Source of the DNA: Hyunsoonleella ulvae
Lineage (GTDB): Bacteria; Bacteroidota; Bacteroidia; Flavobacteriales; Flavobacteriaceae
Reading direction: 5' to 3'
Assembly (NCBI RefSeq): GCF_016827605.1
Contig: NZ_JAEPJQ010000004.1
Span: 186,001 to 250,000 of the forward strand
Length of the DNA stretch: 64,000 nucleotides
In this document: piece after piece, positions 1 to 64,000 of the stretch
Layout: each line of letters starts with the position of its first letter
How positions within the stretch are numbered: position 1 is the stretch's first letter
Notes under the pieces: generated by a model
The model's input: the letters and a program-made list of their open reading frames with translations, nothing else
Database searches by the model: none
Told to the model about the DNA's origin: nothing
Position numbers and translations under genes: made by a program

Positions 1-239
1 AAGAGTTAAAACAAAGAGACCGTAAATCATACCGTGCTTACATGAGAGGAAAAAGAGATGCTTATGCAGAACATTACGAACACTGTAATGACCATTGCCA
101 TCATGGGGAGCGCTATTATTACCATGCTTCATTCTATTATTACAGATATGATGGCTATTACTATAATAGATACCCGAGAAGAAGCACTATAAACACTAGT
201 GTTAGGGTTAATGTACCAAGCGTAAGAATTGGCATTTAG
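1..239 (+). CDS. C-terminal part of a small His/Tyr-rich protein (5' truncated by window edge)
   Basis: An open frame runs in from the left edge and stops at TAG 237-239; codons upstream of the first ATG (position 42) are also open, so this is the end of a longer gene. The visible residues are rich in His, Cys, Tyr and Arg (clusters such as HCHHGERYYYH), followed by a short hydrophobic tail. I do not recognise a family. The His/Cys cluster might bind metal, but that is only a guess. It converges on gyrB across a hairpin. Confidence 0.55.
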   Translation, partial: ELKQRDRKSYRAYMRGKRDAYAEHYEHCNDHCHHGERYYYHASFYYYRYDGYYYNRYPRRSTINTSVRVNVPSVRIGI

Positions 240-270
240 AGTATAAATTTTAATTTGTCATTCAAACAAA

Positions 271-306
271 AAAATGTCGCTTTATTTACAAAAGCGACAT
301 TTTTAA
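271..306. terminator. Intrinsic terminator between convergent genes
   Basis: Ten-base arms ATGTCGCTTT (274-283) and AAAGCGACAT (291-300) flank a 7-nt loop. A-runs on the left and T-runs on the right allow use on both strands, serving the small upstream gene and gyrB. Confidence 0.8.
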
Positions 307-328
307 TTTTAGTTTTATTTGGTTATGC

Positions 329-2275
<1,947 letters not shown>

Positions 2276-2395
2276 TTATTAATTTTAAACTTTAGTTTGA
2301 GTTTGTTCTTAAACAATCGTGCCCGTCGGCAAGATGAATTCAATATGTTAAATGTTTAGAAATTCTATCTTGAACATTTAGAATCTCATTAACAT

Positions 2396-2420
2396 AAAAA
2401 AATGACGCCATAGCATCATT
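2396..2420 (-). terminator. Terminator-like hairpin in the gyrB leader
   Basis: Read on the minus strand, AATGATGC-TATG-GCGTCATT forms an 8-bp stem (one G-U pair) directly followed by seven T. It lies between the predicted gyrB promoter (-7 at 2432-2439) and gyrB, starting only a few nucleotides after the expected transcription start. It could cause early termination or attenuation. Confidence 0.45.
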
Positions 2421-2431
2421 TCCTTCACTAA

Positions 2432-2439
2432 CAAATATA
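2432..2439 (-). promoter_or_regulatory. Putative gyrB promoter, -7 element TATATTTG
   Basis: The minus-strand sequence TATATTTG matches the Bacteroidota -7 consensus TAnnTTTG exactly. It is the only good match in the gyrB upstream region. I see no clear -33 TTTG. Confidence 0.45.
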
Positions 2440-2788
2440 CGAAATTTTAGACCCTTAAAATAGCTTTTTAGCGAGTTTATACAATAATTATCAACAATTG
2501 TTAATTAACTAAAAAACGCCTTAAATCGCCTTAAATACACCTTAAAATCGATTTCACATATTTTTTACCAGTTCCAATATTAGCAACACACATAAAATCG
2601 TTTAGAACTTAAGTTTTGATTTTTTTTACATCTAAAAACCAACGTCTTTTCATCTTTTTTTATTTAACCCACTCCTCTTTTTTAATTTTTTGTGTGCTGC
2701 AAAACAATGTTCTTGAAACATGACACTTGTTAGGTTTTGCCATATATGTTCATCCTAATTTTGTCTTGAACTTTAGAAGTAATTCATC
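2440..2788. other. AT-rich intergenic region between gyrB and the porin gene
   Basis: About 350 bases separate two divergent genes. I see no gene here. A small direct repeat CGCCTTAAAT occurs twice in tandem (2517-2536) with a degenerate third copy after it. TTATCAACA at 2488-2496 differs by one base from a DnaA box but is isolated. Confidence 0.4.
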
Positions 2789-4057
2789 ATGATACCAATA
2801 CAAAGGATGATTAAATTATGGATATGCCACATAATTCTCATATTTCCAATTTTGCTCATCGGGCAAAATGAAGAAAAACCAAAACCAACAATTAAATGGA
2901 ATGTTACTGCACAGATTTGGATGCGGTATTCCGATTTAAATGAAGGTTCGTTAATACAAGAAGAGCCTACTTCTGATTTTTTTGACATATCGATTCGTAG
3001 GTTACGTATTCCTGTATCTTCTCAAGTAACGCCTAAAATATTTCTGTATGCTATTTTTGGCGGTAATAATTTTAATTTTAAGAAGAAAGACCTTCCCTTA
3101 GAGGTACTTGATCTTTATGCCGAATATACATTTGGCAAATACTTTGAAGTTGGTGTTGGCAAGTCTGGTTGGCAAGGATTAAGTCGCTGGAATATACGCT
3201 CAAACAAAACCCTTATGGGATTAGATTCCCCTTTATTTACATTAAACTCGGTTGAAAAAAATGATGACATTGGTCGTTTATTTGGGTTATGGATTAAAGG
3301 TCAAGCTGGCAAATTTGACTATAGAATGGCTTTTAACAGACCGTTTTTTGTAACCGTTATTCCTGATGGAAAGGTAAATTTTGCCAACAACAAACCCAGA
3401 GTAAAAACCTCTGCTTATGTAAAATATCAATTTTTCGAGCATGAATCTAACAAGTCTGCTTATCAGGTAGGGACTTATATGCAACACAAAAAAGTGTTTA
3501 ACATAGGAGCTGGATTTCAATACCAACCCGAGGCCATGAGTGACGGCGATGCAAGATTAGAGTCTACTACTTTTTACGATATGAGACATTTTGCAGCAGA
3601 TGCCTTTTTAAACTTACCACTTGTTAATGGAGATGCGATTACTGCTTACCTTGGCTTTTATGATTATGATTTTGGAAAAGAATACATAAGAAATGTAGGA
3701 GCAAACAACCCGACATCAGCTGGAGGCACAGATTTTAATGGTACAGGTGTAGCTTTTCCTATGATTGGTACCGGAACCACGTGGTACGGACAATTTGGAT
3801 ACGCTTTTAAAGAAACCAAATTTTTAAACCAAAAAGTAATAATACAGCCTAATATTTCCATACAACATTCAGATTGGGATAGACTTACTGATAAAATGAC
3901 TGTTTATGATTTTACTATAAACTTTTTTGTAAATGGTTCCCATGGTAATAAATTAAGTTTGGGCTACCAACATAGACCTATTTTCGACGCCAATAATTTG
4001 CAACAAAAAGACTATAAAGGCATGGCTGTGATGCAATATCAAATCTCATTGAAATAA
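2789..4057 (+). CDS. Porin-like outer membrane beta-barrel protein (OprO/OprP-type)
   Basis: A 422-residue secreted protein. The N terminus has a hydrophobic segment (LWICHIILIFPILLIG) ending just before QNEEKP, consistent with a signal peptide; Met-7 (position 2807) would give a cleaner signal peptide than the first ATG. The rest alternates polar and aromatic residues as in beta-barrels, with phrases typical of phosphate-selective porin-like proteins (ISIRRLRIP, ELEVGVGKSGWQ-like segments) and a C-terminal beta-strand (MAVMQYQISLK). It is probably a general porin or anion channel. It stands alone, with no operon partner. Confidence 0.7.
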   Translation: MIPIQRMIKLWICHIILIFPILLIGQNEEKPKPTIKWNVTAQIWMRYSDLNEGSLIQEEPTSDFFDISIRRLRIPVSSQVTPKIFLYAIFGGNNFNFKKKDLPLEVLDLYAEYTFGKYFEVGVGKSGWQGLSRWNIRSNKTLMGLDSPLFTLNSVEKNDDIGRLFGLWIKGQAGKFDYRMAFNRPFFVTVIPDGKVNFANNKPRVKTSAYVKYQFFEHESNKSAYQVGTYMQHKKVFNIGAGFQYQPEAMSDGDARLESTTFYDMRHFAADAFLNLPLVNGDAITAYLGFYDYDFGKEYIRNVGANNPTSAGGTDFNGTGVAFPMIGTGTTWYGQFGYAFKETKFLNQKVIIQPNISIQHSDWDRLTDKMTVYDFTINFFVNGSHGNKLSLGYQHRPIFDANNLQQKDYKGMAVMQYQISLK

Positions 4058-4113
4058 CACTTTTTAAAGACACCTTGGGCTTTAAGCTAAAATTAAAATT
4101 AGCGAATATAACT

Positions 4114-4213
4114 GCCTTAGGAATTACCAAGCAAAGCCCTCTGTGCAATGAGGGGTTGAAACGAAAAGCCTGCCTGTCTACCTACAGGCCCAACCCCCGT
4201 AGGCAATGCCGCT
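4114..4213. repeat. Degenerate copy of an interspersed structured repeat
   Basis: This stretch shares a skeleton with 35991-36114: it starts GCCTTAGGAATT (other copy GCGTTAGGGATT), contains AAAGCCTGCCT followed by an AGGC-containing inverted repeat, a CCCGT block, and ends in a GCC element before TAATAAAA. It is GC-rich for its surroundings and has no ORF. It is probably a decayed member of a flavobacterial intergenic repeat family. Confidence 0.5.
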
Positions 4214-4391
4214 AATAAAAACATACAAACCTATCAACAGAGTAACAATTTATTACAAAATAGATTGCATAGAACACAAACATTTATCTTAATTACATTA
4301 AAAACTCAAAAATTAAAATCAATTTTTTTATCAATTTAACAATAATGCAACGTGAGGGTAAAAAAAATGGGCATACTACGTATATTCTGTA

Positions 4392-4399
4392 TATATTTG
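4392..4399 (+). promoter_or_regulatory. Promoter -7 element TATATTTG for the gatCAB-aspS leader
   Basis: An exact match to TAnnTTTG, 14 bases upstream of the leader-peptide ATG. Transcription would start near 4404-4407, giving a leader of about 130 nt before gatC. The -33 region is poor. Confidence 0.6.
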
Positions 4400-4412
4400 G
4401 CTTTTTAAAAGA

Positions 4413-4460
4413 ATGAGAAATAATACTAACAATAATAATTTCAATAATCCTATGCAATAG
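4413..4460 (+). CDS. Asn-rich leader peptide (15 residues) of the gatCAB-aspS attenuator
   Basis: ATG 4413 to TAG 4458-4460 encodes MRNNTNNNNFNNPMQ: eight Asn in fifteen codons, with Asn at residues 3, 4, 6-9, 11 and 12. The frame begins shortly after the predicted transcription start and ends inside the first of three ordered hairpins, as in classical leader peptides of amino-acid operons. The operon downstream makes Asn-tRNA, so a ribosome stalling on Asn codons would sense the right product. The AT-rich context makes AAT codons cheap, so the Asn bias alone is not proof; position and RNA architecture carry the argument. Confidence 0.65.
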   Translation: MRNNTNNNNFNNPMQ

Positions 4461-4520
4461 GATTGGAAGGTTATTGTTTTAACATATTAAAAAGCCTTCC
4501 CATAACGGAAGGCTTTTTTT
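4446..4520 (+). promoter_or_regulatory. Transcription attenuator of gatC-gatA-gatB/aspS
   Basis: Region 1, AATCCTA (4446-4452, inside the leader ORF), pairs with region 2, TAGGATT (4458-4464). Region 2 continues into GGAAGG (4465-4470), which can instead pair with region 3, CCTTCC (4495-4500). Region 3 is also the left arm of the terminator (4491-4516). The 1:2 + 3:4 fold terminates; the 2:3 fold, favoured when a ribosome stalls on the Asn codons and covers region 1, would antiterminate. The order and spacing match classical trp/his-type attenuators. This is inferred from base pairing by eye. Confidence 0.65.
4491..4520 (+). terminator. Intrinsic terminator upstream of gatC (attenuator arm)
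   Basis: AAAGCCTTCC (4491-4500), loop CATAAC, GGAAGGCTTT (4507-4516), followed by more T to 4520. It is a strong hairpin plus U-tract only 18 bases before the gatC ATG. No complete gene lies just upstream on this strand, so it does not simply end another transcript. Confidence 0.8.
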
Positions 4521-4537
4521 AATCTAAAATTACAGCT

Positions 4538-4807
4538 ATGAGTAAGATTATGACGGTAGACGTTTTGTCGAGCATTAAAGGTGCGCAGCCTTCTGAAACC
4601 GTGAATAAACTATTTGAGGTAATTAAAAATGCTAATACTTCAAACAATAATTCTTTTGATGCCAACAAAAATACTGCCGTGTCTTTAGATAATTTAAGGG
4701 ACGATGTAATTATTGATAGCTCTGAGGCTGAAAAGGAAATTATCATTGAAAATTTTCCAAAACAAAAAAACAACTACTTAGTAGTTTCTAAAGTTATTGA
4801 AAGTTAA
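4538..4807 (+). CDS. gatC: Divergent GatC subunit of the Asp/Glu-tRNA amidotransferase
   Basis: An 89-residue protein directly ahead of gatA. The C-terminal third follows the GatC pattern: LDNLRDDVIIDSSEAEKEI resembles the family's NxLRxDxVxxSLSxEEAL segment, and the end NNYLVVSKVIES matches the usual DGYFxVPKVIE terminus. The N-terminal half is atypical and Asn/Ser-rich. GatC wraps around GatA and GatB to stabilise the GatCAB complex that amidates Asp-tRNA-Asn and Glu-tRNA-Gln. The call rests on the C-terminal motif, the length and the position in the operon. Confidence 0.75.
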   Translation: MSKIMTVDVLSSIKGAQPSETVNKLFEVIKNANTSNNNSFDANKNTAVSLDNLRDDVIIDSSEAEKEIIIENFPKQKNNYLVVSKVIES

Positions 4808-4810
4808 TTT

Positions 4811-6211
4811 ATGGACTCTCAAATTAGAAAAACCCATCAACTTTTGGTGGACAAAAATATAACATGTGTACAGCTTGTAAAAGAAAAATTAGAAGCCTTA
4901 AAACCTAATACACACCATACGGTTAATGCTTTATTAGATGAGCTGGCCCTTGAACTAGCTGCTAAAGTTGATGCTAAAATATCTAATGGAGAAAACATTG
5001 GCTTATTAGAGGGTATCCCTTTTGGCATTAAAGATGTGTATATGGTACAGGGTACGTACACAACTGCCAGCTCTAATTTACTTAAAAACTATAAATCGGC
5101 TTACACAGCTACAGCAATCCAAAAACTATTGGATGCTGGTGCCATTCCTTTAGTAAAAGAAAATTGCGATAGTTTTGGTCATGGTTCCTCAAGTGAGAAC
5201 ACCATTTTTGGAGCTGTAAAAAATGCTGTAAATCCTGAGTTAGTTGGTGGTGGTTCCAGTGGTGGTTCTGCTGTTAACGTTGCCAAAGCATATACCGTAT
5301 TTTCAATTGGTGGCGATACAGGCGGATCAATTCGTCAGCCTGCAGGTTATAACAAGGTTTATGGGTTGAAACCAACCTACGGACGTGTATCCAGATACGG
5401 GTTAATGGCCTATGCATCATCTACGGATTGTGTTGGTCCAATTGCAACATCTATTGAGGATATCCGCATTGTTTTAAATACCATAAGCGGGAAAGATGGA
5501 AAAGACCAAACCTCTTATCCTTCAGATTTGATTACTGAAGACAGCCTATCAAAATACGACAACATAAAAACTGTTGGTTATTTTAAAAATTTTATTGATA
5601 GCGAAGCTATTGACACCAAAATAAAAGCAGATTTTCTAGATACAATTGAAAAGATAAAAGCCAAAGGCATTACAGTAAAAGCTTTAGATTTTTTTGAATC
5701 CAACACACTTGTTTCCACCTACTATACATTAGCAATGGCAGAAACAGCATCAAACTTATCAAGGCTAGATGGAACAAATTATGGTAATCGTATTGAAGCC
5801 GAAGATTTAAAAGAAACGTATGCTGTTACTCGTTCTGAAAATTTTTCAGAAGAGACTAAACGCAGAATCGTTGGTGGCAATCAGGTATTATCACAAGGAT
5901 TTTCAGATGAAATCTACTTAAAAGGATTAAACCTAAGAGACCAAATTTCTGAAAACTTTGAACATGATTTTAACGAAGTAGACATTATCATATCGCCAGT
6001 AACACCAAATACACCACCCAAAATTGGAGATAGTTTAAAAGATCCATTAGCGATGTATTTATCTGATGCGTATACCGTTGGTTTTAGCTTAGGGCAGTTG
6101 CCTACTTTAACCATTCCACAGGGCACAGATACTGGCATACAAATTACTGCCGCAAAAACGAATGACGAACTTGTTTTGAAGTTTGCAAACTTCCTAAAAG
6201 ATACGATATAA
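4811..6211 (+). CDS. gatA: Aspartyl/glutamyl-tRNA amidotransferase subunit A
   Basis: The amidase subunit, which releases ammonia from glutamine and channels it to GatB. The amidase-signature Ser-cisSer-Lys triad is visible: Lys-74 in GIKDVY, cis-Ser-149 in GGGSSGGSA and nucleophile Ser-173 in DTGGSIRQPAG. The spacing is the same as in characterised bacterial GatA. At 466 residues it is a normal length. It starts 3 bases after the gatC stop, and its TAA overlaps the gatB/aspS ATG by one base, indicating translational coupling. Confidence 0.96.
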   Translation: MDSQIRKTHQLLVDKNITCVQLVKEKLEALKPNTHHTVNALLDELALELAAKVDAKISNGENIGLLEGIPFGIKDVYMVQGTYTTASSNLLKNYKSAYTATAIQKLLDAGAIPLVKENCDSFGHGSSSENTIFGAVKNAVNPELVGGGSSGGSAVNVAKAYTVFSIGGDTGGSIRQPAGYNKVYGLKPTYGRVSRYGLMAYASSTDCVGPIATSIEDIRIVLNTISGKDGKDQTSYPSDLITEDSLSKYDNIKTVGYFKNFIDSEAIDTKIKADFLDTIEKIKAKGITVKALDFFESNTLVSTYYTLAMAETASNLSRLDGTNYGNRIEAEDLKETYAVTRSENFSEETKRRIVGGNQVLSQGFSDEIYLKGLNLRDQISENFEHDFNEVDIIISPVTPNTPPKIGDSLKDPLAMYLSDAYTVGFSLGQLPTLTIPQGTDTGIQITAAKTNDELVLKFANFLKDTI

Positions 6212-9200
6212 TGGAGCTAAATCAATTAAATGAGCTATTAAAAGCACACGAGATAGAATTGGTAATCGGTCTTGAAACACATGTTCGATTAAATACCAAA
6301 ACAAAGCTATTTTGTTCTTGTGCCAATGCTGGGGATATCGAAATTCCAAACGTTAATATTTGTTCGGTTTGTACGGGGCAAATGGGTGTATTACCTGCTA
6401 TAAACAAAGAGGCTATAAAAAAAGCGATTCACTTTGGTAAGGCAGTTAAATCTACGTTTAGTAACGAGATAATCTCTTGGGACAGGAAACACTATGAGTA
6501 TCCAGATAACCCCAAAAACATACAAATAACACAGTTTCATAATCCAGTAATTCCAGACGGACAAGTATCCTGCTTTAGAAATGACGGCTCCCAATTTACC
6601 GTAAATTTAACACAGGTACACATTGAGGAAGATGCTGCTAAATTAATACACGAGAAAAATATCTCTCTGGTAGATTTTAATAAAGCTGGAGTACCACTAA
6701 TAGAAATAGTAACAGAGCCATGTATTCGACATATTGAAGATGCTTCCACTTATGCACAATACATTCAGCGTATTGTACAAAATTTAGGAATTTCAGAGGC
6801 CAACCTTGAAAAAGGAGAGTTTAAATCAGACGTTTCTGTTTCACTTCGTAAAAAACATAACTATGATTTAAATCCTCGTACCGAAATAAAAAACCTTAAC
6901 TCGTTTAAGTTTATGGTTGAGGCGTTAAAAGAAGAAGTTGAAAAACAGCTTAATTACTATCTGGAACATAAAGAGTTTAGACCAGACCAAACCACGGTGC
7001 TTTTTGATGCTGATTTGAAGCAAACCAAGACGATGCGTAAAAAGGAGTTTGAAGCAGATTACCGTTTTATATCTGAACCAGACCTCCCTTTTGTAAACAT
7101 AAAAGATACTGTAGAGCGCATAGATGTAGATTTAAGCACACTGCCTTTTGCTGTAGAATCTATTTTGATAAAAGGTGGTGTTCTACCTCAAGACGCAAAG
7201 TTTTTTACTGGAGATGCCTTACGTTCTGAAACCTTTGTAAGCATAAACAATGTTATAAAAGAACCATCATTTGTCGCTAAAACCTTAACTAACAATATTA
7301 AACCTGAAGACTATTCTAAAATTGAACATATTTCTGATTTTATTGAAATTTTCAGTCTGTTTAAAAATGAAAAAGTAACCCCAGTTTTAGCACAAAACGC
7401 CATAAAATCTTTATTAGCTGATGCTAAATTCGATTACAAAACGTATTTTGATAACAACAGCATTTCTGAAGAAAAAATCGATGGGGCTATTGCTAAAGTT
7501 ATTGTTGAAAATGAAGCAGTAGCAAACGATATTAAAGCTGGCAACCAAGGAAAAGCAGGGATTTTAGTTGGTAAGGTTATTGGGATTATCGGTAAAGGTG
7601 CTTCCGGAAAAGTAATTAGGGAACGTATCTTAAACCAGTTACAAAGTTCTGATACCAAAACAGACCAAACCAATGTCTCTGGAATACAAGACGCAAAAGT
7701 AAAAGGGCAGAAACTAAAGACTGAGGAAGAAGAACTGCCTGAAATCCCAATTGTTATAAAAGAACAATACCGAACGCACAAGGCTTCAGATTTAAGCGAA
7801 ACGTCTATTTCAGAAAACGTAACCCTGGCAGGCTGGGTATCTAGTGTTAGAGACCACGGAGAGCTCATGTTTATTGACTTACGCGATTCTAGCCATGAGA
7901 TTTTCCAAGTAAGGCTAAGTAAAGAAACCTTTGCCAATCTGGATGCATTGGTAAAATTAAAACCAGAATCTGTAATTACGGTTACTGGTCAAGTAGTGCG
8001 CCGTAATCCTGATGACTACAACCCGTCCATAAGAACAGGAACGATTGAGCTGGAAACTTCTCAATTAGATATTCTAAATTTATCCAAAACGCTCCCTTTT
8101 GAAATTAAAAGGGCGCACACATCAAATGAAACCGTTCGTTTTCAATACAAATATTTAGACCACAGAAACGACGCCGTTAGAAAAGCCATAGTAAATCGCC
8201 ATAGGGTTATCAAACTCATGCGTGATATTCTAGATGAGCAAGAATTCCTAGAAGTAGAAACACCTATCCTAACAGCAGGAACCGATGAGGGCGCAAGGGA
8301 ATTTATTGTACCTACTAGAAAAAAAGCAGGTTCTTTTTATACTTTACCGCAAGCACCACAACAGTTTAAGCAAATTTTAATGGTAAGTGGTTACGAAAAA
8401 TACTTCCAGATCGCACGTTGTTTTAGGGATGAGGATTCTCGTGGCGATAGGCAGCCAGAGTTTACACAACTAGATATAGAAATGGCTTATGCGAGTATGC
8501 AGGACATTATTGATTTAAACACTAAAATGTTTAATGATATTGTAACCAAAATCTATGGTAGAAAATGGATGCTGCATCCTTTTGAAGTTTTAACCTACAA
8601 GGAAGCTATGGACAACTATGGATGCGACAGACCTGATTTACGCTTCGGATTAAAACTACAAGACATTACGGACATAGTAAAAGAGACCTCATTCCAAGTA
8701 TTTAGTAAACCCATAGATGAAGGTGGTATTGTAAAATGCATAAAAGTATCTGCTAAAGAACAAGGTAGTAAACGCCTATCTAAAGGTCAGATTGAAAAAC
8801 TAACAACTATTGCACAAGATAATGGCCTTGGCGGCTTAGCTTATATAATAGTGAATGAAAACGATTTGCAATCGCCTATCATTAAATTTTTAGGAGAATC
8901 TATTGCAGAAAATATCATAAAAACTACCAAGGCGCAAATTGGCGATATTGTATTCTTCTCTGCTGCTGATTACGACACTGCAAATAAAGCGTTAGATGCC
9001 GTTAGACAGGAATTAGGCAACATGCTAAAACTTATCAATCACAAAGAATTGCGACCTGCTTGGGTGGTAGATTTCCCGATGTTTGAAAAAACCGATGAAG
9101 GCAACTGGACCTTTACCCACAATCCATTCTCTATGCCTGCAGTATACGATATAGATAAGCACATTAACGGTAAAGAAGAAGAAATTGGAAGTATTATTGC

Positions 9201-9549
9201 CCAGCAATACGATTTAATTCTTAACGGTTATGAAATTGGTGGTGGCTCTGTTCGTGCACACAAACCTGAAATTTTGGAAGCCACTTATAAAAACATGGGG
9301 TACAATAAAGACGAAATGATGAAAAGTGTAGGCACTATGTACCAGGCTTTTCATTATGGCGCACCGCCGCATGGTGGTATAGCTTGGGGTGTAGACAGAC
9401 TCATGATGATTTTAGAGAAGAAAGCTTCCATTCGCGAGGTGATGGCATTCCCAAAAACAGGAACCAGTGAAGACTTACTATTTGGTTCGCCTTCTCCACT
9501 TTCTGATAAAAAAGTTGAGGAGATGAATGTTAAAGTCATTAAGAAATAA
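6211..9549 (+). CDS. gatB/aspS: Fused GatB amidotransferase subunit and aspartyl-tRNA synthetase
   Basis: A 1112-residue two-enzyme fusion. Residues 1 to about 485 are GatB: IGLETHVRL near the start, a CxC...CxxC zinc site (Cys-35, -37, -51, -54), the catalytic cradle and the C-terminal helical tail domain. A charged linker (about 485-520) leads to bacterial-type AspRS: OB-fold anticodon domain from about 538 (LAGWVSSVRDHGELMF), class II motif 2 around 738 (CFRDEDSRGDRQPEFTQLD), GAD insertion, and motif 3 around 1057 (IAWGVDRLM). His in RDHG sits where discriminating E. coli AspRS has Leu, as in non-discriminating Pseudomonas AspRS, so mischarging of tRNA-Asn is likely. The fusion would hand Asp-tRNA-Asn straight to the amidotransferase. 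Confidence 0.95.
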   Translation: MELNQLNELLKAHEIELVIGLETHVRLNTKTKLFCSCANAGDIEIPNVNICSVCTGQMGVLPAINKEAIKKAIHFGKAVKSTFSNEIISWDRKHYEYPDNPKNIQITQFHNPVIPDGQVSCFRNDGSQFTVNLTQVHIEEDAAKLIHEKNISLVDFNKAGVPLIEIVTEPCIRHIEDASTYAQYIQRIVQNLGISEANLEKGEFKSDVSVSLRKKHNYDLNPRTEIKNLNSFKFMVEALKEEVEKQLNYYLEHKEFRPDQTTVLFDADLKQTKTMRKKEFEADYRFISEPDLPFVNIKDTVERIDVDLSTLPFAVESILIKGGVLPQDAKFFTGDALRSETFVSINNVIKEPSFVAKTLTNNIKPEDYSKIEHISDFIEIFSLFKNEKVTPVLAQNAIKSLLADAKFDYKTYFDNNSISEEKIDGAIAKVIVENEAVANDIKAGNQGKAGILVGKVIGIIGKGASGKVIRERILNQLQSSDTKTDQTNVSGIQDAKVKGQKLKTEEEELPEIPIVIKEQYRTHKASDLSETSISENVTLAGWVSSVRDHGELMFIDLRDSSHEIFQVRLSKETFANLDALVKLKPESVITVTGQVVRRNPDDYNPSIRTGTIELETSQLDILNLSKTLPFEIKRAHTSNETVRFQYKYLDHRNDAVRKAIVNRHRVIKLMRDILDEQEFLEVETPILTAGTDEGAREFIVPTRKKAGSFYTLPQAPQQFKQILMVSGYEKYFQIARCFRDEDSRGDRQPEFTQLDIEMAYASMQDIIDLNTKMFNDIVTKIYGRKWMLHPFEVLTYKEAMDNYGCDRPDLRFGLKLQDITDIVKETSFQVFSKPIDEGGIVKCIKVSAKEQGSKRLSKGQIEKLTTIAQDNGLGGLAYIIVNENDLQSPIIKFLGESIAENIIKTTKAQIGDIVFFSAADYDTANKALDAVRQELGNMLKLINHKELRPAWVVDFPMFEKTDEGNWTFTHNPFSMPAVYDIDKHINGKEEEIGSIIAQQYDLILNGYEIGGGSVRAHKPEILEATYKNMGYNKDEMMKSVGTMYQAFHYGAPPHGGIAWGVDRLMMILEKKASIREVMAFPKTGTSEDLLFGSPSPLSDKKVEEMNVKVIKK

Positions 9550-9570
9550 CCTTTTTTCTAAATAAAAATC

Positions 9571-9603
9571 AAAGCCTCAGAGATATCTGGGGCTTTTCGT
9601 TTT
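9571..9603 (+). terminator. Terminator of the gatCAB-aspS operon
   Basis: AAAGCCTCAG (9571-9580) and CTGGGGCTTT (9587-9596), one G-U pair, with a following T-rich stretch, 21 bases after the gatB/aspS stop. Confidence 0.8.
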
Positions 9604-9703
9604 TACCAATTATATGTAACTTAGACACTTTGGTATTAGATGTAACTTTCACACAAATATTTATATCCAAATCACAGCTTTATAAACCAAGGTCTTATTT
9701 AAA

Positions 9704-10720
9704 ATGACAGAAAAAACCATACGGATTCCAAAAAAGGAGATGCAGAATGCACTATACAAACTGCTCATTAACTACAAATTCACTGAAGAAAATGCAAGAT
9801 TAATTGCTAAAACACATACAGAAAGCTCTTTGGTTGGGGTAAATTCCCATGGCATTAATCGCATACCACTTTTTATAGAATACTTAAAAAAAGGTATCAT
9901 CAACATCAATGCTAAGGCAGAAAAAATGGAAACTTTTGGGAGTATAGAACGGTGGGACGGTAATTTTGGTTCTGGCGTACTTAATGCCATAACATGTACA
10001 AACAGAGCCTTAGCTCTTGCAAAAAAGCATGGTATGGGTTTAGTCGCACTTCGTAACACCAACCACTGGATGCGAGGAGGTAGCTACGGTTATCAAGCTG
10101 CAGAGGCTGGGTGCATCTCTATACTTTTTACCAATACACAACCTAATATGCCACCTTGGGGAGGAAAAGACAGCCGCATTGGCAACAATCCATTTATTGT
10201 ATCCATTCCTCGTAAAGGTGGACATGTTGTTTTAGATATGGCAATATCCCAATTTTCTTTCGGGAAAATAAACGACTATAAACTAAAAGGAGAAAAGTTA
10301 CCATTTTATGGTGGTTGGGATGATAATGACCAATTATCTAAAGATCCTGAAAGCATCTCTAAAAAAGAACGAGGACTTCCCATAGGCTTCTGGAAAGGCT
10401 CTGCTCTTTCTATTATTTTAGATATGCTTGCTACATTATTATCAGCAGGAAATTCCACCTACAGAGTTAGCTTAAATGATATTGAAACCGGTATTTCACA
10501 AGTGTATTTATGTATTTACCCTGAAGTTTTTAATGATACCGAATTACAAGATCGATTAATAAATGAAATTATTGATTACACGCATAATGTAGAGCCAATA
10601 CATCCTGATGATAAAACTTATTATCCTGGAGAAAGAAGTTCGCTTAGAAAAGCTGAAAATTTAAAAAACGGAATACCAGTTAATAAGAGCATTTGGGAAA
10701 AAATCATGATGCTTTCTTAA
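9704..10720 (+). CDS. dlgD: Ldh_2-family dehydrogenase, probably 2,3-diketo-L-gulonate reductase
   Basis: A 338-residue NAD(P)H-dependent oxidoreductase of the malate/L-lactate dehydrogenase (type 2) family. It tracks E. coli YiaK/DlgD closely: catalytic His-49 in NSHGINR, GLVALRNTNHWMRGGSYG (about 103-120), MPPWGGKD and GIGFWKGSAL-like segments, and a similar C-terminal region. DlgD reduces 2,3-diketo-L-gulonate in L-ascorbate/L-xylulose breakdown; substrate specificity here is inferred. No sugar-pathway genes lie next to it. It ends 4 bases from the convergent DUF202 gene. Confidence 0.8.
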   Translation: MTEKTIRIPKKEMQNALYKLLINYKFTEENARLIAKTHTESSLVGVNSHGINRIPLFIEYLKKGIININAKAEKMETFGSIERWDGNFGSGVLNAITCTNRALALAKKHGMGLVALRNTNHWMRGGSYGYQAAEAGCISILFTNTQPNMPPWGGKDSRIGNNPFIVSIPRKGGHVVLDMAISQFSFGKINDYKLKGEKLPFYGGWDDNDQLSKDPESISKKERGLPIGFWKGSALSIILDMLATLLSAGNSTYRVSLNDIETGISQVYLCIYPEVFNDTELQDRLINEIIDYTHNVEPIHPDDKTYYPGERSSLRKAENLKNGIPVNKSIWEKIMMLS

Positions 10721-10724
10721 TATA

Positions 10725-11027
10725 TTATTTGGCCTCCAAATTTTCAGACATATAATACAACCGCTTTAAACTTCGTTTTAAGGTTGTAAATCTGTATATA
10801 CCAATAACAAGAAACAAAGCACTAAATACTAAAGACGCCAGCGCTAAGTATTTAAAATTAGGAAATTCTTTTAACTGATAAAGTGCTATACTTCCAATTA
10901 ACAGATACAATGAAGATCGTATATAAGACAAGAGTGTCCTTTCATTTGCTAAACGCGTACGTTCTATAGCTAAATAATCCCTTAGAATGACTTTTTCGTC
11001 TGGTTTAAAATCCCTACTAAATTTCAA
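10725..11027 (-). CDS. DUF202-family small membrane protein
   Basis: A 100-residue protein with an N-terminal cytoplasmic stretch (RDYLAIERTRLANERTLLSYIR) that is the hallmark of DUF202, then two hydrophobic segments (about 41-54 and 61-81) and a basic tail. It is an inner membrane protein of unknown function, possibly redox-related as in other DUF202 members. It stands alone on this strand. Confidence 0.8.
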   Translation of the reverse strand: MKFSRDFKPDEKVILRDYLAIERTRLANERTLLSYIRSSLYLLIGSIALYQLKEFPNFKYLALASLVFSALFLVIGIYRFTTLKRSLKRLYYMSENLEAK

Positions 11028-11226
11028 AACCTTGTTTTTAATATTCCCATACCACCAAATGTACTACAAATTTTGCCAGTTTTAAGCCAATCTATATGAT
11101 TATAAATAGTACGAAATACAACACATGAAAAAATTCCAACCCTATAATTCGGACAAACCTTGTAAAAAGATGTAAACTTTAACAAAGCTTAACGACTTTT
11201 ATCAAAACTTTAATAACAATACCCCT

Positions 11227-11234
11227 TAAATTTG
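11227..11234 (+). promoter_or_regulatory. Promoter -7 element TAAATTTG
   Basis: An exact TAnnTTTG match 21 bases upstream of the DUF2911 gene start, giving a short leader. No clear -33 box. Confidence 0.5.
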
Positions 11235-11255
11235 AAAAATCAAAAAAAATAACAG

Positions 11256-11801
11256 ATGAAAACGTCAAAAACCCTAACAACATTAGCTTTTAGCATGATA
11301 ATGCTTTTTAGCATAAACGCTGAAGCACAAAAATTCCCTAAATTAGATAAAAGTCCGATGGATGCAGCAGCATTCCCCAGAGATTATAAAGTTTCAGATA
11401 AACTTATTAAAATTGTGTATAGCAGACCTCAACTTAAAGGGAGGGCATTATCTAAACTAGCACCTAATGGCAAAGTTTGGAGAACTGGAGCAAATGAAGC
11501 TGCAGAATTAACACTATACACAGATATGAAACTAGGAGAAAACACCATTGAAGCAGGTAGCTATACTTTTTATGTAATCCCAGGAGATGAAGAATGGACA
11601 GCTATTATAAGTAAAGATTTAAATGTTTGGGGGTCTTATTTCTATAATGAAAAAAATGATGTAGCTCGCTTGGCTGTTCCTGTAAGTGCTTCTGATGAAA
11701 CTTTAGAAGCGTTCTCCATAACATTCTCAGAATCTGAAAACGGTGTAGACATGCATTTAGGTTGGGGAGCCGTAAGAGTGGCAGTACCCTTTACAAAATA
11801 A
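11256..11801 (+). CDS. Secreted DUF2911 protein
   Basis: A 181-residue exported protein. A signal peptide (LTTLAFSMIMLFSINAEAQ) is cleaved around residue 25. The mature part carries the DUF2911 pattern: SPMDAAAFP, IVYSRPQLKGR, GKVWRTGANEAAELTLYTD, AGSYTFYVIPG, NVWGSYFYN. The family is common in Bacteroidota; its function is unknown and it is probably periplasmic. Monocistronic, with a terminator behind it. Confidence 0.85.
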   Translation: MKTSKTLTTLAFSMIMLFSINAEAQKFPKLDKSPMDAAAFPRDYKVSDKLIKIVYSRPQLKGRALSKLAPNGKVWRTGANEAAELTLYTDMKLGENTIEAGSYTFYVIPGDEEWTAIISKDLNVWGSYFYNEKNDVARLAVPVSASDETLEAFSITFSESENGVDMHLGWGAVRVAVPFTK

Positions 11802-11825
11802 GCTGTAAACGTTTCTATTAAATTA

Positions 11826-11866
11826 AAAAGTTCTTAGTTTTTCAATAAAACTAGGAACTTTTCCTT
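11826..11866. terminator. Bidirectional terminator between DUF2911 gene and queE
   Basis: AAAAGTTCTTAGTTTT (11826-11841) pairs with AAAACTAGGAACTTTT (11847-11862) with one G-U pair. A and T flanks on either side fit convergent genes. Confidence 0.8.
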
Positions 11867-11893
11867 TTCACACAGAATTAACCAGCAACCAAA

Positions 11894-12523
11894 TTAAGGT
11901 ATATTCAAATATTTATGGGTCTGAAGAGACACTTTCCATTTTGGGTACTGCATCACGTAATCTACAATTAGAGGAATAACCTTGTCACGTTTACTCCATT
12001 CAGGTTGCAGGTATAGTATACAATCTTTATTTACTTTGGCAGCTTGCTCTTCTGCAAAACGCAAATCATCTTTGTTATAAACAATAACCTTTAATTCATG
12101 AGCCTTATCGTAAACCTCATCAGTTGGCAGCTTCATTTTTTTTGGAGATAAACATATCCAATCCCACTGACCAGTTAACTTATAGGCTCCAGAAGTTTCA
12201 ATATGGGTTTGAAGTCCATTTGCTTTTAGCTGCAAAGTCAACTGCGTCATATCCCAGGTTAACGGTTCTCCACCAGTAACTACAATAGTATCGCTATACT
12301 TTTTAGCGTTTTCAACAATTTTAGCAGTTTCAGTTGGTGGATGCAATGCCGCATTCCAGCTTTCCTTAACATCGCACCAGTGACAACCTACATCACAACC
12401 TCCAATACGGATAAAATAGGCAGCTGTACCTTTATGGTAACCTTCTCCTTGTATTGTATAGAACTCTTCCATTAATGGTAGCATGAGCCCTTTTTCTACT
12501 AATATTTCAATGTCTTTATTCAT
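11894..12523 (-). CDS. queE: 7-carboxy-7-deazaguanine synthase
   Basis: A radical SAM enzyme that converts 6-carboxy-5,6,7,8-tetrahydropterin to 7-carboxy-7-deazaguanine in queuosine biosynthesis. It has the QueE cysteine motif CDVGCHWC (CxxxCxxC variant), FYTIQGEGYHKGTAAYFIR near the N terminus, and VTGGEPL. The start at 12523 (209 residues) is preferred over an upstream in-frame ATG at 12547, because a TATCTTTG -7 element at 12538-12531 lies between them; the transcript would begin almost at this ATG. No other queuosine genes are adjacent. Confidence 0.92.
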   Translation of the reverse strand: MNKDIEILVEKGLMLPLMEEFYTIQGEGYHKGTAAYFIRIGGCDVGCHWCDVKESWNAALHPPTETAKIVENAKKYSDTIVVTGGEPLTWDMTQLTLQLKANGLQTHIETSGAYKLTGQWDWICLSPKKMKLPTDEVYDKAHELKVIVYNKDDLRFAEEQAAKVNKDCILYLQPEWSKRDKVIPLIVDYVMQYPKWKVSLQTHKYLNIP

Positions 12524-12530
12524 GAGCGCG

Positions 12531-12538
12531 CAAAGATA
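12531..12538 (-). promoter_or_regulatory. queE promoter -7 element TATCTTTG
   Basis: An exact TAnnTTTG match ending 8 bases before the chosen queE ATG. The queE transcript is probably leaderless or nearly so, which decides the start codon. Confidence 0.6.
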
Positions 12539-12568
12539 CAAATTCAAAATAGTTTTAGATAAATATGC

Positions 12569-12599
12569 ATTTCATCGTGTTTTTTTGCTATTTAATCGT
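12569..12599 (+). promoter_or_regulatory. Direct repeat with 21-bp period, candidate LytTR-type operator
   Basis: ATTTCATCGT (12569-12578) recurs as ATTTAATCGT (12590-12599), 9 of 10 bases, exactly 21 bp apart. Two-turn direct repeats are typical of LytTR regulators. The pair overlaps the -33 region of the following promoter. The extended form ATGCATTTCATCG also occurs at 49931-49943. Confidence 0.35.
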
Positions 12600-12614
12600 A
12601 TTTTTATATATTTG
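12584..12614 (+). promoter_or_regulatory. Promoter with -33 TTTG and -7 TATATTTG
   Basis: TTTG at 12584-12587 and TATATTTG at 12607-12614, spaced 19 bp, match the full Bacteroidota promoter consensus. Drives the gene at 12656. Confidence 0.65.
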
Positions 12615-12655
12615 CCTCGTTAATTGCTAAAAATAAAATCTTACTGTCTCTCAAA

Positions 12656-13384
12656 ATGAACAAGATATTTTATGTAGCTCTGTTGTGTTTTATCATCAGT
12701 TCTGGTTGTTATGCTCAGGTAGGTATTGGCACTACCAACCCTGATAATTCCTCTGTTTTAGATATCGAATCTACGGACAAAGGTGTTTTAATCCCAAGAC
12801 TTACAACAGCACAAATTAATGCAATTGTAAACCCTGCTAATGGTTTAATGGTGTATAATACAGATCTTAAAGAGTTTCAATTTAATTGTGGATCTATTGG
12901 CACACCAGATTGGAGTAAAATTTCGCATCCTTCTTCAGTAAAATATAGCAATACAGATACATCTACAAATATTAACAATAATGGAGCTTACGCCAACATT
13001 CCTATTTTTGGTACCTTAGAATGGAATGATGATACTACATTGTACACCCAAGCAGGAAATACAATAACCATTAATACTACTGGACGTTATAAAATTACAG
13101 TAAATATAGCCTACAGAGTTCCTACTGTAGGAGGAAACTCCGACCAAAGAGTATCTGTTGAAGCCCAAATTGCCATTGATGGTACACCTACGGGAGCTAT
13201 AGGAAACACAGGATATGTACGCCATGCGAGTAACCATGTAGAAGCTTCTTTACATATTACAGAGGTATTTAATATTACTTCAGGACAAACCATTAGTATA
13301 CAAACCATTAGAGGAGGAAACTCTGCACCTGCAGTTTTTAGAAGTGCTGGAACTTCTAATATCTACATCGAAAAAATAAAATAA
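12656..13384 (+). CDS. Secreted surface protein with C-terminal C1q/TNF-like domain
   Basis: A 242-residue exported protein. A signal peptide (about 1-20) ends before QVGIGTTNPDNSSVLDIES, the conserved start of many flavobacterial surface or fibre proteins. It continues GVLIPRLTTAQ...GLMVYNTDLKEFQFN (about 43-80), then a beta-rich C-terminal half (about 90-242) that looks like a C1q/BclA-type jelly roll (YTQAGNTITINTTGRYKITVNIAY, ending SNIYIEKI). Function unknown; probably structural or adhesive. The same N-terminal phrase opens the large repeat protein at 26400-28436. Confidence 0.65.
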   Translation: MNKIFYVALLCFIISSGCYAQVGIGTTNPDNSSVLDIESTDKGVLIPRLTTAQINAIVNPANGLMVYNTDLKEFQFNCGSIGTPDWSKISHPSSVKYSNTDTSTNINNNGAYANIPIFGTLEWNDDTTLYTQAGNTITINTTGRYKITVNIAYRVPTVGGNSDQRVSVEAQIAIDGTPTGAIGNTGYVRHASNHVEASLHITEVFNITSGQTISIQTIRGGNSAPAVFRSAGTSNIYIEKIK

Positions 13385-13449
13385 AGTTTAAAGCCATAAG
13401 CAATTTTTTGTTCTTCATTTTTCCTGTATTTTTATGCAAAATATAAGGT

Positions 13450-14988
13450 ATGAGTACAAAAGACACTTTTTTTAAATATATTACTGAAAGCAATACAACC
13501 AAAGGTGACTACATACCTATTGGAGCAGCCATGTTGGATGGAGAAACCATCACAGGAGCACATGTAAAAATCCCTTTAAAAACCATGAATCGCCACGGTT
13601 TAATTGCTGGAGCCACAGGTACAGGAAAAACAAAATCGCTTCAAGTACTGGCAGAAAACTTAAGTGAAAAAGGGATTCCTGTATTACTGATGGATATTAA
13701 AGGGGATTTAAGCGGACTAGCACAACCAAGTCCGGGGCATCCAAAAATTGATGAACGTCACGAAAAAATAGGCTTACCGTTTGATGCTAAATCTTTTCCT
13801 GTTGAAATTTTAACCCTATCTGAACAAGACGGTGTACGCCTAAGAGCAACTGTTAGTGAATTTGGACCTGTATTATTATCTAGGATTTTAGATTTGAGTG
13901 AAACCCAATCTGGAATTGTTTCTGTTATTTTTAAGTACTGTGATGACAATAAATTACCATTACTGGATTTAAAAGATTTTAAAAAAATATTACAGTATGC
14001 CACCCAAGAAGGTAAAGCTGAATTTACTGAAGCATATGGGCGAATTTCAACCGCTTCTACTGGTGCCATCCTGCGCAAAATTATAGAATTAGAACAACAA
14101 GGAGCTGATTTGTTTTTTGGCGAAACGTCTTTTGATGTTGATGATTTGCTTCGAATAGATGAGAATGGTAGAGGCTATATAAACATTATTAGGTTAACAG
14201 ATATTCAAGATAAACCTAAATTATTCTCAACGTTTATGCTAAGTTTATTGGCCGAAATCTATTCAACATTCCCAGAGCAGGGCGATAGTGGAAGACCAGA
14301 ATTGGTGCTCTTTATAGATGAAGCTCATTTAATATTTAACGAAGCCTCGAAAGCTCTTTTAGATCAAATTGAAAGTATTGTAAAATTAATTAGAAGTAAA
14401 GGTGTAGGCTTGTATTTTGTTACCCAAAACCCAACAGATGTACCAGAAGCTGTGTTGGGACAATTAGGTTTAAAAGTACAACATGCCTTAAGGGCATTTA
14501 CCGCTAAAGACAGAAAAGCTATAAAACTAACTGCCCAAAACTATCCAGATTCTGAATATTATGACACTACTGAGGTTTTAACCTCGCTAGGAATTGGAGA
14601 AGCATTAGTTTCTGCTTTAGATGAAAAAGGGAGACCAACACCTCTTGCAGCAACAATGATGCGCGCCCCGATGAGTAGAATGGATGTTTTAACAAATACT
14701 GAATTAGCATCATTACTGTCTAAATCAAAACTGACTAAAAAGTATAATGAAACCATAGATAGGGAAAGTGCTTATGAGCTTTTAAACGAGAAGATAAAAA
14801 AAGCCGAAGCTGAAGAAGCTAAAGAAAAAGCTCGACAAGAAAAAGAGGCGCTTGAAAAAGCAAAATCTAGAAGAACCACCTCATCTCGCCGTAAAAGTAC
14901 ACGTATGAACCCTGTGGTAAAAGTACTTACCAGTGCTACTTTTATAAGAAGCGTGTTTGGTATTCTTACCAAAGTAATGAAAAAATAA
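13450..14988 (+). CDS. HerA-like / DUF853 P-loop ATPase
   Basis: A 512-residue FtsK/HerA-superfamily ATPase like E. coli YjgR (DUF853). Walker A GATGTGKT at about 54-61; DIKGDLSGLAQP (about 81-92) is a family signature; Walker B LVLFIDEAHLIF near 290; an Arg/Gln region follows (VTQNPTDVPEAVLGQLG). The C terminus is a charged coiled coil with a basic patch (about 435-490). Probably cytoplasmic; the family's role is unsettled (DNA translocation or repair is suggested for relatives). A short gap separates it from the following operon. Confidence 0.88.
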   Translation: MSTKDTFFKYITESNTTKGDYIPIGAAMLDGETITGAHVKIPLKTMNRHGLIAGATGTGKTKSLQVLAENLSEKGIPVLLMDIKGDLSGLAQPSPGHPKIDERHEKIGLPFDAKSFPVEILTLSEQDGVRLRATVSEFGPVLLSRILDLSETQSGIVSVIFKYCDDNKLPLLDLKDFKKILQYATQEGKAEFTEAYGRISTASTGAILRKIIELEQQGADLFFGETSFDVDDLLRIDENGRGYINIIRLTDIQDKPKLFSTFMLSLLAEIYSTFPEQGDSGRPELVLFIDEAHLIFNEASKALLDQIESIVKLIRSKGVGLYFVTQNPTDVPEAVLGQLGLKVQHALRAFTAKDRKAIKLTAQNYPDSEYYDTTEVLTSLGIGEALVSALDEKGRPTPLAATMMRAPMSRMDVLTNTELASLLSKSKLTKKYNETIDRESAYELLNEKIKKAEAEEAKEKARQEKEALEKAKSRRTTSSRRKSTRMNPVVKVLTSATFIRSVFGILTKVMKK

Positions 14989-15021
14989 CGCTACACTAAT
15001 ACCCAACCTAATTTTAATCTA

Positions 15022-15579
15022 ATGCAAAAAACAATCATATATTTACTTTTTAGTATTCTAGTTTGCTTCTTAGCCTGTAACAAAGTCCAAGACCCTTTTG
15101 AAATTTCAAAACAACATGTTGGTCTGCTTACAGATTCAACTCAAGTAAAAGATTTAGAACTTGTATTTCCTAATGATTCGATTGTAAAGCGTATTGGTGG
15201 CGATGAGTTTATAGGAAACAAGAACCACATAGAGATTTTAGACAACACAGGAAAACAATTACTCATTCTTGAACCTTCTGAAGCTTTAGATTCTACCTCA
15301 GTATTCCAAACAGTTCAAATTATAGATGCGCGTTATAAAACTGATAAAAATATTAATGTATTAAGTACATTTAAAGATATTGCTGACAATTATGACATTA
15401 CAAGAATTGATAATTTAATTAACTCCATTGTAGTTACAGTAAAAAGTATTAATACTAGCTTTACAATTGACAAAAAAGAATTACCATCAAATTTACGTTT
15501 AGATATGGACCTACAAATTGAAGCTACCCATATTCCTGATAACGCAAAAATTAAATACTTTTTTATAAACTGGCATTAA
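15022..15579 (+). CDS. Small lipoprotein of unknown function
   Basis: A 185-residue protein with a hydrophobic N terminus and a lipobox ending in Cys-19 (FLACNK), so it is a predicted lipoprotein. The mature part has no motif I recognise; it is rich in Asp, Ile, Lys and beta-prone segments. It stops 4 bases before the YitT-type gene, so it is probably the first gene of a five-gene operon. Confidence 0.7.
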   Translation: MQKTIIYLLFSILVCFLACNKVQDPFEISKQHVGLLTDSTQVKDLELVFPNDSIVKRIGGDEFIGNKNHIEILDNTGKQLLILEPSEALDSTSVFQTVQIIDARYKTDKNINVLSTFKDIADNYDITRIDNLINSIVVTVKSINTSFTIDKKELPSNLRLDMDLQIEATHIPDNAKIKYFFINWH

Positions 15580-15583
15580 ACAT

Positions 15584-16558
15584 TTGAATCCTTTTCTATC
15601 AAAAATATTAATAGATGTAGCCCGTAAGAGGTTACAGAAGCAACAGACTAGCAAACCTGTAAGCAAAAAGGAGGTTGTACCCTTAGCCAGACGATTATAT
15701 GTTGAGTTATCACACACCATTGGCGAGTACATTTTTATAATCATTGGTGTGTTCTCTGCGGGATTTGGTCTTAAGGGGTTTTTACTCCCAAACAGTTTTA
15801 TAGATGGAGGTGCCACTGGTATTTCACTACTATTAGAAAACATCACATCCTTAAAACTAGGAATACTTCTTGTTATCGTAAACATTCCTTTTATCTTTTT
15901 GGCTTCAAAAACGGTAAGTTTAAAATTTGCCTTACGAAGTATTGGCGCCATAGCATGTTTAGCTATTGTAGTACACTATGTAAATTATCCGAAAATAACC
16001 GAGGATAAACTGCTTATCGCCATATTTGGTGGTTTCTTTTTGGGCTTAGGTATAGGTATGTCCATGCGAGGGCGAAGCGTTATTGATGGTACTGAAGTGC
16101 TTGCCATATATTTAAGCAGAAAATTATCTGTTACCGTAGGCGATGTTTTGCTAATAATTAACATTATCATCTTTTCCTTTGGTGCCTATATTTTATCGAT
16201 TGAAACTGCCCTTTATGCAATTTTAACCTATCTAGCTGCAGCTAAAACCGTAGACTTTGTAGTAGATGGTGTTGAAGAATACGTAGGGCTAACCATTATT
16301 TCGAGTCAGCATGAAGACATTAAAAAAGTGCTAACTAAAAAACTAGGTCGAGCCTGTACGGTTTACAAGGGTAAAGGAGGCTATGGAAAAAACGGAGAAA
16401 GTAATGAAAAAGATATTGTTTACACCGTTATTACACGTTTGGAGCTTCCAAGGATTAAAACCGAAATTGATAAAATTGATAGAAAAGCTTTTTTAATTAT
16501 GGGTATTGTAAAAGACATAAAAGGCGGAATGATTAAGCGAAAACCCTTTAAAGATTAA
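15584..16558 (+). CDS. YitT-family membrane protein with DUF2179 domain
   Basis: A 324-residue inner membrane protein. After a basic N-terminal tail it has about five transmembrane segments (starting with EYIFIIIGVFSAGFGLKG near 50) including the YitT motif LPNSFIDGGATGISLLL, and a soluble C-terminal DUF2179 domain (about 225-315). The start is TTG at 15584; no suitable ATG exists before the membrane region. Function of the family is unproven; transport is inferred. It is 4 bases after the lipoprotein gene and 1 base before the cupin gene. Confidence 0.85.
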   Translation: MNPFLSKILIDVARKRLQKQQTSKPVSKKEVVPLARRLYVELSHTIGEYIFIIIGVFSAGFGLKGFLLPNSFIDGGATGISLLLENITSLKLGILLVIVNIPFIFLASKTVSLKFALRSIGAIACLAIVVHYVNYPKITEDKLLIAIFGGFFLGLGIGMSMRGRSVIDGTEVLAIYLSRKLSVTVGDVLLIINIIIFSFGAYILSIETALYAILTYLAAAKTVDFVVDGVEEYVGLTIISSQHEDIKKVLTKKLGRACTVYKGKGGYGKNGESNEKDIVYTVITRLELPRIKTEIDKIDRKAFLIMGIVKDIKGGMIKRKPFKD

Positions 16559-16559
16559 C

Positions 16560-16922
16560 ATGAAAAAGTACACCATTCAAGATAATCCCTTTGTAGTACC
16601 AACCAATGATGGAAAAGTAATTAAAGAGCATTTTGGTATACCAACTACTGGAGATTCTAAAATAAGCATTGCCCATATGGTAGCTCCACCTGGTTGGAGC
16701 GAACCATTTCAAACTCCAGAATTTGACGAGTACACCTTTATTATTAAGGGTAAAAAGCAATTTGTTATTGGCGATGATATTGTTGTTTTAGAGGCTGGCC
16801 AATCCATTAAAATAGAAAAACACACCCGAGTACAATATTCAAATCCGTTTACTCAGTCTTGTGAATACATCGCTATTTGTACTCCTGCATTTTCAATAGA
16901 GAAAGTTCACAGAGAAATATAA
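16560..16922 (+). CDS. Small cupin-domain protein
   Basis: A 120-residue single-domain cupin. The beta-barrel motifs are recognisable: PFQTPEFDEYTFIIKGKKQFVIG (motif 1 region, fewer His than usual) and a second strand set around EAGQSIKIEKHTRVQYSNP. Metal-binding residues are incomplete, so it may be a binding rather than a catalytic protein. It lies inside the 15022-18530 operon with 1- and 3-base gaps. Confidence 0.75.
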   Translation: MKKYTIQDNPFVVPTNDGKVIKEHFGIPTTGDSKISIAHMVAPPGWSEPFQTPEFDEYTFIIKGKKQFVIGDDIVVLEAGQSIKIEKHTRVQYSNPFTQSCEYIAICTPAFSIEKVHREI

Positions 16923-16925
16923 CCA

Positions 16926-17753
16926 ATGGAGAAATTTGTAGTTAAGCTCATTGGCACTTATTTAAATATTTTAAGTTATGTATCTGGCGATTATGCGGCA
17001 AATAAGGCACTACATTTATTTTCCACACCTAGAAAAGGTAAATTAAAACCCAAGGATATTACTTTTTTAGACACTGCCGAACAAGAATTTTTAACATATG
17101 AAGACCTCAAGATTGCCACTTACCATTGGAAAGGCAACAAAGCCACCATTCTTTTGGTTCATGGTTGGGAAAGCAATGCTGCAAGATGGAAAAACAAAAT
17201 AAATCATTTTATAAAAGAAGACTTTAACATTATTGCTTTAGATGCCCCAGCACATGGTGCTTCTGGAAGTAAACTATTCAATGCACTGCTATATGCAGAA
17301 TTTATTAACGTGGTAGCTAAGATACACACTCCAGAAATTATTATTGGGCATTCAGTTGGTGGTATGGCATCCGTATTTTTTCAACAGAAATACCAATTGG
17401 GCTCTTTAAACAAAATGGTATTACTTGGCGCACCTTCAGAATTCTCAAGTATCCTTAAAAATTACATCAAACTTTTAGGTTACAATAAACGTATTGAAAA
17501 ACAGCTTCATCGTGTCATCCTAAAGAAGTTTGGCGCAAAACCTAGTGATTTTTCAACCTCTAAATTCTCTAAAGACATCAATAACGAAGGACTTATTATT
17601 CATGATGTAAAAGACATGATAATCCCCTATTCAGACGCTAAACGCATCAATAAAAACTTTAAAAATAGTAAACTAATTACCACCAAAGGATTGGGACATT
17701 CTTTAAACAGCTCTTCTGTAACCAAAAATATTTTAGACTTCTTAGAAGAATAA
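16926..17753 (+). CDS. Alpha/beta hydrolase
   Basis: A 275-residue alpha/beta-hydrolase fold protein without a signal peptide. LLVHGWESN (about 77-85) forms the oxyanion-hole strand; the nucleophile elbow is GHSVGG; the acid is in HDVKDMIIP; the catalytic His is in GLGHS near the C terminus. The substrate is unknown; esterase or thioesterase activity is plausible. It overlaps nothing but is closely spaced with the cupin gene and rluF. Confidence 0.82.
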   Translation: MEKFVVKLIGTYLNILSYVSGDYAANKALHLFSTPRKGKLKPKDITFLDTAEQEFLTYEDLKIATYHWKGNKATILLVHGWESNAARWKNKINHFIKEDFNIIALDAPAHGASGSKLFNALLYAEFINVVAKIHTPEIIIGHSVGGMASVFFQQKYQLGSLNKMVLLGAPSEFSSILKNYIKLLGYNKRIEKQLHRVILKKFGAKPSDFSTSKFSKDINNEGLIIHDVKDMIIPYSDAKRINKNFKNSKLITTKGLGHSLNSSSVTKNILDFLEE

Positions 17754-17771
17754 GATGCTTATTTTTGCACT

Positions 17772-18530
17772 ATGGAAGTACCTTTAAAACGTATTAACAA
17801 ATTTTTGAGTGAAGCAGGATATTGCTCACGCAGAGCTGCTGATAAATTGATTGACGAAGGCCGTGTAACCATTAACGGTGCTATACCCGAAACAGGAACA
17901 AAAGTAGGCCCTGACGATGTGGTTGCGGTAGATGGTAAAATTGTAGGCTCTAAAAAAGAAGCGTTTGTTTATTTAGCATTTAATAAACCTGTAGGCATTG
18001 TATGTACCACAGACACTCGTGTTGAAAAAGACAACATTATAGATTTTATTGGCTACCACAAACGCATTTTTCCTATTGGACGATTAGATAAACCAAGTGA
18101 AGGCTTAATTCTCTTAACAGACGATGGCGATATTGTAAACAAAATTCTTAGAGCAAGTAACAACCATGAAAAAGAATATGTAGTTACAGTAGATAAACCT
18201 ATCTCGCAAACTTTTGTAGAGCGTATGTCACGCGGTATTTATTTAGAAGACTTAAAACAAACTACCAAACCGTGTATTGTTAAAAAAGTAAACTCCAACA
18301 CTTTTAAAATAATACTTACCCAAGGATTGAACAGGCAAATTCGTAGAATGTGTTCTCACTTAAACTATGAAGTTCAAACGTTAAAAAGGGTAAGGATTAT
18401 GAATATCAGTTTAGATACCCCTATTGGTGGATACAGAGAATTAACCAAAGAAGAATTTAAAGAGCTAAGCAAGTTAATAAGTAGTTCATCAAAAACATAT
18501 ACTCCAAAAAAAACTAAAAGGACTCGTTAG
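17772..18530 (+). CDS. rluF: 23S rRNA pseudouridine synthase (RluF type)
   Basis: A 252-residue RsuA-family pseudouridine synthase. An N-terminal S4 RNA-binding domain (INKFLSEAGYCSRRAADKLI, about 7-26) precedes the catalytic domain with GRLDKPSEGLILLTDDG (catalytic Asp in LDK) and QGLNRQIRRMC. RluF modifies U2604 of 23S rRNA; the exact target is inferred. The basic C terminus overlaps the end of the convergent response regulator by 17 bases. Confidence 0.88.
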   Translation: MEVPLKRINKFLSEAGYCSRRAADKLIDEGRVTINGAIPETGTKVGPDDVVAVDGKIVGSKKEAFVYLAFNKPVGIVCTTDTRVEKDNIIDFIGYHKRIFPIGRLDKPSEGLILLTDDGDIVNKILRASNNHEKEYVVTVDKPISQTFVERMSRGIYLEDLKQTTKPCIVKKVNSNTFKIILTQGLNRQIRRMCSHLNYEVQTLKRVRIMNISLDTPIGGYRELTKEEFKELSKLISSSSKTYTPKKTKRTR

Positions 18531-19263
18531 TTATAGATTCTAAAAGTTGTAAAAATTCTTTTTTTCTACTCCTAGCTAAATCAACCTCAGTATCGTCTAT
18601 CAACTGTATTACACCTCCTCTTCCATTTATGTAGCCTTTAACACAATTCATATTAATAATATTTGATTGATGTACCCTAAAGAAATTATGACTACCCAAA
18701 AGTTCTTCATACTCTTTTAAAGTTTTTGCCACAAGAAGTTGTTCTCCATTCAGAAAATAAATTTTAGTATAATTTCTCTCTCCAGATAATCTGAGAATTT
18801 CTTTGTAATTCACAATTCTGTAACCTTCTTTATGAGGCAGCACAATTTGTTCATGTTTATCATCTAATTGATGTGCTCTAAAAATATTGTATTGAGATTT
18901 ACTAATTTTTCTCCTAGGGACTTTAGCAACTGCTTCCTGAAGTTCTTTAAAGTTTATGGGTTTCAACAAATAGTCTAAAACACCAAACTTAATTGCTTTT
19001 AATGCATAGTTATTGTGAGCAGTAGTAAAAATAACATGAAAGTCATGATGCTCCAATGATCCTAATAAATCGAATCCATTTTCAAATGGCATATTGATAT
19101 CTAAAAAAATTAAATCTGGATTAAATTTTTCAATCAATTCTCTAGCGGTGTTAGCTGACGAGGCTTTCCCTAATATCTGTACATCTTTACAGAAAAGCTT
19201 TAGCATTCCGGTTAACGTTTCTAATGCTCCTTTTTCATCATCAACCAATATTGTTTTTATCAT
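18514..19263 (-). CDS. LytTR-family response regulator
   Basis: A 249-residue response regulator. The receiver domain has the acidic pair DD at 8-9, phospho-acceptor Asp-55 (DLIFLDINMP), Thr/Ala of the switch near 81 and Lys-101 (DYLLKPI). The C-terminal LytTR DNA-binding domain spans about 140-245 (GERNYTKIYFLNGEQLLVAKTLKEYE split over two strands; FFRVHQSNIINMNCV). Its ATG overlaps the stop of the sensor kinase by 4 bases, so the two are a coupled two-component pair. Confidence 0.93.
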   Translation of the reverse strand: MIKTILVDDEKGALETLTGMLKLFCKDVQILGKASSANTARELIEKFNPDLIFLDINMPFENGFDLLGSLEHHDFHVIFTTAHNNYALKAIKFGVLDYLLKPINFKELQEAVAKVPRRKISKSQYNIFRAHQLDDKHEQIVLPHKEGYRIVNYKEILRLSGERNYTKIYFLNGEQLLVAKTLKEYEELLGSHNFFRVHQSNIINMNCVKGYINGRGGVIQLIDDTEVDLARSRKKEFLQLLESITNESF

Positions 19264-22200
19264 GAGATTTTTTTAGGCAATTTAATTTCAACCTTGGTTC
19301 CTGTATTATTCTCTAAACTTTCAATAAAAATTTTCGGTTCTCTAGTACTTCTCTCTCCCCATACAGCTTCTAATCGCTTCTGTGTAATTACTAAACCAGA
19401 ATTATTATTTTTTTCGCTTTTACTACTTTTAAAACCTTTTCCGTTATCAACTACCAAGCATAAAATATGGTCATTTAATTCCTTAAAGGATATCTGTATT
19501 AGTTTATCGTTCTCCTTGTTATAAAACCCATGTATGATTGCATTTTCAACAATTGGTTGTATAAACATTGGAGGAATCTGTACATTATACACATCAATTC
19601 CTGTGGTTACAAACTCTAACACAACTGGATGAGAAAATCTTAAATTTTCCAAATCCACATAATTTTTAAGAACTTCTATTTCATCTTGAATAGATACAAA
19701 TTTCTTCTCTGAATGCTCTAATGAGAATCTAATTAACTTTCCGAATTTATTAAAGTAATCTAAAGATCTTTTTACATTGTTTGCGATTATAAACTGCTGA
19801 ATAGAATTTAATGCATTAAAGATAAAATGTGGATTAATTTGGTTGATTAATGCTTTTAATTCCATTTTATCCCTCTCTAACTCAAGCTCTGTATTAGCTT
19901 TCGCAAGCTCAATATTCTGCTTCTCTATGGTTTTTGTCCGCTCTTCAACGATTTTCTCCAGGGCCAATTGTTTTCTTTTCATAACAGAGCTATACCATTT
20001 AAAAGAAAAAACAAATAATAATACCCCAAGTATTACATAGGCTAATTTTGCCCAAAAACTTAACCACCACGGAGCAGTTATTGAAAAAGGATATTCCAGT
20101 GTTTTACTCCATAGTTTTGTTTTACCTACAGCTTTTACTTTTAAAGTATAGTTCCCAACTGGTATATTTCTGTAATCTGCATAATTATTATATGTTGGCG
20201 TGCTCCATTTTTCATCTAAACCATCAATTTTAAAAGAAAACTTAACATCATGAGAAGCTTTCCAATCTATTGCTGAGAACTTAAAATTTAAGTGATTGTA
20301 ATTATGAGGTAAAACTAATTTTTCAGGATAATTTTTAAAAGCTTTTACATTTGAAATATAATTATCTAAGTCTGATAACTTATGTAGAGATTTTAAATAG
20401 TCTTTTTCATTTAGTGATCTATAGTCCACAAATTGCTCATTTATTTCTACAGTGCTGAGACTTAAACTTGGAGGATCAACTGGTAATTTAAAAGAATCTA
20501 AACTCAAATTAATGAGACTATTACTTGTTGAAAATCTTAAAACTCTATTGTGATCTATTAGAGTATTTCCATGAAAGTCGATACTTTTAAGACCATCTTC
20601 TTTTTTATAATTAATAATAAACGCATTACCTCTATCTACCTTTTTGTATTCATCAACCTTTTCAACTAATCTTTCATCCATTACAATACAACTAAGTCCC
20701 CTCATAGTAGTTAACCATAAATTATTACTATAATCTTCAGTTACTGATGAGACACCTTTATCTAGTACTCCTTCCTTTTCGGTAAAATTGGTAAATTCAG
20801 AGCCGTCAAATCTAGAGGCTCCACCAGAAGTAGAAACCCAAATATTATGCTTGCTATCTTCCATTACCGCTAATACACTATTACCAGACAATCCTTCATT
20901 TTCTGTATAAAAAATAAAAGTATCATTCCGCATATTATATTTGCATACACCTAATTTATTTGTACCAAACCATATATTATTTTTACTATCCTCATATATA
21001 CATAAGACACCATTTTCTGAAAGATCTTTAGAAAGCGTATAATTCGTAATTAAACCATTGTTTAATTTACTTAAACCAGAATTGTATCCTGCAAACCATA
21101 TATTACGTTTACTGTCTTCTATTAACTCAAAAACACGCTCGTGTTTTAAACCACTATTTCTATCATACTGGTAAAAATTTGTACCATCAAATTTTATTAA
21201 CCCTTTCCAAGTACCAAACCACACGTCATTATTATAATCTGTAATAACTTCAAAGATCTCATAATAATTTACTCCTTGATTCTCTCCATACACAGTATAA
21301 TTCTTACCATCATATTTACAAAGTTCTCCTCCAGCATTGGCATACCATAGATTATTATACCGATCCTCATATATAGAATACACCATTTTAGAGGCTGATG
21401 ATTCATCTGATTTTGGATTGGAACTCCCTGACGTAAATGAGTTTATGTTAAATTTAAAAGCACCTCCTGCTTGGGTACCTGCCCATAAGTTTTGCTTACT
21501 GTCTATTATAAGTGTTCTTATTCTATCATTAGGCAAGCCCTGCTTTATGGAAATATGTTGAATGGTGTTACCATCATATTTACTTAGCCCTTTTTTATTA
21601 CTAGCAAACCACAAATTTCCATTATTATCCTCTTGAATTCCCTTAATGGAATTACTTTGCATACCATGTTCCTTTGTGAAAATTGATAAGGTTTTACCAT
21701 TGTACTTACACAAACCACCATCATAAGTACCAAACCACATATCATGTTTACTATCTTCAAAGATTGCGATAATATTGTTTGGAGGAAAACCATCTTTAGA
21801 GGTATAGTTTATAAATTTAGAGTTACTATACACTGTAATACCTTTTGTGGTACCAAACCAGATATTGCCTTTAGAGTCATTAAAAACCGAAATTACGATG
21901 TTACCAGACAATCCATCTTCTGTGGTATAACTTGTAAATGTTTTACCATTATATTTTACAATGCCTTGATCTGTAGCAAACCAAATATTTCCCTTTTTAT
22001 CTTGTGTTAAACCAAATACTCTATCACTTAAAAACCCATTCTTTTTTGAATAATGAACAAAGTGTTTCCCATCATACTTTACTACACCATGAGGCAAACT
22101 AGAGAACCAAAAATTCTTTTTATCATCCTCCAACATTGCCCATATATTAGTTTGAGATAAAATACCATTACCTCCTGTGAAATTTACAAATTCCTTACCG

Positions 22201-22778
22201 TCATATCTAGTTAAACCATCAAAATAATGTCCAAACCAAATATAGCCTCTAGAGTCTTCCATGATTGAATAGATATATTCGGATAAGCCTTCATCTAACC
22301 CTATACATTTTATATCATATAATGCATTATCTCTATAGGTTGGTTCATTTGCTTTTTTTGGTTTTTTCAGCCTAATATCTAGTGTTACCCCAACCAATAC
22401 AGTATCCTTTCCCAGGTTTTTTGATTTTAAGTTTAGAGCATTTAATTTATCTGTTATTGAAAGAATTTCTCTAGCCTGTGGTTGTTTTAGTACATTGATA
22501 TTGTTGTGCGCCTTATACTCTAAAGGTTTATTCTTGATTTTTTTCTTACTTACTTTACCAATTGTAACAACATCTTTTTTAAGCTTAACAGGAACTCCAG
22601 TAAACAAGGTATCCCCAGATAAAAGAACTAAAAAATCCTTCTCTGTTTCTGTATTTTCTAATAGTTCCACAGGAGTATTATGTTTTGTTACGCAAGCACA
22701 CAACCATAAAATTTGCAAAACTAATAAGACTACACTTTTTTTCAATCTTGGTTTTTTATTTACACTTTTACGCAACAT
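19260..22778 (-). CDS. Large two-component sensor kinase with beta-propeller sensor (LytS-type kinase domain)
   Basis: A 1172-residue membrane kinase. The N terminus is basic then hydrophobic with a lipobox-like CAC (about residue 29). A linker region (about 50-150) precedes about fourteen propeller repeats of the type SIMEDSRGYIWFG/KYDGKTF (about 165-750), which would make two seven-bladed sensors. A Y_Y_Y domain follows (about 800-905), one transmembrane helix (about 915-935), a coiled coil, and a His_kinase domain with INPHFIFNALNS (His-984) and HATPase boxes ENAIIHGF and VDNGKGF. It resembles hybrid sugar sensors in layout but has no AraC output; the partner is the LytTR regulator that overlaps it. 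Confidence 0.93.
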   Translation of the reverse strand: MLRKSVNKKPRLKKSVVLLVLQILWLCACVTKHNTPVELLENTETEKDFLVLLSGDTLFTGVPVKLKKDVVTIGKVSKKKIKNKPLEYKAHNNINVLKQPQAREILSITDKLNALNLKSKNLGKDTVLVGVTLDIRLKKPKKANEPTYRDNALYDIKCIGLDEGLSEYIYSIMEDSRGYIWFGHYFDGLTRYDGKEFVNFTGGNGILSQTNIWAMLEDDKKNFWFSSLPHGVVKYDGKHFVHYSKKNGFLSDRVFGLTQDKKGNIWFATDQGIVKYNGKTFTSYTTEDGLSGNIVISVFNDSKGNIWFGTTKGITVYSNSKFINYTSKDGFPPNNIIAIFEDSKHDMWFGTYDGGLCKYNGKTLSIFTKEHGMQSNSIKGIQEDNNGNLWFASNKKGLSKYDGNTIQHISIKQGLPNDRIRTLIIDSKQNLWAGTQAGGAFKFNINSFTSGSSNPKSDESSASKMVYSIYEDRYNNLWYANAGGELCKYDGKNYTVYGENQGVNYYEIFEVITDYNNDVWFGTWKGLIKFDGTNFYQYDRNSGLKHERVFELIEDSKRNIWFAGYNSGLSKLNNGLITNYTLSKDLSENGVLCIYEDSKNNIWFGTNKLGVCKYNMRNDTFIFYTENEGLSGNSVLAVMEDSKHNIWVSTSGGASRFDGSEFTNFTEKEGVLDKGVSSVTEDYSNNLWLTTMRGLSCIVMDERLVEKVDEYKKVDRGNAFIINYKKEDGLKSIDFHGNTLIDHNRVLRFSTSNSLINLSLDSFKLPVDPPSLSLSTVEINEQFVDYRSLNEKDYLKSLHKLSDLDNYISNVKAFKNYPEKLVLPHNYNHLNFKFSAIDWKASHDVKFSFKIDGLDEKWSTPTYNNYADYRNIPVGNYTLKVKAVGKTKLWSKTLEYPFSITAPWWLSFWAKLAYVILGVLLFVFSFKWYSSVMKRKQLALEKIVEERTKTIEKQNIELAKANTELELERDKMELKALINQINPHFIFNALNSIQQFIIANNVKRSLDYFNKFGKLIRFSLEHSEKKFVSIQDEIEVLKNYVDLENLRFSHPVVLEFVTTGIDVYNVQIPPMFIQPIVENAIIHGFYNKENDKLIQISFKELNDHILCLVVDNGKGFKSSKSEKNNNSGLVITQKRLEAVWGERSTREPKIFIESLENNTGTKVEIKLPKKIS

Positions 22779-22940
22779 TAAACATGAAATCTAAATACTA
22801 TTTTACTTGTTTTATTTTTTTACAAATATTTGATTTTTACCCAATTATACTTCAATTTGTACTAACTGATAAATTAAGATACTATTTAAAATCATAATCT
22901 TTATTTTAGTTTAACCCTAAACCAAATTCTCTCTGAAAAT

Positions 22941-23702
22941 ATGCTTAAAGTTTTAATTATAGAAGATGAATCTATTTCTAGTAAATATATTATCTCTTTA
23001 CTTAACAAATGTTTCCCTGACAAATTTATTATAGAAAAGGAACTGGATAATATTGTTGAAACTATTTCTTGGTTTAAGAACAATGAAATTCCTGATCTTA
23101 TCTTTATGGACATACAACTAAGTGATGGCGTATGTTTTGAAATTTTTAAAGAAGTTGAAATATATTGCCCCATAATTTTCACTACTGCTTATGATGCCTA
23201 TGCCATAAAAGCTTTTAAAACAAGTGGTATAGATTATCTTTTAAAGCCAATTACAGAAAAAGAATTTCATCGAGCAGTTTCTAAGTTTTTTAAAATGCGA
23301 GAACTTAACATGGATTTAAAACATGCAAGCAATAACATACACAAATTAAATTTGGATGTTGCTAAAGTATACAAAGACCGTTTTTTGGTAAAACTTGGAA
23401 ACAAATACACTCCTATAAAAATTAAGGACATTGCTTACTTCTATAAAGACGATATTACTTTTGCAAAAAGTTTTTCTGGTAACGTTTACCCCATGAACAA
23501 CTCTCTGTCTCATATTGAAAACTCTATAGACGAAACCCTTTTCTTTAGAGCAAATAGAACTTTTTTAGTAAACATAGATGCTATTGACTACTTGTCTCAA
23601 TACAAACCTGGTCAATTAACAATTAAGGTTAAACCTAAGTTTGATGATTTAATTGTGCTTAGCCAAGAGAGATCTAGCCATTTAAAATCTATTCTCAACT
23701 AA
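22941..23702 (+). CDS. LytTR-family response regulator
   Basis: A 253-residue regulator with a receiver domain (EDE at 8-10, Asp-57 in DLIFMDIQLSDG, Lys-102 in DYLLKPITEKEF) and a LytTR DNA-binding domain (about 145-250; FFRANRTFLVNIDAIDYL). It is closely similar in the receiver to the receiver-only protein at 28588-28965. It converges on the PAS kinase with a 4-base stop overlap, so the pair is neighbouring but not co-transcribed. Confidence 0.93.
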   Translation: MLKVLIIEDESISSKYIISLLNKCFPDKFIIEKELDNIVETISWFKNNEIPDLIFMDIQLSDGVCFEIFKEVEIYCPIIFTTAYDAYAIKAFKTSGIDYLLKPITEKEFHRAVSKFFKMRELNMDLKHASNNIHKLNLDVAKVYKDRFLVKLGNKYTPIKIKDIAYFYKDDITFAKSFSGNVYPMNNSLSHIENSIDETLFFRANRTFLVNIDAIDYLSQYKPGQLTIKVKPKFDDLIVLSQERSSHLKSILN

Positions 23703-24721
23703 CTCTTTTCTTTTATAAAAGGAATCCAAGCTTTATACGTATTCTCATCACTATCAAATATTGGTCTGTTATTATTTGTTATATACTCATATTGTTTTTT
23801 AATATTTTTTAATCCAATTCCTAAAGATTTAGCCTCTGTATTTATACGTTTAATTACATTATTTTTTATCTGTATGCCTCCATTAAGAGTCCCTACCTCT
23901 ATAAGTAACTTATTATCTTTATACAATGCATTGTGTTTAAATACATTTTCAATTAAAATCTGAACTGAAAAGGGCAATATGCGTTGCGATAAATCTTTAG
24001 TATCTATCTTATACTGAATATCAAATTTATCTTTAAAACGTACTTTTTGGAGATACTCATAATCCTTAATAAAATTCAATTCTTCTTCTAAAGTAACCGT
24101 TAACTTGTCCCTAATCTCCAAGATATAGCGATAAGAATGTGCCAACTTCTCAACGAACTGTTGTGCTGTATGACTATCTATATTTATAAGAGGTACAAGA
24201 ACACTTAAACTATTAAAGAAATAATGAGGACTTACCTGGTTTTTAAGCACTTGTAACTCTGCCTCAATTTTTTCTCTCTTTAACTGTTCTTTTTCTAATA
24301 ATGCTTCTCTAAGTTGCCTATCTCTTTCCCGTCTTAATGTAATATCAATAATAACTGCCAAAGCATAAGTATCATTACCTGTTTTGTAATAGTTTAAACT
24401 AATCTCAACAGGAAATTGAGAATTATCCTTTCTCAAGCCTAAAACTTCTACACCAATACCATGAGGTCGCTTTCTAGGGTGTTTAATATAACTGTTCCTT
24501 AATGGAACATGATCTCGCCTATCTGTTTCTGGCATTAAAACTTCAATTTTCTTACCTAACAATTCGTCTTCGGTGTAACCGAACATTTTTTCGGTTATGG
24601 GGTTTATCATTACAATAGTTCCCTTACTATCGGTTAATACCCAAGACTCCGTAGCAGTATTAAAAATGGTTTTTAAAAAATCTTCTGTGTAAAAATCTAA
24701 ATTGTTATTTGCAAATTTCAT
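23699..24721 (-). CDS. Cytoplasmic PAS-domain LytS-type histidine kinase
   Basis: A 340-residue kinase with no transmembrane segment. An N-terminal PAS domain (about 15-127: GTIVMINPITEKMFGYTEDELLGK, then a PAC-like stretch ending AVIIDITLRRE) leads through a coiled coil to the His_kinase domain: SPHYFFNSLS with His-166, and an HATPase domain (ILIENVFKHN, GIGLKNIKKQYE). It probably signals to the LytTR regulator that converges on it or to the receiver-only protein at 28.6 kb. It is the last gene of a minus-strand series. Confidence 0.9.
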   Translation of the reverse strand: MKFANNNLDFYTEDFLKTIFNTATESWVLTDSKGTIVMINPITEKMFGYTEDELLGKKIEVLMPETDRRDHVPLRNSYIKHPRKRPHGIGVEVLGLRKDNSQFPVEISLNYYKTGNDTYALAVIIDITLRRERDRQLREALLEKEQLKREKIEAELQVLKNQVSPHYFFNSLSVLVPLINIDSHTAQQFVEKLAHSYRYILEIRDKLTVTLEEELNFIKDYEYLQKVRFKDKFDIQYKIDTKDLSQRILPFSVQILIENVFKHNALYKDNKLLIEVGTLNGGIQIKNNVIKRINTEAKSLGIGLKNIKKQYEYITNNNRPIFDSDENTYKAWIPFIKEKS

Positions 24722-24726
24722 TAAGT

Positions 24727-26085
24727 TTATTCTTTAATGAATTTAGTTGTATGGCCTTCAAAATATACTACATAAAGTCCTTTACTAACGTTATTAAGTA
24801 CTATTTCAAATTCAATATTTTCTCCTGATTCAGTTTTATTAATTGGTAGTTTTACTTTTCTACCCCGCATATCGTAAATATATGGAATACTATTTTTTAA
24901 ATCTTTAATTTCCGACTTGTTGAATTTTAGATAAATGCTTTTTGAAGCAGGGATTGGGTGCACTTTAATCTTTGATGTATTTAAATTAACCTCAGCTAAA
25001 TTCAATACATTTCCCAAATAATTAGAATCAAAATAATCTCTGATATTAGTGTTTTCAGATTGTGATGTCATTTTATCATAAACCAAAAAACTTGCAATAT
25101 CTCCATGCATACTTTTTTCTTCTCCCAACTTAGAGTTTGTCTTAAATGCTGAGAATAAATAACCTATAGTAAATGTTCCTGGTAAAATTATATTTGTTGA
25201 GTACGTTTCATCTAGACCATTTATATAAACTGTAATCTTATCTAGCGTATCTCTATGAATTTCAATGAGCTGCCATTCATTTAAAACTACAGCATTATCA
25301 GGCGTAACTCTATAAACTGTATTTGGGTGTATTCTTAACTGCAAATAATTAGTTTGATATCTATGCCTAAAATAGTCTGTTGATTGTCCAAAATAATCCC
25401 AATCTTGAGTTTGAGCAACTGGTTTTGCTAGTAGAAAAATTGAAAATGCTCCTGTTAAATTTATAAAATCACTAATTTGAATTTCTAAGTACTTATCCTG
25501 ACTTGTATAATCCGTTGCAAAGGGCACTCCACCGCCTCCTCTCACACAAGGTTTCCCATTAATACAATTACTAATATAACAGGGTTTTATGCTATCATCC
25601 TGACCAAAATCTCTACCCGATGTATATTCAGGTGGATTAAATGTTCCTGTATAACTTGACTGATCTAACCAACGTCTAACACATCCTTCTCCACAATTGC
25701 CACTTACATCACAATACTGATCTGCTATTGGAGCACCTTCGGTATTAGATTCATTTAAGCAATCGTTAGTTTCACAGTAAGCAATATGATTTGTTGTATT
25801 TAAATTATCTGATTCAACGAAGAACATCAGATTGCTTATATCTTTTGGATTAGACTGAGCATGTACATTTGCAACATTAAAAATAAAAATTAAAGAGGAC
25901 CATGCCAAAATGGAAAATATTAATTCAAAATTCTCTTTAGTCTTATTTAAAGCTTTAAGCGTTTGTTTAATTTCCTTATTTATTCTTTTGTAACGTTCTA
26001 TGTCTTTCTTCAAATTTTCTTGCTCTTTAATTACATCAATTAGTTTTATATCCTCACATTGTATTTCAAAGTTTTGATACATCAT
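24727..26085 (-). CDS. T9SS-secreted lectin-like (LamG-type) protein with unusual N-terminal extension
   Basis: A 452-residue protein. Residues about 75-345 resemble a concanavalin A/LamG-like domain preceded by a Cys-rich stretch; the end (about 365-452, KVHPIPASKSIYLKFN...GLYVVYFEGHTTKFIKE) is a type A T9SS sorting domain, so it is expected to reach the cell surface. The only hydrophobic export segment (FELIFSILAWSSLIFIFNVANVHAQ) comes after about 52 charged, coiled-coil-like residues. There is no Met closer to it. It is 5 bases upstream of the PAS kinase on the same strand. Confidence 0.75.
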   Translation of the reverse strand: MMYQNFEIQCEDIKLIDVIKEQENLKKDIERYKRINKEIKQTLKALNKTKENFELIFSILAWSSLIFIFNVANVHAQSNPKDISNLMFFVESDNLNTTNHIAYCETNDCLNESNTEGAPIADQYCDVSGNCGEGCVRRWLDQSSYTGTFNPPEYTSGRDFGQDDSIKPCYISNCINGKPCVRGGGGVPFATDYTSQDKYLEIQISDFINLTGAFSIFLLAKPVAQTQDWDYFGQSTDYFRHRYQTNYLQLRIHPNTVYRVTPDNAVVLNEWQLIEIHRDTLDKITVYINGLDETYSTNIILPGTFTIGYLFSAFKTNSKLGEEKSMHGDIASFLVYDKMTSQSENTNIRDYFDSNYLGNVLNLAEVNLNTSKIKVHPIPASKSIYLKFNKSEIKDLKNSIPYIYDMRGRKVKLPINKTESGENIEFEIVLNNVSKGLYVVYFEGHTTKFIKE

Positions 26086-26132
26086 AACTTGTTAAAGGGT
26101 TGTGTTTAATGCATTACTTTATTTAATTGTAT

Positions 26133-26351
26133 TTAGTAGTTCTTAATCATTTTCACAAGATGATTAAGTTCTTTAACTGTATAGTCTTCAAGTTTTTGTT
26201 TGTAGGTTTCTTTTAACTTATCACAAGATTCTAAATGAATATTTTTTCTAAAATCATTTTTTATTCCTCTAATAGAATGTCTTAATTGTAATAAAGAGCT
26301 CTCAAAATTTTTGAGTCTTACCATTTTTTTGTCAGCTTCGTTAAGTCTCAT
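26133..26351 (-). CDS. Small charged coiled-coil protein, unknown
   Basis: 72 residues, rich in Lys, Leu, Glu, with heptad-like spacing (KNFESSLLQLRHSIRGIKND). No signal peptide or known domain. It sits 47 bases upstream of the T9SS lectin-like gene and 48 bases downstream of the adhesin-like gene, on the same strand. Its helical character recalls the N-terminal extension of the lectin-like protein next to it. It could be a real small gene or a remnant. Confidence 0.5.
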   Translation of the reverse strand: MRLNEADKKMVRLKNFESSLLQLRHSIRGIKNDFRKNIHLESCDKLKETYKQKLEDYTVKELNHLVKMIKNY

Positions 26352-26399
26352 TGTATTAATTATGTTCGATTGATTGATTGATTTTTTTTGTGATTAAGG

Positions 26400-28436
26400 C
26401 TAATTTAAATCTTCCCATGCGCTACCGGTATATACCCTTAGCTTGTCTGTAGCATCATCATAATACACATCTCCTCTGGTTGGCGTAGCAGGTGCTGTAC
26501 CAGGAGTTAGATTTACTAAAGTGTTTATTTTAACACTTCCCCCTACCGTTAATGTGTGGTTTAAACTTGTTATATCTGCATTTATTCCAACTCTGTCGTT
26601 TTGAAAATCCCCTCCAACTAGAGGTGTTAAAGAGTTTGTATTTTCAATAAACAATCTATTAGACCCAGTATTTAAAAACCCTGCCTGGTAACCAATAAGT
26701 ACGTTGCCACTTACAGAGGTTAACCCTGTACCAAAGCCCGCTTCATGACCAATAACAACATTATTACCCCCAGTTTGGTTATTGTAATTTGCGCGATAAC
26801 CTAGTGTAATATTGTTACTTCCTGTGGTATTATTGACACCAGATTCAAAAGCCATAGAAATATTATTATTCCCTGTAGTATTAAAATATGATGCTCTCCT
26901 ACCTATACTTAAATTATCTGTACCTGTGGTGTTCGAGTATAACGACAAACTTCCCATAGCTATGTTGTTGTCTGCGTTATTATTGTACAATGATTGAAAT
27001 CCTAGAGCAAGATTATACTCTCCTGTAGTGTTAGTATACAACGCCTCGTACCCCATACCAAAGTTATACTCTGCCGAGAGATTATTATACATAGCACTAA
27101 AGCCTAAGGAAATGTTATGATTCCCTGAGGTATTACTTAACAATGCTTGATCTCCTATTGCAATGTTCTCTGCTCCAGTAGTATTATTATATAAAGATCT
27201 ATAACCTAATGCATTGTTATGGTATCCCGTGGTATTAGAAAACAAAGCTTCATCACCCAACCCATTATTTTCATAACCAATAGTATTATTAAATAGTGAT
27301 TGATTTCCTAGACCTACATTTTTACTCCCTGTTGTATTTTGATACAAAGCTCTATAACCAATACCTATATTATCTTCTCCCGTAGTGTTTGTATTTAACG
27401 CTTGCATTCCTAAACCAATATTATCATCTCCTGTTGTATTATTTTGAAGTGAAAAAGATCCTAAAGCTGTGTTATTATTTCCTGAGGTATTGTTTTCTAA
27501 TGCTCTGTTACCAAAACCAAAATTAAAGCTCCCTGTAACGTTACTATTTAATGTTTGAAAACCAAAAGCACCATTGCCAACTCCTGTGGTATTAAACACC
27601 ATACTTCTGTAACCTACAGATACATTATCCACTCCTGTAGAGTTAAAATATAATGCACCTCTTCCTATAGCAACATTCCTACTCCCTGTGGTAGTTCGCT
27701 CCATACTTAAATGGCCTATAGCAACATTATCATTTGCACTAGTTGAAAATTGAAGTGATTGATATCCTAATGCAACATTGTTAAATCCTGTATTATTCTC
27801 TAAAGCAAAACTTCCTATAGCTACGTTATTTGAGGTTGTAGTATTCTCTCGTAAAGCTCTATGACCAACTGCTATATTATTAGAACCGTCAACATTAGAA
27901 TAACCAGCATCATTACCTACAAAAACATTTCTAGTAAAAGACAAGTTGTTATTTTCTCCTGCATTTAATCCTATAAATACTGAATTTCCAGTATTATGAA
28001 ATTCTAATTGTCCTCTAGTAGTGAATCTAGCACGTATAATATTATTTGTTCTAACATCTAAAGCCTGCAAGTCTGTTGTTCCTATAAAGTTTGTTCCATA
28101 AGAAGTCCCAGCATTACCGAGCGTATTCCATCCTCCTGAAGCACTAGCTCCAGAGGCTATACGTTCCCAAGCTGCACCATTCCAGAAATAAAACCCTGGT
28201 GTTATGTCGGCAATTGTTGCTGTGTTATATACCAATAAACTCTCTTCTTCTGTTCCAGTAATTGTCGTCGTGTCACTAGATGATGTTAATGCAATTCTGG
28301 GTATCAAAATTCCTGCATCTGTACTTTCCACATCAAGGATTGAAGATGCATTTGGAGATACTGTACCTATCCCTACTTGAGAATAGGAGCTCATCGCAAA
28401 CAAAAAACTCATGACAGTTAAATAGATAACTTTCAT
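26400..28436 (-). CDS. Adhesin-like surface protein with 17-residue YadA-head-type repeats
   Basis: A 678-residue exported protein. The signal peptide ends near residue 20 before QVGIGTVSPNASSILDVES. After a linker region, residues about 181-571 consist of some 23 repeats of 17 residues with consensus NTTGxxNxxxGxxALxx, the left-handed beta-roll type found in trimeric autotransporter heads. The C-terminal part (GVNADITSLNHTLTVGGSVKIN-like, then DVYYDDATDKLRVYTGSAWEDL) resembles tail-fibre or fimbrial proteins of Bacteroidota. No T9SS sorting domain is seen. It is probably a surface adhesin or fibre. Confidence 0.75.
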   Translation of the reverse strand: MKVIYLTVMSFLFAMSSYSQVGIGTVSPNASSILDVESTDAGILIPRIALTSSSDTTTITGTEEESLLVYNTATIADITPGFYFWNGAAWERIASGASASGGWNTLGNAGTSYGTNFIGTTDLQALDVRTNNIIRARFTTRGQLEFHNTGNSVFIGLNAGENNNLSFTRNVFVGNDAGYSNVDGSNNIAVGHRALRENTTTSNNVAIGSFALENNTGFNNVALGYQSLQFSTSANDNVAIGHLSMERTTTGSRNVAIGRGALYFNSTGVDNVSVGYRSMVFNTTGVGNGAFGFQTLNSNVTGSFNFGFGNRALENNTSGNNNTALGSFSLQNNTTGDDNIGLGMQALNTNTTGEDNIGIGYRALYQNTTGSKNVGLGNQSLFNNTIGYENNGLGDEALFSNTTGYHNNALGYRSLYNNTTGAENIAIGDQALLSNTSGNHNISLGFSAMYNNLSAEYNFGMGYEALYTNTTGEYNLALGFQSLYNNNADNNIAMGSLSLYSNTTGTDNLSIGRRASYFNTTGNNNISMAFESGVNNTTGSNNITLGYRANYNNQTGGNNVVIGHEAGFGTGLTSVSGNVLIGYQAGFLNTGSNRLFIENTNSLTPLVGGDFQNDRVGINADITSLNHTLTVGGSVKINTLVNLTPGTAPATPTRGDVYYDDATDKLRVYTGSAWEDLN
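26724..27896 (-). repeat. Array of about 23 coding 51-bp (17-residue) repeats
   Basis: Tandem in-frame units with the core N-x-T/S-G-x-x-N-hydrophobic-x-hydrophobic-G. DNA identity between units is low to moderate, so the array is ancient rather than a recent expansion. One unit lacks a residue (NNADNNIAMG). Confidence 0.75.
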
Positions 28437-28587
28437 ATTAAATAGTATTTGGGGTTATTTCGTTGAAATATATAAACACCAAGAGTAAAGAACACTCTGA
28501 TTACTTCTAAACACGAATATTCATTCCGTGAACTACGTTTTTTAACGTTTAAAAGATTAATGCGTTTTTCCCACTTTAAGGCGAAAC

Positions 28588-28965
28588 TTATTCCCACCCT
28601 CTTCGCATCTCTAGAAATTTCACAATTGCATTATAAAAGTCTTTTTCTGTAATTGGTTTTAATAAATAACTCACTGCAGATGTTCTAAAAGCTTCTATTA
28701 CATGCTCATCAAATGCAGTTGTATAGATAATGGGAGATGTTACTTTTACTTTATTTAATATGTCGAAGCAAGAACCGTCACTTAAGTTAACATCCATAAA
28801 AATTAAATCAGGACTATCATGCTCATTCAGCCAACATACAGCATCCTTAACACTTTCAGCGGTACACTCAACCACAAAATTCACTGAAGAGCAATATTTA
28901 TCTAAAAGACTAGCTATATGATCACTAAGTATAGTTTCATCTTCAATTATCACTACTTTTATCAT
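28588..28965 (-). CDS. Receiver-only response regulator (no output domain)
   Basis: A 125-residue protein consisting of a receiver domain only: EDE at 8-10, Asp-58 in DLIFMDVNLSDG, Lys-103 in SYLLKPITEKDF. It stops right after the last helix (FLEMRRGWE). The receiver is close to that of the LytTR regulator at 22941-23702, but the 150 bases that follow contain no LytTR fragment. It could be a CheY-like phosphate acceptor for the PAS kinase or a truncated paralogue. It precedes the adhesin-like gene on the same strand. Confidence 0.85.
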   Translation of the reverse strand: MIKVVIIEDETILSDHIASLLDKYCSSVNFVVECTAESVKDAVCWLNEHDSPDLIFMDVNLSDGSCFDILNKVKVTSPIIYTTAFDEHVIEAFRTSAVSYLLKPITEKDFYNAIVKFLEMRRGWE

Positions 28966-29053
28966 AACTACATGTATTTTATTATCCTGTAATATTAGCT
29001 TCTAAAGCCAAGAACTTTTTGGTTATAGCTTTTTTAATATCCGTGTTGTATTA

Positions 29054-29061
29054 CAAAAGTA
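29054..29061 (-). promoter_or_regulatory. Putative -7 element TACTTTTG for the receiver-only gene
   Basis: An exact TAnnTTTG match on the minus strand, about 90 bases upstream of the 28965 start; it could drive the 28965-23699 minus-strand series. Confidence 0.4.
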
Positions 29062-29248
29062 TAGCTACAATTCTTATGTTATTATTTGCTCATGATGCTA
29101 AAAATGTATTTCAAGACATATTTATTCCATTTCAATAAATCCCATAAATTAAGCACCTTCACTCCTACATATATTTGTGAGAGCCCAAACAATTGAATGC
29201 ATTTTAAAACTTTACTTAAAAAGCATAAATATTTCAAACCCAAATCTC

Positions 29249-30451
29249 ATGAAGCATTTATTCGCAATTTTAATCTACACTAGTAGCCTATTCACTTTAC
29301 ATGCCCAATTATCTGTAAGTAACGATCACTTTCTTTATGTTAACAATGAAGTTGTATTTGTTGAAGACGACGTAAACTTAAACGACGTTAATAGTACTTT
29401 GTATTTCTGGGAACAGGATCCCAATGTAAACTCACATTATATCACTGAATACGATGGTGGTTATGCAACATATACCATAGATATTTTTGGGGTAGAAACA
29501 TATACCCTCGCAATATTTAGCATGTATAATAGTGATGGCACTATAAGTGGCATGGGATATGGTAGTCCCTCTGGGAAACTCCCAAGAAGACATATACCTA
29601 TTGGTCAAGGTTTCATGGTTGAAGGTACTGCCACAGGAACTGTGAAAGCTAAAAACAGTCATCGTGTCTTCGAAAAAGAATCTTCAGCAAATAGTGAGTT
29701 TTTTAAAACCACAAACAAAAAGGACAAAGGCATTAATGCAAATACAATCTTCTCTAAAATTCCAGAACACTACAAAAGATTTAGGTTAAATATTGATTTT
29801 AACAACACTTACACAAGACAATTAGTAGAAACCTTTAACCCGTATGCATCAGCAGGATTTGATTACGGTATGGAATGTAAAATAAATACCAGAGACATTT
29901 TAACTTCTGATGCTTATCTAGCAAACAACAACACATCATACATAGCAGAAGCATTGGTTTTTAATGAAAATCTTAAAATACCTTTAACGGTAAAAGTTGA
30001 TAAAAATATGCCTATTGGGGTAAGGATAGCAGATATTCAAAATTTCAATCCAGAGCAGCCTATTTACCTTCATGATAAAAACACTAATCTATTTTTTGAT
30101 TTACGTTCAAGTGATTATACCATGAATTTAGAGGAAGGTAATCATACAGAACGTTTTGAAATAACATTTACATCAAACACACTAAGCACTAATCCTTTGG
30201 AAACAGATAGCCTGTATGTGATTCAAGATAAAAACACTTCAAATATTAAAATTTACAACCCAAAATTGCTAAGCATACATACAGTAACGCTTTACGATAA
30301 CAATGGGAAATTAATTTTAAACACAAAAACTCACGAAAGGACCAAAACATATAGCATTGCTATTCCGAATGTAAGCGACGGCATATACATTTTAAAAATT
30401 GAACTTACCGATAACACAAATATTAGCAAAAAAATAAAGCTATATAAATAA
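29249..30451 (+). CDS. T9SS-sorted secreted protein, probably internally deleted
   Basis: 400 residues from the ATG at 29249, which starts a good signal peptide (MKHLFAILIYTSSLFTLHAQ); a GTG at 29177 would add residues in front of it and is unlikely. Mature start LSVSNDHFLYVNNEVVFVEDDVNLND is a common opening of large flavobacterial T9SS proteins, but it runs directly into STLYFWEQ...GQGFMVEG, which is normally found hundreds of residues later. A T9SS sorting domain closes the protein (about 330-400: IKIYNPKLLSIHTVTLYD...IYILKIELTD). Function unknown. Confidence 0.65.
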   Translation: MKHLFAILIYTSSLFTLHAQLSVSNDHFLYVNNEVVFVEDDVNLNDVNSTLYFWEQDPNVNSHYITEYDGGYATYTIDIFGVETYTLAIFSMYNSDGTISGMGYGSPSGKLPRRHIPIGQGFMVEGTATGTVKAKNSHRVFEKESSANSEFFKTTNKKDKGINANTIFSKIPEHYKRFRLNIDFNNTYTRQLVETFNPYASAGFDYGMECKINTRDILTSDAYLANNNTSYIAEALVFNENLKIPLTVKVDKNMPIGVRIADIQNFNPEQPIYLHDKNTNLFFDLRSSDYTMNLEEGNHTERFEITFTSNTLSTNPLETDSLYVIQDKNTSNIKIYNPKLLSIHTVTLYDNNGKLILNTKTHERTKTYSIAIPNVSDGIYILKIELTDNTNISKKIKLYK

Positions 30452-30536
30452 ACTAATATGGAAAAAAGAATAAAAGAAACAATAGAATGAAAGCAGTATA
30501 GTATATGGTCTCTCACTTCCACGAGTGTAATTGTGT

Positions 30537-30571
30537 AAAACACATTAGCTTATTGCAGTTAATGTGTTTTT
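30537..30571 (+). terminator. Intrinsic terminator
   Basis: AAAACACATTA (30537-30547) pairs perfectly with TAATGTGTTTT (30560-30570), followed by T. It lies 86 bases after the T9SS gene and before the convergent folD. Otherwise the 30452-30735 gap shows no feature. Confidence 0.75.
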
Positions 30572-30735
30572 AACATATTGATAAAGGCCAATCTACTATT
30601 AATAGTTTATACTAAAAATGGATACAAAAGCTGTACCCGTATTGGTCTTAAAATAGCCCAATTTTTACCCATTATTATAAAAAGAGGTTTTTTTACTTTA
30701 TTAAAAGCATAGCAAACGAAAAGGTAATAGTAAAT

Positions 30736-31611
30736 TTAAGCTCTTCTTTCTCTCGCTAATAACGTGTTTTTAAGTAGCATAGCAATCGTCATAGGGCCTA
30801 CACCACCGGGAACTGGCGTAATGTAACTCGCTTTCTTGCTCACACTTTCAAAGTGTACATCACCAGCAAGTCGGTATCCATTCTTTTTGGTTTGGTCTGG
30901 CACCCTAGTAATACCAACATCAATAATTACCACATCCTCTTTTACCATGTCTCCAGTTAAGAACTCTGATATTCCAATGGCGGCCACGATAATATCCGCC
31001 TCACGAGTAATTTCCTCTAAATCTTTAGAGCGACTATGAACCACGGTTACCGTAGCATCTCCAGCCTTTCGTTTCTGGCTCATTAAAATACTCATAGGAC
31101 GACCTACAATATGACTTCTTCCCATGACTACCACATTCTTACCAGAAGTTTCTATTTGGTAACGTTCCAATAGTTCCATTATACCATAAGGCGTTGCGGG
31201 TAAAAAGGTTGGTAAATCTAAAGCCATTCTACCAACATTGGTGGGATGAAACCCATCTACATCTTTATCAGGGTCTACAGCCATTAATACGTTTTGTTCA
31301 TCAATTTGTTCTGGCAGTGGTAGTTGTACTATAAAGCCATCAATGTTATCGTCAGTATTTAATTGATGTATCTTTTCTAACAACTCTTCTTCAGAAGTGT
31401 ATTCTGGCATTTCAATTAGGGTAGACTTGAAACCTATTTTTTCACAAGCTTTAACCTTAGCGTTAACATAGGTCATGCTTGCCCCATCCTTACCTACTAA
31501 AATTGCGGCTAAGTGTGGTACTTTTTCTCCTTTTGCGACCATGGATTCTACATGGGCTGCAATTTCATTTTTTATATCGTTACTTACTTTTTTACCGTCT
31601 AGAATTGTCAT
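30736..31611 (-). CDS. folD: Bifunctional methylenetetrahydrofolate dehydrogenase/cyclohydrolase
   Basis: This enzyme interconverts 5,10-methylene-THF and 10-formyl-THF in one-carbon metabolism. The 291-residue sequence has the Y-x3-K catalytic signature (Tyr-48, Lys-52 in YVNAK), GFIVQLPLP (about 95-103), [13 protein letters not shown], the Rossmann segment [15 protein letters not shown] and the C-terminal [15 protein letters not shown]. Full length. It lies 80 bases downstream of ffh on the same strand. Confidence 0.97.
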
Positions 31612-31613
31612 TT

Positions 31614-31690
31614 TTAGGTTTTAGTTTTTTGGGTAATAGGTATTGGATATAGTTTTTACTAAAGGCTGAGAGCCAAGAGCTAAAACCTAA
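31614..31690. repeat. Self-complementary spacer between ffh and folD
   Basis: TTAGGTTTTAG (31614-31624) pairs with CTAAAACCTAA (31680-31690) at the two edges of the spacer, with a second small hairpin GGCT-gag-AGCC inside. The layout resembles the spacer hairpins in the ribosomal protein operon (61.3-62.5 kb). Confidence 0.5.
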
Positions 31691-31691
31691 G

Positions 31692-33020
31692 TTATCGCAT
31701 ATTCTTCATCATCTGCATCATTTTCTTGCCGCCACCTCCTTGCATCATCTTCATCATCTTACTCATTTGGTTAAATTGCTTTAACAATTGATTTACTTCT
31801 TGAACAGACGTTCCTGATCCTTTTGCAACACGTTTTTTTCTACTAGCATTTAATACTGATGGGTTTGAACGCTCTTTTGGGGTCATAGAGTGAATTATGG
31901 CCTCTATACCTTTAAAGGCATCATCATCGATATCTACATCCTTCATCATTTTACCAGCCCCTGGAATCATACCCACGAGGTCTTTCATGTTCCCCATCTT
32001 CTTAATTTGCTGTATTTGCTTTAAGAAATCGTCAAATCCAAACTGGTTTTTTGCTATTTTCTTTTGGAGCTTTCTGGCCTCTTGCTCATCAAACTGTTCT
32101 TGAGCGCGTTCTACAAGAGATACCACATCTCCCATGCCCAAAATACGATCTGCCATACGAGATGGATAGAATACATCTATAGCTTCCATCTTCTCGCCTG
32201 TACCAATAAACTTTATAGGTTTATTTACAACCGATTTAATGGAAATAGCTGCACCACCTCGTGTATCCCCGTCTAATTTGGTAAGGATAACCCCATCAAA
32301 ATTTAAAATATCGTTAAAGGCTTTTGCTGTATTTACCGCATCTTGCCCTGTCATAGAATCTACTACAAACAAAGTTTCTTGTGGCTGAATGGCTTTGTGG
32401 ATGTTGGATATCTCGGTCATCATCGCCTCATCTACGGCTAAACGCCCTGCGGTATCTATAATTACCACATTATGCCCATTAGCTTTGGCATGCGCAATAC
32501 CAGCTTGCGCAATAGCAACAGGATCGTTATTCCCTTTATCGCTATACACCTCAACATTTATTTGTTCCCCAACCACATGCAACTGATCTATCGCTGCAGG
32601 ACGATACACATCACAGGCTACCAATAAAGGCTTTTTCGTCTTTTTATTTTTAAGGTAGTTGGCAAGTTTACCAGAAAATGTTGTTTTACCAGAACCTTGT
32701 AAACCAGACATCAAAATGACGCTTGGTGTGCCCGATAAATTAACCCCTTCAGCATCACCTCCCATTAACTCAGTTAACTCATCTTTTACAATTTTAACCA
32801 TAAGTTGCCCAGGCTGCAACGTAGTTAATACGTTTTGTCCCAATGCTTTTTCCTTAACGGTATTGGTAAACTGTTTGGCTATTTTAAAGTTAACATCGGC
32901 ATCTAAAAGCGCACGTCTTACTTCTTTTAACGTTTCTGCAACGTTTACTTCGGTAATACTACCGTGGCCTTTAAGAACGTGTAGGGCTTTATCTAGTTTA
33001 TCGCTTAAATTATTGAACAT
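31692..33020 (-). CDS. ffh: Signal recognition particle protein Ffh
   Basis: The GTPase subunit of SRP, which binds signal sequences of membrane proteins with 4.5S RNA. The 442-residue protein has the N domain, the G domain with P-loop GLQGSGKTT (about 109-117), DVYRPAAIDQL, DTAGR and TKLDGDTRGG, and the Met-rich M domain (from about 320) ending in a GGGG/KKMMQMMKNM tail. Full length. Followed by folD. Confidence 0.97.
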   Translation of the reverse strand: MFNNLSDKLDKALHVLKGHGSITEVNVAETLKEVRRALLDADVNFKIAKQFTNTVKEKALGQNVLTTLQPGQLMVKIVKDELTELMGGDAEGVNLSGTPSVILMSGLQGSGKTTFSGKLANYLKNKKTKKPLLVACDVYRPAAIDQLHVVGEQINVEVYSDKGNNDPVAIAQAGIAHAKANGHNVVIIDTAGRLAVDEAMMTEISNIHKAIQPQETLFVVDSMTGQDAVNTAKAFNDILNFDGVILTKLDGDTRGGAAISIKSVVNKPIKFIGTGEKMEAIDVFYPSRMADRILGMGDVVSLVERAQEQFDEQEARKLQKKIAKNQFGFDDFLKQIQQIKKMGNMKDLVGMIPGAGKMMKDVDIDDDAFKGIEAIIHSMTPKERSNPSVLNASRKKRVAKGSGTSVQEVNQLLKQFNQMSKMMKMMQGGGGKKMMQMMKNMR

Positions 33021-33079
33021 AATTTTTCAGTATTCAGTAAGCAGTTACAATCTGCCTTTTGTATTAAAATTTTGAACTG

Positions 33080-33087
33080 CAAAAATA
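33080..33087 (-). promoter_or_regulatory. Putative ffh promoter -7 element TATTTTTG
   Basis: An exact TAnnTTTG match on the minus strand about 60 bases upstream of the ffh ATG. The short leader between it and ffh carries a heptamer-like pair (TTCAGTA twice, plus strand 33026-33039). Confidence 0.45.
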
Positions 33088-33193
33088 GCGAAATATTTGG
33101 TTTTTAATAGGATTGAATTGGGGTTTTACAACCTAATTTAAACTGATGTTTTACAGAGAATACTATTTGACTTTGTAAAAATTTTCTACTAAC

Positions 33194-33277
33194 TTCGTTT
33201 AACGGCGGATATAAGCCACTTGTGATGAACTCGTTTCAGTATCATAACGGCGCATATCCGTGACACAGTTACCACAC
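33194..33277 (+). repeat. Left palindromic boundary site of the hydrolase/ECF cassette (attC-like)
   Basis: It starts with TTCGTTTAACGG (containing GTTTAAC, 33197-33203, which fits the integron R'' consensus RYYYAAC). A long imperfect hairpin follows: CGGATATAAGCC (33206-33217) against GGCGCATATCCG (33249-33260), 10 of 12 paired, with partial pairing inside the loop. It ends with GTTACCACAC (33268-33277). Both end boxes recur in inverted orientation at 35802-35937. Confidence 0.5.
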
Positions 33278-33375
33278 ATTTAAAAGAACTCGTCCATACC
33301 AAAAAAATAGTCGTTTGTAAGATTTTGAACTTTTGAGACAACCTATATAGAAAATGGAACTTAAATCGTTGTCTC

Positions 33376-34764
33376 ATGAAATTTACAAAACAATTATTAG
33401 CAATTATTCTACTGTATAACATATCGCTAACAGTAAAATCCCAAACAAAAGAAACTTTTGATGCTGGTACACTTGACTCCTATCTTAATGCTATTCATCT
33501 AAAAAAGGGTTTCAACGGAGAGATTCTAATAGCCAAAGCAAATAACATAGTCTTTCAAAAAGTGATAGGAATGGCATCCTATGAAAATAGTGTCGAATTG
33601 AAAAACGGAGCTAAATATCGAATAGCATCAATTACAAAGACTTATACAGGAACACTCATCGCTATCGCACAGGAAGAACAAAAGTTAAATGTTCAAGATA
33701 AAGCCAGCGACTATCTAAATAGTCTATCGTCTAAATTTAAAAATATAACTATCGAGCAATTATTATATCATACTTCAGGACTACCACACAATGAAGGTAT
33801 TAAAGACTATTGGCAGTCAAAATCAAAATTACACACAACAACAGAACAAGTGATTGAGGAAATAAATACACTTGATTTGCTTTTTGAATCAGGTTCACAA
33901 ATGCAATATTCAAGTTTGGGTTATTATCTTTTAGCATCAATCCTTGAAAACGTTTATAAAAATAGTTTTGAGAATATATTGAAAGATAAAGTTTTGAAAA
34001 AATTACAAATGAGCGAAACCGGAATTGTAGATGATTTAAAAATCATTCCACAGATGGCTTCTGGTTATCATTTGATTACGGATGATAGTTTAGTAGTTGC
34101 ACCTTATCGAAATTACTCGATGCTTAAAGGTGCGGGAGATATGTATTCTACAGCTACAGATTTGTTAAAATGGAATAACAGCTATTTCTCTAATAAGCTT
34201 TTGAGCACAAAAGGGAAGGAAATTGTATTTGCAAATACAATCAATACAAAGCCAAAAAATGGCGATAGTTATGGATATGGTTGGTATTTGAATTCTGACT
34301 CACCCAAAAAATTCTATCACGGTGGTGGAACTTGGGGCTACTCTACATACACATCAATATATTTAGATAATGATAAAACGAGCATCATTATCTTAAGTAA
34401 CGTTTCGACACTACCAATAACAAGTATTGCATCAGACGTTGAGAAAATTATCTTTGGAAAACCGTTTCAAATACCATCGATAGAAGAAGTTTCAAAAAAA
34501 CCTGTAAACCTCGAAATGTATAGTGGCGAGTTTATCACGGAAGAAAACAAAATGATACTAAATATAATTAAAGCCGAGAACAGTCTTTATGCTAAACTTG
34601 GAGGAAATCCACCTTTTGAAATTTATCCAAAAGGGAATCATCAATTTTTTGGTAAAAAAGTAGAAATAGAATTCACTTTTAAAGTTAATGATGTCGATGT
34701 GGTTACAGGTCTAACTGCAAACGGGATGGGTAAATCATTCCAATTCAAAAAAGATGATAAATAA
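33376..34764 (+). CDS. Beta-lactamase-family serine hydrolase
   Basis: A 462-residue exported protein of the class C beta-lactamase/D-alanyl-D-alanine peptidase superfamily. The signal peptide covers about the first 22 residues. The S-x-x-K motif is SITK (about 89-92), the Y-x-S/N motif is in YSSLGYY, and HGGGTWGYST is the KTG-equivalent. A beta-rich C-terminal domain follows (about 375-462). Substrate unknown. Its stop overlaps the sigma factor ATG by one base, so the hydrolase, sigma factor and membrane protein form one operon. Confidence 0.88.
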   Translation: MKFTKQLLAIILLYNISLTVKSQTKETFDAGTLDSYLNAIHLKKGFNGEILIAKANNIVFQKVIGMASYENSVELKNGAKYRIASITKTYTGTLIAIAQEEQKLNVQDKASDYLNSLSSKFKNITIEQLLYHTSGLPHNEGIKDYWQSKSKLHTTTEQVIEEINTLDLLFESGSQMQYSSLGYYLLASILENVYKNSFENILKDKVLKKLQMSETGIVDDLKIIPQMASGYHLITDDSLVVAPYRNYSMLKGAGDMYSTATDLLKWNNSYFSNKLLSTKGKEIVFANTINTKPKNGDSYGYGWYLNSDSPKKFYHGGGTWGYSTYTSIYLDNDKTSIIILSNVSTLPITSIASDVEKIIFGKPFQIPSIEEVSKKPVNLEMYSGEFITEENKMILNIIKAENSLYAKLGGNPPFEIYPKGNHQFFGKKVEIEFTFKVNDVDVVTGLTANGMGKSFQFKKDDK

Positions 34765-35234
34765 TGGAAACGGATTTTTTGAAAATTGTGGAAGAAAACC
34801 AAGGTGTTATCTATAAAGTTTGCAAGATGTATAGAGATACCAAAGAAGACCAAGAAGACTTATTCCAAGAAATCGTACTTCAATTATGGAAAGCATTTCC
34901 AAAATTCCGCAAAGAATCAAAAATAAGCACTTGGATGTATCGGATAGCATTAAATACAGCTATAGCAATCTTTAGAAGGAACAAAATAGAAATTGAATTT
35001 AAAGAAAGTATTCCTAAAGGCACTCAACAAAATCACGCTGAAATACCATCTGAAAATGAGGAACGATTGTTTGAGGCAATTAGGACTTTAAACAAAGCAG
35101 AAAGAGCAATTATAGCTTTGTATTTAGAAGACTATCAATATAGGGAAATCGCTGAAATGACAGGGATAACTGAAAATCATGTTGGTGTCAAAGTCAATAG
35201 GATTAAAGAAAAACTCAAAAAGAAATTAAAATAG
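34764..35234 (+). CDS. ECF-type RNA polymerase sigma factor
   Basis: A 156-residue sigma-70 family protein with region 2 (DLFQEIVLQLWKAFPKF, STWMYRIALNTAI, about 32-72) and region 4 (LNKAERAIIALYLEDYQYREIAEMTG, about 108-133, then a helix-turn-helix). No extra domains. The short membrane protein encoded 6 bases downstream is the likely regulator. Unlike the FecI-type sigma at 38.3 kb, it is not linked to a TonB receptor. Confidence 0.92.
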   Translation: METDFLKIVEENQGVIYKVCKMYRDTKEDQEDLFQEIVLQLWKAFPKFRKESKISTWMYRIALNTAIAIFRRNKIEIEFKESIPKGTQQNHAEIPSENEERLFEAIRTLNKAERAIIALYLEDYQYREIAEMTGITENHVGVKVNRIKEKLKKKLK

Positions 35235-35240
35235 AAAACA

Positions 35241-35795
35241 ATGGAAATAGATCACATAAAATCAAACTGGAAAAATACCGGTAAAGGCAAAAGAAATCAG
35301 ACCGAATTATTGATGATGACCAAAATTAAAAACCACCCAAAAATTAAGAAGATTAAAATTAAGTTTCTGATTGAGGCTGTTTTGCTATTTATTTTTTCAG
35401 CAGTTTATTATACTGGCTTTGACGGTGCGGACAAACCGCTGTGGGCTAATGTTTTTTTAATCGTAAGTGCAATCGGATATATCATCGCTCGCTTTGTTGG
35501 ATGGTATGTCTTGCAAAATCCGTTAAAAGATGACAACCTTAAAAAGTCTCTTATTCATTTTCAAAATAAATTAAACCAAGTGGCTTTCTCAATTCTGTTT
35601 TCTGCATTTTTATTTGGCTCAGCATTCATCTCATTTTTCACATCATCTATTAAATTTACCCAAGAAAAATACTTCTTACTTGCTGGAATAATTTTAACTC
35701 TATTGTTTTTAGTATATTTATCTAACAGAAATTGGATTAAGCGAATTAAAGCAATCAAAACGACTATCAAGGAATTTGAAAATTCCAATATTTGA
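35241..35795 (+). CDS. Four-helix membrane protein, possible anti-sigma partner
   Basis: A 184-residue protein with a basic cytoplasmic N terminus (about 1-45) and four hydrophobic segments (about 46-62, 70-90, 115-135, 140-156), then a basic tail. I recognise no named domain. Position directly behind an ECF sigma gene suggests a membrane-bound regulator of that sigma factor; this is inference from context only. Confidence 0.65.
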   Translation: MEIDHIKSNWKNTGKGKRNQTELLMMTKIKNHPKIKKIKIKFLIEAVLLFIFSAVYYTGFDGADKPLWANVFLIVSAIGYIIARFVGWYVLQNPLKDDNLKKSLIHFQNKLNQVAFSILFSAFLFGSAFISFFTSSIKFTQEKYFLLAGIILTLLFLVYLSNRNWIKRIKAIKTTIKEFENSNI

Positions 35796-35801
35796 AAAAA
35801 C

Positions 35802-35937
35802 GTGTGGCAACATTCTATAAACGCAATAGCGGTTCAGGTACCAACTTGAATCGTTTTGTTTTAATTTAAGTATATTTTCAATTGAAAGGCAGTTGCATAA
35901 AATCTGCTACTGCGCTTATACGATACCGTTAAACGAA
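35802..35937 (-). repeat. Right palindromic boundary site of the hydrolase/ECF cassette (attC-like, inverted)
   Basis: GTGTGGCAAC (35802-35811) is the near-complement of the inner box on the left side (GTTACCACAC). An imperfect hairpin follows: TATAAACGCAATAGCGG (35816-35832) against CTGCTACTGCGCTTATA (35904-35920), 14 of 17 paired. It ends in CCGTTAAACGAA (35926-35937), an exact reverse complement of TTCGTTTAACGG at 33194-33205; GTTAAAC fits the integron R' consensus GTTRRRY. Confidence 0.5.
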
Positions 35938-35990
35938 CCTCCCAAAATACAATTACACTTTAAGTTAAAAATAAAGTTGGCAAACAACCT

Positions 35991-36114
35991 GCGTTAGGGA
36001 TTGAACACTTCGGCTCCGCTCAGTGCAGGCTAAATATTGGAGCTCCTCACAAAGAGCGACTAGTAGAAAGCCTGCCTACCGGCAGGCAGACCCGTCCCCT
36101 TGCGGGTAACGCCC
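35991..36114. repeat. Interspersed structured repeat, better-preserved copy
   Basis: It starts GCGTTAGGGATTGAA and ends GCGGGTAACGCCC, so GCGTTA and TAACGC can close an outer stem. Inside are several small hairpins, such as CTGCCTACCGGCAGGCAG (36072-36089) and CCCGTCCCCTTGCGGG. It is GC-rich against an AT-rich background. The degraded relative is at 4114-4213. A separate hairpin ATCCCGCT/AGCGGGAT follows at 36141-36160. Confidence 0.6.
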
Positions 36115-36221
36115 ATAATAAAACTTTTATAAACTATGTGATCCCGCTCTTTAGCGGGATTAGTTCAAACAACAAACTTGAGTGCGTTCTACAAGCTGTT
36201 CAAGTTTGGGTTTCACTAAAA

Positions 36222-36252
36222 AAAGGCTGCCAAATTAAATTTAGCAGCCTTT
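36222..36252 (-). terminator. Terminator of the 36345-38072 lipoprotein gene
   Basis: Minus-strand arms AAAGGCTGC and GCAGCCTTT with a T-tract. A second inverted repeat, ATAAAGGAC (36253-36261) against GTCCTTTAT (36303-36311), sits between it and the stop codon. Confidence 0.85.
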
Positions 36253-36344
36253 ATAAAGGACTCTATTAGTTAACTAACCTACTAACCGAATACTCTAGAA
36301 GTGTCCTTTATCAACCAAAAGCAAAATATATTCTCTTTTTCAAA

Positions 36345-38072
36345 TTACTGTATGTTTTCTAGAACTAATATGCGCTCTATTTCTCCATTAGAATTGTAAT
36401 CTTTTAACTCAATTCTGTTTGGTGTGATTTCTTTGATTTTCCATCTGTGTCTTAATTCGAAAAATGGTGCATCATCGGTTCCAAAATTTAAACCTAAGTT
36501 TAAGCCTTCGTATCTGTAACCTCTCCAAGACCCTACGTACTCACCCTCACCTGCGGTAAATAATTTACCACTTTGATCAAAACCGATTACGTAACCATCG
36601 TAGTTTGCAGTTAAATCTGCATCAAGAACCATATAAGATGCTACTTCCCAAACGCCACTTATCAGCACCTCTGTAATGTAATTTACATCTTCATCTTTAT
36701 CAGGACAGTCTCTCTTTAAAATCATTTCGTTATTTTCATTACTTAGCTTGATTATATCTTCTTCTAAGAATGTAATTAACCATTGTAATTTTAAGTTTGG
36801 TCTACCTTCTAGGTTTATTTCTAAACCAATTCCAGCATTTCTTACTAATACTTCGTACGTTCCTTCTACTAATTCTCCATTAATTCTAATTTTCACAATG
36901 TTATCTCCAAAGAATTTAAGTGGTGTACCAATATATTTTTTTTCATCATCAGCGCCTACAACTTGTAATCTTGCTACTCTCCATAAACATTCTTTTAGGA
37001 AGTTTTCTACACGCTCTTTTGTAATATCAACTACTACTTCACAGTTTCTTTTAAGGATAATTCTGTTACCGCCTATTTCATGGATTTTAATTTTTCCGTC
37101 TTCAAAATCGTATAACAACCATTTTAAGGTAAAGTCGGCTAAATTTTCAAAAGCCATCTCTAAAAGCACACCACGTCTTGTACGGCTTAATTCCCACTCT
37201 CCCGTTAACACGTCTCCGTTTCTTGAACGCATTGTTACAACACCATCGTCTTTAAAGTTAATAGCGTATTGGGTATACTCATCTCTATCTTGGTTATCTC
37301 TTTTAAATTCGTAAACTATCCAAGGGCATCTTTTTAAATAATTTTCTAAACGCTCTTTTGAAAAATCTTCTTCTTCATCACAACTGTCTTTAGCTGCTGC
37401 TATAATACGCTTTAATTGCTCGTTATTTTCGGCAGTTAATACTGTACCATCTTTTAACACCATATTTACAGGGAAGTTTAAACTTGCAAAAACCTCAGCG
37501 TTTCTAACACGTTTCATAAAACGGTGTAATTGTCTGTCGTTTTCTATTTCTACAACCTCTATGATATCAAAATCTCTATCGAATACAGAAAATGAAATTG
37601 GGAATTGAAAATCCACACATCTTATTTCCTTTTCATCCTCTTCATCATCGCCTTTACACTCAGCAATAAATTCTGATAATGCTTCTGCATTTTCTATTGT
37701 AATTTCTTCATGATCTGAAGTAATGATGGTAATTGGAAATATAATGTCTAAACGATCTATATCATCTGCAACTTCGTTATATAAACGCTTTATTTTTATA
37801 TAGTCAGCTTCAGAATCAATTCTAATCTCTACGCCACGAACTTTTACAACAACTGGTAATTTTACAGAGATACAACTTGTACCATCTATAATATTGTCTT
37901 TAGAACCGTCGTTTTTAGAAGTTGCACTTAAAAAACTTGTAAGTTCTGAAGTGGCAGTAAGTGTTTCAGCCTCGTCTGGAGGAGTAATAAAAACTTCCTC
38001 CTCCTGACATGAGGTAAATAGTAAAAGGACAAAAAAAGGTAGTAATACTAAAAATTTAAACTTGGTTTTCAT
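36345..38072 (-). CDS. Large lipoprotein with duplicated beta-rich domains, unknown function
   Basis: A 575-residue predicted lipoprotein: lipobox FTSC with Cys-22, followed by an acidic QEEEVF start. Two related segments (about 66-140 from SCISVKLPVVVKV, and about 150-225 from RCVDFQFPISFSV) share the pattern of a beta-strand pair, a helix and I-A-A/E-C end. Three lipocalin-like units follow (about 240-345, 350-455, 460-575), each beginning with a W-x-V/I strand and ending in ILKR(N/D)C or a related strand. It is divergent from the FecI/FecR/TonB operon and may be surface-exposed. I do not know its function. Confidence 0.7.
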   Translation of the reverse strand: MKTKFKFLVLLPFFVLLLFTSCQEEEVFITPPDEAETLTATSELTSFLSATSKNDGSKDNIIDGTSCISVKLPVVVKVRGVEIRIDSEADYIKIKRLYNEVADDIDRLDIIFPITIITSDHEEITIENAEALSEFIAECKGDDEEDEKEIRCVDFQFPISFSVFDRDFDIIEVVEIENDRQLHRFMKRVRNAEVFASLNFPVNMVLKDGTVLTAENNEQLKRIIAAAKDSCDEEEDFSKERLENYLKRCPWIVYEFKRDNQDRDEYTQYAINFKDDGVVTMRSRNGDVLTGEWELSRTRRGVLLEMAFENLADFTLKWLLYDFEDGKIKIHEIGGNRIILKRNCEVVVDITKERVENFLKECLWRVARLQVVGADDEKKYIGTPLKFFGDNIVKIRINGELVEGTYEVLVRNAGIGLEINLEGRPNLKLQWLITFLEEDIIKLSNENNEMILKRDCPDKDEDVNYITEVLISGVWEVASYMVLDADLTANYDGYVIGFDQSGKLFTAGEGEYVGSWRGYRYEGLNLGLNFGTDDAPFFELRHRWKIKEITPNRIELKDYNSNGEIERILVLENIQ

Positions 38073-38294
38073 GGTATATGTTTTTTGGGTTAAACTTGCA
38101 AAATTGTTTTTTCTTTTCTTTTTCTTAAAGTATAGCAGTACTAAACGTTAAGATGTGCTCAAGCATTTTATTATAAAACATGCCATCTTTAAAAACTCCT
38201 ACCCTGTATCTAAAAAAAAATCAAAAAATAAATTCCAAATTCCAAAACCTAAAACCAAAAAACCCTTATTTTAGTAGCGTTAACCAACAAACCA

Positions 38295-38813
38295 ATGGCC
38301 AAACAATTACACGAAAATATTTGTGAAGAGCGTATATTTTCTTCTATATTCAATAAACATTCTAAAAATTTACACGACTTTTTATATTATAAATTTGGCG
38401 AATTACTAAACCCAAAGGATAAAGTACAGGAAGCTTTTGTTAAGCTATGGCAAAATTGCGCCAAGATATCTCCTGACAAAGCCAAAAGTTTTGTATTTAC
38501 CACTGCTAATAATTTAATGTTGAATGAGGTAGCACACCAAAAAGTGGTACTGAAACATCAGCAAACGATAAAACCTAAGATGAGCACTAACGAAAGTCCA
38601 GAGTTTTTAATGCAGGAAGCAGAATATAATGATAAATTACAACGTGCTTTGGCAAATTTAACCGAACCGCAACGTGTAGCATTTATGATGAACCGGGTAG
38701 AAGGCAAACGCTTTAAGGAAATTGCAGAACTCTTAGATATTTCTACCAAAGCGGTAGAGAAACGTATTTATGGAGCGTTGACTAAATTGCGTAAGGAGAT
38801 TAAGGAACTTTAA
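38295..38813 (+). CDS. FecI-type ECF sigma factor
   Basis: A 172-residue ECF sigma factor. Region 2 is at about 14-75 (NLHDFLYYKFGELLNPKDKVQEAFVKLWQN) and region 4 at about 115-165 (LTEPQRVAFMMNRVEGKRFKEIAELLDIS, then a KAVEKRIYGALTKL recognition helix). Followed by a FecR anti-sigma factor and a STN-containing TonB receptor, it heads a trans-envelope signalling operon. A 7-bp tandem repeat lies between it and fecR. Confidence 0.93.
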   Translation: MAKQLHENICEERIFSSIFNKHSKNLHDFLYYKFGELLNPKDKVQEAFVKLWQNCAKISPDKAKSFVFTTANNLMLNEVAHQKVVLKHQQTIKPKMSTNESPEFLMQEAEYNDKLQRALANLTEPQRVAFMMNRVEGKRFKEIAELLDISTKAVEKRIYGALTKLRKEIKEL

Positions 38814-38850
38814 TTTAGTAAGAAGTATTCAGTTGGAGTTAGCAGATTTC

Positions 38851-38916
38851 GAACACTGAACACTGAACACTGAACACTGAACACTGAACACTGAACACTG
38901 AACACTGAACACTGAA
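38851..38916 (+). repeat. Heptanucleotide tandem repeat (GAACACT) x 9.4
   Basis: 66 bases of perfect 7-bp repeats in the 180-base gap between the sigma and FecR genes. The 30 bases upstream (38821-38850) contain related, partly complementary heptamers (TTCAGTT) and the element GATTTCGAACA that also occurs in the ribosomal operon spacers (61405 and 61908). Copy number is likely to vary by slippage. Confidence 0.9.
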
Positions 38917-38993
38917 ATTTAAGTTTTTGAAAAAAAATTAAATGACAGGGTAGGAAAAAATAAAAGTAACCTGTTATATCATTGAATAACGAC

Positions 38994-39893
38994 ATGATGA
39001 ATAGAGAAGCACTCATATTAAAATGGTTAAATAACGATCTAAACGATCAGGAATTCGAGGCGTTTAAAGCCCTTGAAGACTATGAGGATTTAGTAAAGTT
39101 AAATACCAATCTGCAACAGTTTAAGGCAGATACATACGATACTTCTGCTGAGTTAGAAAACGTATTATCTACTATTAAAGGAGATGTTGTTCCTAAAAAC
39201 CATTGGTTAAAACCACTAATGCGGGTTGCTGCTGTTATTGCTATTTGTTTTAGTATATACTACTACACCACTACGCTTGACACCACTGTTTCAACTGAAA
39301 TAGCCGAGGTAAAGACCGAAATTTTGCCTGATGCATCTACCGTTTCCCTCAACGCAAAGTCGTTGTTAGCTTATAATAAAAATGAATGGAAAACACAGCG
39401 TGATGTTGAGCTACAAGGCGAAGCTTTTTTTAAGGTAGCCAAAGGCTCTACATTTAACGTGAACACAACATCAGGAACCGTTACGGTTTATGGTACTCAA
39501 TTTAATGTAAAACAACGGGACAATTATTTTGAGGTTATTTGCTACGAAGGATTAGTTGGGGTTACACACAAATCTCATGAAACAAAATTAAAGCCTGGAG
39601 ACAGCTTTCTAGTTATCGATGGGAAAATTATTGCTAAAGAAAAAGAGTATCGCTCCATGCCTTCGTGGTTGAATAACGAAAGTGAATTTAAAAGTATTCC
39701 GTTTAAACAAGTAGTTGCCGAATTTGAAAGACAATACCAGGTTAATATTACTTTGGTTGGTATAGACTCTACACAACTATTTACGGGTTCGTTTACTCAT
39801 AAAGATATCGATGTTGCATTAAAATCTATTGCATTACCTTTACAAGTAACGTATAGTAAACAAAACAATACGATCATTTTAAAGCGTGAATAG
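38994..39893 (+). CDS. FecR-family anti-sigma factor
   Basis: A 299-residue protein taken from the ATG at 38994 (a second ATG follows directly; a TTG at 38982 is in frame but less likely). It has a cytoplasmic N-terminal sigma-binding part (ALILKWLNNDLNDQEFEAF, about 5-23), one transmembrane helix (about 72-88, MRVAAVIAICFSIYYY), a periplasmic FecR domain (LPDASTVSLNAKSLLAYN, VELQGEAFFKVAKG, FNVNTTSGTVTVYGTQFNV) and a DUF4974-like C terminus. It transmits the receptor signal to the FecI sigma. It overlaps the receptor gene by 8 bases. Confidence 0.92.
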   Translation: MMNREALILKWLNNDLNDQEFEAFKALEDYEDLVKLNTNLQQFKADTYDTSAELENVLSTIKGDVVPKNHWLKPLMRVAAVIAICFSIYYYTTTLDTTVSTEIAEVKTEILPDASTVSLNAKSLLAYNKNEWKTQRDVELQGEAFFKVAKGSTFNVNTTSGTVTVYGTQFNVKQRDNYFEVICYEGLVGVTHKSHETKLKPGDSFLVIDGKIIAKEKEYRSMPSWLNNESEFKSIPFKQVVAEFERQYQVNITLVGIDSTQLFTGSFTHKDIDVALKSIALPLQVTYSKQNNTIILKRE

Positions 39894-42249
39894 AAAAAGA
39901 CTCCTTTTTCTTTTAAGTCTCTTATTTTTTTTGAATGGTCTTAAAGGTGTTTCGCAAGGCAACCCTCAAACCAATCAAAAAACACAACCACTTATCTCTA
40001 TTTTAAAAATACTTTCTGAGCGCTATGATGTTAGTTTTTCTTATGTTGATAAAACTGTGGCTGATATTGAAGCTATTTTACCAGAGGCTGATATTGAATT
40101 AGCTGATGCACTTTTTGAATTAGAGGTAGATACCCAGTTAAAGTTTAATATTATAAGTGAACGTTTTGTTTCCATTGTGAAGCCCACTAATAACGATAAA
40201 ACTATTATTCGAGAACAGCTTGAAGAGGTAGTTGTAAATAACTATTTAACCTCTGGTATTACTAAACTTAATGATGGTTCGCTTACAGTAAAGCCAGAAC
40301 AATTTGGAATCCTCCCCGGATTGATTGAACCTGATGTATTACAAACCATTCAAGCATTACCAGGTGTATTTAGTGTTGAAGAATCTGTGTCCAATATTAA
40401 CATTCGTGGTGGTACCCACGATCAAAATTTAATACTTTGGGACGGTATTAAAATGTACCAATCTGGACATTTTTATGGATTGATTTCAGCTTTTAATCCT
40501 TATACAACAAAAAAGGTAAACGTATCTAAAAATGGTACTAGAGCTAGATTTGGAGATGGTATTTCTGGTGTGATTGACATGCAACTTTCTGATGCCATTG
40601 ATGGTAAATTTAACGCTGGGGCTGGTTTTAATTTAATTAATGCTCATGCGTATGCTAAAATCCCTTTATCTCATAATACCGAACTACAAGTGTCTACTAG
40701 ACGTTCTATTACCGATTTAATTGTAACTCCCACCTACGATCAGTATTTTAAGCGTGTGTTTCAGGATTCAGACCTATCGAACAATGCGCAAAGTGATGCT
40801 GTTATTTCTCAAAACGAAGATTTTTCTTTTTATGATGTTACCGCTAAGTTTTTGTTCGATATTACCAAAAAAGACAGAGTACGACTTCATTTTATGAACA
40901 TTAATAACTCACTAAATTATGAGGAACGTTCTACTGTAAATAACAGGGATGAAGCGCTTAACAGCAACCTATCACAACAAAACTTAGCATACGGATTAAC
41001 CTACACAAGGGATTGGAGCGACGTGCTATCTACTCGCACACAATTTTATGAAACCAAATACGACTTAAACGGCACTAACTTTGATATTATTAATCAACAA
41101 CGCCTATTTCAAGAGAATGAAGTGTTGGAAAGGTCTGCAAGATTAGACATTAATTATAATCCAAATCTTAACTATAAATTTAATTTAGGGTATCAACTTT
41201 CTGAAGTTGGTATTAGTAATTTTGAAGATGTAAACAATCCAAATTTCAGCAGTAATATTAAAGATGTAATTATTAGTAATTCCATTTACGCTGAAAGTGC
41301 TTTTCTTTCTACAAATGCACAAACCAGATTAAATATTGGTGCAAGGGTTACTATATTTAATAAGTTTGATGATGTACTTATTGAACCTCGCCTAAACTTT
41401 AGTCAGCGGTTTTTAAATAATTTTAGGTTTGAACTTTTAGGGGAATTAAAAAGCCAAACTACATCGCAAATCATCGATTTACAAAATGATTTTTTAGGTG
41501 TTGAAAAACGCCGTTGGATTGCTTCAAATGATAAAACTGAAGTAGAAGTTATTAATGGAAAATCGCTTTATCCCGTGCCAATTGTTAAAAGTAAACAGGC
41601 CTCAGCGGGTATACATTTTAATAGAAACGGTTTTTTGATTAGTGCCGAAGCTTTCATCAAAAACGTAGATGGCATTACCACACGAAGCCAAGGATTCCAG
41701 AACCAATATCAATTTGAAAACAGTATTGGTGGTTATGAAATTAAAGGTGTTGATGTACTAATAAATAAACAGTTTAAAAATGCAATAAGTACTTGGTTAG
41801 GCTATTCTTATAGTATTAATAATTACACATTCCCAGAACTTAATAACGGAGAACCATTCCCAAATAATGCTGATGTGAGACACGCGCTTACTTTTGCAAG
41901 TACATACACCAACAACAATTTTAAACTCGCTGCTGGGTTTAATTGGTTTTCTGGTAGACCAACAACACTGCCTACATTTATTCAAAATGAAGATGATACT
42001 GAAATAAATTACACCTCTCCCAATGCCTCTAATTTGGAAGATTATATACGTGCCGATATCTCCGCTACTTATAACTTTAATATCTCAAAAACTTCCAAAG
42101 CTGTTATTGGGGCTTCCCTGTGGAATATTTTAAACAAAAAAAATATTCTTAATAGGTATTACATTTTAAATACCGATAATGACATAACTCCAATAGAGAA
42201 TATTTCTCTTGGCATTACTCCAAATGTGAGTTTTAGGGTTGTTTTTTAA
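39886..42249 (+). CDS. TonB-dependent receptor with N-terminal STN signalling domain
   Basis: A 787-residue outer membrane receptor starting at GTG 39886, inside the end of fecR. Signal peptide (LLFLLSLLFFLNGLKGVSQG), STN domain (about 35-108, ILSERYDVSFSYVD) that contacts FecR, plug domain (about 140-245: IQALPGVFSVEESVSNINIRGG, GTRARFGDGISGVID) and a beta-barrel ending in NVSFRVVF with C-terminal Phe. It has no CarboxypepD-reg-like domain and no SusD partner downstream. The ligand is unknown; it may be iron-siderophore or another nutrient. Confidence 0.92.
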   Translation: MNRKRLLFLLSLLFFLNGLKGVSQGNPQTNQKTQPLISILKILSERYDVSFSYVDKTVADIEAILPEADIELADALFELEVDTQLKFNIISERFVSIVKPTNNDKTIIREQLEEVVVNNYLTSGITKLNDGSLTVKPEQFGILPGLIEPDVLQTIQALPGVFSVEESVSNINIRGGTHDQNLILWDGIKMYQSGHFYGLISAFNPYTTKKVNVSKNGTRARFGDGISGVIDMQLSDAIDGKFNAGAGFNLINAHAYAKIPLSHNTELQVSTRRSITDLIVTPTYDQYFKRVFQDSDLSNNAQSDAVISQNEDFSFYDVTAKFLFDITKKDRVRLHFMNINNSLNYEERSTVNNRDEALNSNLSQQNLAYGLTYTRDWSDVLSTRTQFYETKYDLNGTNFDIINQQRLFQENEVLERSARLDINYNPNLNYKFNLGYQLSEVGISNFEDVNNPNFSSNIKDVIISNSIYAESAFLSTNAQTRLNIGARVTIFNKFDDVLIEPRLNFSQRFLNNFRFELLGELKSQTTSQIIDLQNDFLGVEKRRWIASNDKTEVEVINGKSLYPVPIVKSKQASAGIHFNRNGFLISAEAFIKNVDGITTRSQGFQNQYQFENSIGGYEIKGVDVLINKQFKNAISTWLGYSYSINNYTFPELNNGEPFPNNADVRHALTFASTYTNNNFKLAAGFNWFSGRPTTLPTFIQNEDDTEINYTSPNASNLEDYIRADISATYNFNISKTSKAVIGASLWNILNKKNILNRYYILNTDNDITPIENISLGITPNVSFRVVF

Positions 42250-42341
42250 TTTTTGCTGCCCTTAGTATAAATTCCTAACGCGAGACATATCTATCAACAT
42301 AAGTTAAAAACTCCTTTTCAAGGCTTTTTTGCTGTATAAAA

Positions 42342-42369
42342 AATCCTGTGAAGTAAACTTCACAGGATT
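42342..42369 (-). terminator. Terminator of the giant repeat protein gene
   Basis: A perfect 12-bp stem (AATCCTGTGAAG / CTTCACAGGATT, 4-nt loop). On the minus strand it is followed by six T. It also separates the convergent TonB receptor gene. Confidence 0.85.
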
Positions 42370-42397
42370 AATTCTAAGTATTTATGAATCTATATAA

Positions 42398-45300
42398 TTA
42401 CTTTTCAATAACAATTTTCTTGGTTATCGTTCTAAACTCTGACACAAAATTCACGACATACATTCCTTTTGAAAATTGGTTTGTATTCAAGGTAAATTTA
42501 CCTGATTTTAATGCTTCTGCAGAACCGCTCATAATCATCCTTCCTCTAATATCCATGATGTTATAACTCATTTCTTCATTATCAAATAATCTAATTTCTA
42601 CATTCAAATTATTAACAACTGGATTAGGGTAGAACCTTACTTGGTCATTCTGTTCTACAAATGATGCCTCAAACTCCTCATAACTATTGTAGGTGTCAAT
42701 ATAGCCTGCTAAATCTTCATCATTTGTTCCTTTTCCGCTTTTATTTTTCCAATGACGCGCTCTGTATTTATTGAAGAAATAACAGAACCACTTAGAACCA
42801 ATTACTAAACTAATGGCACCTCTTACATCTAGCGATGCACAAATGTTATTTTCTGCTACTAAATTTACTACATCAAAACCTGTTGTCTTACCTAATTGCA
42901 CAACGCTTAAATCTAAAGTATCAGGATTGTACACTAGGCTATGGATTCTATAAAACCCTTGATGATTTACCGAAAACTCTGGAGTTGCTGACACTTGTAA
43001 TATCGTTAGAGAAAAAGCTTCTGTTAATACATACAACTGTGCAAATCCTTCTGGAACATTTGGTTGTTCATAAAACTTAGCAGCAATTGTCGCTCCATTT
43101 CTGTCTAAACATTGAATTGGCTTAGGAGCGTACATTTTACCCGAAGATGCTTCACAAATTTCTTCTTCATTTTCTACCATTACAGGAGCACCCGCTACAT
43201 CTAGCGATGCACATAAGCTTCCTCCTCCTTGAATTAAAAGCCCATTTACATCAAAACCTGTCGTTTCATTTGGTACAACTCCACTCAAGTCTAATCCTGT
43301 TGGGTACACCAATGTATGAATTGTATAATTTCCTGCTTCATTTACTGTAAACTCTGGACTACCTCCTACTTGACGTATCAATAATTCAGTACCTTGGGTA
43401 AGAACATACAATACACTATATTCTATTGGAACATTAATATCTCCATTAGGTGTAGCTGATATCATTGCAGAGCCCCCAGATAAAGTTACTGTATCTGCAT
43501 TGGCTGTTAGTGTACCTGCATCTGGATTTATTATACTTACTGGCGCCCCAGCTACGTCTAGAGAAGCGCATAACTCTCCTCCTCCTTGAATTAAAAGTCC
43601 ATTTACGTCAAAACCTGTCGTCTCATTTGGAACAACTCCACTTAAATCTAAACCTGTTGGATATACAAATGTGTGTATTGTGAAATCTCCTCCACCTATA
43701 ACATTAAACTCTGGTACATTTGCAATTTGACGAATAATGAGTTCATCCCCTTCGGTTAATACATATAGAGTAGAATAATCATTTGGTACAACCGCATCTC
43801 CATTTGGTTGGGCCGATATTATCGTCTCTCCTGTAGAACATATTTCTGTAGCTGTAGATGCTAAAGTTCCTGCACTAGCAGTACATCCTTCTGCTTCTAT
43901 TACTGTAAACATTGCACCATTAACATCTAACGATGCACATAAATTATTATACATAACTACTTCTAAAACATCTCCTCCTGTAGTCGCCCCAAAGTTAACA
44001 ATACCTAAATTTAAGAAGTTAGCACTATCAGATCTGCCATCATATACTAATGTGTGGATCGTATACTTTCCTGGTGCTGTTACTACAAAGCTCGGCACTG
44101 AGTCTACAGCTTCTATTACTAAATTATCCCCTGAGGTTAGTACAAAAATACTGCTGTATCCCTCTGGTATTACTATGTTGCCATCTGGAGTAGCACTAAT
44201 GGTTACGCTATCCCCTGTTAATGTTACTGTATCAGCATTGGCGGTTAGTGTTCCTGCATCAGCTGTACAGGCTTCTTCAACCATTAATGGGGCACCTGTT
44301 GCATCCAAGGACGCACAAATACCTGCTGATCCTACTAGATTGAGTACATCTACTCCTGTGGTTACGCCAAACTCTACTACACCTAAATCTAAGAAGTTCG
44401 CACTGTCAGGTCTGCCATCGTATACTAATGTGTGGATGGTATATTTTCCTGGTGCTGTTACTGCAAAGCTTGGTTCTGAGTCTACAGCTTCTATTACTAA
44501 ATTATCTCCTGAGGTTAGTACAAAAATACTGCTGTATCCCTCTGGTATTACTATGTTGCCATCTGGAGTAGCACTTATAGTTACACTATCTCCTGTTAAT
44601 ATTACTGTATCCGCATTAGCTGCTATTGTTCCTGCATCGGCTGTACAAAATCCTAAGGTTGCTGATATACCTGTTACATCTAAAGCTGCACATAAATTGT
44701 TAGCTGCCACTAAAGCTAAAACATCTCCTCCTGTTGTCTCTCCGAAAGTTACAACACTTAAGTCTAAAAAGTTAGCACTATCTGGTCTGCCATCATAAAC
44801 CAATGTATGTACCGTATATTTTCCTCCTTCTTGTACTGTAAAATTAGGTGTTGCATTAACTTGTTCTATCACTAAATCATCGCCGGAGGTCAATACAAAG
44901 ATTTTACTGTAACCTTCTGGAACAACTACATTGTCGTTTGGAATAGCTTCAATACTACCTGTACCTCCTCCTGTAGATGCTGAAATACCACTAAACGTTC
45001 CCGCATCAGCCGTACAGGCCTCTACCATTACCGGGGCGCCCGCTGCATCCAAGGACGCACAGATACCTGCCGATCCTACCAGGTTTAATACGTCTACGCC
45101 TGTGGTAGAGCCAAACGCTACCACGCCTAGATCCAAAAAGTTCGCACTGTCCGGTCTGCCATCGTATACCAATGTGTGGATGGTATATTTCCCCGCTGAC
45201 TCTACATCGAAGCTTGGCTCTGGGCCCACGGCTTCGATCACTAGATTATCTCCAGAGGTCAGTACAAAGATCTTGCTGTAGTAATCTGGCACTACTATGT

Positions 45301-47332
45301 TACCGTCTGGGGTGGCACTTATCGTTACGCTGTCTGTTGTTAAGGTCACGGTGTCCGCATCGGCGGTCAGTGTCCCAGCATCGGCCGTACAGGCCTCTAC
45401 CATTACCGGGGCGCCCGCTGCATCCAAGGACGCACAGATACCTGCTGACCCTACCAGGTTTAATACGTCTACGCCTGTGGTAGAGCCAAACGCTACCACG
45501 CCTAGATCCAAAAAGTTCGCACTGTCAGGTCTGCCATCGTATACCAATGTGTGGATGGTATACTTTCCTGGTGCCTCTACATCGAAGCTTGGCTCTGGGC
45601 CTACGGCTTCTATTACTAAATTATCTCCTGAGGTCAGTACAAAGATCTTGCTGTAGTAATCTGGCACTACTATGTTGCCGTCTGGGGTGGCACTTATCGT
45701 TACGCTGTCCCCTGTTAAGGTCACGGTGTCCGCATCGGCGGTCAGTGTACCAGCATCGGCCGTACAGGCCTCTACCATTACCGGGGCGCCCGCTGCATCC
45801 AAGGACGCACAGATACCTGCTGCTCCTACCAAGTTTAATACGTCTACGCCCGTGGTTACGCCAAACGCTACCACGCCTAGATCCAAAAAGTTCGCACTGT
45901 CAGGTCTGCCATCGTATACCAATGTGTGGATGGTATATTTCCCCGCTGACTCTACATCGAAGCTTGGCTCTGGGCCCACGGCTTCGATCACTAGATTATC
46001 CCCTGAGGTCAGTACAAAGATCTTGCTGTAGTAATCTGGCACTACTATGTTGCCGTCTGGGGTGGCACTTATCGTTACGCTGTCCCCTGTTAAGGTCACT
46101 GTGTCCGCATCGGCGGTCAGTGTACCAGCATCGGCCGTACAGGCCTCTACCTTTACCGGGGCGCCCGCTGCATCCAAGGACGCACAGATACCTGCTGCTC
46201 CTACTAGGTTTAACACGTCTACCCCTGTGGTAGAGCCAAACGCTACCACGCCTAGATCCAAAAAGTTCGCACTGTCAGGTCTGCCATCGTATACCAATGT
46301 GTGGATGGTGTATTTCCCCGCTGACTCTACATCGAAGCTTGACTCTGGGCCCACGGCTTCGATCACTAAATTATCCCCTGAGGTCAGTACAAAGATCTTG
46401 CTGTAGTAATCCGGTACTACTATGTTGCCATCAGGGGTGGCACTTATCGTTACGCTGTCCCCTGTTAAGGTTACTGTATCGGCATTGGCTGTTAGGGTTC
46501 CTGCATCGGCTGTACAAAATCCTAAGGTTGCCGATATACCTGTTACATCTAAAGCTGCACATAAATTATTAGCTGCCACTAAAGCTAAAACATCTCCTCC
46601 TGTTGTCTCCCCGAAGCTTACAACACTTAAATCTAAAAAATTTGCACTATCTGGTCTGCCATCATATATCAATGTATGCACTGTGTATTTACCTCCCTCC
46701 TGTACTGTAAAATTAGGTGTTATATTAACTTGTTCTATAACCAGATCATCGCCAGAAGTTAGTACAAAAATTTTACTGTAACCCTCTGGAACAACCACAT
46801 TGTCGTTTGGAATAGCTTCAATACTACCTGTTCCTCCTTCAGTAGATGCTGAAATACCACTAAATGTACCTGCATCGGCAGTACAAATTGGTCCGTGATC
46901 CTCTCCAATAGTAATTACGACTTTTATGGTGTCACATTTAAAGCCAAAAGCGTGATCAAACTTATATAAGTTCGCCTTAACTTCAAATGTTCCTGTTCCA
47001 AGATGCCAAGATCCATTACCAGCTGGAAAGGTATAGGGTAAAGTATTCTCAATTATGCTATACGATTGGTGTGTTTCTAAATTTACAACGGTGTATTTAA
47101 CGCTTTCCGAATATCCATCAACATTTAGGTTGACGTAGAAATGTTCTGGCAGGTTATTAATATTGTATACACCATTATTTTCAATAGCCACCTTTTCATG
47201 ACCATTAGAGAACTCGAGTCCTGTAATGTGTCCGCAATCGGTGTCTGCTGAAAGCTGAGATGAAAACAATAAAAATGTAAAAAAAGATAATAATACTAAC
47301 TTGGGGTTTTGGAAGGATAATTTTTTCTTCAT
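42398..47332 (-). CDS. Giant repetitive T9SS-secreted surface protein
   Basis: A 1644-residue exported protein. Signal peptide (about 1-30) and a roughly 120-residue N-terminal domain (GHITGLEFSNGHEK...) precede eleven related units of about 110-125 residues, each beginning CTADAGT or similar and containing YSKIFVLTSGDNLVIEAV, GKYTIHTLVYDGR and a conserved CASLD near the end. Units 2-5 are almost identical; units 9-11 are divergent. The C-terminal tail (from about 1560, VRFYPNPVVNNLNVEIR...KIVIEK) is a T9SS type A sorting domain. Likely a surface stalk or adhesin; ligand unknown. Single Cys residues at unit boundaries could form cross-links. Confidence 0.8.
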   Translation of the reverse strand: MKKKLSFQNPKLVLLSFFTFLLFSSQLSADTDCGHITGLEFSNGHEKVAIENNGVYNINNLPEHFYVNLNVDGYSESVKYTVVNLETHQSYSIIENTLPYTFPAGNGSWHLGTGTFEVKANLYKFDHAFGFKCDTIKVVITIGEDHGPICTADAGTFSGISASTEGGTGSIEAIPNDNVVVPEGYSKIFVLTSGDDLVIEQVNITPNFTVQEGGKYTVHTLIYDGRPDSANFLDLSVVSFGETTGGDVLALVAANNLCAALDVTGISATLGFCTADAGTLTANADTVTLTGDSVTISATPDGNIVVPDYYSKIFVLTSGDNLVIEAVGPESSFDVESAGKYTIHTLVYDGRPDSANFLDLGVVAFGSTTGVDVLNLVGAAGICASLDAAGAPVKVEACTADAGTLTADADTVTLTGDSVTISATPDGNIVVPDYYSKIFVLTSGDNLVIEAVGPEPSFDVESAGKYTIHTLVYDGRPDSANFLDLGVVAFGVTTGVDVLNLVGAAGICASLDAAGAPVMVEACTADAGTLTADADTVTLTGDSVTISATPDGNIVVPDYYSKIFVLTSGDNLVIEAVGPEPSFDVEAPGKYTIHTLVYDGRPDSANFLDLGVVAFGSTTGVDVLNLVGSAGICASLDAAGAPVMVEACTADAGTLTADADTVTLTTDSVTISATPDGNIVVPDYYSKIFVLTSGDNLVIEAVGPEPSFDVESAGKYTIHTLVYDGRPDSANFLDLGVVAFGSTTGVDVLNLVGSAGICASLDAAGAPVMVEACTADAGTFSGISASTGGGTGSIEAIPNDNVVVPEGYSKIFVLTSGDDLVIEQVNATPNFTVQEGGKYTVHTLVYDGRPDSANFLDLSVVTFGETTGGDVLALVAANNLCAALDVTGISATLGFCTADAGTIAANADTVILTGDSVTISATPDGNIVIPEGYSSIFVLTSGDNLVIEAVDSEPSFAVTAPGKYTIHTLVYDGRPDSANFLDLGVVEFGVTTGVDVLNLVGSAGICASLDATGAPLMVEEACTADAGTLTANADTVTLTGDSVTISATPDGNIVIPEGYSSIFVLTSGDNLVIEAVDSVPSFVVTAPGKYTIHTLVYDGRSDSANFLNLGIVNFGATTGGDVLEVVMYNNLCASLDVNGAMFTVIEAEGCTASAGTLASTATEICSTGETIISAQPNGDAVVPNDYSTLYVLTEGDELIIRQIANVPEFNVIGGGDFTIHTFVYPTGLDLSGVVPNETTGFDVNGLLIQGGGELCASLDVAGAPVSIINPDAGTLTANADTVTLSGGSAMISATPNGDINVPIEYSVLYVLTQGTELLIRQVGGSPEFTVNEAGNYTIHTLVYPTGLDLSGVVPNETTGFDVNGLLIQGGGSLCASLDVAGAPVMVENEEEICEASSGKMYAPKPIQCLDRNGATIAAKFYEQPNVPEGFAQLYVLTEAFSLTILQVSATPEFSVNHQGFYRIHSLVYNPDTLDLSVVQLGKTTGFDVVNLVAENNICASLDVRGAISLVIGSKWFCYFFNKYRARHWKNKSGKGTNDEDLAGYIDTYNSYEEFEASFVEQNDQVRFYPNPVVNNLNVEIRLFDNEEMSYNIMDIRGRMIMSGSAEALKSGKFTLNTNQFSKGMYVVNFVSEFRTITKKIVIEK
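45016..46515 (-). repeat. Four tandem 375-bp units of high GC within the giant surface gene
   Basis: The string CGTACAGGCC or its relatives recurs at 45011, 45386, 45761, 46136 and (diverged) 46511, exactly 375 bp apart. These units (125 residues each) are nearly identical in DNA and much richer in G+C (about 50% in a sampled line) than the rest of the gene and window. This points to recent amplification or gene conversion of a unit with foreign-like codon use. Confidence 0.85.
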
Positions 47333-47682
47333 TTTTTGCTGTTTATGTTTTTCGATATAAAGTTAAACAAAAATAATTATGTTTAACTTTTATTTAGATT
47401 ATTTAAACAAAAAATAAGACAAATAACGACGATATGCTATATATGAAAGATTTTTCGTTTCTATTGAAAAGAAAAATAAATACAATTTAGGTAAAAATAT
47501 AGCTTATAAATTTCAAATGATAATCATATGATTTTCAAATAATTGAAAATGCAGGCCGTTTAATTAATCTACGTGAGTTTAACTTTAACATATGGAAAAA
47601 CATATGGTTATTTTAGACGCTCACATTTTCCATGCAAAAGTTTGCATCTCATAAAGCACTAGATGCCTCTAGATGTTAATGC
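47333..47682. other. Intergenic region upstream of the giant surface gene
   Basis: A 350-base AT-rich gap between two minus-strand genes. No gene seen. Notable: an inverted repeat ATGCAAA-AG-TTTGCAT at 47632-47647, close to the argS stop, which may be a weak terminator or operator, and a CATATG-GAAAAA-CATATG pair near 47590-47607. Confidence 0.4.
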
Positions 47683-49794
47683 TTACATTCTACTAGGAAC
47701 ATCTATACCTAAAACACTAAACGCATTTTTAATAGTATTGGCTACAGTATTAGATAATTGTACCCTAAACAGTTTTTCGTTTTCATTTTTTGCACCCAAA
47801 ATGGAAACGTTTTGATAAAAGGAATTAAACTCTTTAACCAGATCATAAGTATAGTTTGCAATTAACGCAGGGCTATGTTGTGTAGCTGCATTTTGAATTA
47901 CTTCTGGAAATAATTGTATCTGTTTAATGAGTTCTCGTTCTTTATCGTGGAGCGGTAAATTAAGATCTATTGACGCTGAGTTTGATACCTCTGCTTTTCG
48001 TAATATGGATTGAATCCTAGCATATGTATATTGTATAAAAGGTCCTGTATTTCCTTGAAAATCTATAGACTCTTTTGGATTAAACAAAATACGCTTTTTA
48101 GGATCTACTTTTAATATGTAATATTTTAACGCCCCTAGACCAATGATTTTGTAGAGTTGTTGTTTTTCTTCATTTGAATATCCGTCAAGTTTACCCAACT
48201 CTTCTGAAATTTCTTCAGCAGTTTTAGCCATATCTTCGATAAGATCGTCTGCATCAACTACTGTGCCTTCTCTACTCTTCATTTTACCACTTGGTAAATC
48301 TACCATGCCGTAGCTTAAATGGTATAAGTTTTCAGCCCAATCAAATCCTAACTTTTTCAGAATTAAAAATAGTACCTTAAAGTGGTAGTCTTGCTCATTA
48401 CCCACTGTATAAACCATACCACCAACATCTGGATAATCCTTTACACGTTGAATAGCTGTACCTATGTCTTGAGTCATATAAACTGCAGTTCCGTCTGCTC
48501 TCAATACTATTTTTTTATCAAGACCATCTTCAGTTAAATCACACCAAACCGATCCATCTTCTTCTCTATGAAATACTCCAGATTTTAAACCTTCTGCAAC
48601 AAATTCTTTTCCCAATAAATAGGTATTACTTTCGTAATATAATGCATCAAAATCTACACCTAGAGTTTTATATGTCTCTTCAAAACCATCATACACCCAA
48701 CCATTCATTGTTCTCCAAAGCGTAACGGTTTCTTTATCTCCCGCCTCCCATTTACGGAGCATCTCTTGAGCTTCTTTTTGAATCGGGGTAACGTTTTCAA
48801 GTTCTTTTAGTAGAATTTTGAATATTACCCTAGAGTTATTATTTGGAAATTTAATCTCTTTACTCTTTATATAATGCAGAACGTTTTTGCTTTCAGAAAT
48901 AAAATCTGATTTTATTCTATTAATGTAATCGAAATCATATTTTTTTAATAAAAACTTAAATTTTAAACTCTTTCCTGACGATAACAACTTAATATAGTTA
49001 CTATCTAATCGTTTGTATGCCAAATAATTTTGAAACGCTTTTTCGTAAGCTTTTGTTATTAAATGAACTTTTTCAGATTTATTTAGATTGCCTAATTTGT
49101 GAGCATATAAATTTTTCTTTTTTTTGATATTTTCAAACTCATAAACCGCTTGTCTGAATATTTCTTTTAACTCATAATTCAAAATTTCATTATACTTCAC
49201 ATAATAGTTCCCAACTAGTTTATCACCTTTTAAACCTGTACTTTCTGGAGTTTCTCCATTTCCAAATCGCTTCCAAGCCAACATACTTTTACAAATATGA
49301 ATCCCCCTATCATTGATTATCTGGGTTTTATAAACCTTTTTACCTGAAGCTTTTAAAATTTCAGCTACACTATACCCTAAGAGGTTATTTCGAATATGCC
49401 CTAAATGTAATGGTTTGTTGGTATTTGGTGATGAATACTCTACCATAATAGACCTTTCGTCTTCTTTTGGGGTCACTAAACCATATTTCTCTTTACCTTT
49501 TATGCTTTCAAAGAAATTAAGGTAATAAACATCACTAATTTCTATATTTAAAAACCCCTTTACAACGTTAAACCCTTTTACCTCATCTACATGTTTTACA
49601 AGGTAATCTCCTATAACTTGTCCTATTTGTACTGGGTTTCCTTTTATAAATCGTAACATAGAGAAAATAACCACGGTAATATCTCCAGTAAACTCCTTTC
49701 TTGTTGCTTGGAATTCTATGGATTCTAACGCTACATCGAACTGCTCTGAAACAGCCTTTTTAATTTGATTTGATAAAATATCTTGAAAGCCCAT
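47683..49794 (-). CDS. argS: Arginyl-tRNA synthetase with a large lysine-rich insertion
   Basis: A class I aminoacyl-tRNA synthetase attaching Arg to tRNA-Arg. It has the HIGH-type motif HLGH (about 130-133), GKVYKTQIINDRGIHICKSM-like catalytic segments, the KMSK-equivalent KMKSREGTV and a C-terminal DALR anticodon domain. From ATG 49794 it is 703 residues, against a typical 580-600. The excess is an insertion at about residues 204-337 (DNA 48786-49185), lysine-rich and lower in GC than its flanks; it separates GNYYVKY from PIQKEAQEMLRKWE, which are about 35 residues apart in relatives. The start was chosen because a -7 element (49816-49823) lies just upstream. Confidence 0.93.
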   Translation of the reverse strand: MGFQDILSNQIKKAVSEQFDVALESIEFQATRKEFTGDITVVIFSMLRFIKGNPVQIGQVIGDYLVKHVDEVKGFNVVKGFLNIEISDVYYLNFFESIKGKEKYGLVTPKEDERSIMVEYSSPNTNKPLHLGHIRNNLLGYSVAEILKASGKKVYKTQIINDRGIHICKSMLAWKRFGNGETPESTGLKGDKLVGNYYVKYNEILNYELKEIFRQAVYEFENIKKKKNLYAHKLGNLNKSEKVHLITKAYEKAFQNYLAYKRLDSNYIKLLSSGKSLKFKFLLKKYDFDYINRIKSDFISESKNVLHYIKSKEIKFPNNNSRVIFKILLKELENVTPIQKEAQEMLRKWEAGDKETVTLWRTMNGWVYDGFEETYKTLGVDFDALYYESNTYLLGKEFVAEGLKSGVFHREEDGSVWCDLTEDGLDKKIVLRADGTAVYMTQDIGTAIQRVKDYPDVGGMVYTVGNEQDYHFKVLFLILKKLGFDWAENLYHLSYGMVDLPSGKMKSREGTVVDADDLIEDMAKTAEEISEELGKLDGYSNEEKQQLYKIIGLGALKYYILKVDPKKRILFNPKESIDFQGNTGPFIQYTYARIQSILRKAEVSNSASIDLNLPLHDKERELIKQIQLFPEVIQNAATQHSPALIANYTYDLVKEFNSFYQNVSILGAKNENEKLFRVQLSNTVANTIKNAFSVLGIDVPSRM

Positions 49795-49815
49795 TAAAAC
49801 TAAATTATTAGGCGG

Positions 49816-49823
49816 CAAAGATA
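49816..49823 (-). promoter_or_regulatory. argS promoter -7 element TATCTTTG
   Basis: An exact TAnnTTTG match on the minus strand ending 21 bases before the chosen argS ATG. It rules out an upstream TTG start at 49818. Confidence 0.6.
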
Positions 49824-50203
49824 GAAAGATTTTAATCTATTCTCTAAGAATTGCACAGGCTATTGGTTGATAAGTTTAACATAAAAAAGTAGGTACTTTT
49901 CCCTTTAAATTAACATTTTATAATACCAGCATGCATTTCATCGACAAAAGTGTCGTTTTTCTATGTTTTTTGCACTTAATCTATTCGTCGATTTTTCCCA
50001 AAAAAACAGCTCGCTTTTCATCTAATTTTTTGGTAGAAAAACCCATAAATTAGAATATAAAACGGCTTTTTACAACTTTTGTTTACCGAAGCTATTATTA
50101 CACAAAGAATTGATCTTTTATAAAACCCCTAAAGACAACTTGATTTCCCTCAACCAAGCTTCTTTAAATAATAGCTTTTGCAAAAGCTATAATTAAGCGC
50201 TGT
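49824..50203. other. Divergent regulatory region between argS and the TPR kinase
   Basis: AT-rich, no gene. It holds ATGCATTTCATCG (49931-49943), the same 13-mer as at 12565-12577, followed by a small hairpin CGACA-AAAG-TGTCG with a T-tract (49942-49960) and TTTTTTGCACTTAATC, which resembles the -33 region of the 12656 gene promoter. It probably contains the kinase promoter and a shared regulator site. Confidence 0.35.
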
Positions 50204-52273
50204 ATGAGGAGAAATATTACTCTCATTTTACTTTTTCAAGTATTTTTTGGTTTTACCCAAACCAAAGAACTAGACAGCCTATCCATAACTTTAGGATTTG
50301 AAACTAACGACTCTCTCAAAGTTGATACATCCCTTAAAATAATAAAGATTCTTTACAACTCTGGAGATTATGAACGTGCGCTTAAGTATATTAAGTTAAG
50401 CGACCAACTTTCTACGAGCATTAATTATGATAAGGGTACTGCAAAAACCACCTATTACAAAGCATTGATTTATGCTGAAAAGAATGATTACATAAATGCC
50501 ATGGATGGCTATACCAAAGCTAAAGCCTTATTTAATAAACTTAAGGATACGCTAAATATAGCCAAGGTTAACAACAGTATTGGCCTAATTGAAATGGAAC
50601 GTGGCAACTTTAGCAGGGGACTGCAATATTCCTTATCTGCGATACACGAACTAGAACGTAGGGGTTTAAGCCATGAACTACGTTCCGCTTACACTAGTCT
50701 TGGAGAAACATATTATAAGCTTGATGCTGTAGATAAATCTATAGCCTATAATTTAAAAGCGCTAGATATACAAGAACAACTAAATGATTCTATAGGAATT
50801 AGTAATTCTAGCTTGCTTTTGGCAGAGCTATATTCTAAATCCAAAGAACATAGAAAAGCTATAGAGTTTTATGAAAAGGTCTTGAACAGCACTAAAGGTA
50901 AAACTGATGCTATTAGAAGTAATGTTTTACCAAAATTGGGTGGAGAATATTTAGAGTTTAACGATTATGTATCGGCAGGTAAATACTTGATTGAAGGCTT
51001 ATCTTTAAATAGAAAAAGTAAGAACAAAGCAAATCTAGTTATTACCCTAAATAACCTTGGCAAGTTAAACTTAAAACAAGGAAGATTACGTACAGCCGGA
51101 CAACAATTGTTTGAAGCTGGTACTTTAGCAAAAAAGATAAATAACCCTAATGAGCTTTTAAAATATTACGGCTTAATGAAAGCTTTAGATTCTACCTCTA
51201 AAAGATTTGATAGAGCTTTTGTTTGGCAACGCCGCTATTATAATCTAAGAGATAGCCTTAACACTTCCAAGGTAAAAGCCATTACTAAAACTCCCGACAT
51301 TGCCATTAAAGACTTAAGTCTAAATTTTGACCAAAAGGAAGAGGCAAAAACTGAAACTGTCATAAATACGCCTACCGATATTGAACGGGAAGACAAACTT
51401 CGCAAATTTAAACTCTTCTTTTACATTTTATTGGGCATTCTTGCTATAGTATCCATATTTCTGGTTTTAATATATTTAAAACGAAACCATAGCTTAAGAT
51501 ATGTGCATGAGCTTGAAGAAAAAAACCTAAAAATACAATTACAAAACGAAGCGTTTGTTGAACAAACCCAACACTTAGAAAACGTAAACAATGTAAAGGA
51601 TAAATTATTTTCTATAGTTTCTCATGATTTAAAAGATTCTTTATCTTCCATAAATGGCTTTATTGACTTACTTAGAGATGGTTCTTTATCAAGGGAAGAA
51701 TTTGATAATTTGATACCTGAATTGAGTGAAAACGCTAATAATGCTTCGTTACTCTTATTTAATTTATTAAACTGGTCTAAGTCTCAAATGCAGTCTCTTA
51801 AACCAAGTCCTAGCCTGTTTGATATTCAAGAGGTGTTTGAAGAAAAGATAAAACTTGTTGAACAACGTTTAGAAAGCAAGGGTATTGAACTTATTGATCA
51901 CTCGCTTAGGGACTTTGCCTATGCTGACAGGAGTATGATTGAGATTGTAATTCAAAATCTTCTAGCTAATGCCCTAAAGTTCTCCAGAAAAGGAGACAAA
52001 ATTACAGTTTCTAACCATATAAGCAATGGTAGCTGTATCATTAGTATCGCAGATACTGGTATAGGTATACCTAAACATAATTTAGAAAAACTTTTTAAAA
52101 ATAACACCTACTCTACAATGGGTACCAATAATGAAAAGGGTACTGGCCTTGGCTTATCTATCTGTAGAGAATTGGTAGAACTTAATGGTGGAAAAATTTG
52201 GGTTGAAAGTACTGTTAATGTGGGAAGTACATTCTATGTGCAATTACCCAAGTCTAAGCCTAATGGCGATTAA
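50204..52273 (+). CDS. Tetratricopeptide-repeat sensor histidine kinase
   Basis: A 689-residue membrane kinase. Signal peptide (1-20), periplasmic TPR array (about 45-350, e.g. YERALKYIKLSDQLS, HRKAIEFYEKVLN), transmembrane helix (about 403-425), coiled coil, HisKA domain with FSIVSHDLKDSLSS (His-474) and HATPase boxes (VIQNLLANALKFS, ADTGIGI, GTGLGLSICRELVE). It has no response regulator next to it, so the partner is encoded elsewhere. It is of the HisKA class, unlike the LytS-type kinases at 19-25 kb. Confidence 0.92.
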   Translation: MRRNITLILLFQVFFGFTQTKELDSLSITLGFETNDSLKVDTSLKIIKILYNSGDYERALKYIKLSDQLSTSINYDKGTAKTTYYKALIYAEKNDYINAMDGYTKAKALFNKLKDTLNIAKVNNSIGLIEMERGNFSRGLQYSLSAIHELERRGLSHELRSAYTSLGETYYKLDAVDKSIAYNLKALDIQEQLNDSIGISNSSLLLAELYSKSKEHRKAIEFYEKVLNSTKGKTDAIRSNVLPKLGGEYLEFNDYVSAGKYLIEGLSLNRKSKNKANLVITLNNLGKLNLKQGRLRTAGQQLFEAGTLAKKINNPNELLKYYGLMKALDSTSKRFDRAFVWQRRYYNLRDSLNTSKVKAITKTPDIAIKDLSLNFDQKEEAKTETVINTPTDIEREDKLRKFKLFFYILLGILAIVSIFLVLIYLKRNHSLRYVHELEEKNLKIQLQNEAFVEQTQHLENVNNVKDKLFSIVSHDLKDSLSSINGFIDLLRDGSLSREEFDNLIPELSENANNASLLLFNLLNWSKSQMQSLKPSPSLFDIQEVFEEKIKLVEQRLESKGIELIDHSLRDFAYADRSMIEIVIQNLLANALKFSRKGDKITVSNHISNGSCIISIADTGIGIPKHNLEKLFKNNTYSTMGTNNEKGTGLGLSICRELVELNGGKIWVESTVNVGSTFYVQLPKSKPNGD

Positions 52274-52277
52274 ACAC

Positions 52278-53213
52278 TTAAGTTTTAGGTAAAAACACTT
52301 CTGCCATCATACAACGGGCACTTCCGCCTCCACACGTTTCTATAATATCTAAACTACTTGACATAATTTTACAGTGTTTTTCAATTTTACCAATCTGTGT
52401 TATGGTCAGTGAATTATATGCTGATTGGCTCATAATTAAAAATAATTCATCATTATGTCCACGTAATTGAAGCATATTACCTGCAAAACTTACCACTTGA
52501 GCTTCTGTGATATCTATTATTTCCTTTCCACTGGATTTTAAATGATTGATAACGTTCTTTCGTTCTTTTTTATCATCAATACTACTCAAACAAATTACGG
52601 CAAAAGTTTCTGCAATACACATCATTACATTTGTGTGGTATATGGGTTTACGTATTCCACCTACCGTTTGGTTTGCTGTAAACACAATTGGAAAATACTC
52701 AAAGTCCTCACAAAACTCTATAAATAAATCCTCATCTGCCCGAGGAGACAATGCACAGTACGCTTTTTTGTTTACCCTATCTAAAATCACGCTACCGGTT
52801 CCTTCTAAAAAAACACCTTCTTCCTCAGCTGAAGTATAATCAATAATATGATGTATTGTAAAACCTTCCGATTCTATGGATGTTAAAATGTCCTCTCTTC
52901 GCTCTAAACGTCGATTTTCAGCAAACATAGGATACATACCAACATCCCCATTTTCGTGAAATGACACCCAATTATTTGGAAAAATTGAGTCTGGAGTATC
53001 GGTTTCAATTCTATCATCAACCACAATTACATTAACACCTATGCTACGAAGCTTTGCCACATAAGTATCAAACTCTTGTTGAGCTTTAGTATTGACTGCT
53101 TTGGGCAGCATATCTTTAATTTCGTTCTGGTAATAGTTGTTCACTACCGTTTGCTCATTCATCCTGAAATTAACAGGACGTACCATTAATATTGTATTTG
53201 TAGTTTGCGACAT
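52278..53213 (-). CDS. ctlX: CtlX-like amidinohydrolase (arginine/citrulline-related)
   Basis: A 311-residue member of the pentein/amidinotransferase superfamily, related to arginine deiminase and to the citrulline hydrolase CtlX. IFPNNWVSFH (about 77-86), FLEGTGSVI, the HTNVMMCIAE His segment and the catalytic Cys in CGGGSARCMMAE near the end are visible. Start taken at ATG 53213 (MSQTTNTILMVRPVNF); an upstream ATG at 53303 would overlap the preceding gene by 80 bases. It lies 10 bases behind another pentein enzyme, so the two probably act in one arginine-degradation step series. Confidence 0.8.
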   Translation of the reverse strand: MSQTTNTILMVRPVNFRMNEQTVVNNYYQNEIKDMLPKAVNTKAQQEFDTYVAKLRSIGVNVIVVDDRIETDTPDSIFPNNWVSFHENGDVGMYPMFAENRRLERREDILTSIESEGFTIHHIIDYTSAEEEGVFLEGTGSVILDRVNKKAYCALSPRADEDLFIEFCEDFEYFPIVFTANQTVGGIRKPIYHTNVMMCIAETFAVICLSSIDDKKERKNVINHLKSSGKEIIDITEAQVVSFAGNMLQLRGHNDELFLIMSQSAYNSLTITQIGKIEKHCKIMSSSLDIIETCGGGSARCMMAEVFLPKT

Positions 53214-53223
53214 ATTAGTACTA

Positions 53224-54138
53224 TTAATCCCTAAATAATGGTAACGTAGTACAGCGTAACAGCCCCTCTTGTTTCCCAATCTCTGAATATGGTACTTCTT
53301 CAACTTGAAAATCTTGCTCCCGTAACCAAGAGTTTAGTCTTGTAAAACTTTGTTCTGAGATAATTACATCTTCTGAAATTGAAAATACATTACTGTACAT
53401 GTGATACATTTCGTCTTTAGTAATTTCAAATACATTTTCCTTTCCAAAGAAATTTACCAACCACCTGTATTCACTTTCAACTAAAAATCCATTTTTATGG
53501 ATAATTGCTTTTCCTTTTCCAAGTGGATTAAAACAACAATCTAAATGCAATGCATTCTCACGAGGATTTGTATTAGATTTTCTAAGCTCAAAAGCTTTAA
53601 CTTTTTTGTTTGGAAACAAATCTTGAATGGCTTTAACAGCTTGAACATTTGTCCGTGCCGTAATTAGGTCTGGATAATCTTCTCCAGAATAAGTACCCAT
53701 AAAAATATAATCATTCCAAGGCATTACATCCCCTCCTTCAACATGACAATCCTCAGGAAGAATAATACGCTTATCCTCGGATACCTGATTCCATATATAA
53801 TCAATTGCATGTACTTCTTCTTCACGATGTGGTAAAATATTAGCCTCGATCATCATATCTTCAATCACAAAGGCTATATCTCGAGAAAATATCTGATTAC
53901 AGCCCTTTATAATATCTGGCCTGTAAACTTCAACGTCATATGCTCTGAATACTTTAAGAACGGCAGCCATTTCATCTAACATATCAGTTTCTTTAGGATA
54001 CGTCCCTGCTTTTATGTGTTCTATACTTTTAGGATCGTAACAATCTTCAATCTTTGGAATAGGCCCGTTACTTTCTGCTGTCCCCAGAACTACCTTTCTT
54101 AATCTTGAAGTTTCATTTTGTATGTTAAGTTTTAGCAT
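53224..54138 (-). CDS. Dimethylarginine dimethylaminohydrolase / amidinotransferase-family enzyme
   Basis: A 304-residue pentein-fold enzyme. FSRDIAFVIEDMMIEAN (about 83-99) and HVEGGDVMPW (about 132-141) match the Asp/Glu substrate-binding segments; HLDCCFNPLG holds the catalytic His; LLRCTTLPLFRD at the end holds the catalytic Cys. Related enzymes hydrolyse dimethylarginine or arginine to citrulline, or move amidino groups; the exact substrate is not decidable here. Start at ATG 54138 rather than 54162, because the latter adds residues not typical of the family. Confidence 0.82.
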   Translation of the reverse strand: MLKLNIQNETSRLRKVVLGTAESNGPIPKIEDCYDPKSIEHIKAGTYPKETDMLDEMAAVLKVFRAYDVEVYRPDIIKGCNQIFSRDIAFVIEDMMIEANILPHREEEVHAIDYIWNQVSEDKRIILPEDCHVEGGDVMPWNDYIFMGTYSGEDYPDLITARTNVQAVKAIQDLFPNKKVKAFELRKSNTNPRENALHLDCCFNPLGKGKAIIHKNGFLVESEYRWLVNFFGKENVFEITKDEMYHMYSNVFSISEDVIISEQSFTRLNSWLREQDFQVEEVPYSEIGKQEGLLRCTTLPLFRD

Positions 54139-54152
54139 ATGGTAAATATAAA

Positions 54153-54183
54153 AAAGCTTCATAACAACTATGTATGAAGCTTT
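54153..54183 (-). terminator. Terminator of gltA
   Basis: AAAGCTTCATA (54153-54163) pairs with TATGAAGCTTT (54173-54183). The minus-strand transcript ends in a T-tract, 29 bases after the gltA stop and just ahead of the pentein gene pair, whose promoter must lie within or after it. Confidence 0.8.
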
Positions 54184-54211
54184 AATATATTTTAAAAAAG
54201 TATTTTGCTTA

Positions 54212-55498
54212 TTATCTCTTATCTACATCAATAAACGCTCTTTCTGTAGCACCAATATATACTTGTCTTGGTCTACCAATAGGTTCTTTGCGTAAACGCA
54301 TTTCTCTCCATTGTGCAATCCATCCTGGTAAACGACCTATAGCAAACATTACTGTAAACATCTCGGTTGGAATACCCATTGCTCTATAGATAATACCTGA
54401 ATAAAAATCTACGTTAGGATATAGCTTTCTATCCACAAAATATTGATCTTCTAAAGCTTCTTTTTCTAAACCTTTAGCTATATCTAATATTGGGTCTTCA
54501 ATACCTAAATCATGTAAAACTTGATCTGCTGCCTTTTTAATAATTTTTGCTCTAGGATCAAAATTCTTGTATACACGATGTCCAAAGCCCATTAATCTAA
54601 ATGGATCATTTTTGTCCTTAGCCTTTGCCATATACTTTTTAGTATCTCCACCATCGGCTTGTATCGCTTCCAACATTTCTAAAACTGCTTGGTTAGCACC
54701 TCCGTGAAGTGGTCCCCATAATGCAGAAATTCCCGCAGAAATTGAAGCAAATAAACCAGCATGAGATGAACCAACGATTCTTACAGTAGAAGTAGAACAG
54801 TTCTGCTCATGATCGGCATGCAAAATTAATAGCTTATCTAAAGCATCTACTAATACTGGGTTTTGGATGTAACAGCTGTTAGGTTTTGAGAACATCATCT
54901 TTAAAAGGTTCTCTACATAACCTAGAGTATTATCTCCGTAATCTAGAGGTTGCCCTTGTTTTTTTCGCATTGTCCAAGCTACTAAAACTGGCATTTTACC
55001 TAATAGTCTTACAACAGACTTATACATGTCTTCTTCAGAATCTACATTAACAGAGGATGGGTTAAATGCTGTAAGTGCACTTGTTAAAGAAGAAATAACA
55101 CCCATTGGATGTGCTGCTTTAGGAAAAGCATCTAAAATCTTTTTGATATCCTCATCTACTGCCGACTCTGCTTTGATATCGTCATGAAACTTATCATTTT
55201 GTTCTTTAGTAGGTAATTCTCCAAAAATTAAAAGATAAGCTACCTCCAAAAAATCAACTTTATTCGCTAACTCTGCAATATCATAACCACGATATCTTAA
55301 GATTCCTTTTTCTCCATCTAGGAACGTAATGGCACTTTCGCAAGATCCTGTATTTTTATAACCTGGATCTATTGTAATTACACCATTAGTTGCTGCTCTT
55401 AATTTTGATATATTAATAGCTAGCTCATCCTCGGTTCCCTTTATAATTGGAAACTCATGTTTTTCTCCATTAATCTCTAGAATAGCGGTATCTGACAT
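54212..55498 (-). CDS. gltA: Citrate synthase
   Basis: Condenses oxaloacetate and acetyl-CoA as the first step of the TCA cycle. The 428-residue protein is a type II (hexameric) form. LHADHEQNCSTSTVR (about 231-245) and WGPLHGGANQAVLEML (about 265-280) carry the two catalytic His regions; GFGHRVYKNFDPRA and DFYSGIIYRAMGIP follow with the catalytic Asp. Full length; monocistronic with its own terminator. Confidence 0.97.
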   Translation of the reverse strand: MSDTAILEINGEKHEFPIIKGTEDELAINISKLRAATNGVITIDPGYKNTGSCESAITFLDGEKGILRYRGYDIAELANKVDFLEVAYLLIFGELPTKEQNDKFHDDIKAESAVDEDIKKILDAFPKAAHPMGVISSLTSALTAFNPSSVNVDSEEDMYKSVVRLLGKMPVLVAWTMRKKQGQPLDYGDNTLGYVENLLKMMFSKPNSCYIQNPVLVDALDKLLILHADHEQNCSTSTVRIVGSSHAGLFASISAGISALWGPLHGGANQAVLEMLEAIQADGGDTKKYMAKAKDKNDPFRLMGFGHRVYKNFDPRAKIIKKAADQVLHDLGIEDPILDIAKGLEKEALEDQYFVDRKLYPNVDFYSGIIYRAMGIPTEMFTVMFAIGRLPGWIAQWREMRLRKEPIGRPRQVYIGATERAFIDVDKR

Positions 55499-55815
55499 AT
55501 GTTTTTACGTTTAATTTTTTCGGATTGCTAAATTACAAAATATCCCTTGATTTTAAGAAGTCTGCAAGCAAAGGTTTTGTTAATTTAGAAATCGATAAAA
55601 TCAATGCCAAAAAAAGCGATTAGCTCAAAGTTTATCACGTTTTGCTTTAAATTTTATAAATTAGACTAACTACGTAGCTTCTAAATAACAAAATAAGTAT
55701 TACTACTTAGAATTTTTTATTAGATATAATATGTTATTTCTGTATAAAATTTAAGTTGAAGTTTGATGATTTTCATCAATTTTAAAAGTGGCCATCAAAT
55801 AGCATAGGTAATTTG
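55499..55815. other. Intergenic region between gltA and the eno terminator
   Basis: AT-rich, no gene. An inverted repeat TTGATGA-TTT-TCATCAA lies at 55763-55779. I did not find a convincing TAnnTTTG element for gltA. Confidence 0.35.
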
Positions 55816-55851
55816 AAAAAAAACCTGTTATCTTTTTATAATAACAGGTTT
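55816..55851 (-). terminator. Terminator of eno
   Basis: AAACCTGTTAT (55821-55831) pairs with ATAACAGGTTT (55841-55851); the minus-strand T-tract is the A-run at 55816-55823. Confidence 0.85.
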
Positions 55852-55876
55852 TTGTATTTAGTATTTGGAACTTTTG

Positions 55877-57187
<1,311 letters not shown>

Positions 57188-57198
57188 TTATTGCCTTA

Positions 57199-57206
57199 CA
57201 AATTTA
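57199..57206 (-). promoter_or_regulatory. Putative eno promoter -7 element TAAATTTG
   Basis: An exact TAnnTTTG match on the minus strand about 33 bases before the eno ATG. Confidence 0.5.
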
Positions 57207-57249
57207 AGGCTTAAAACTGTTTTATTTACTAGCTTATATCATAAAATGA

Positions 57250-57286
57250 CAAAAAGAAAGCTATAACGTTTTAGTACACTATAGCT
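57250..57286 (-). terminator. Terminator of carA
   Basis: AGCTATA (57259-57265) pairs with TATAGCT (57280-57286); the minus-strand product continues into a T-rich stretch (TTTCTTTTTG). The stem is short, so termination may be partial. Confidence 0.5.
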
Positions 57287-57301
57287 CTATTTTATATGAT
57301 A

Positions 57302-58426
57302 TTATTCTACTGTTGACAATTTACTTTTCTTTATATTCTCAACAAATTGATCGAATAAATATGAAGAATCATGTGGTCCTGGGCTTGCCTCTGGGTGATA
57401 TTGTACTGAAAATACATTTTTATCTTTCATTGCTAAACCTGCTACAGTATCGTCATTGAGATGGATGTGCGTTACTTGTAAATCTCCATTTGCTTCTGCT
57501 TCCTCTCTATTTACTGCAAAACCATGGTTTTGCGAAGTGATTTCTCCTTTTCCTGTAATTAGATTTTTTACAGGATGATTGATACCTCTGTGTCCATTAT
57601 ACATTTTATAGGTAGATACTCCATTTGCAATAGCGATTACTTGGTGCCCCAAACAAATGCCAAATAATGGCAAATCTCTTTTTATAATTTCTTTGGCAAC
57701 TGCTTGCGCATCAACTAAAGGTTCTGGATCTCCTGGTCCGTTAGACAAGAAGTAGCCATCTGGATTAAAAGCTTCTAAGTCTTGAAATTTTGAATTGTAT
57801 GGAAATACTTTAATGTAGCAATCCCTACTTGCTATATTTCTTAAGATGTTCTTTTTAATTCCAATATCTAAGGCTGCAACCTTGTATGTTGCATTTTCAT
57901 TACCAAAATAATAAGGCTCTTTTGTGGATACTTTGCTTGCTAATTCCAACCCTTCCATACTTGGTACTTCTGCCAATTGTTTTTTTAGCCCTTCTATATT
58001 GTCAACTTCCGTAGAAATCACTGCATTCATGGCTCCGTGTTCTCTAATATAGCTTACTAAAGCTCTTGTATCAACATCTGAAACAGCCAGTAAATTATTT
58101 TTATCTAGAAAATTTTCTAAAGATCCATCTGCTGCCGGACGTGAGTACTCGTAACTAAAGTTTTTTACGATTAAACCAGCAATCTTGATAGAATCTGATT
58201 CTACTTCGTCCTCATTAGTACCATAATTACCAATGTGTGCATTGGTAGCTACCATTAATTGTCCGTAATATGAGGGATCTGTAAAAATCTCTTGATACCC
58301 TGTCATACCTGTATTAAAGCATACTTCCCCAAAAGCGGTTCCTTGCTTTCCTCCTACTGCTTTTCCATAAAAAATTGTACCATCTGCAAGCAGAACGATG
58401 GCATTTTGTTTCTTTTGATATTTCAT
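57302..58426 (-). CDS. carA: Carbamoyl-phosphate synthase small subunit
   Basis: The glutaminase subunit, which supplies ammonia to CarB for arginine and pyrimidine synthesis. The N-terminal CPSase domain (LADGTIFYGKAVGG, GEVCFNTGMTGYQEIFTDPSY) is followed by a class I amidotransferase domain with the nucleophile Cys in FGICLGHQ and the His-Glu pair in QYHPEASPGPHDS. 374 residues, full length. carB is not in the window, so the two subunit genes are apart. It lies just after the ribosomal operon terminator. Confidence 0.96.
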   Translation of the reverse strand: MKYQKKQNAIVLLADGTIFYGKAVGGKQGTAFGEVCFNTGMTGYQEIFTDPSYYGQLMVATNAHIGNYGTNEDEVESDSIKIAGLIVKNFSYEYSRPAADGSLENFLDKNNLLAVSDVDTRALVSYIREHGAMNAVISTEVDNIEGLKKQLAEVPSMEGLELASKVSTKEPYYFGNENATYKVAALDIGIKKNILRNIASRDCYIKVFPYNSKFQDLEAFNPDGYFLSNGPGDPEPLVDAQAVAKEIIKRDLPLFGICLGHQVIAIANGVSTYKMYNGHRGINHPVKNLITGKGEITSQNHGFAVNREEAEANGDLQVTHIHLNDDTVAGLAMKDKNVFSVQYHPEASPGPHDSSYLFDQFVENIKKSKLSTVE

Positions 58427-58486
58427 TCTTATCTTTTATAAGATTCCCGCATTCACGAGAACAAAGTTTTACAAAAATTCAAAAAA

Positions 58487-58516
58487 AAAGGATAAACTAA
58501 AAATTGTTTATCCTTT
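58487..58516 (-). terminator. Terminator at the end of the ribosomal protein operon
   Basis: AAAGGATAAAC (58487-58497) pairs with GTTTATCCTTT (58506-58516). The minus-strand transcript runs into a long T-tract. It separates rplQ from carA. Confidence 0.85.
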
Positions 58517-58539
58517 ATATATTAAATGCTTATTAACAT

Positions 58540-59019
58540 TTATTCTTCCTCTTCGTTAGTTGATTTTGTTTCAACAGGTGCAGCAGCAGCTACAGCTTTA
58601 CTACCTCCTCTTCTACTTCTTCTAGTAGTTTTCTTAGCTTTTTTACCAGCATTATAGATTTCATTGTAATCTACTAACTCGATCATTGCCATATCAGCAT
58701 TATCTCCTAAACGATTACCTAACTTAATAATTCTAGTATAACCACCTGGTCTATCTGCTACCTTTGTTGCAACATCTCTAAATAACTCTGTTACTGCATC
58801 TTTCTGTCTTAGCTTACTAAAAACAATACGTCTGTTATGTGTTGTATCTTCTTTAGATTTAGTTACTAAAGGCTCTACAAATTTCTTTAAAGCTTTTGCC
58901 TTAGCTACAGTTGTGTTAATACGCTTGTGCTCTATTAAAGAACATGCCATATTAGCTAACATTGCTTTTCTGTGAGCAGTTTGTCTACCTAAGTGATTGA
59001 ATTTTTTTCCGTGTCTCAT
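58540..59019 (-). CDS. rplQ: 50S ribosomal protein L17
   Basis: [20 protein letters not shown] at the start is diagnostic for bL17. The conserved core (about 1-118) includes [18 protein letters not shown] and [21 protein letters not shown] charged C-terminal extension rich in Lys, Arg, Ala and ending in Glu is common in Bacteroidota. Last gene of the S10-spc-alpha type operon. Confidence 0.97.
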
Positions 59020-59091
59020 GACCTTTGTTTTAAACTTCTATCTTGCTACTACACTCTTTTTGAGGAGCAAATTATAGAAGAGTTGATTAAT

Positions 59092-60084
59092 TTAATCTTT
59101 ATCTAATTTATATTTACTTAAGTCCATCCCGAAGTTGAGCCCTTTAACATGTACTAGCTCTTCAAGCTCTGTTAAAGATTTCTTCCCGAAGTTACGGAAC
59201 TTCATTAAATCGTTTTTGTTGAATGATACTAAGTCTCCTAAAGTATCTACTTCTGCGGCTTTTAAACAGTTAAGCGCACGAACGGATAAATCCATATCGA
59301 TTAGCTTAGTTTTTAACAACTGACGCATGTGAAGCGACTCTTCATCATAAGTTTCAGTTTGTGCAATTTCATCCGCTTCAAGAGTGATACGCTCATCAGA
59401 GAATAACATGAAGTGGTGAATTAACGTTTTAGCGGCTTCAGTTAACGCATCTTGAGGTGTGATTGAACCATCAGTAATAATTTCAAAAACTAACTTCTCA
59501 TAATCCGTTTTTTGTTCTACACGGTAATTCTCAATGCTATACTTCACATTTTTTATTGGTGTGTAGATAGAATCTGTAAAGATAGTTCCCATAGGTGCAG
59601 ATGGTTTTTTATTTTCTTCTGCTGGTACATAACCTCTACCTTTTTCTATAGTGATTTCCATATTGATGCTCACTTTAGGATCTAAATTACAGATAACCAA
59701 TTCTGAATTTAATACTTGGAATCCTGAAATAAACTTCTGGAAGTCTCCTGCTAATATTTGCTCTTGCCCTGAAATTGAAATTGAGATAGACTCGTTATCA
59801 ATGTCTTCTATTTGTCTTTTAAAACGAACTTGCTTTAAGTTTAAGATGATTTCAGTTACATCTTCAACTACGCCAGCGATGGTTGAAAATTCGTGATCTA
59901 CGCCTTCAATCCTTACTGAAGTAATTGCAAATCCTTCTAAAGAAGATAATAATACTCTTCTCAATGCATTTCCCACTGTTAAACCATAACCAGGCTCTAA
60001 AGGTCTGAATTCGAATTTACCTTCGAAATCAGTAGAATCGATCATGATAACTTTGTCGGGCTTTTGAAAACTAAATACTGCCAT
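59092..60084 (-). CDS. rpoA: RNA polymerase subunit alpha
   Basis: The assembly platform of RNA polymerase. The N-terminal domain includes [24 protein letters not shown] (about 27-50) and [18 protein letters not shown]; the C-terminal domain (about 255-320) holds [21 protein letters not shown] and the helix-hairpin-helix [15 protein letters not shown] that contacts UP elements and activators. 330 residues, full length. Between rpsD and rplQ, as in most bacteria. Confidence 0.98.
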
Positions 60085-60184
60085 GTGTGTGTTTCTTCGT
60101 TTTAATTGTTATTTGGTTGCGCGGTTTATAAGTTTGAAGAAGTACAAATAAACCCTTTGGCCAAATACCAATGTTGTTAATTTA

Positions 60185-60790
60185 TTATTTAGAATATAAT
60201 TCGACGATGAATTGTTCGTTGATATTTTCTGGAATTTGGATTCTCGCTGGAACTGATACATAAGTACCTGATTTAGTATCATTATTCCAAGTAATCCATT
60301 CGTAAACGTGACTTGAGTTTGACAACGATCTATCGATAGCCTCAAGAGATTTGGACTTCTCTCTTACAGCTACAACATCTCCAGCCTTTAATTGGTAAGA
60401 TGGAATGTTTACAATCTCTCCATTTACTGTGATGTGTCTATGTGATACTAATTGACGTGCACCGCTTCTAGATGGAGAAATTCCCATTCTGTAAACCACA
60501 TTATCTAAACGAGATTCACATAATTGTAATAATACTTCACCTGTAATACCTTGAGCCGCTCTTGCCTTCTTAAAGAGGCCTCTAAATTGACGCTCTAAAA
60601 TACCGTAAGTGTATTTTGCTTTTTGCTTTTCTGCTAATTGGATAGCGTACTCAGATTTTTTACCACGTCTTCTGTTATTACCGTGTTGTCCTGGAGGGTA
60701 ATTTCTTTTTTCAAAAGATTTATCTTCTCCGAAGATAGCTTCGCCGAATTTACGAGCGATTTTTGTTTTTGGACCAGTATATCTTGCCAT
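60185..60790 (-). CDS. rpsD: 30S ribosomal protein S4
   Basis: A primary 16S rRNA binder and assembly protein. [21 protein letters not shown] at the N terminus is followed by the S4 domain (about 92-155, [34 protein letters not shown]). 201 residues, full length. The N terminus lacks the four-Cys zinc motif (no CxxC), so it is a zinc-free form. Confidence 0.98.
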
Positions 60791-60968
60791 TTTTAATTGT
60801 TTTTGAGAGTAGTTATGAATTAAGGTCTAAATCTTATCCTTCGATAACCGTAAATCTCCCGTTGATACTTGTTTGTTTTTTCGGTGTGCAAATTTATGCA
60901 AAAAATTAATATCATCTGACAAACAGACAATATTAATTTTCTTATTTAAAACACTTTGATTAAAGTGA

Positions 60969-61352
60969 TTAAACTCTTCTACGTTTTGGTGGACGACATC
61001 CGTTGTGTGGTAGCGGAGTTACATCAATGATTTCTGTAACTTCTATACCAGCATTGTGTATAGAACGAATAGCAGATTCTCTACCATTTCCAGGACCTTT
61101 TACGTACACCTTCACTTTCTTTAGTCCAGCTTCTAGTGCTGTACCAGCAGCATCTTCGGCTGCTAATTGCGCAGCGTATGGTGTGTTTTTCTTTGATCCT
61201 CTAAATCCCATTTTACCAGCTGAAGACCAAGAGATTACATCTCCTTTCTTGTTGGTTAATGAAATAATGATATTGTTAAAAGAAGCTGTTACGTGTGCTT
61301 CTCCTACTGCATCTACTATTACTTTACGTTTTTTTGTACTTGACTTTGCCAT
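60969..61352 (-). CDS. rpsK: 30S ribosomal protein S11
   Basis: 127 residues with the uS11 signatures [21 protein letters not shown] (about 17-37), [11 protein letters not shown] and the C-terminal [18 protein letters not shown]. Located at the platform of the 30S subunit near the 3' end of 16S rRNA. Preceded in transcription by rpsM, with a repeat-filled spacer. Confidence 0.98.
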
Positions 61353-61355
61353 ATT

Positions 61356-61450
61356 TTCTAGTTTCTAGTTGTTAGTTTTTAGTTGTTAGAATCCTAAACC
61401 TCTCGATTTCGAACAGATTCATCTAACTACTAAGTACTAATGACTAATGT
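61356..61450. repeat. Heptamer-based self-complementary spacer repeat, rpsM-rpsK
   Basis: The left arm consists of 7-bp units (CTAGTTT, CTAGTTG, TTAGTTT, TTAGTTG, TTAGAAT), the right arm of complementary 7-bp units (CTAACTA, CTAAGTA, CTAATGA, CTAATGT). A 51-bp core (61377-61427) is repeated with one mismatch at 61881-61931. The unit could fold into a long imperfect hairpin in the mRNA. Confidence 0.75.
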
Positions 61451-61458
61451 CTATATTA

Positions 61459-61833
61459 TTATTTAGTTGCCTTTTTCTTGTTAGCAACAGTTTTTCTTCT
61501 ACCTTTTCTTGTTCTAGAGTTATTTTTAGTGCGTTGTCCTCTTAAAGGAAGACCTGCTCTGTGACGAATACCTCTGTAACATCCTATATCCATTAAACGC
61601 TTAATGTTTAATTGCGTTTCAGAACGTAACTCACCTTCAATAGTATAAGTTCCAACAGCCTCACGGATAGCTCCAATTTCGTCGTCTGTCCAATCTTGTA
61701 CTTTGGTGTTTTCGTCAACTTTAGCTGTTGCTAAAATTTCTTTTGCTCTACTTTTACCTATTCCGTAGATATAAGTTAAGGAAATAGCCCCTCTTTTTTG
61801 TTTTGGTATGTCTACACCTGCAATTCTTGCCAT
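61459..61833 (-). CDS. rpsM: 30S ribosomal protein S13
   Basis: 124 residues with [26 protein letters not shown] at the start (uS13 signature), the helix-two-turn-helix and the basic C-terminal tail [18 protein letters not shown]. It contacts the 23S rRNA bridge and P-site tRNA. Full length; spacers on both sides carry repeats. Confidence 0.98.
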
Positions 61834-61871
61834 ATTGTTTTTAGTTTTTGTCCCCTTGCTTTGCTAGGGTA

Positions 61872-61950
61872 AATGTTAGCTTTTAGTTGTTAGAATCCTA
61901 AACCTTTCGATTTCGAACAGATTCATCTAACGTCTAAAACACTAATGACT
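61872..61950. repeat. Heptamer-based self-complementary spacer repeat, rpmJ-rpsM
   Basis: Contains the second copy of the 51-bp core (61881-61931), with a shorter left arm and right-arm heptamers CTAACGT, CTAAAAC, ACTAATG. Only one base differs from the core in the rpsM-rpsK spacer. Confidence 0.75.
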
Positions 61951-61956
61951 TAATTT

Positions 61957-62073
61957 TTAACCTTGTCTTTGTTTAAATCTAGGATTCTTTTTGTTGATTA
62001 CGTAAAGTCTTCCTTTTCTGCGCACAATTTTACAATCTGCACTTCTTTTTTTAACTGATGCTCTTACTTTCAT
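61957..62073 (-). CDS. rpmJ: 50S ribosomal protein L36
   Basis: A 38-residue protein encoded from ATG 62073 to TAA 61957: it begins [20 protein letters not shown] and ends NPRFKQRQG, the bL36 pattern. Only one Cys is present, so it is the zinc-free form. Conserved place between infA and rpsM. Confidence 0.95.
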
Positions 62074-62079
62074 CTTAAT

Positions 62080-62160
62080 TTTAGTTTAAAAGTTCAAAAG
62101 TTCAAAGTTTAAAAGTTGATTAACTATACTTTACAACTTTCTACTTTATTACTTTACAAC
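62080..62160. repeat. Short-period self-complementary spacer, infA-rpmJ
   Basis: The left arm has GTTTAAAA / GTTCAAAA / GTTCAAAG units of about 8 bp; the right arm has CTTTACAA / CTTTCTA / CTTTATTA / CTTTACAA. The arms are complementary (AAAGTT against AACTTT). Same design as the neighbouring heptamer spacers but with a different unit. Confidence 0.55.
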
Positions 62161-62168
62161 TTAATGTT

Positions 62169-62384
62169 TTAATATCTATAAGTTATACGAGCCTTAGTTA
62201 AATCATAAGGGCTCATTTCTAATTTTACTTTGTCTCCTGGTAATAATTTGATATAGTGCATACGCATTTTACCAGAAATATGTGCAGTCACAATGTGACC
62301 ATTTTCTAATTCTACACGAAACATTGCATTTGATAATGCTTCTATTATCGTTCCGTCTTGTTCTATTGCTGCTTGTTTTGCCAT
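62169..62384 (-). CDS. infA: Translation initiation factor IF-1
   Basis: 71 residues, single OB fold: [64 protein letters not shown]. It binds the ribosomal A site during initiation. Located between secY and rpmJ as in many Bacteroidota. Confidence 0.98.
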
Positions 62385-62385
62385 C

Positions 62386-62490
62386 TTCTAGTTTTTAGTT
62401 CTTAGTCTTTAATTGTTAGAACTATATTACTTTAAAATTTTATTTGAGTTTTATTTCTAATAATCTAATGACTAACTACTATCGTCTAAA
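62386..62490. repeat. Heptamer-based self-complementary spacer repeat, secY-infA
   Basis: The left arm has CTAGTTT, TTAGTTC, TTAGTCT, TTAATTG, TTAGAAC; the right arm has CTAATGA, CTAACTA, CTATCGT, CTAAATT. The centre differs from the 51-bp core of the two downstream spacers, so this is a related but older or independent unit. Confidence 0.65.
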
Positions 62491-62491
62491 T

Positions 62492-63847
62492 TTATGCTAC
62501 CGCTTTTCTGTTTTTACCTGTTTTCATCAAGCCATCGTAATGTCTATTCAACAAATACGAATTGATTTGTTGCATAGTGTCAATCGCTACACCAACCATA
62601 ATCAATAGTGATGTTCCTCCAAAGAACAATGCCCAACCTTGGGTAACATTCATTAGTTTTACAATAATTGCAGGGAACACTGCTATTAGTGCCAAAAATA
62701 TAGAACCAGGCAAAGTTATCTGAGACATTATTTTATCAAGGTACTCTGAAGTTTCAGACCCTGGACGAATTCCTGGAATAAAACCTCCACTACGTTTTAA
62801 ATCGTCTGCCATTTTGTTAGTTGGTACTGTGATCGCTGTATAGAAATACGTAAATACGATAATCAACAGTGCGAAAATTAGATTATACCAAAATCCAAAT
62901 ATATCAGAGAAATTAGTTTGCATCCATAAACCAGCAGCTGTATCTTTCATGAAAGAAGATCCTCCAATTAAGCCTGGTACAAACATGATAGCCTGAGCAA
63001 AAATGATAGGCATTACACCTGATGCATTTAACTTTAATGGGATGTATTGTCTAGACCCACCAGCTGCAGCTCTTTCATATCCACCAGAGGCAGTACGTCT
63101 TGCATATTGCACTGCAATTTTTCTTACTGCCATAACTAACATTACTGAAGCTAGTATGATAACAAACCAAACCACTAGCTCAATCAATATCATAATTAAA
63201 CCACCATTAGATTCTGTTACCCTAGCAGCATATTCTTGAACAAACGATTGTGGTAAAGTTGCAATGATACCTACCATAATTAACAGTGAAATACCATTAC
63301 CAATACCTTTATCAGTAATCTTCTCTCCTAACCACATGGCGAAAATACAACCTGTTACTAAAATGATTACTGATGAAAAATAAAATGTAAACCCTGTTCC
63401 TATAAGAAAAGCTGAATTTGGTATACCAAAAGCAGGTTGTAAACTTGCCAAATAACCAGGAGCTTGTACTAAACAAATTAAAATAGTCAACCAACGTGTT
63501 ATCTGAGTAATTTTCTTTTGTCCACTAGCACCTTCCTTTTGTAATTTTTGCAAATAAGGAATAGCTATCCCCATTAACTGTACAACAATAGAAGCCGAAA
63601 TGTAAGGCATAATACCAAGTGCAAAAACCGAAGCATTAGCAAATGCTCCACCAGTAAAAGCATTAAGCAAGCCTAATAAACCTCCATCAGCCTTATCTGC
63701 TAAACCACTTAATTGACTAGCGTCAATACCAGGTAATACCACTTGGGCACCAAATCGATAAACCAATAACAGACTCAAAGTAACAATGATTCTGTTTCTT
63801 AGTTCCTCAATTTTCCAAACATTTTTTATTGATTCTATAAATTTCAT
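62492..63847 (-). CDS. secY: Preprotein translocase subunit SecY
   Basis: The channel subunit of the Sec translocon. 451 residues with ten hydrophobic segments; the first follows VWKIEELRNRIIVTLSLLLVYRFGAQVVLPGID. LGIMPYISASIVVQLM (about 76-91) and TDKGIGNGISLLIMVGI (about 183-199) are SecY signatures. Full length, between rplO and infA. Confidence 0.98.
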   Translation of the reverse strand: MKFIESIKNVWKIEELRNRIIVTLSLLLVYRFGAQVVLPGIDASQLSGLADKADGGLLGLLNAFTGGAFANASVFALGIMPYISASIVVQLMGIAIPYLQKLQKEGASGQKKITQITRWLTILICLVQAPGYLASLQPAFGIPNSAFLIGTGFTFYFSSVIILVTGCIFAMWLGEKITDKGIGNGISLLIMVGIIATLPQSFVQEYAARVTESNGGLIMILIELVVWFVIILASVMLVMAVRKIAVQYARRTASGGYERAAAGGSRQYIPLKLNASGVMPIIFAQAIMFVPGLIGGSSFMKDTAAGLWMQTNFSDIFGFWYNLIFALLIIVFTYFYTAITVPTNKMADDLKRSGGFIPGIRPGSETSEYLDKIMSQITLPGSIFLALIAVFPAIIVKLMNVTQGWALFFGGTSLLIMVGVAIDTMQQINSYLLNRHYDGLMKTGKNRKAVA

Positions 63848-63861
63848 ACGTTAATGTATTC

Positions 63862-64000
63862 TTATAAAGTTATCGCTTCTCCTCCTGCTGCTTCTATTGC
63901 AGCTTTTGCTGAAGCAGAAAACTTATGGGCAGATACTTTTAATTTCGCTTTTAATTCTCCTCTTCCTAATATCTTAACTAAGTCGTTTTTACCAGCTAAT
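63862..64000 (-). CDS. rplO: 50S ribosomal protein L15, C-terminal part (cut by window edge)
   Basis: The last 45 or so residues of uL15 read [19 protein letters not shown], then an Ala/Ser-rich helix ([15 protein letters not shown]) and the stop at 63862. The 5' part lies beyond the window. Directly upstream of secY in transcription order. Confidence 0.93.

Follow-up and report, generated by a model that had tools for sequence, protein, structure and literature searches.

The window analysed here, a stretch of 64,000 nt from Hyunsoonleella ulvae, contains an operon of gatC, gatA and a gatB-aspS fusion (Table 1). Directly before gatC, at 4392-4537, lies an attenuator-like element made of a TAnnTTTG box, a short ORF rich in Asn codons and competing hairpins. 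The upstream neighbour gene ends at 4057 and weakly matches a porin model.

Table 1. Features of the gatC leader and of the operon downstream of it.
Feature	Position	Strand	Basis
Putative leader promoter, Bacteroidota sigma-A -7 box TATATTTG (TAnnTTTG)	4392-4399	+	sequence
Leader ORF MRNNTNNNNFNNPMQ, 15 codons, 8 Asn, TAG stop	4413-4460	+	sequence
Region 1: AACAATAAT (4428-4436) and TTTC (4439-4442), partner of region 2 in untranslated RNA	4428-4442	+	predicted fold
Small hairpin AATCCTA (4446-4452) / TAGGATT (4458-4464), across the ORF end and the stop codon	4446-4464	+	sequence, fold
Region 2: GGAAGGTT (4465-4472, antiterminator arm), overlapping GTTATTGTT (4470-4478, partner of region 1)	4465-4478	+	fold, spacing to stop
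Region 3: AGCCTTCC, common to antiterminator (2:3) and terminator (3:4)	4493-4500	+	2:3 pair counts
Region 4: GGAAGGC and T7, 3' half of the intrinsic terminator (whole hairpin 4490-4520)	4507-4520	+	sequence, fold
gatC, 89 aa	4538-4807	+	no NCBIfam match; named by position; beside gatA in 57/57 loci
gatA, 466 aa	4811-6211	+	TIGR00132, E 5e-129, 431 bits, below the curated cut-off of 481
gatB-aspS fusion, 1112 aa, GatB followed by a bacterial-type AspRS	6211-9549	+	NF004012 (GatB) and NF001750 (AspRS), both over cut-off
Terminator-like hairpin at the operon end	9571-9596	+	terminator scan

The leader ORF reads ATG AGA AAT AAT ACT AAC AAT AAT AAT TTC AAT AAT CCT ATG CAA TAG, and the antiterminator pairing joins GGAAGG (4465-4470) to CCTTCC (4495-4500). 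An earlier note on this DNA had described the -7 box, the ORF with eight Asn codons, the hairpin at the ORF end and this pairing, and all of them were located in the sequence at the coordinates it gave. The strong terminator that it placed before gatC is also present, with a gap of 17 nt to the gatC ATG rather than 18. The TAnnTTTG box, which matches a published consensus (PMC9723704), lies 10-23 nt 5' of the start codon in all 56 distinct leaders scored, and transcription of the leader probably proceeds from the box at 4392. The leader RNA (4400-4525) is predicted to fold with -32.5 kcal/mol (z -5.2), a value equalled by none of 200 shuffles. A short ORF at least half Asn with at least eight Asn codons arose in 0 of 5000 dinucleotide shuffles of 4058-4537, and one with at least six in 2 of 5000. 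A generic terminator scan of the window listed the hairpin at the operon end and not the one before gatC; we think that some of the T run is taken up in A-T pairs of the stem.

Of 397 Flavobacteriaceae genomes, 58 gave a GatA, and the gatC upstream region was readable in 57. The leader with its terminator, called by the pattern M..NNNNFNNP, a CCTA/TAGG hairpin, GGAAGGTT and a terminator, precedes gatC in 35 of these 57 loci and is absent from 22, including the two other genomes of the genus to which the window belongs; 15 of the 22 leaderless regions carry instead a TAATTTNG box 23-42 nt before gatC. The conservation in relatives that had been proposed as a check is therefore strong where the leader is present, but it is not universal. 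An overlapping set of 80 named loci gave the leader in 35 of the 79 with upstream DNA (L104 has none), 32 being scored by script and three (L074, L078, L092) by reading. When a covariance model built from the 35 leaders was run against the 397 genomes, 37 matches scored 96-132 bits and the next 56.9; all 37 lie directly before gatC and are the 35 leaders plus two on broken contigs. No second strong copy was found in any of the 397 genomes with Infernal under stricter filters, which lose weak matches. Four weak matches were examined and none is a gatC leader: that in G250 is an ilvD leader, and those in G114, G199 and G058 were taken for ordinary terminators. In two loci (L111, L115) the distance between leader stop and gatC is 243 and 176 nt, compared with 75-105 nt elsewhere, with extra sequence between the terminator and gatC.

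Pairwise identity among 59 distinct copies is 82% from the ATG to the terminator, compared with 51% over the 100 nt that precede the promoter region (59 copies), 50% between the terminator and gatC (57 copies), and 76% in gatC and 48% at third codon positions of gatA (57 copies). This conservation is the strongest evidence that the element is not a chance feature. A gatA tree of 101 rows shows a patchy leader that changes state 13 times when L104 is counted as leaderless despite lacking upstream DNA and L035-L061 (too little gatA) are left out. The gyrB gene lies within the flank of 28 of the 35 leader loci and 30 of the 45 leaderless loci (L104 included), and this similar neighbourhood suggests that the leader was gained and lost in place rather than carried by a transferred cassette.

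The contrast between the conserved element and its flanks or the gatA third positions might also be explained if the leader RNA or peptide acted in trans as well, for example as a small RNA produced by termination, and a terminator-ended RNA of about 110 nt would indeed arise under Asn-rich conditions. However, most of the conserved bases are already used by the coding and by the two alternative folds, and strong copies are limited to one per genome and stand in cis to gatC without exception, so that we regard an additional action in trans as improbable.

The coding content of the leader points to the amino acid that is read. All 56 distinct leaders have 14-16 codons, 7-10 Asn codons and a TAG stop, and 55 start with ATG. 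With codon columns numbered from the conserved Phe, and with counts that refer to related sequences rather than to independent events, Asn is found in 59/59 copies at columns -4, -3, -1, +1 and +2, in 52/59 at -2 and in 30/59 at -7. Asn codons outside helices vary mostly synonymously; columns -6 and -5, which belong to none of the helices, have Asn in 54/59 copies each, with AAT/AAC counts of 42/12 and 31/23, respectively. Gaps 5' of the leader core are 0, 3 or 6 nt long. Region 2 is the pairing partner of the Phe codon, and the stop-side arm of the small hairpin that of the Pro codon; each of the two codons is replaced in 1/59 copies; in L078 the Phe is lost and the Asn run is kept. The Asn-codon run thus appears to be under selection as coding sequence.

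The spacing of stop codon and antiterminator is held as well, region 2 starting 7 nt from the first stop-codon base in 46 copies, 8 nt in 11 and 6 nt in 2 (n = 59). The antiterminator and the terminator are mutually exclusive and have region 3 as a common arm. Across 35 aligned sequences, all 280 cells of the 2:3 helix are standard pairs, with no double change, while the 3:4 terminator helix is paired in 96.4% of cells and has two pairs with double changes; the five aligned pairs of the small ORF-end hairpin are standard in 35/35 rows. The structure formed by 1:2 and 3:4 together is paired in 98.2% of cells, with two double-change pairs, a number equalled by 84 of 500 shuffles, and 13 double-change cells, which 0 of 500 shuffles reach. 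The covariation of the pairings, proposed as a test in the earlier note, is thus seen at two pairs of 1:2/3:4 but not in 2:3, in a test that has little power because the leader sequence hardly varies.

The leading edge of the E. coli ribosome lies at P+15. With this edge and RNA modelled up to region 3, the 2:3 helix is formed in 525 of 527 cases with the ribosome stalled at an Asn codon and in 0 of 59 with it at the stop, and a stall at the last Asn codon still permits 2:3 in 59/59 copies. In the model, a stalled ribosome would therefore free region 2 and a ribosome at the stop codon would mask it. The contrast between stall and stop holds for modelled edges from P+14 to P+17; at P+13, 2:3 also forms at the stop in 10/59 copies, and at P+12 in 53/59, region 2 being unmasked. 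Mean energies are -9.9 kcal/mol for 2:3, -15.4 for 3:4 and -12.4 for 1:2. The full-length fold of four copies contains the terminator in every state, which implies that antitermination has to work kinetically. RNA up to region 3 that carries no ribosome favours 2:3 in 43/59 copies and the protector 1:2 in 16/59, and 1:2 is found in the consensus fold; since only 16/59 copies favour 1:2, the untranslated state is not clearly OFF.

We conclude that gatC-gatA-gatB/aspS is very probably controlled by this element, acting as a ribosome-mediated transcription attenuator with charged tRNA-Asn as the signal sensed. When Asn-tRNA is plentiful, the leading ribosome would reach the TAG stop and cover GGAAGG in region 2, whereupon the 3:4 terminator would form and transcription would end before gatC. 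Under a shortage of Asn-tRNA, the ribosome would stall in the Asn run and block the 1:2 pairing, and the free region 2 would pair with region 3 ahead of the synthesis of region 4, allowing read-through into gatCAB-aspS. The products of these genes would charge tRNA-Asn with Asp and then amidate it to Asn-tRNA-Asn, so the genes downstream are ones that make and charge the sensed amino acid. This reading had been put forward in the earlier note, and the Asn coding, the fixed spacing from stop codon to antiterminator and the conserved, mutually exclusive pairings, from sequence and modelling, argue in its favour.

Another possibility is that the leader is constitutive, the terminator only damping gatCAB and the Asn-rich peptide being a fixed device, for example one for reinitiation, with no response to Asn-tRNA; reinitiation has been proposed at short leaders (PMC4833913). 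The leader stop, however, lies at least 75 nt from gatC in 56/56 leaders, which is too distant for the peaks at 10-16 nt described in the same source (PMC4833913). As the Asn coding and the exclusive pairings are what is conserved, a constitutive leader seems very improbable to us.

T-boxes bind tRNA directly, without a leader peptide or a ribosome. The idea that the element is such a T-box-like tRNA-binding RNA or another ligand-sensing RNA, with an incidental Asn-rich stretch and an ORF whose translation is unneeded, has in its favour the very high nucleotide conservation, which includes most third codon positions of the core, and a Clostridium acetobutylicum T-box that, judging by the title of a paper, controls tRNA-dependent amidation, but we give it hardly any credence, because the 25 Rfam matches in 4058-4600 with E values of up to 10 include no T-box, the survey in PMC2494555 gives 0 T-boxes for 7 Bacteroidetes/Chlorobi genomes, changes in unpaired Asn codons are mostly synonymous with gaps in threes, and the stop codon is held 6-8 nt from region 2.

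The attenuator reading has well-known precedents. The trp, his, leu, thr and phe leaders of E. coli and its relatives code for a peptide rich in the regulated amino acid, have overlapping 1:2, 2:3 and 3:4 pairings, and use a ribosome parked at the stop codon to mask region 2. The window element resembles that design, with 1:2 as a predicted pairing, and likewise has genes downstream that make or charge the amino acid. It differs from those attenuators in its Asn codons, in its Bacteroidota promoter and in its target, the AspRS and GatCAB route, whose product is the sensed aminoacyl-tRNA. The mechanism would thus be classical, whereas the amino acid and the target appear to be new as far as the literature searched goes. 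When compared with Rfam, the window scored 30.9 bits with Phe_leader and 23.8 bits with Thr_leader, both below the gathering threshold of 55. At gathering thresholds, the only Rfam match in the whole window is the S4-Flavobacteria ribosomal protein leader RF03141 (60811-60849, minus strand, 44.9 bits), with none at the gatC leader.

Within the same bacterial family, strong clues for leader peptide attenuation have been described before amino-acid biosynthesis operons of Flavobacterium psychrophilum (PMC9723704). These attenuators are of the same mechanism class as the window leader, but the passage concerned mentions neither asparagine nor gatCAB, and 'asparagin' has 0 occurrences in the main text (PMC9723704). 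The open-licence literature searched yielded no attenuator with an Asn leader for either gatCAB or asnB. The earlier note knew of no described attenuator for a transamidation operon; this needs correction, since two titles in the reference list of PMC4206432 (one of 2012; a two-codon T-box, Saad et al. 2013) indicate that a T-box controls tRNA-dependent amidation in C. acetobutylicum. Judging by these titles, that T-box and the window leader are both RNA controls of the indirect Asn-tRNA route, and apparently the same circuit has been built with a leader peptide in Bacteroidota and with a T-box in Clostridium.

The operon itself has the composition expected for tRNA-dependent asparagine formation, with GatA, GatB and AspRS encoded together and U1-A72 in tRNA-Asn. 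The nearest named gatA to that of the window is from Hyunsoonleella pacifica (92%). The motif in the fused AspRS is RD-His-G, compared with RD-Lys-G in the separate AspRS of the same genome, and RD-His-G is present in 73/73 named loci that match the pattern (7/80 are unmatched). The His at this site is presumably a mark of a non-discriminating AspRS, and the fused enzyme is a candidate non-discriminating AspRS. U1-A72, which is needed in tRNA-Asn (PMC4206432), occurs in 30/30 loci read, gatA-less genomes included, and is consequently not discriminating; the acceptor of tRNA-Asn in the window genome is TCCTCAG/CTGAGGA with G73. A GatB-AspRS fusion was also seen in 9 genomes of another family among 395 genomes of the class, where the leader is absent from the 8 upstream regions read; the ninth ended before gatA.

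Among the 397 family genomes, 58 have gatA, 286 have housekeeping AsnB (query from G010, E at most 1e-150), 0 have both and 53 have neither (Fisher p 6e-39, ignoring kinship); the 53 could be auxotrophs or users of AsnA. AsnA was found in 0 of the 58 gatA genomes and in 2 of 16 others. The operon takes the place of the housekeeping asparagine synthetase, and its leader is therefore best seen as an amino-acid biosynthesis attenuator. GlnRS is present in 57 of the 58 gatA genomes, the sole miss being a genome that is 76% complete, which indicates that GatCAB is not needed for Gln-tRNA. Other AsnB-like proteins over the TIGR01536 cut-off occur in 22 of the 58 gatA genomes and in 12 of 36 leader genomes scored, that of the window included, and free Asn synthesis may thus occur there. 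The only such protein of the window's genome (631 aa, L193 2246-4141) adjoins genes that we read from their sequences as glycosyltransferase-like. GlnRS frames are at least 660 aa long in most gatA genomes, with exceptions of 574 aa (G113), 600 aa (G269) and 591 aa (G170, partial), and 563-582 aa long in three gatA-less genomes; with only these three controls, this is a hint that the longer form has an extension going with GatCAB.

The direct route to Asn-tRNA is usually present too. Of the 58 gatA genomes, 53 have an AsnRS that passes the cut-off, the genome of the window among them; the five misses are four complete, leaderless genomes (G180, G228, G237, G383) and the 76% complete genome, which has the leader. 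An essential GatCAB in the absence of AsnRS was considered and rejected, as AsnRS was found in the window's genome. Complete genomes with AsnRS comprise 33 with the leader and 18 without, and those lacking AsnRS 0 and 4, respectively; a restriction of the leader to genomes with AsnRS is a weak link (Fisher p 0.02 without kinship correction). The enzymes that the leader was said to switch on do lie downstream as gatCAB-aspS, but since AsnRS is also present they constitute a second route to Asn-tRNA, usually beside direct AsnRS. The gatA genomes may have exchanged AsnB for synthesis of Asn on tRNA while mostly keeping AsnRS for supplied Asn.

Such dual routes are known from other bacteria. AsnRS occurs together with ND-AspRS and GatCAB, as well as with GlnRS, in Bdellovibrio, Deinococcus and Thermus, and both Bdellovibrio and S. 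aureus are without AsnA and AsnB (PMC4206432). The second AspRS is of archaeal type in Deinococcus-Thermus, in contrast to the bacterial-type, GatB-fused enzyme of the window, and the passages on the dual routes of Bdellovibrio, Deinococcus, Thermus and S. aureus in PMC4206432 describe no attenuator. The reason for which Bdellovibrio retains the tRNA-dependent Asn route although it possesses AsnRS is described as unclear (PMC4206432).

A similar design was observed at another asparagine-making gene. Asn-rich leaders with terminators precede housekeeping asnB in G010, G242 and G394, three genomes of one genus that are without gatA matches; the leader ORFs are MSLNNNIRINNNFLQR, MSLNNNIRINNNSLQT and MIKNNNINSNNNSCHT (L268, L269 and L270, respectively), and their stops lie 76-80 nt before asnB. 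Their region 2/3/4 pairings, folded for G010 and traced by eye for the others, are unrelated in sequence to those of the gatC leader. The asnB leaders thus provide independent support for sensing of Asn-tRNA by leaders in this family. No such leader was seen at the other 27 of the 30 asnB loci; short ORFs with 6-7 Asn codons occur at L277, L280 and L293. No Asn leader was found before asnS, whose frame was located at 10 of 13 loci; at most 4 Asn codons occur in the best short ORFs within 300 nt, and the most Asn-like ORF there is MTKPKMKTKMKKNYNNN (L152).

It is likely, in our judgement, that flavobacteria evolved Asn-tRNA-sensing attenuators more than once on the genes from which they make asparagine, with a near-invariant leader on gatCAB-aspS where this operon has displaced AsnB and an unrelated leader of like design on asnB in another genus, and that the gatCAB leader selects between two coexisting routes to Asn-tRNA. 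AsnRS would serve under a supply of Asn, and AspRS-GatCAB in its absence. If so, the leader would be the first Asn-specific ribosome-mediated attenuator in the literature searched, and asparagine would join the amino acids read by ribosome-mediated attenuation. It would also explain why bacteria keep both routes: a possible answer is that, in genomes without housekeeping AsnB and for the most part with AsnRS, the second route is governed by a sensor for the Asn-tRNA that it produces.

Leaders of the same design, but with other sequences and for other amino acids, were also observed in the family. Searched by script, the ilvD upstream regions of G114 and G163 gave no convincing leader. Ile/Val-rich leaders with terminators precede ilvD in G250 (L190/L213) and G034 (L215), and a weaker Ile/Val leader is present in the genome of the window (L216, before G000:C17:256690). 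These Ile/Val leaders end 310-370 nt before ilvD.
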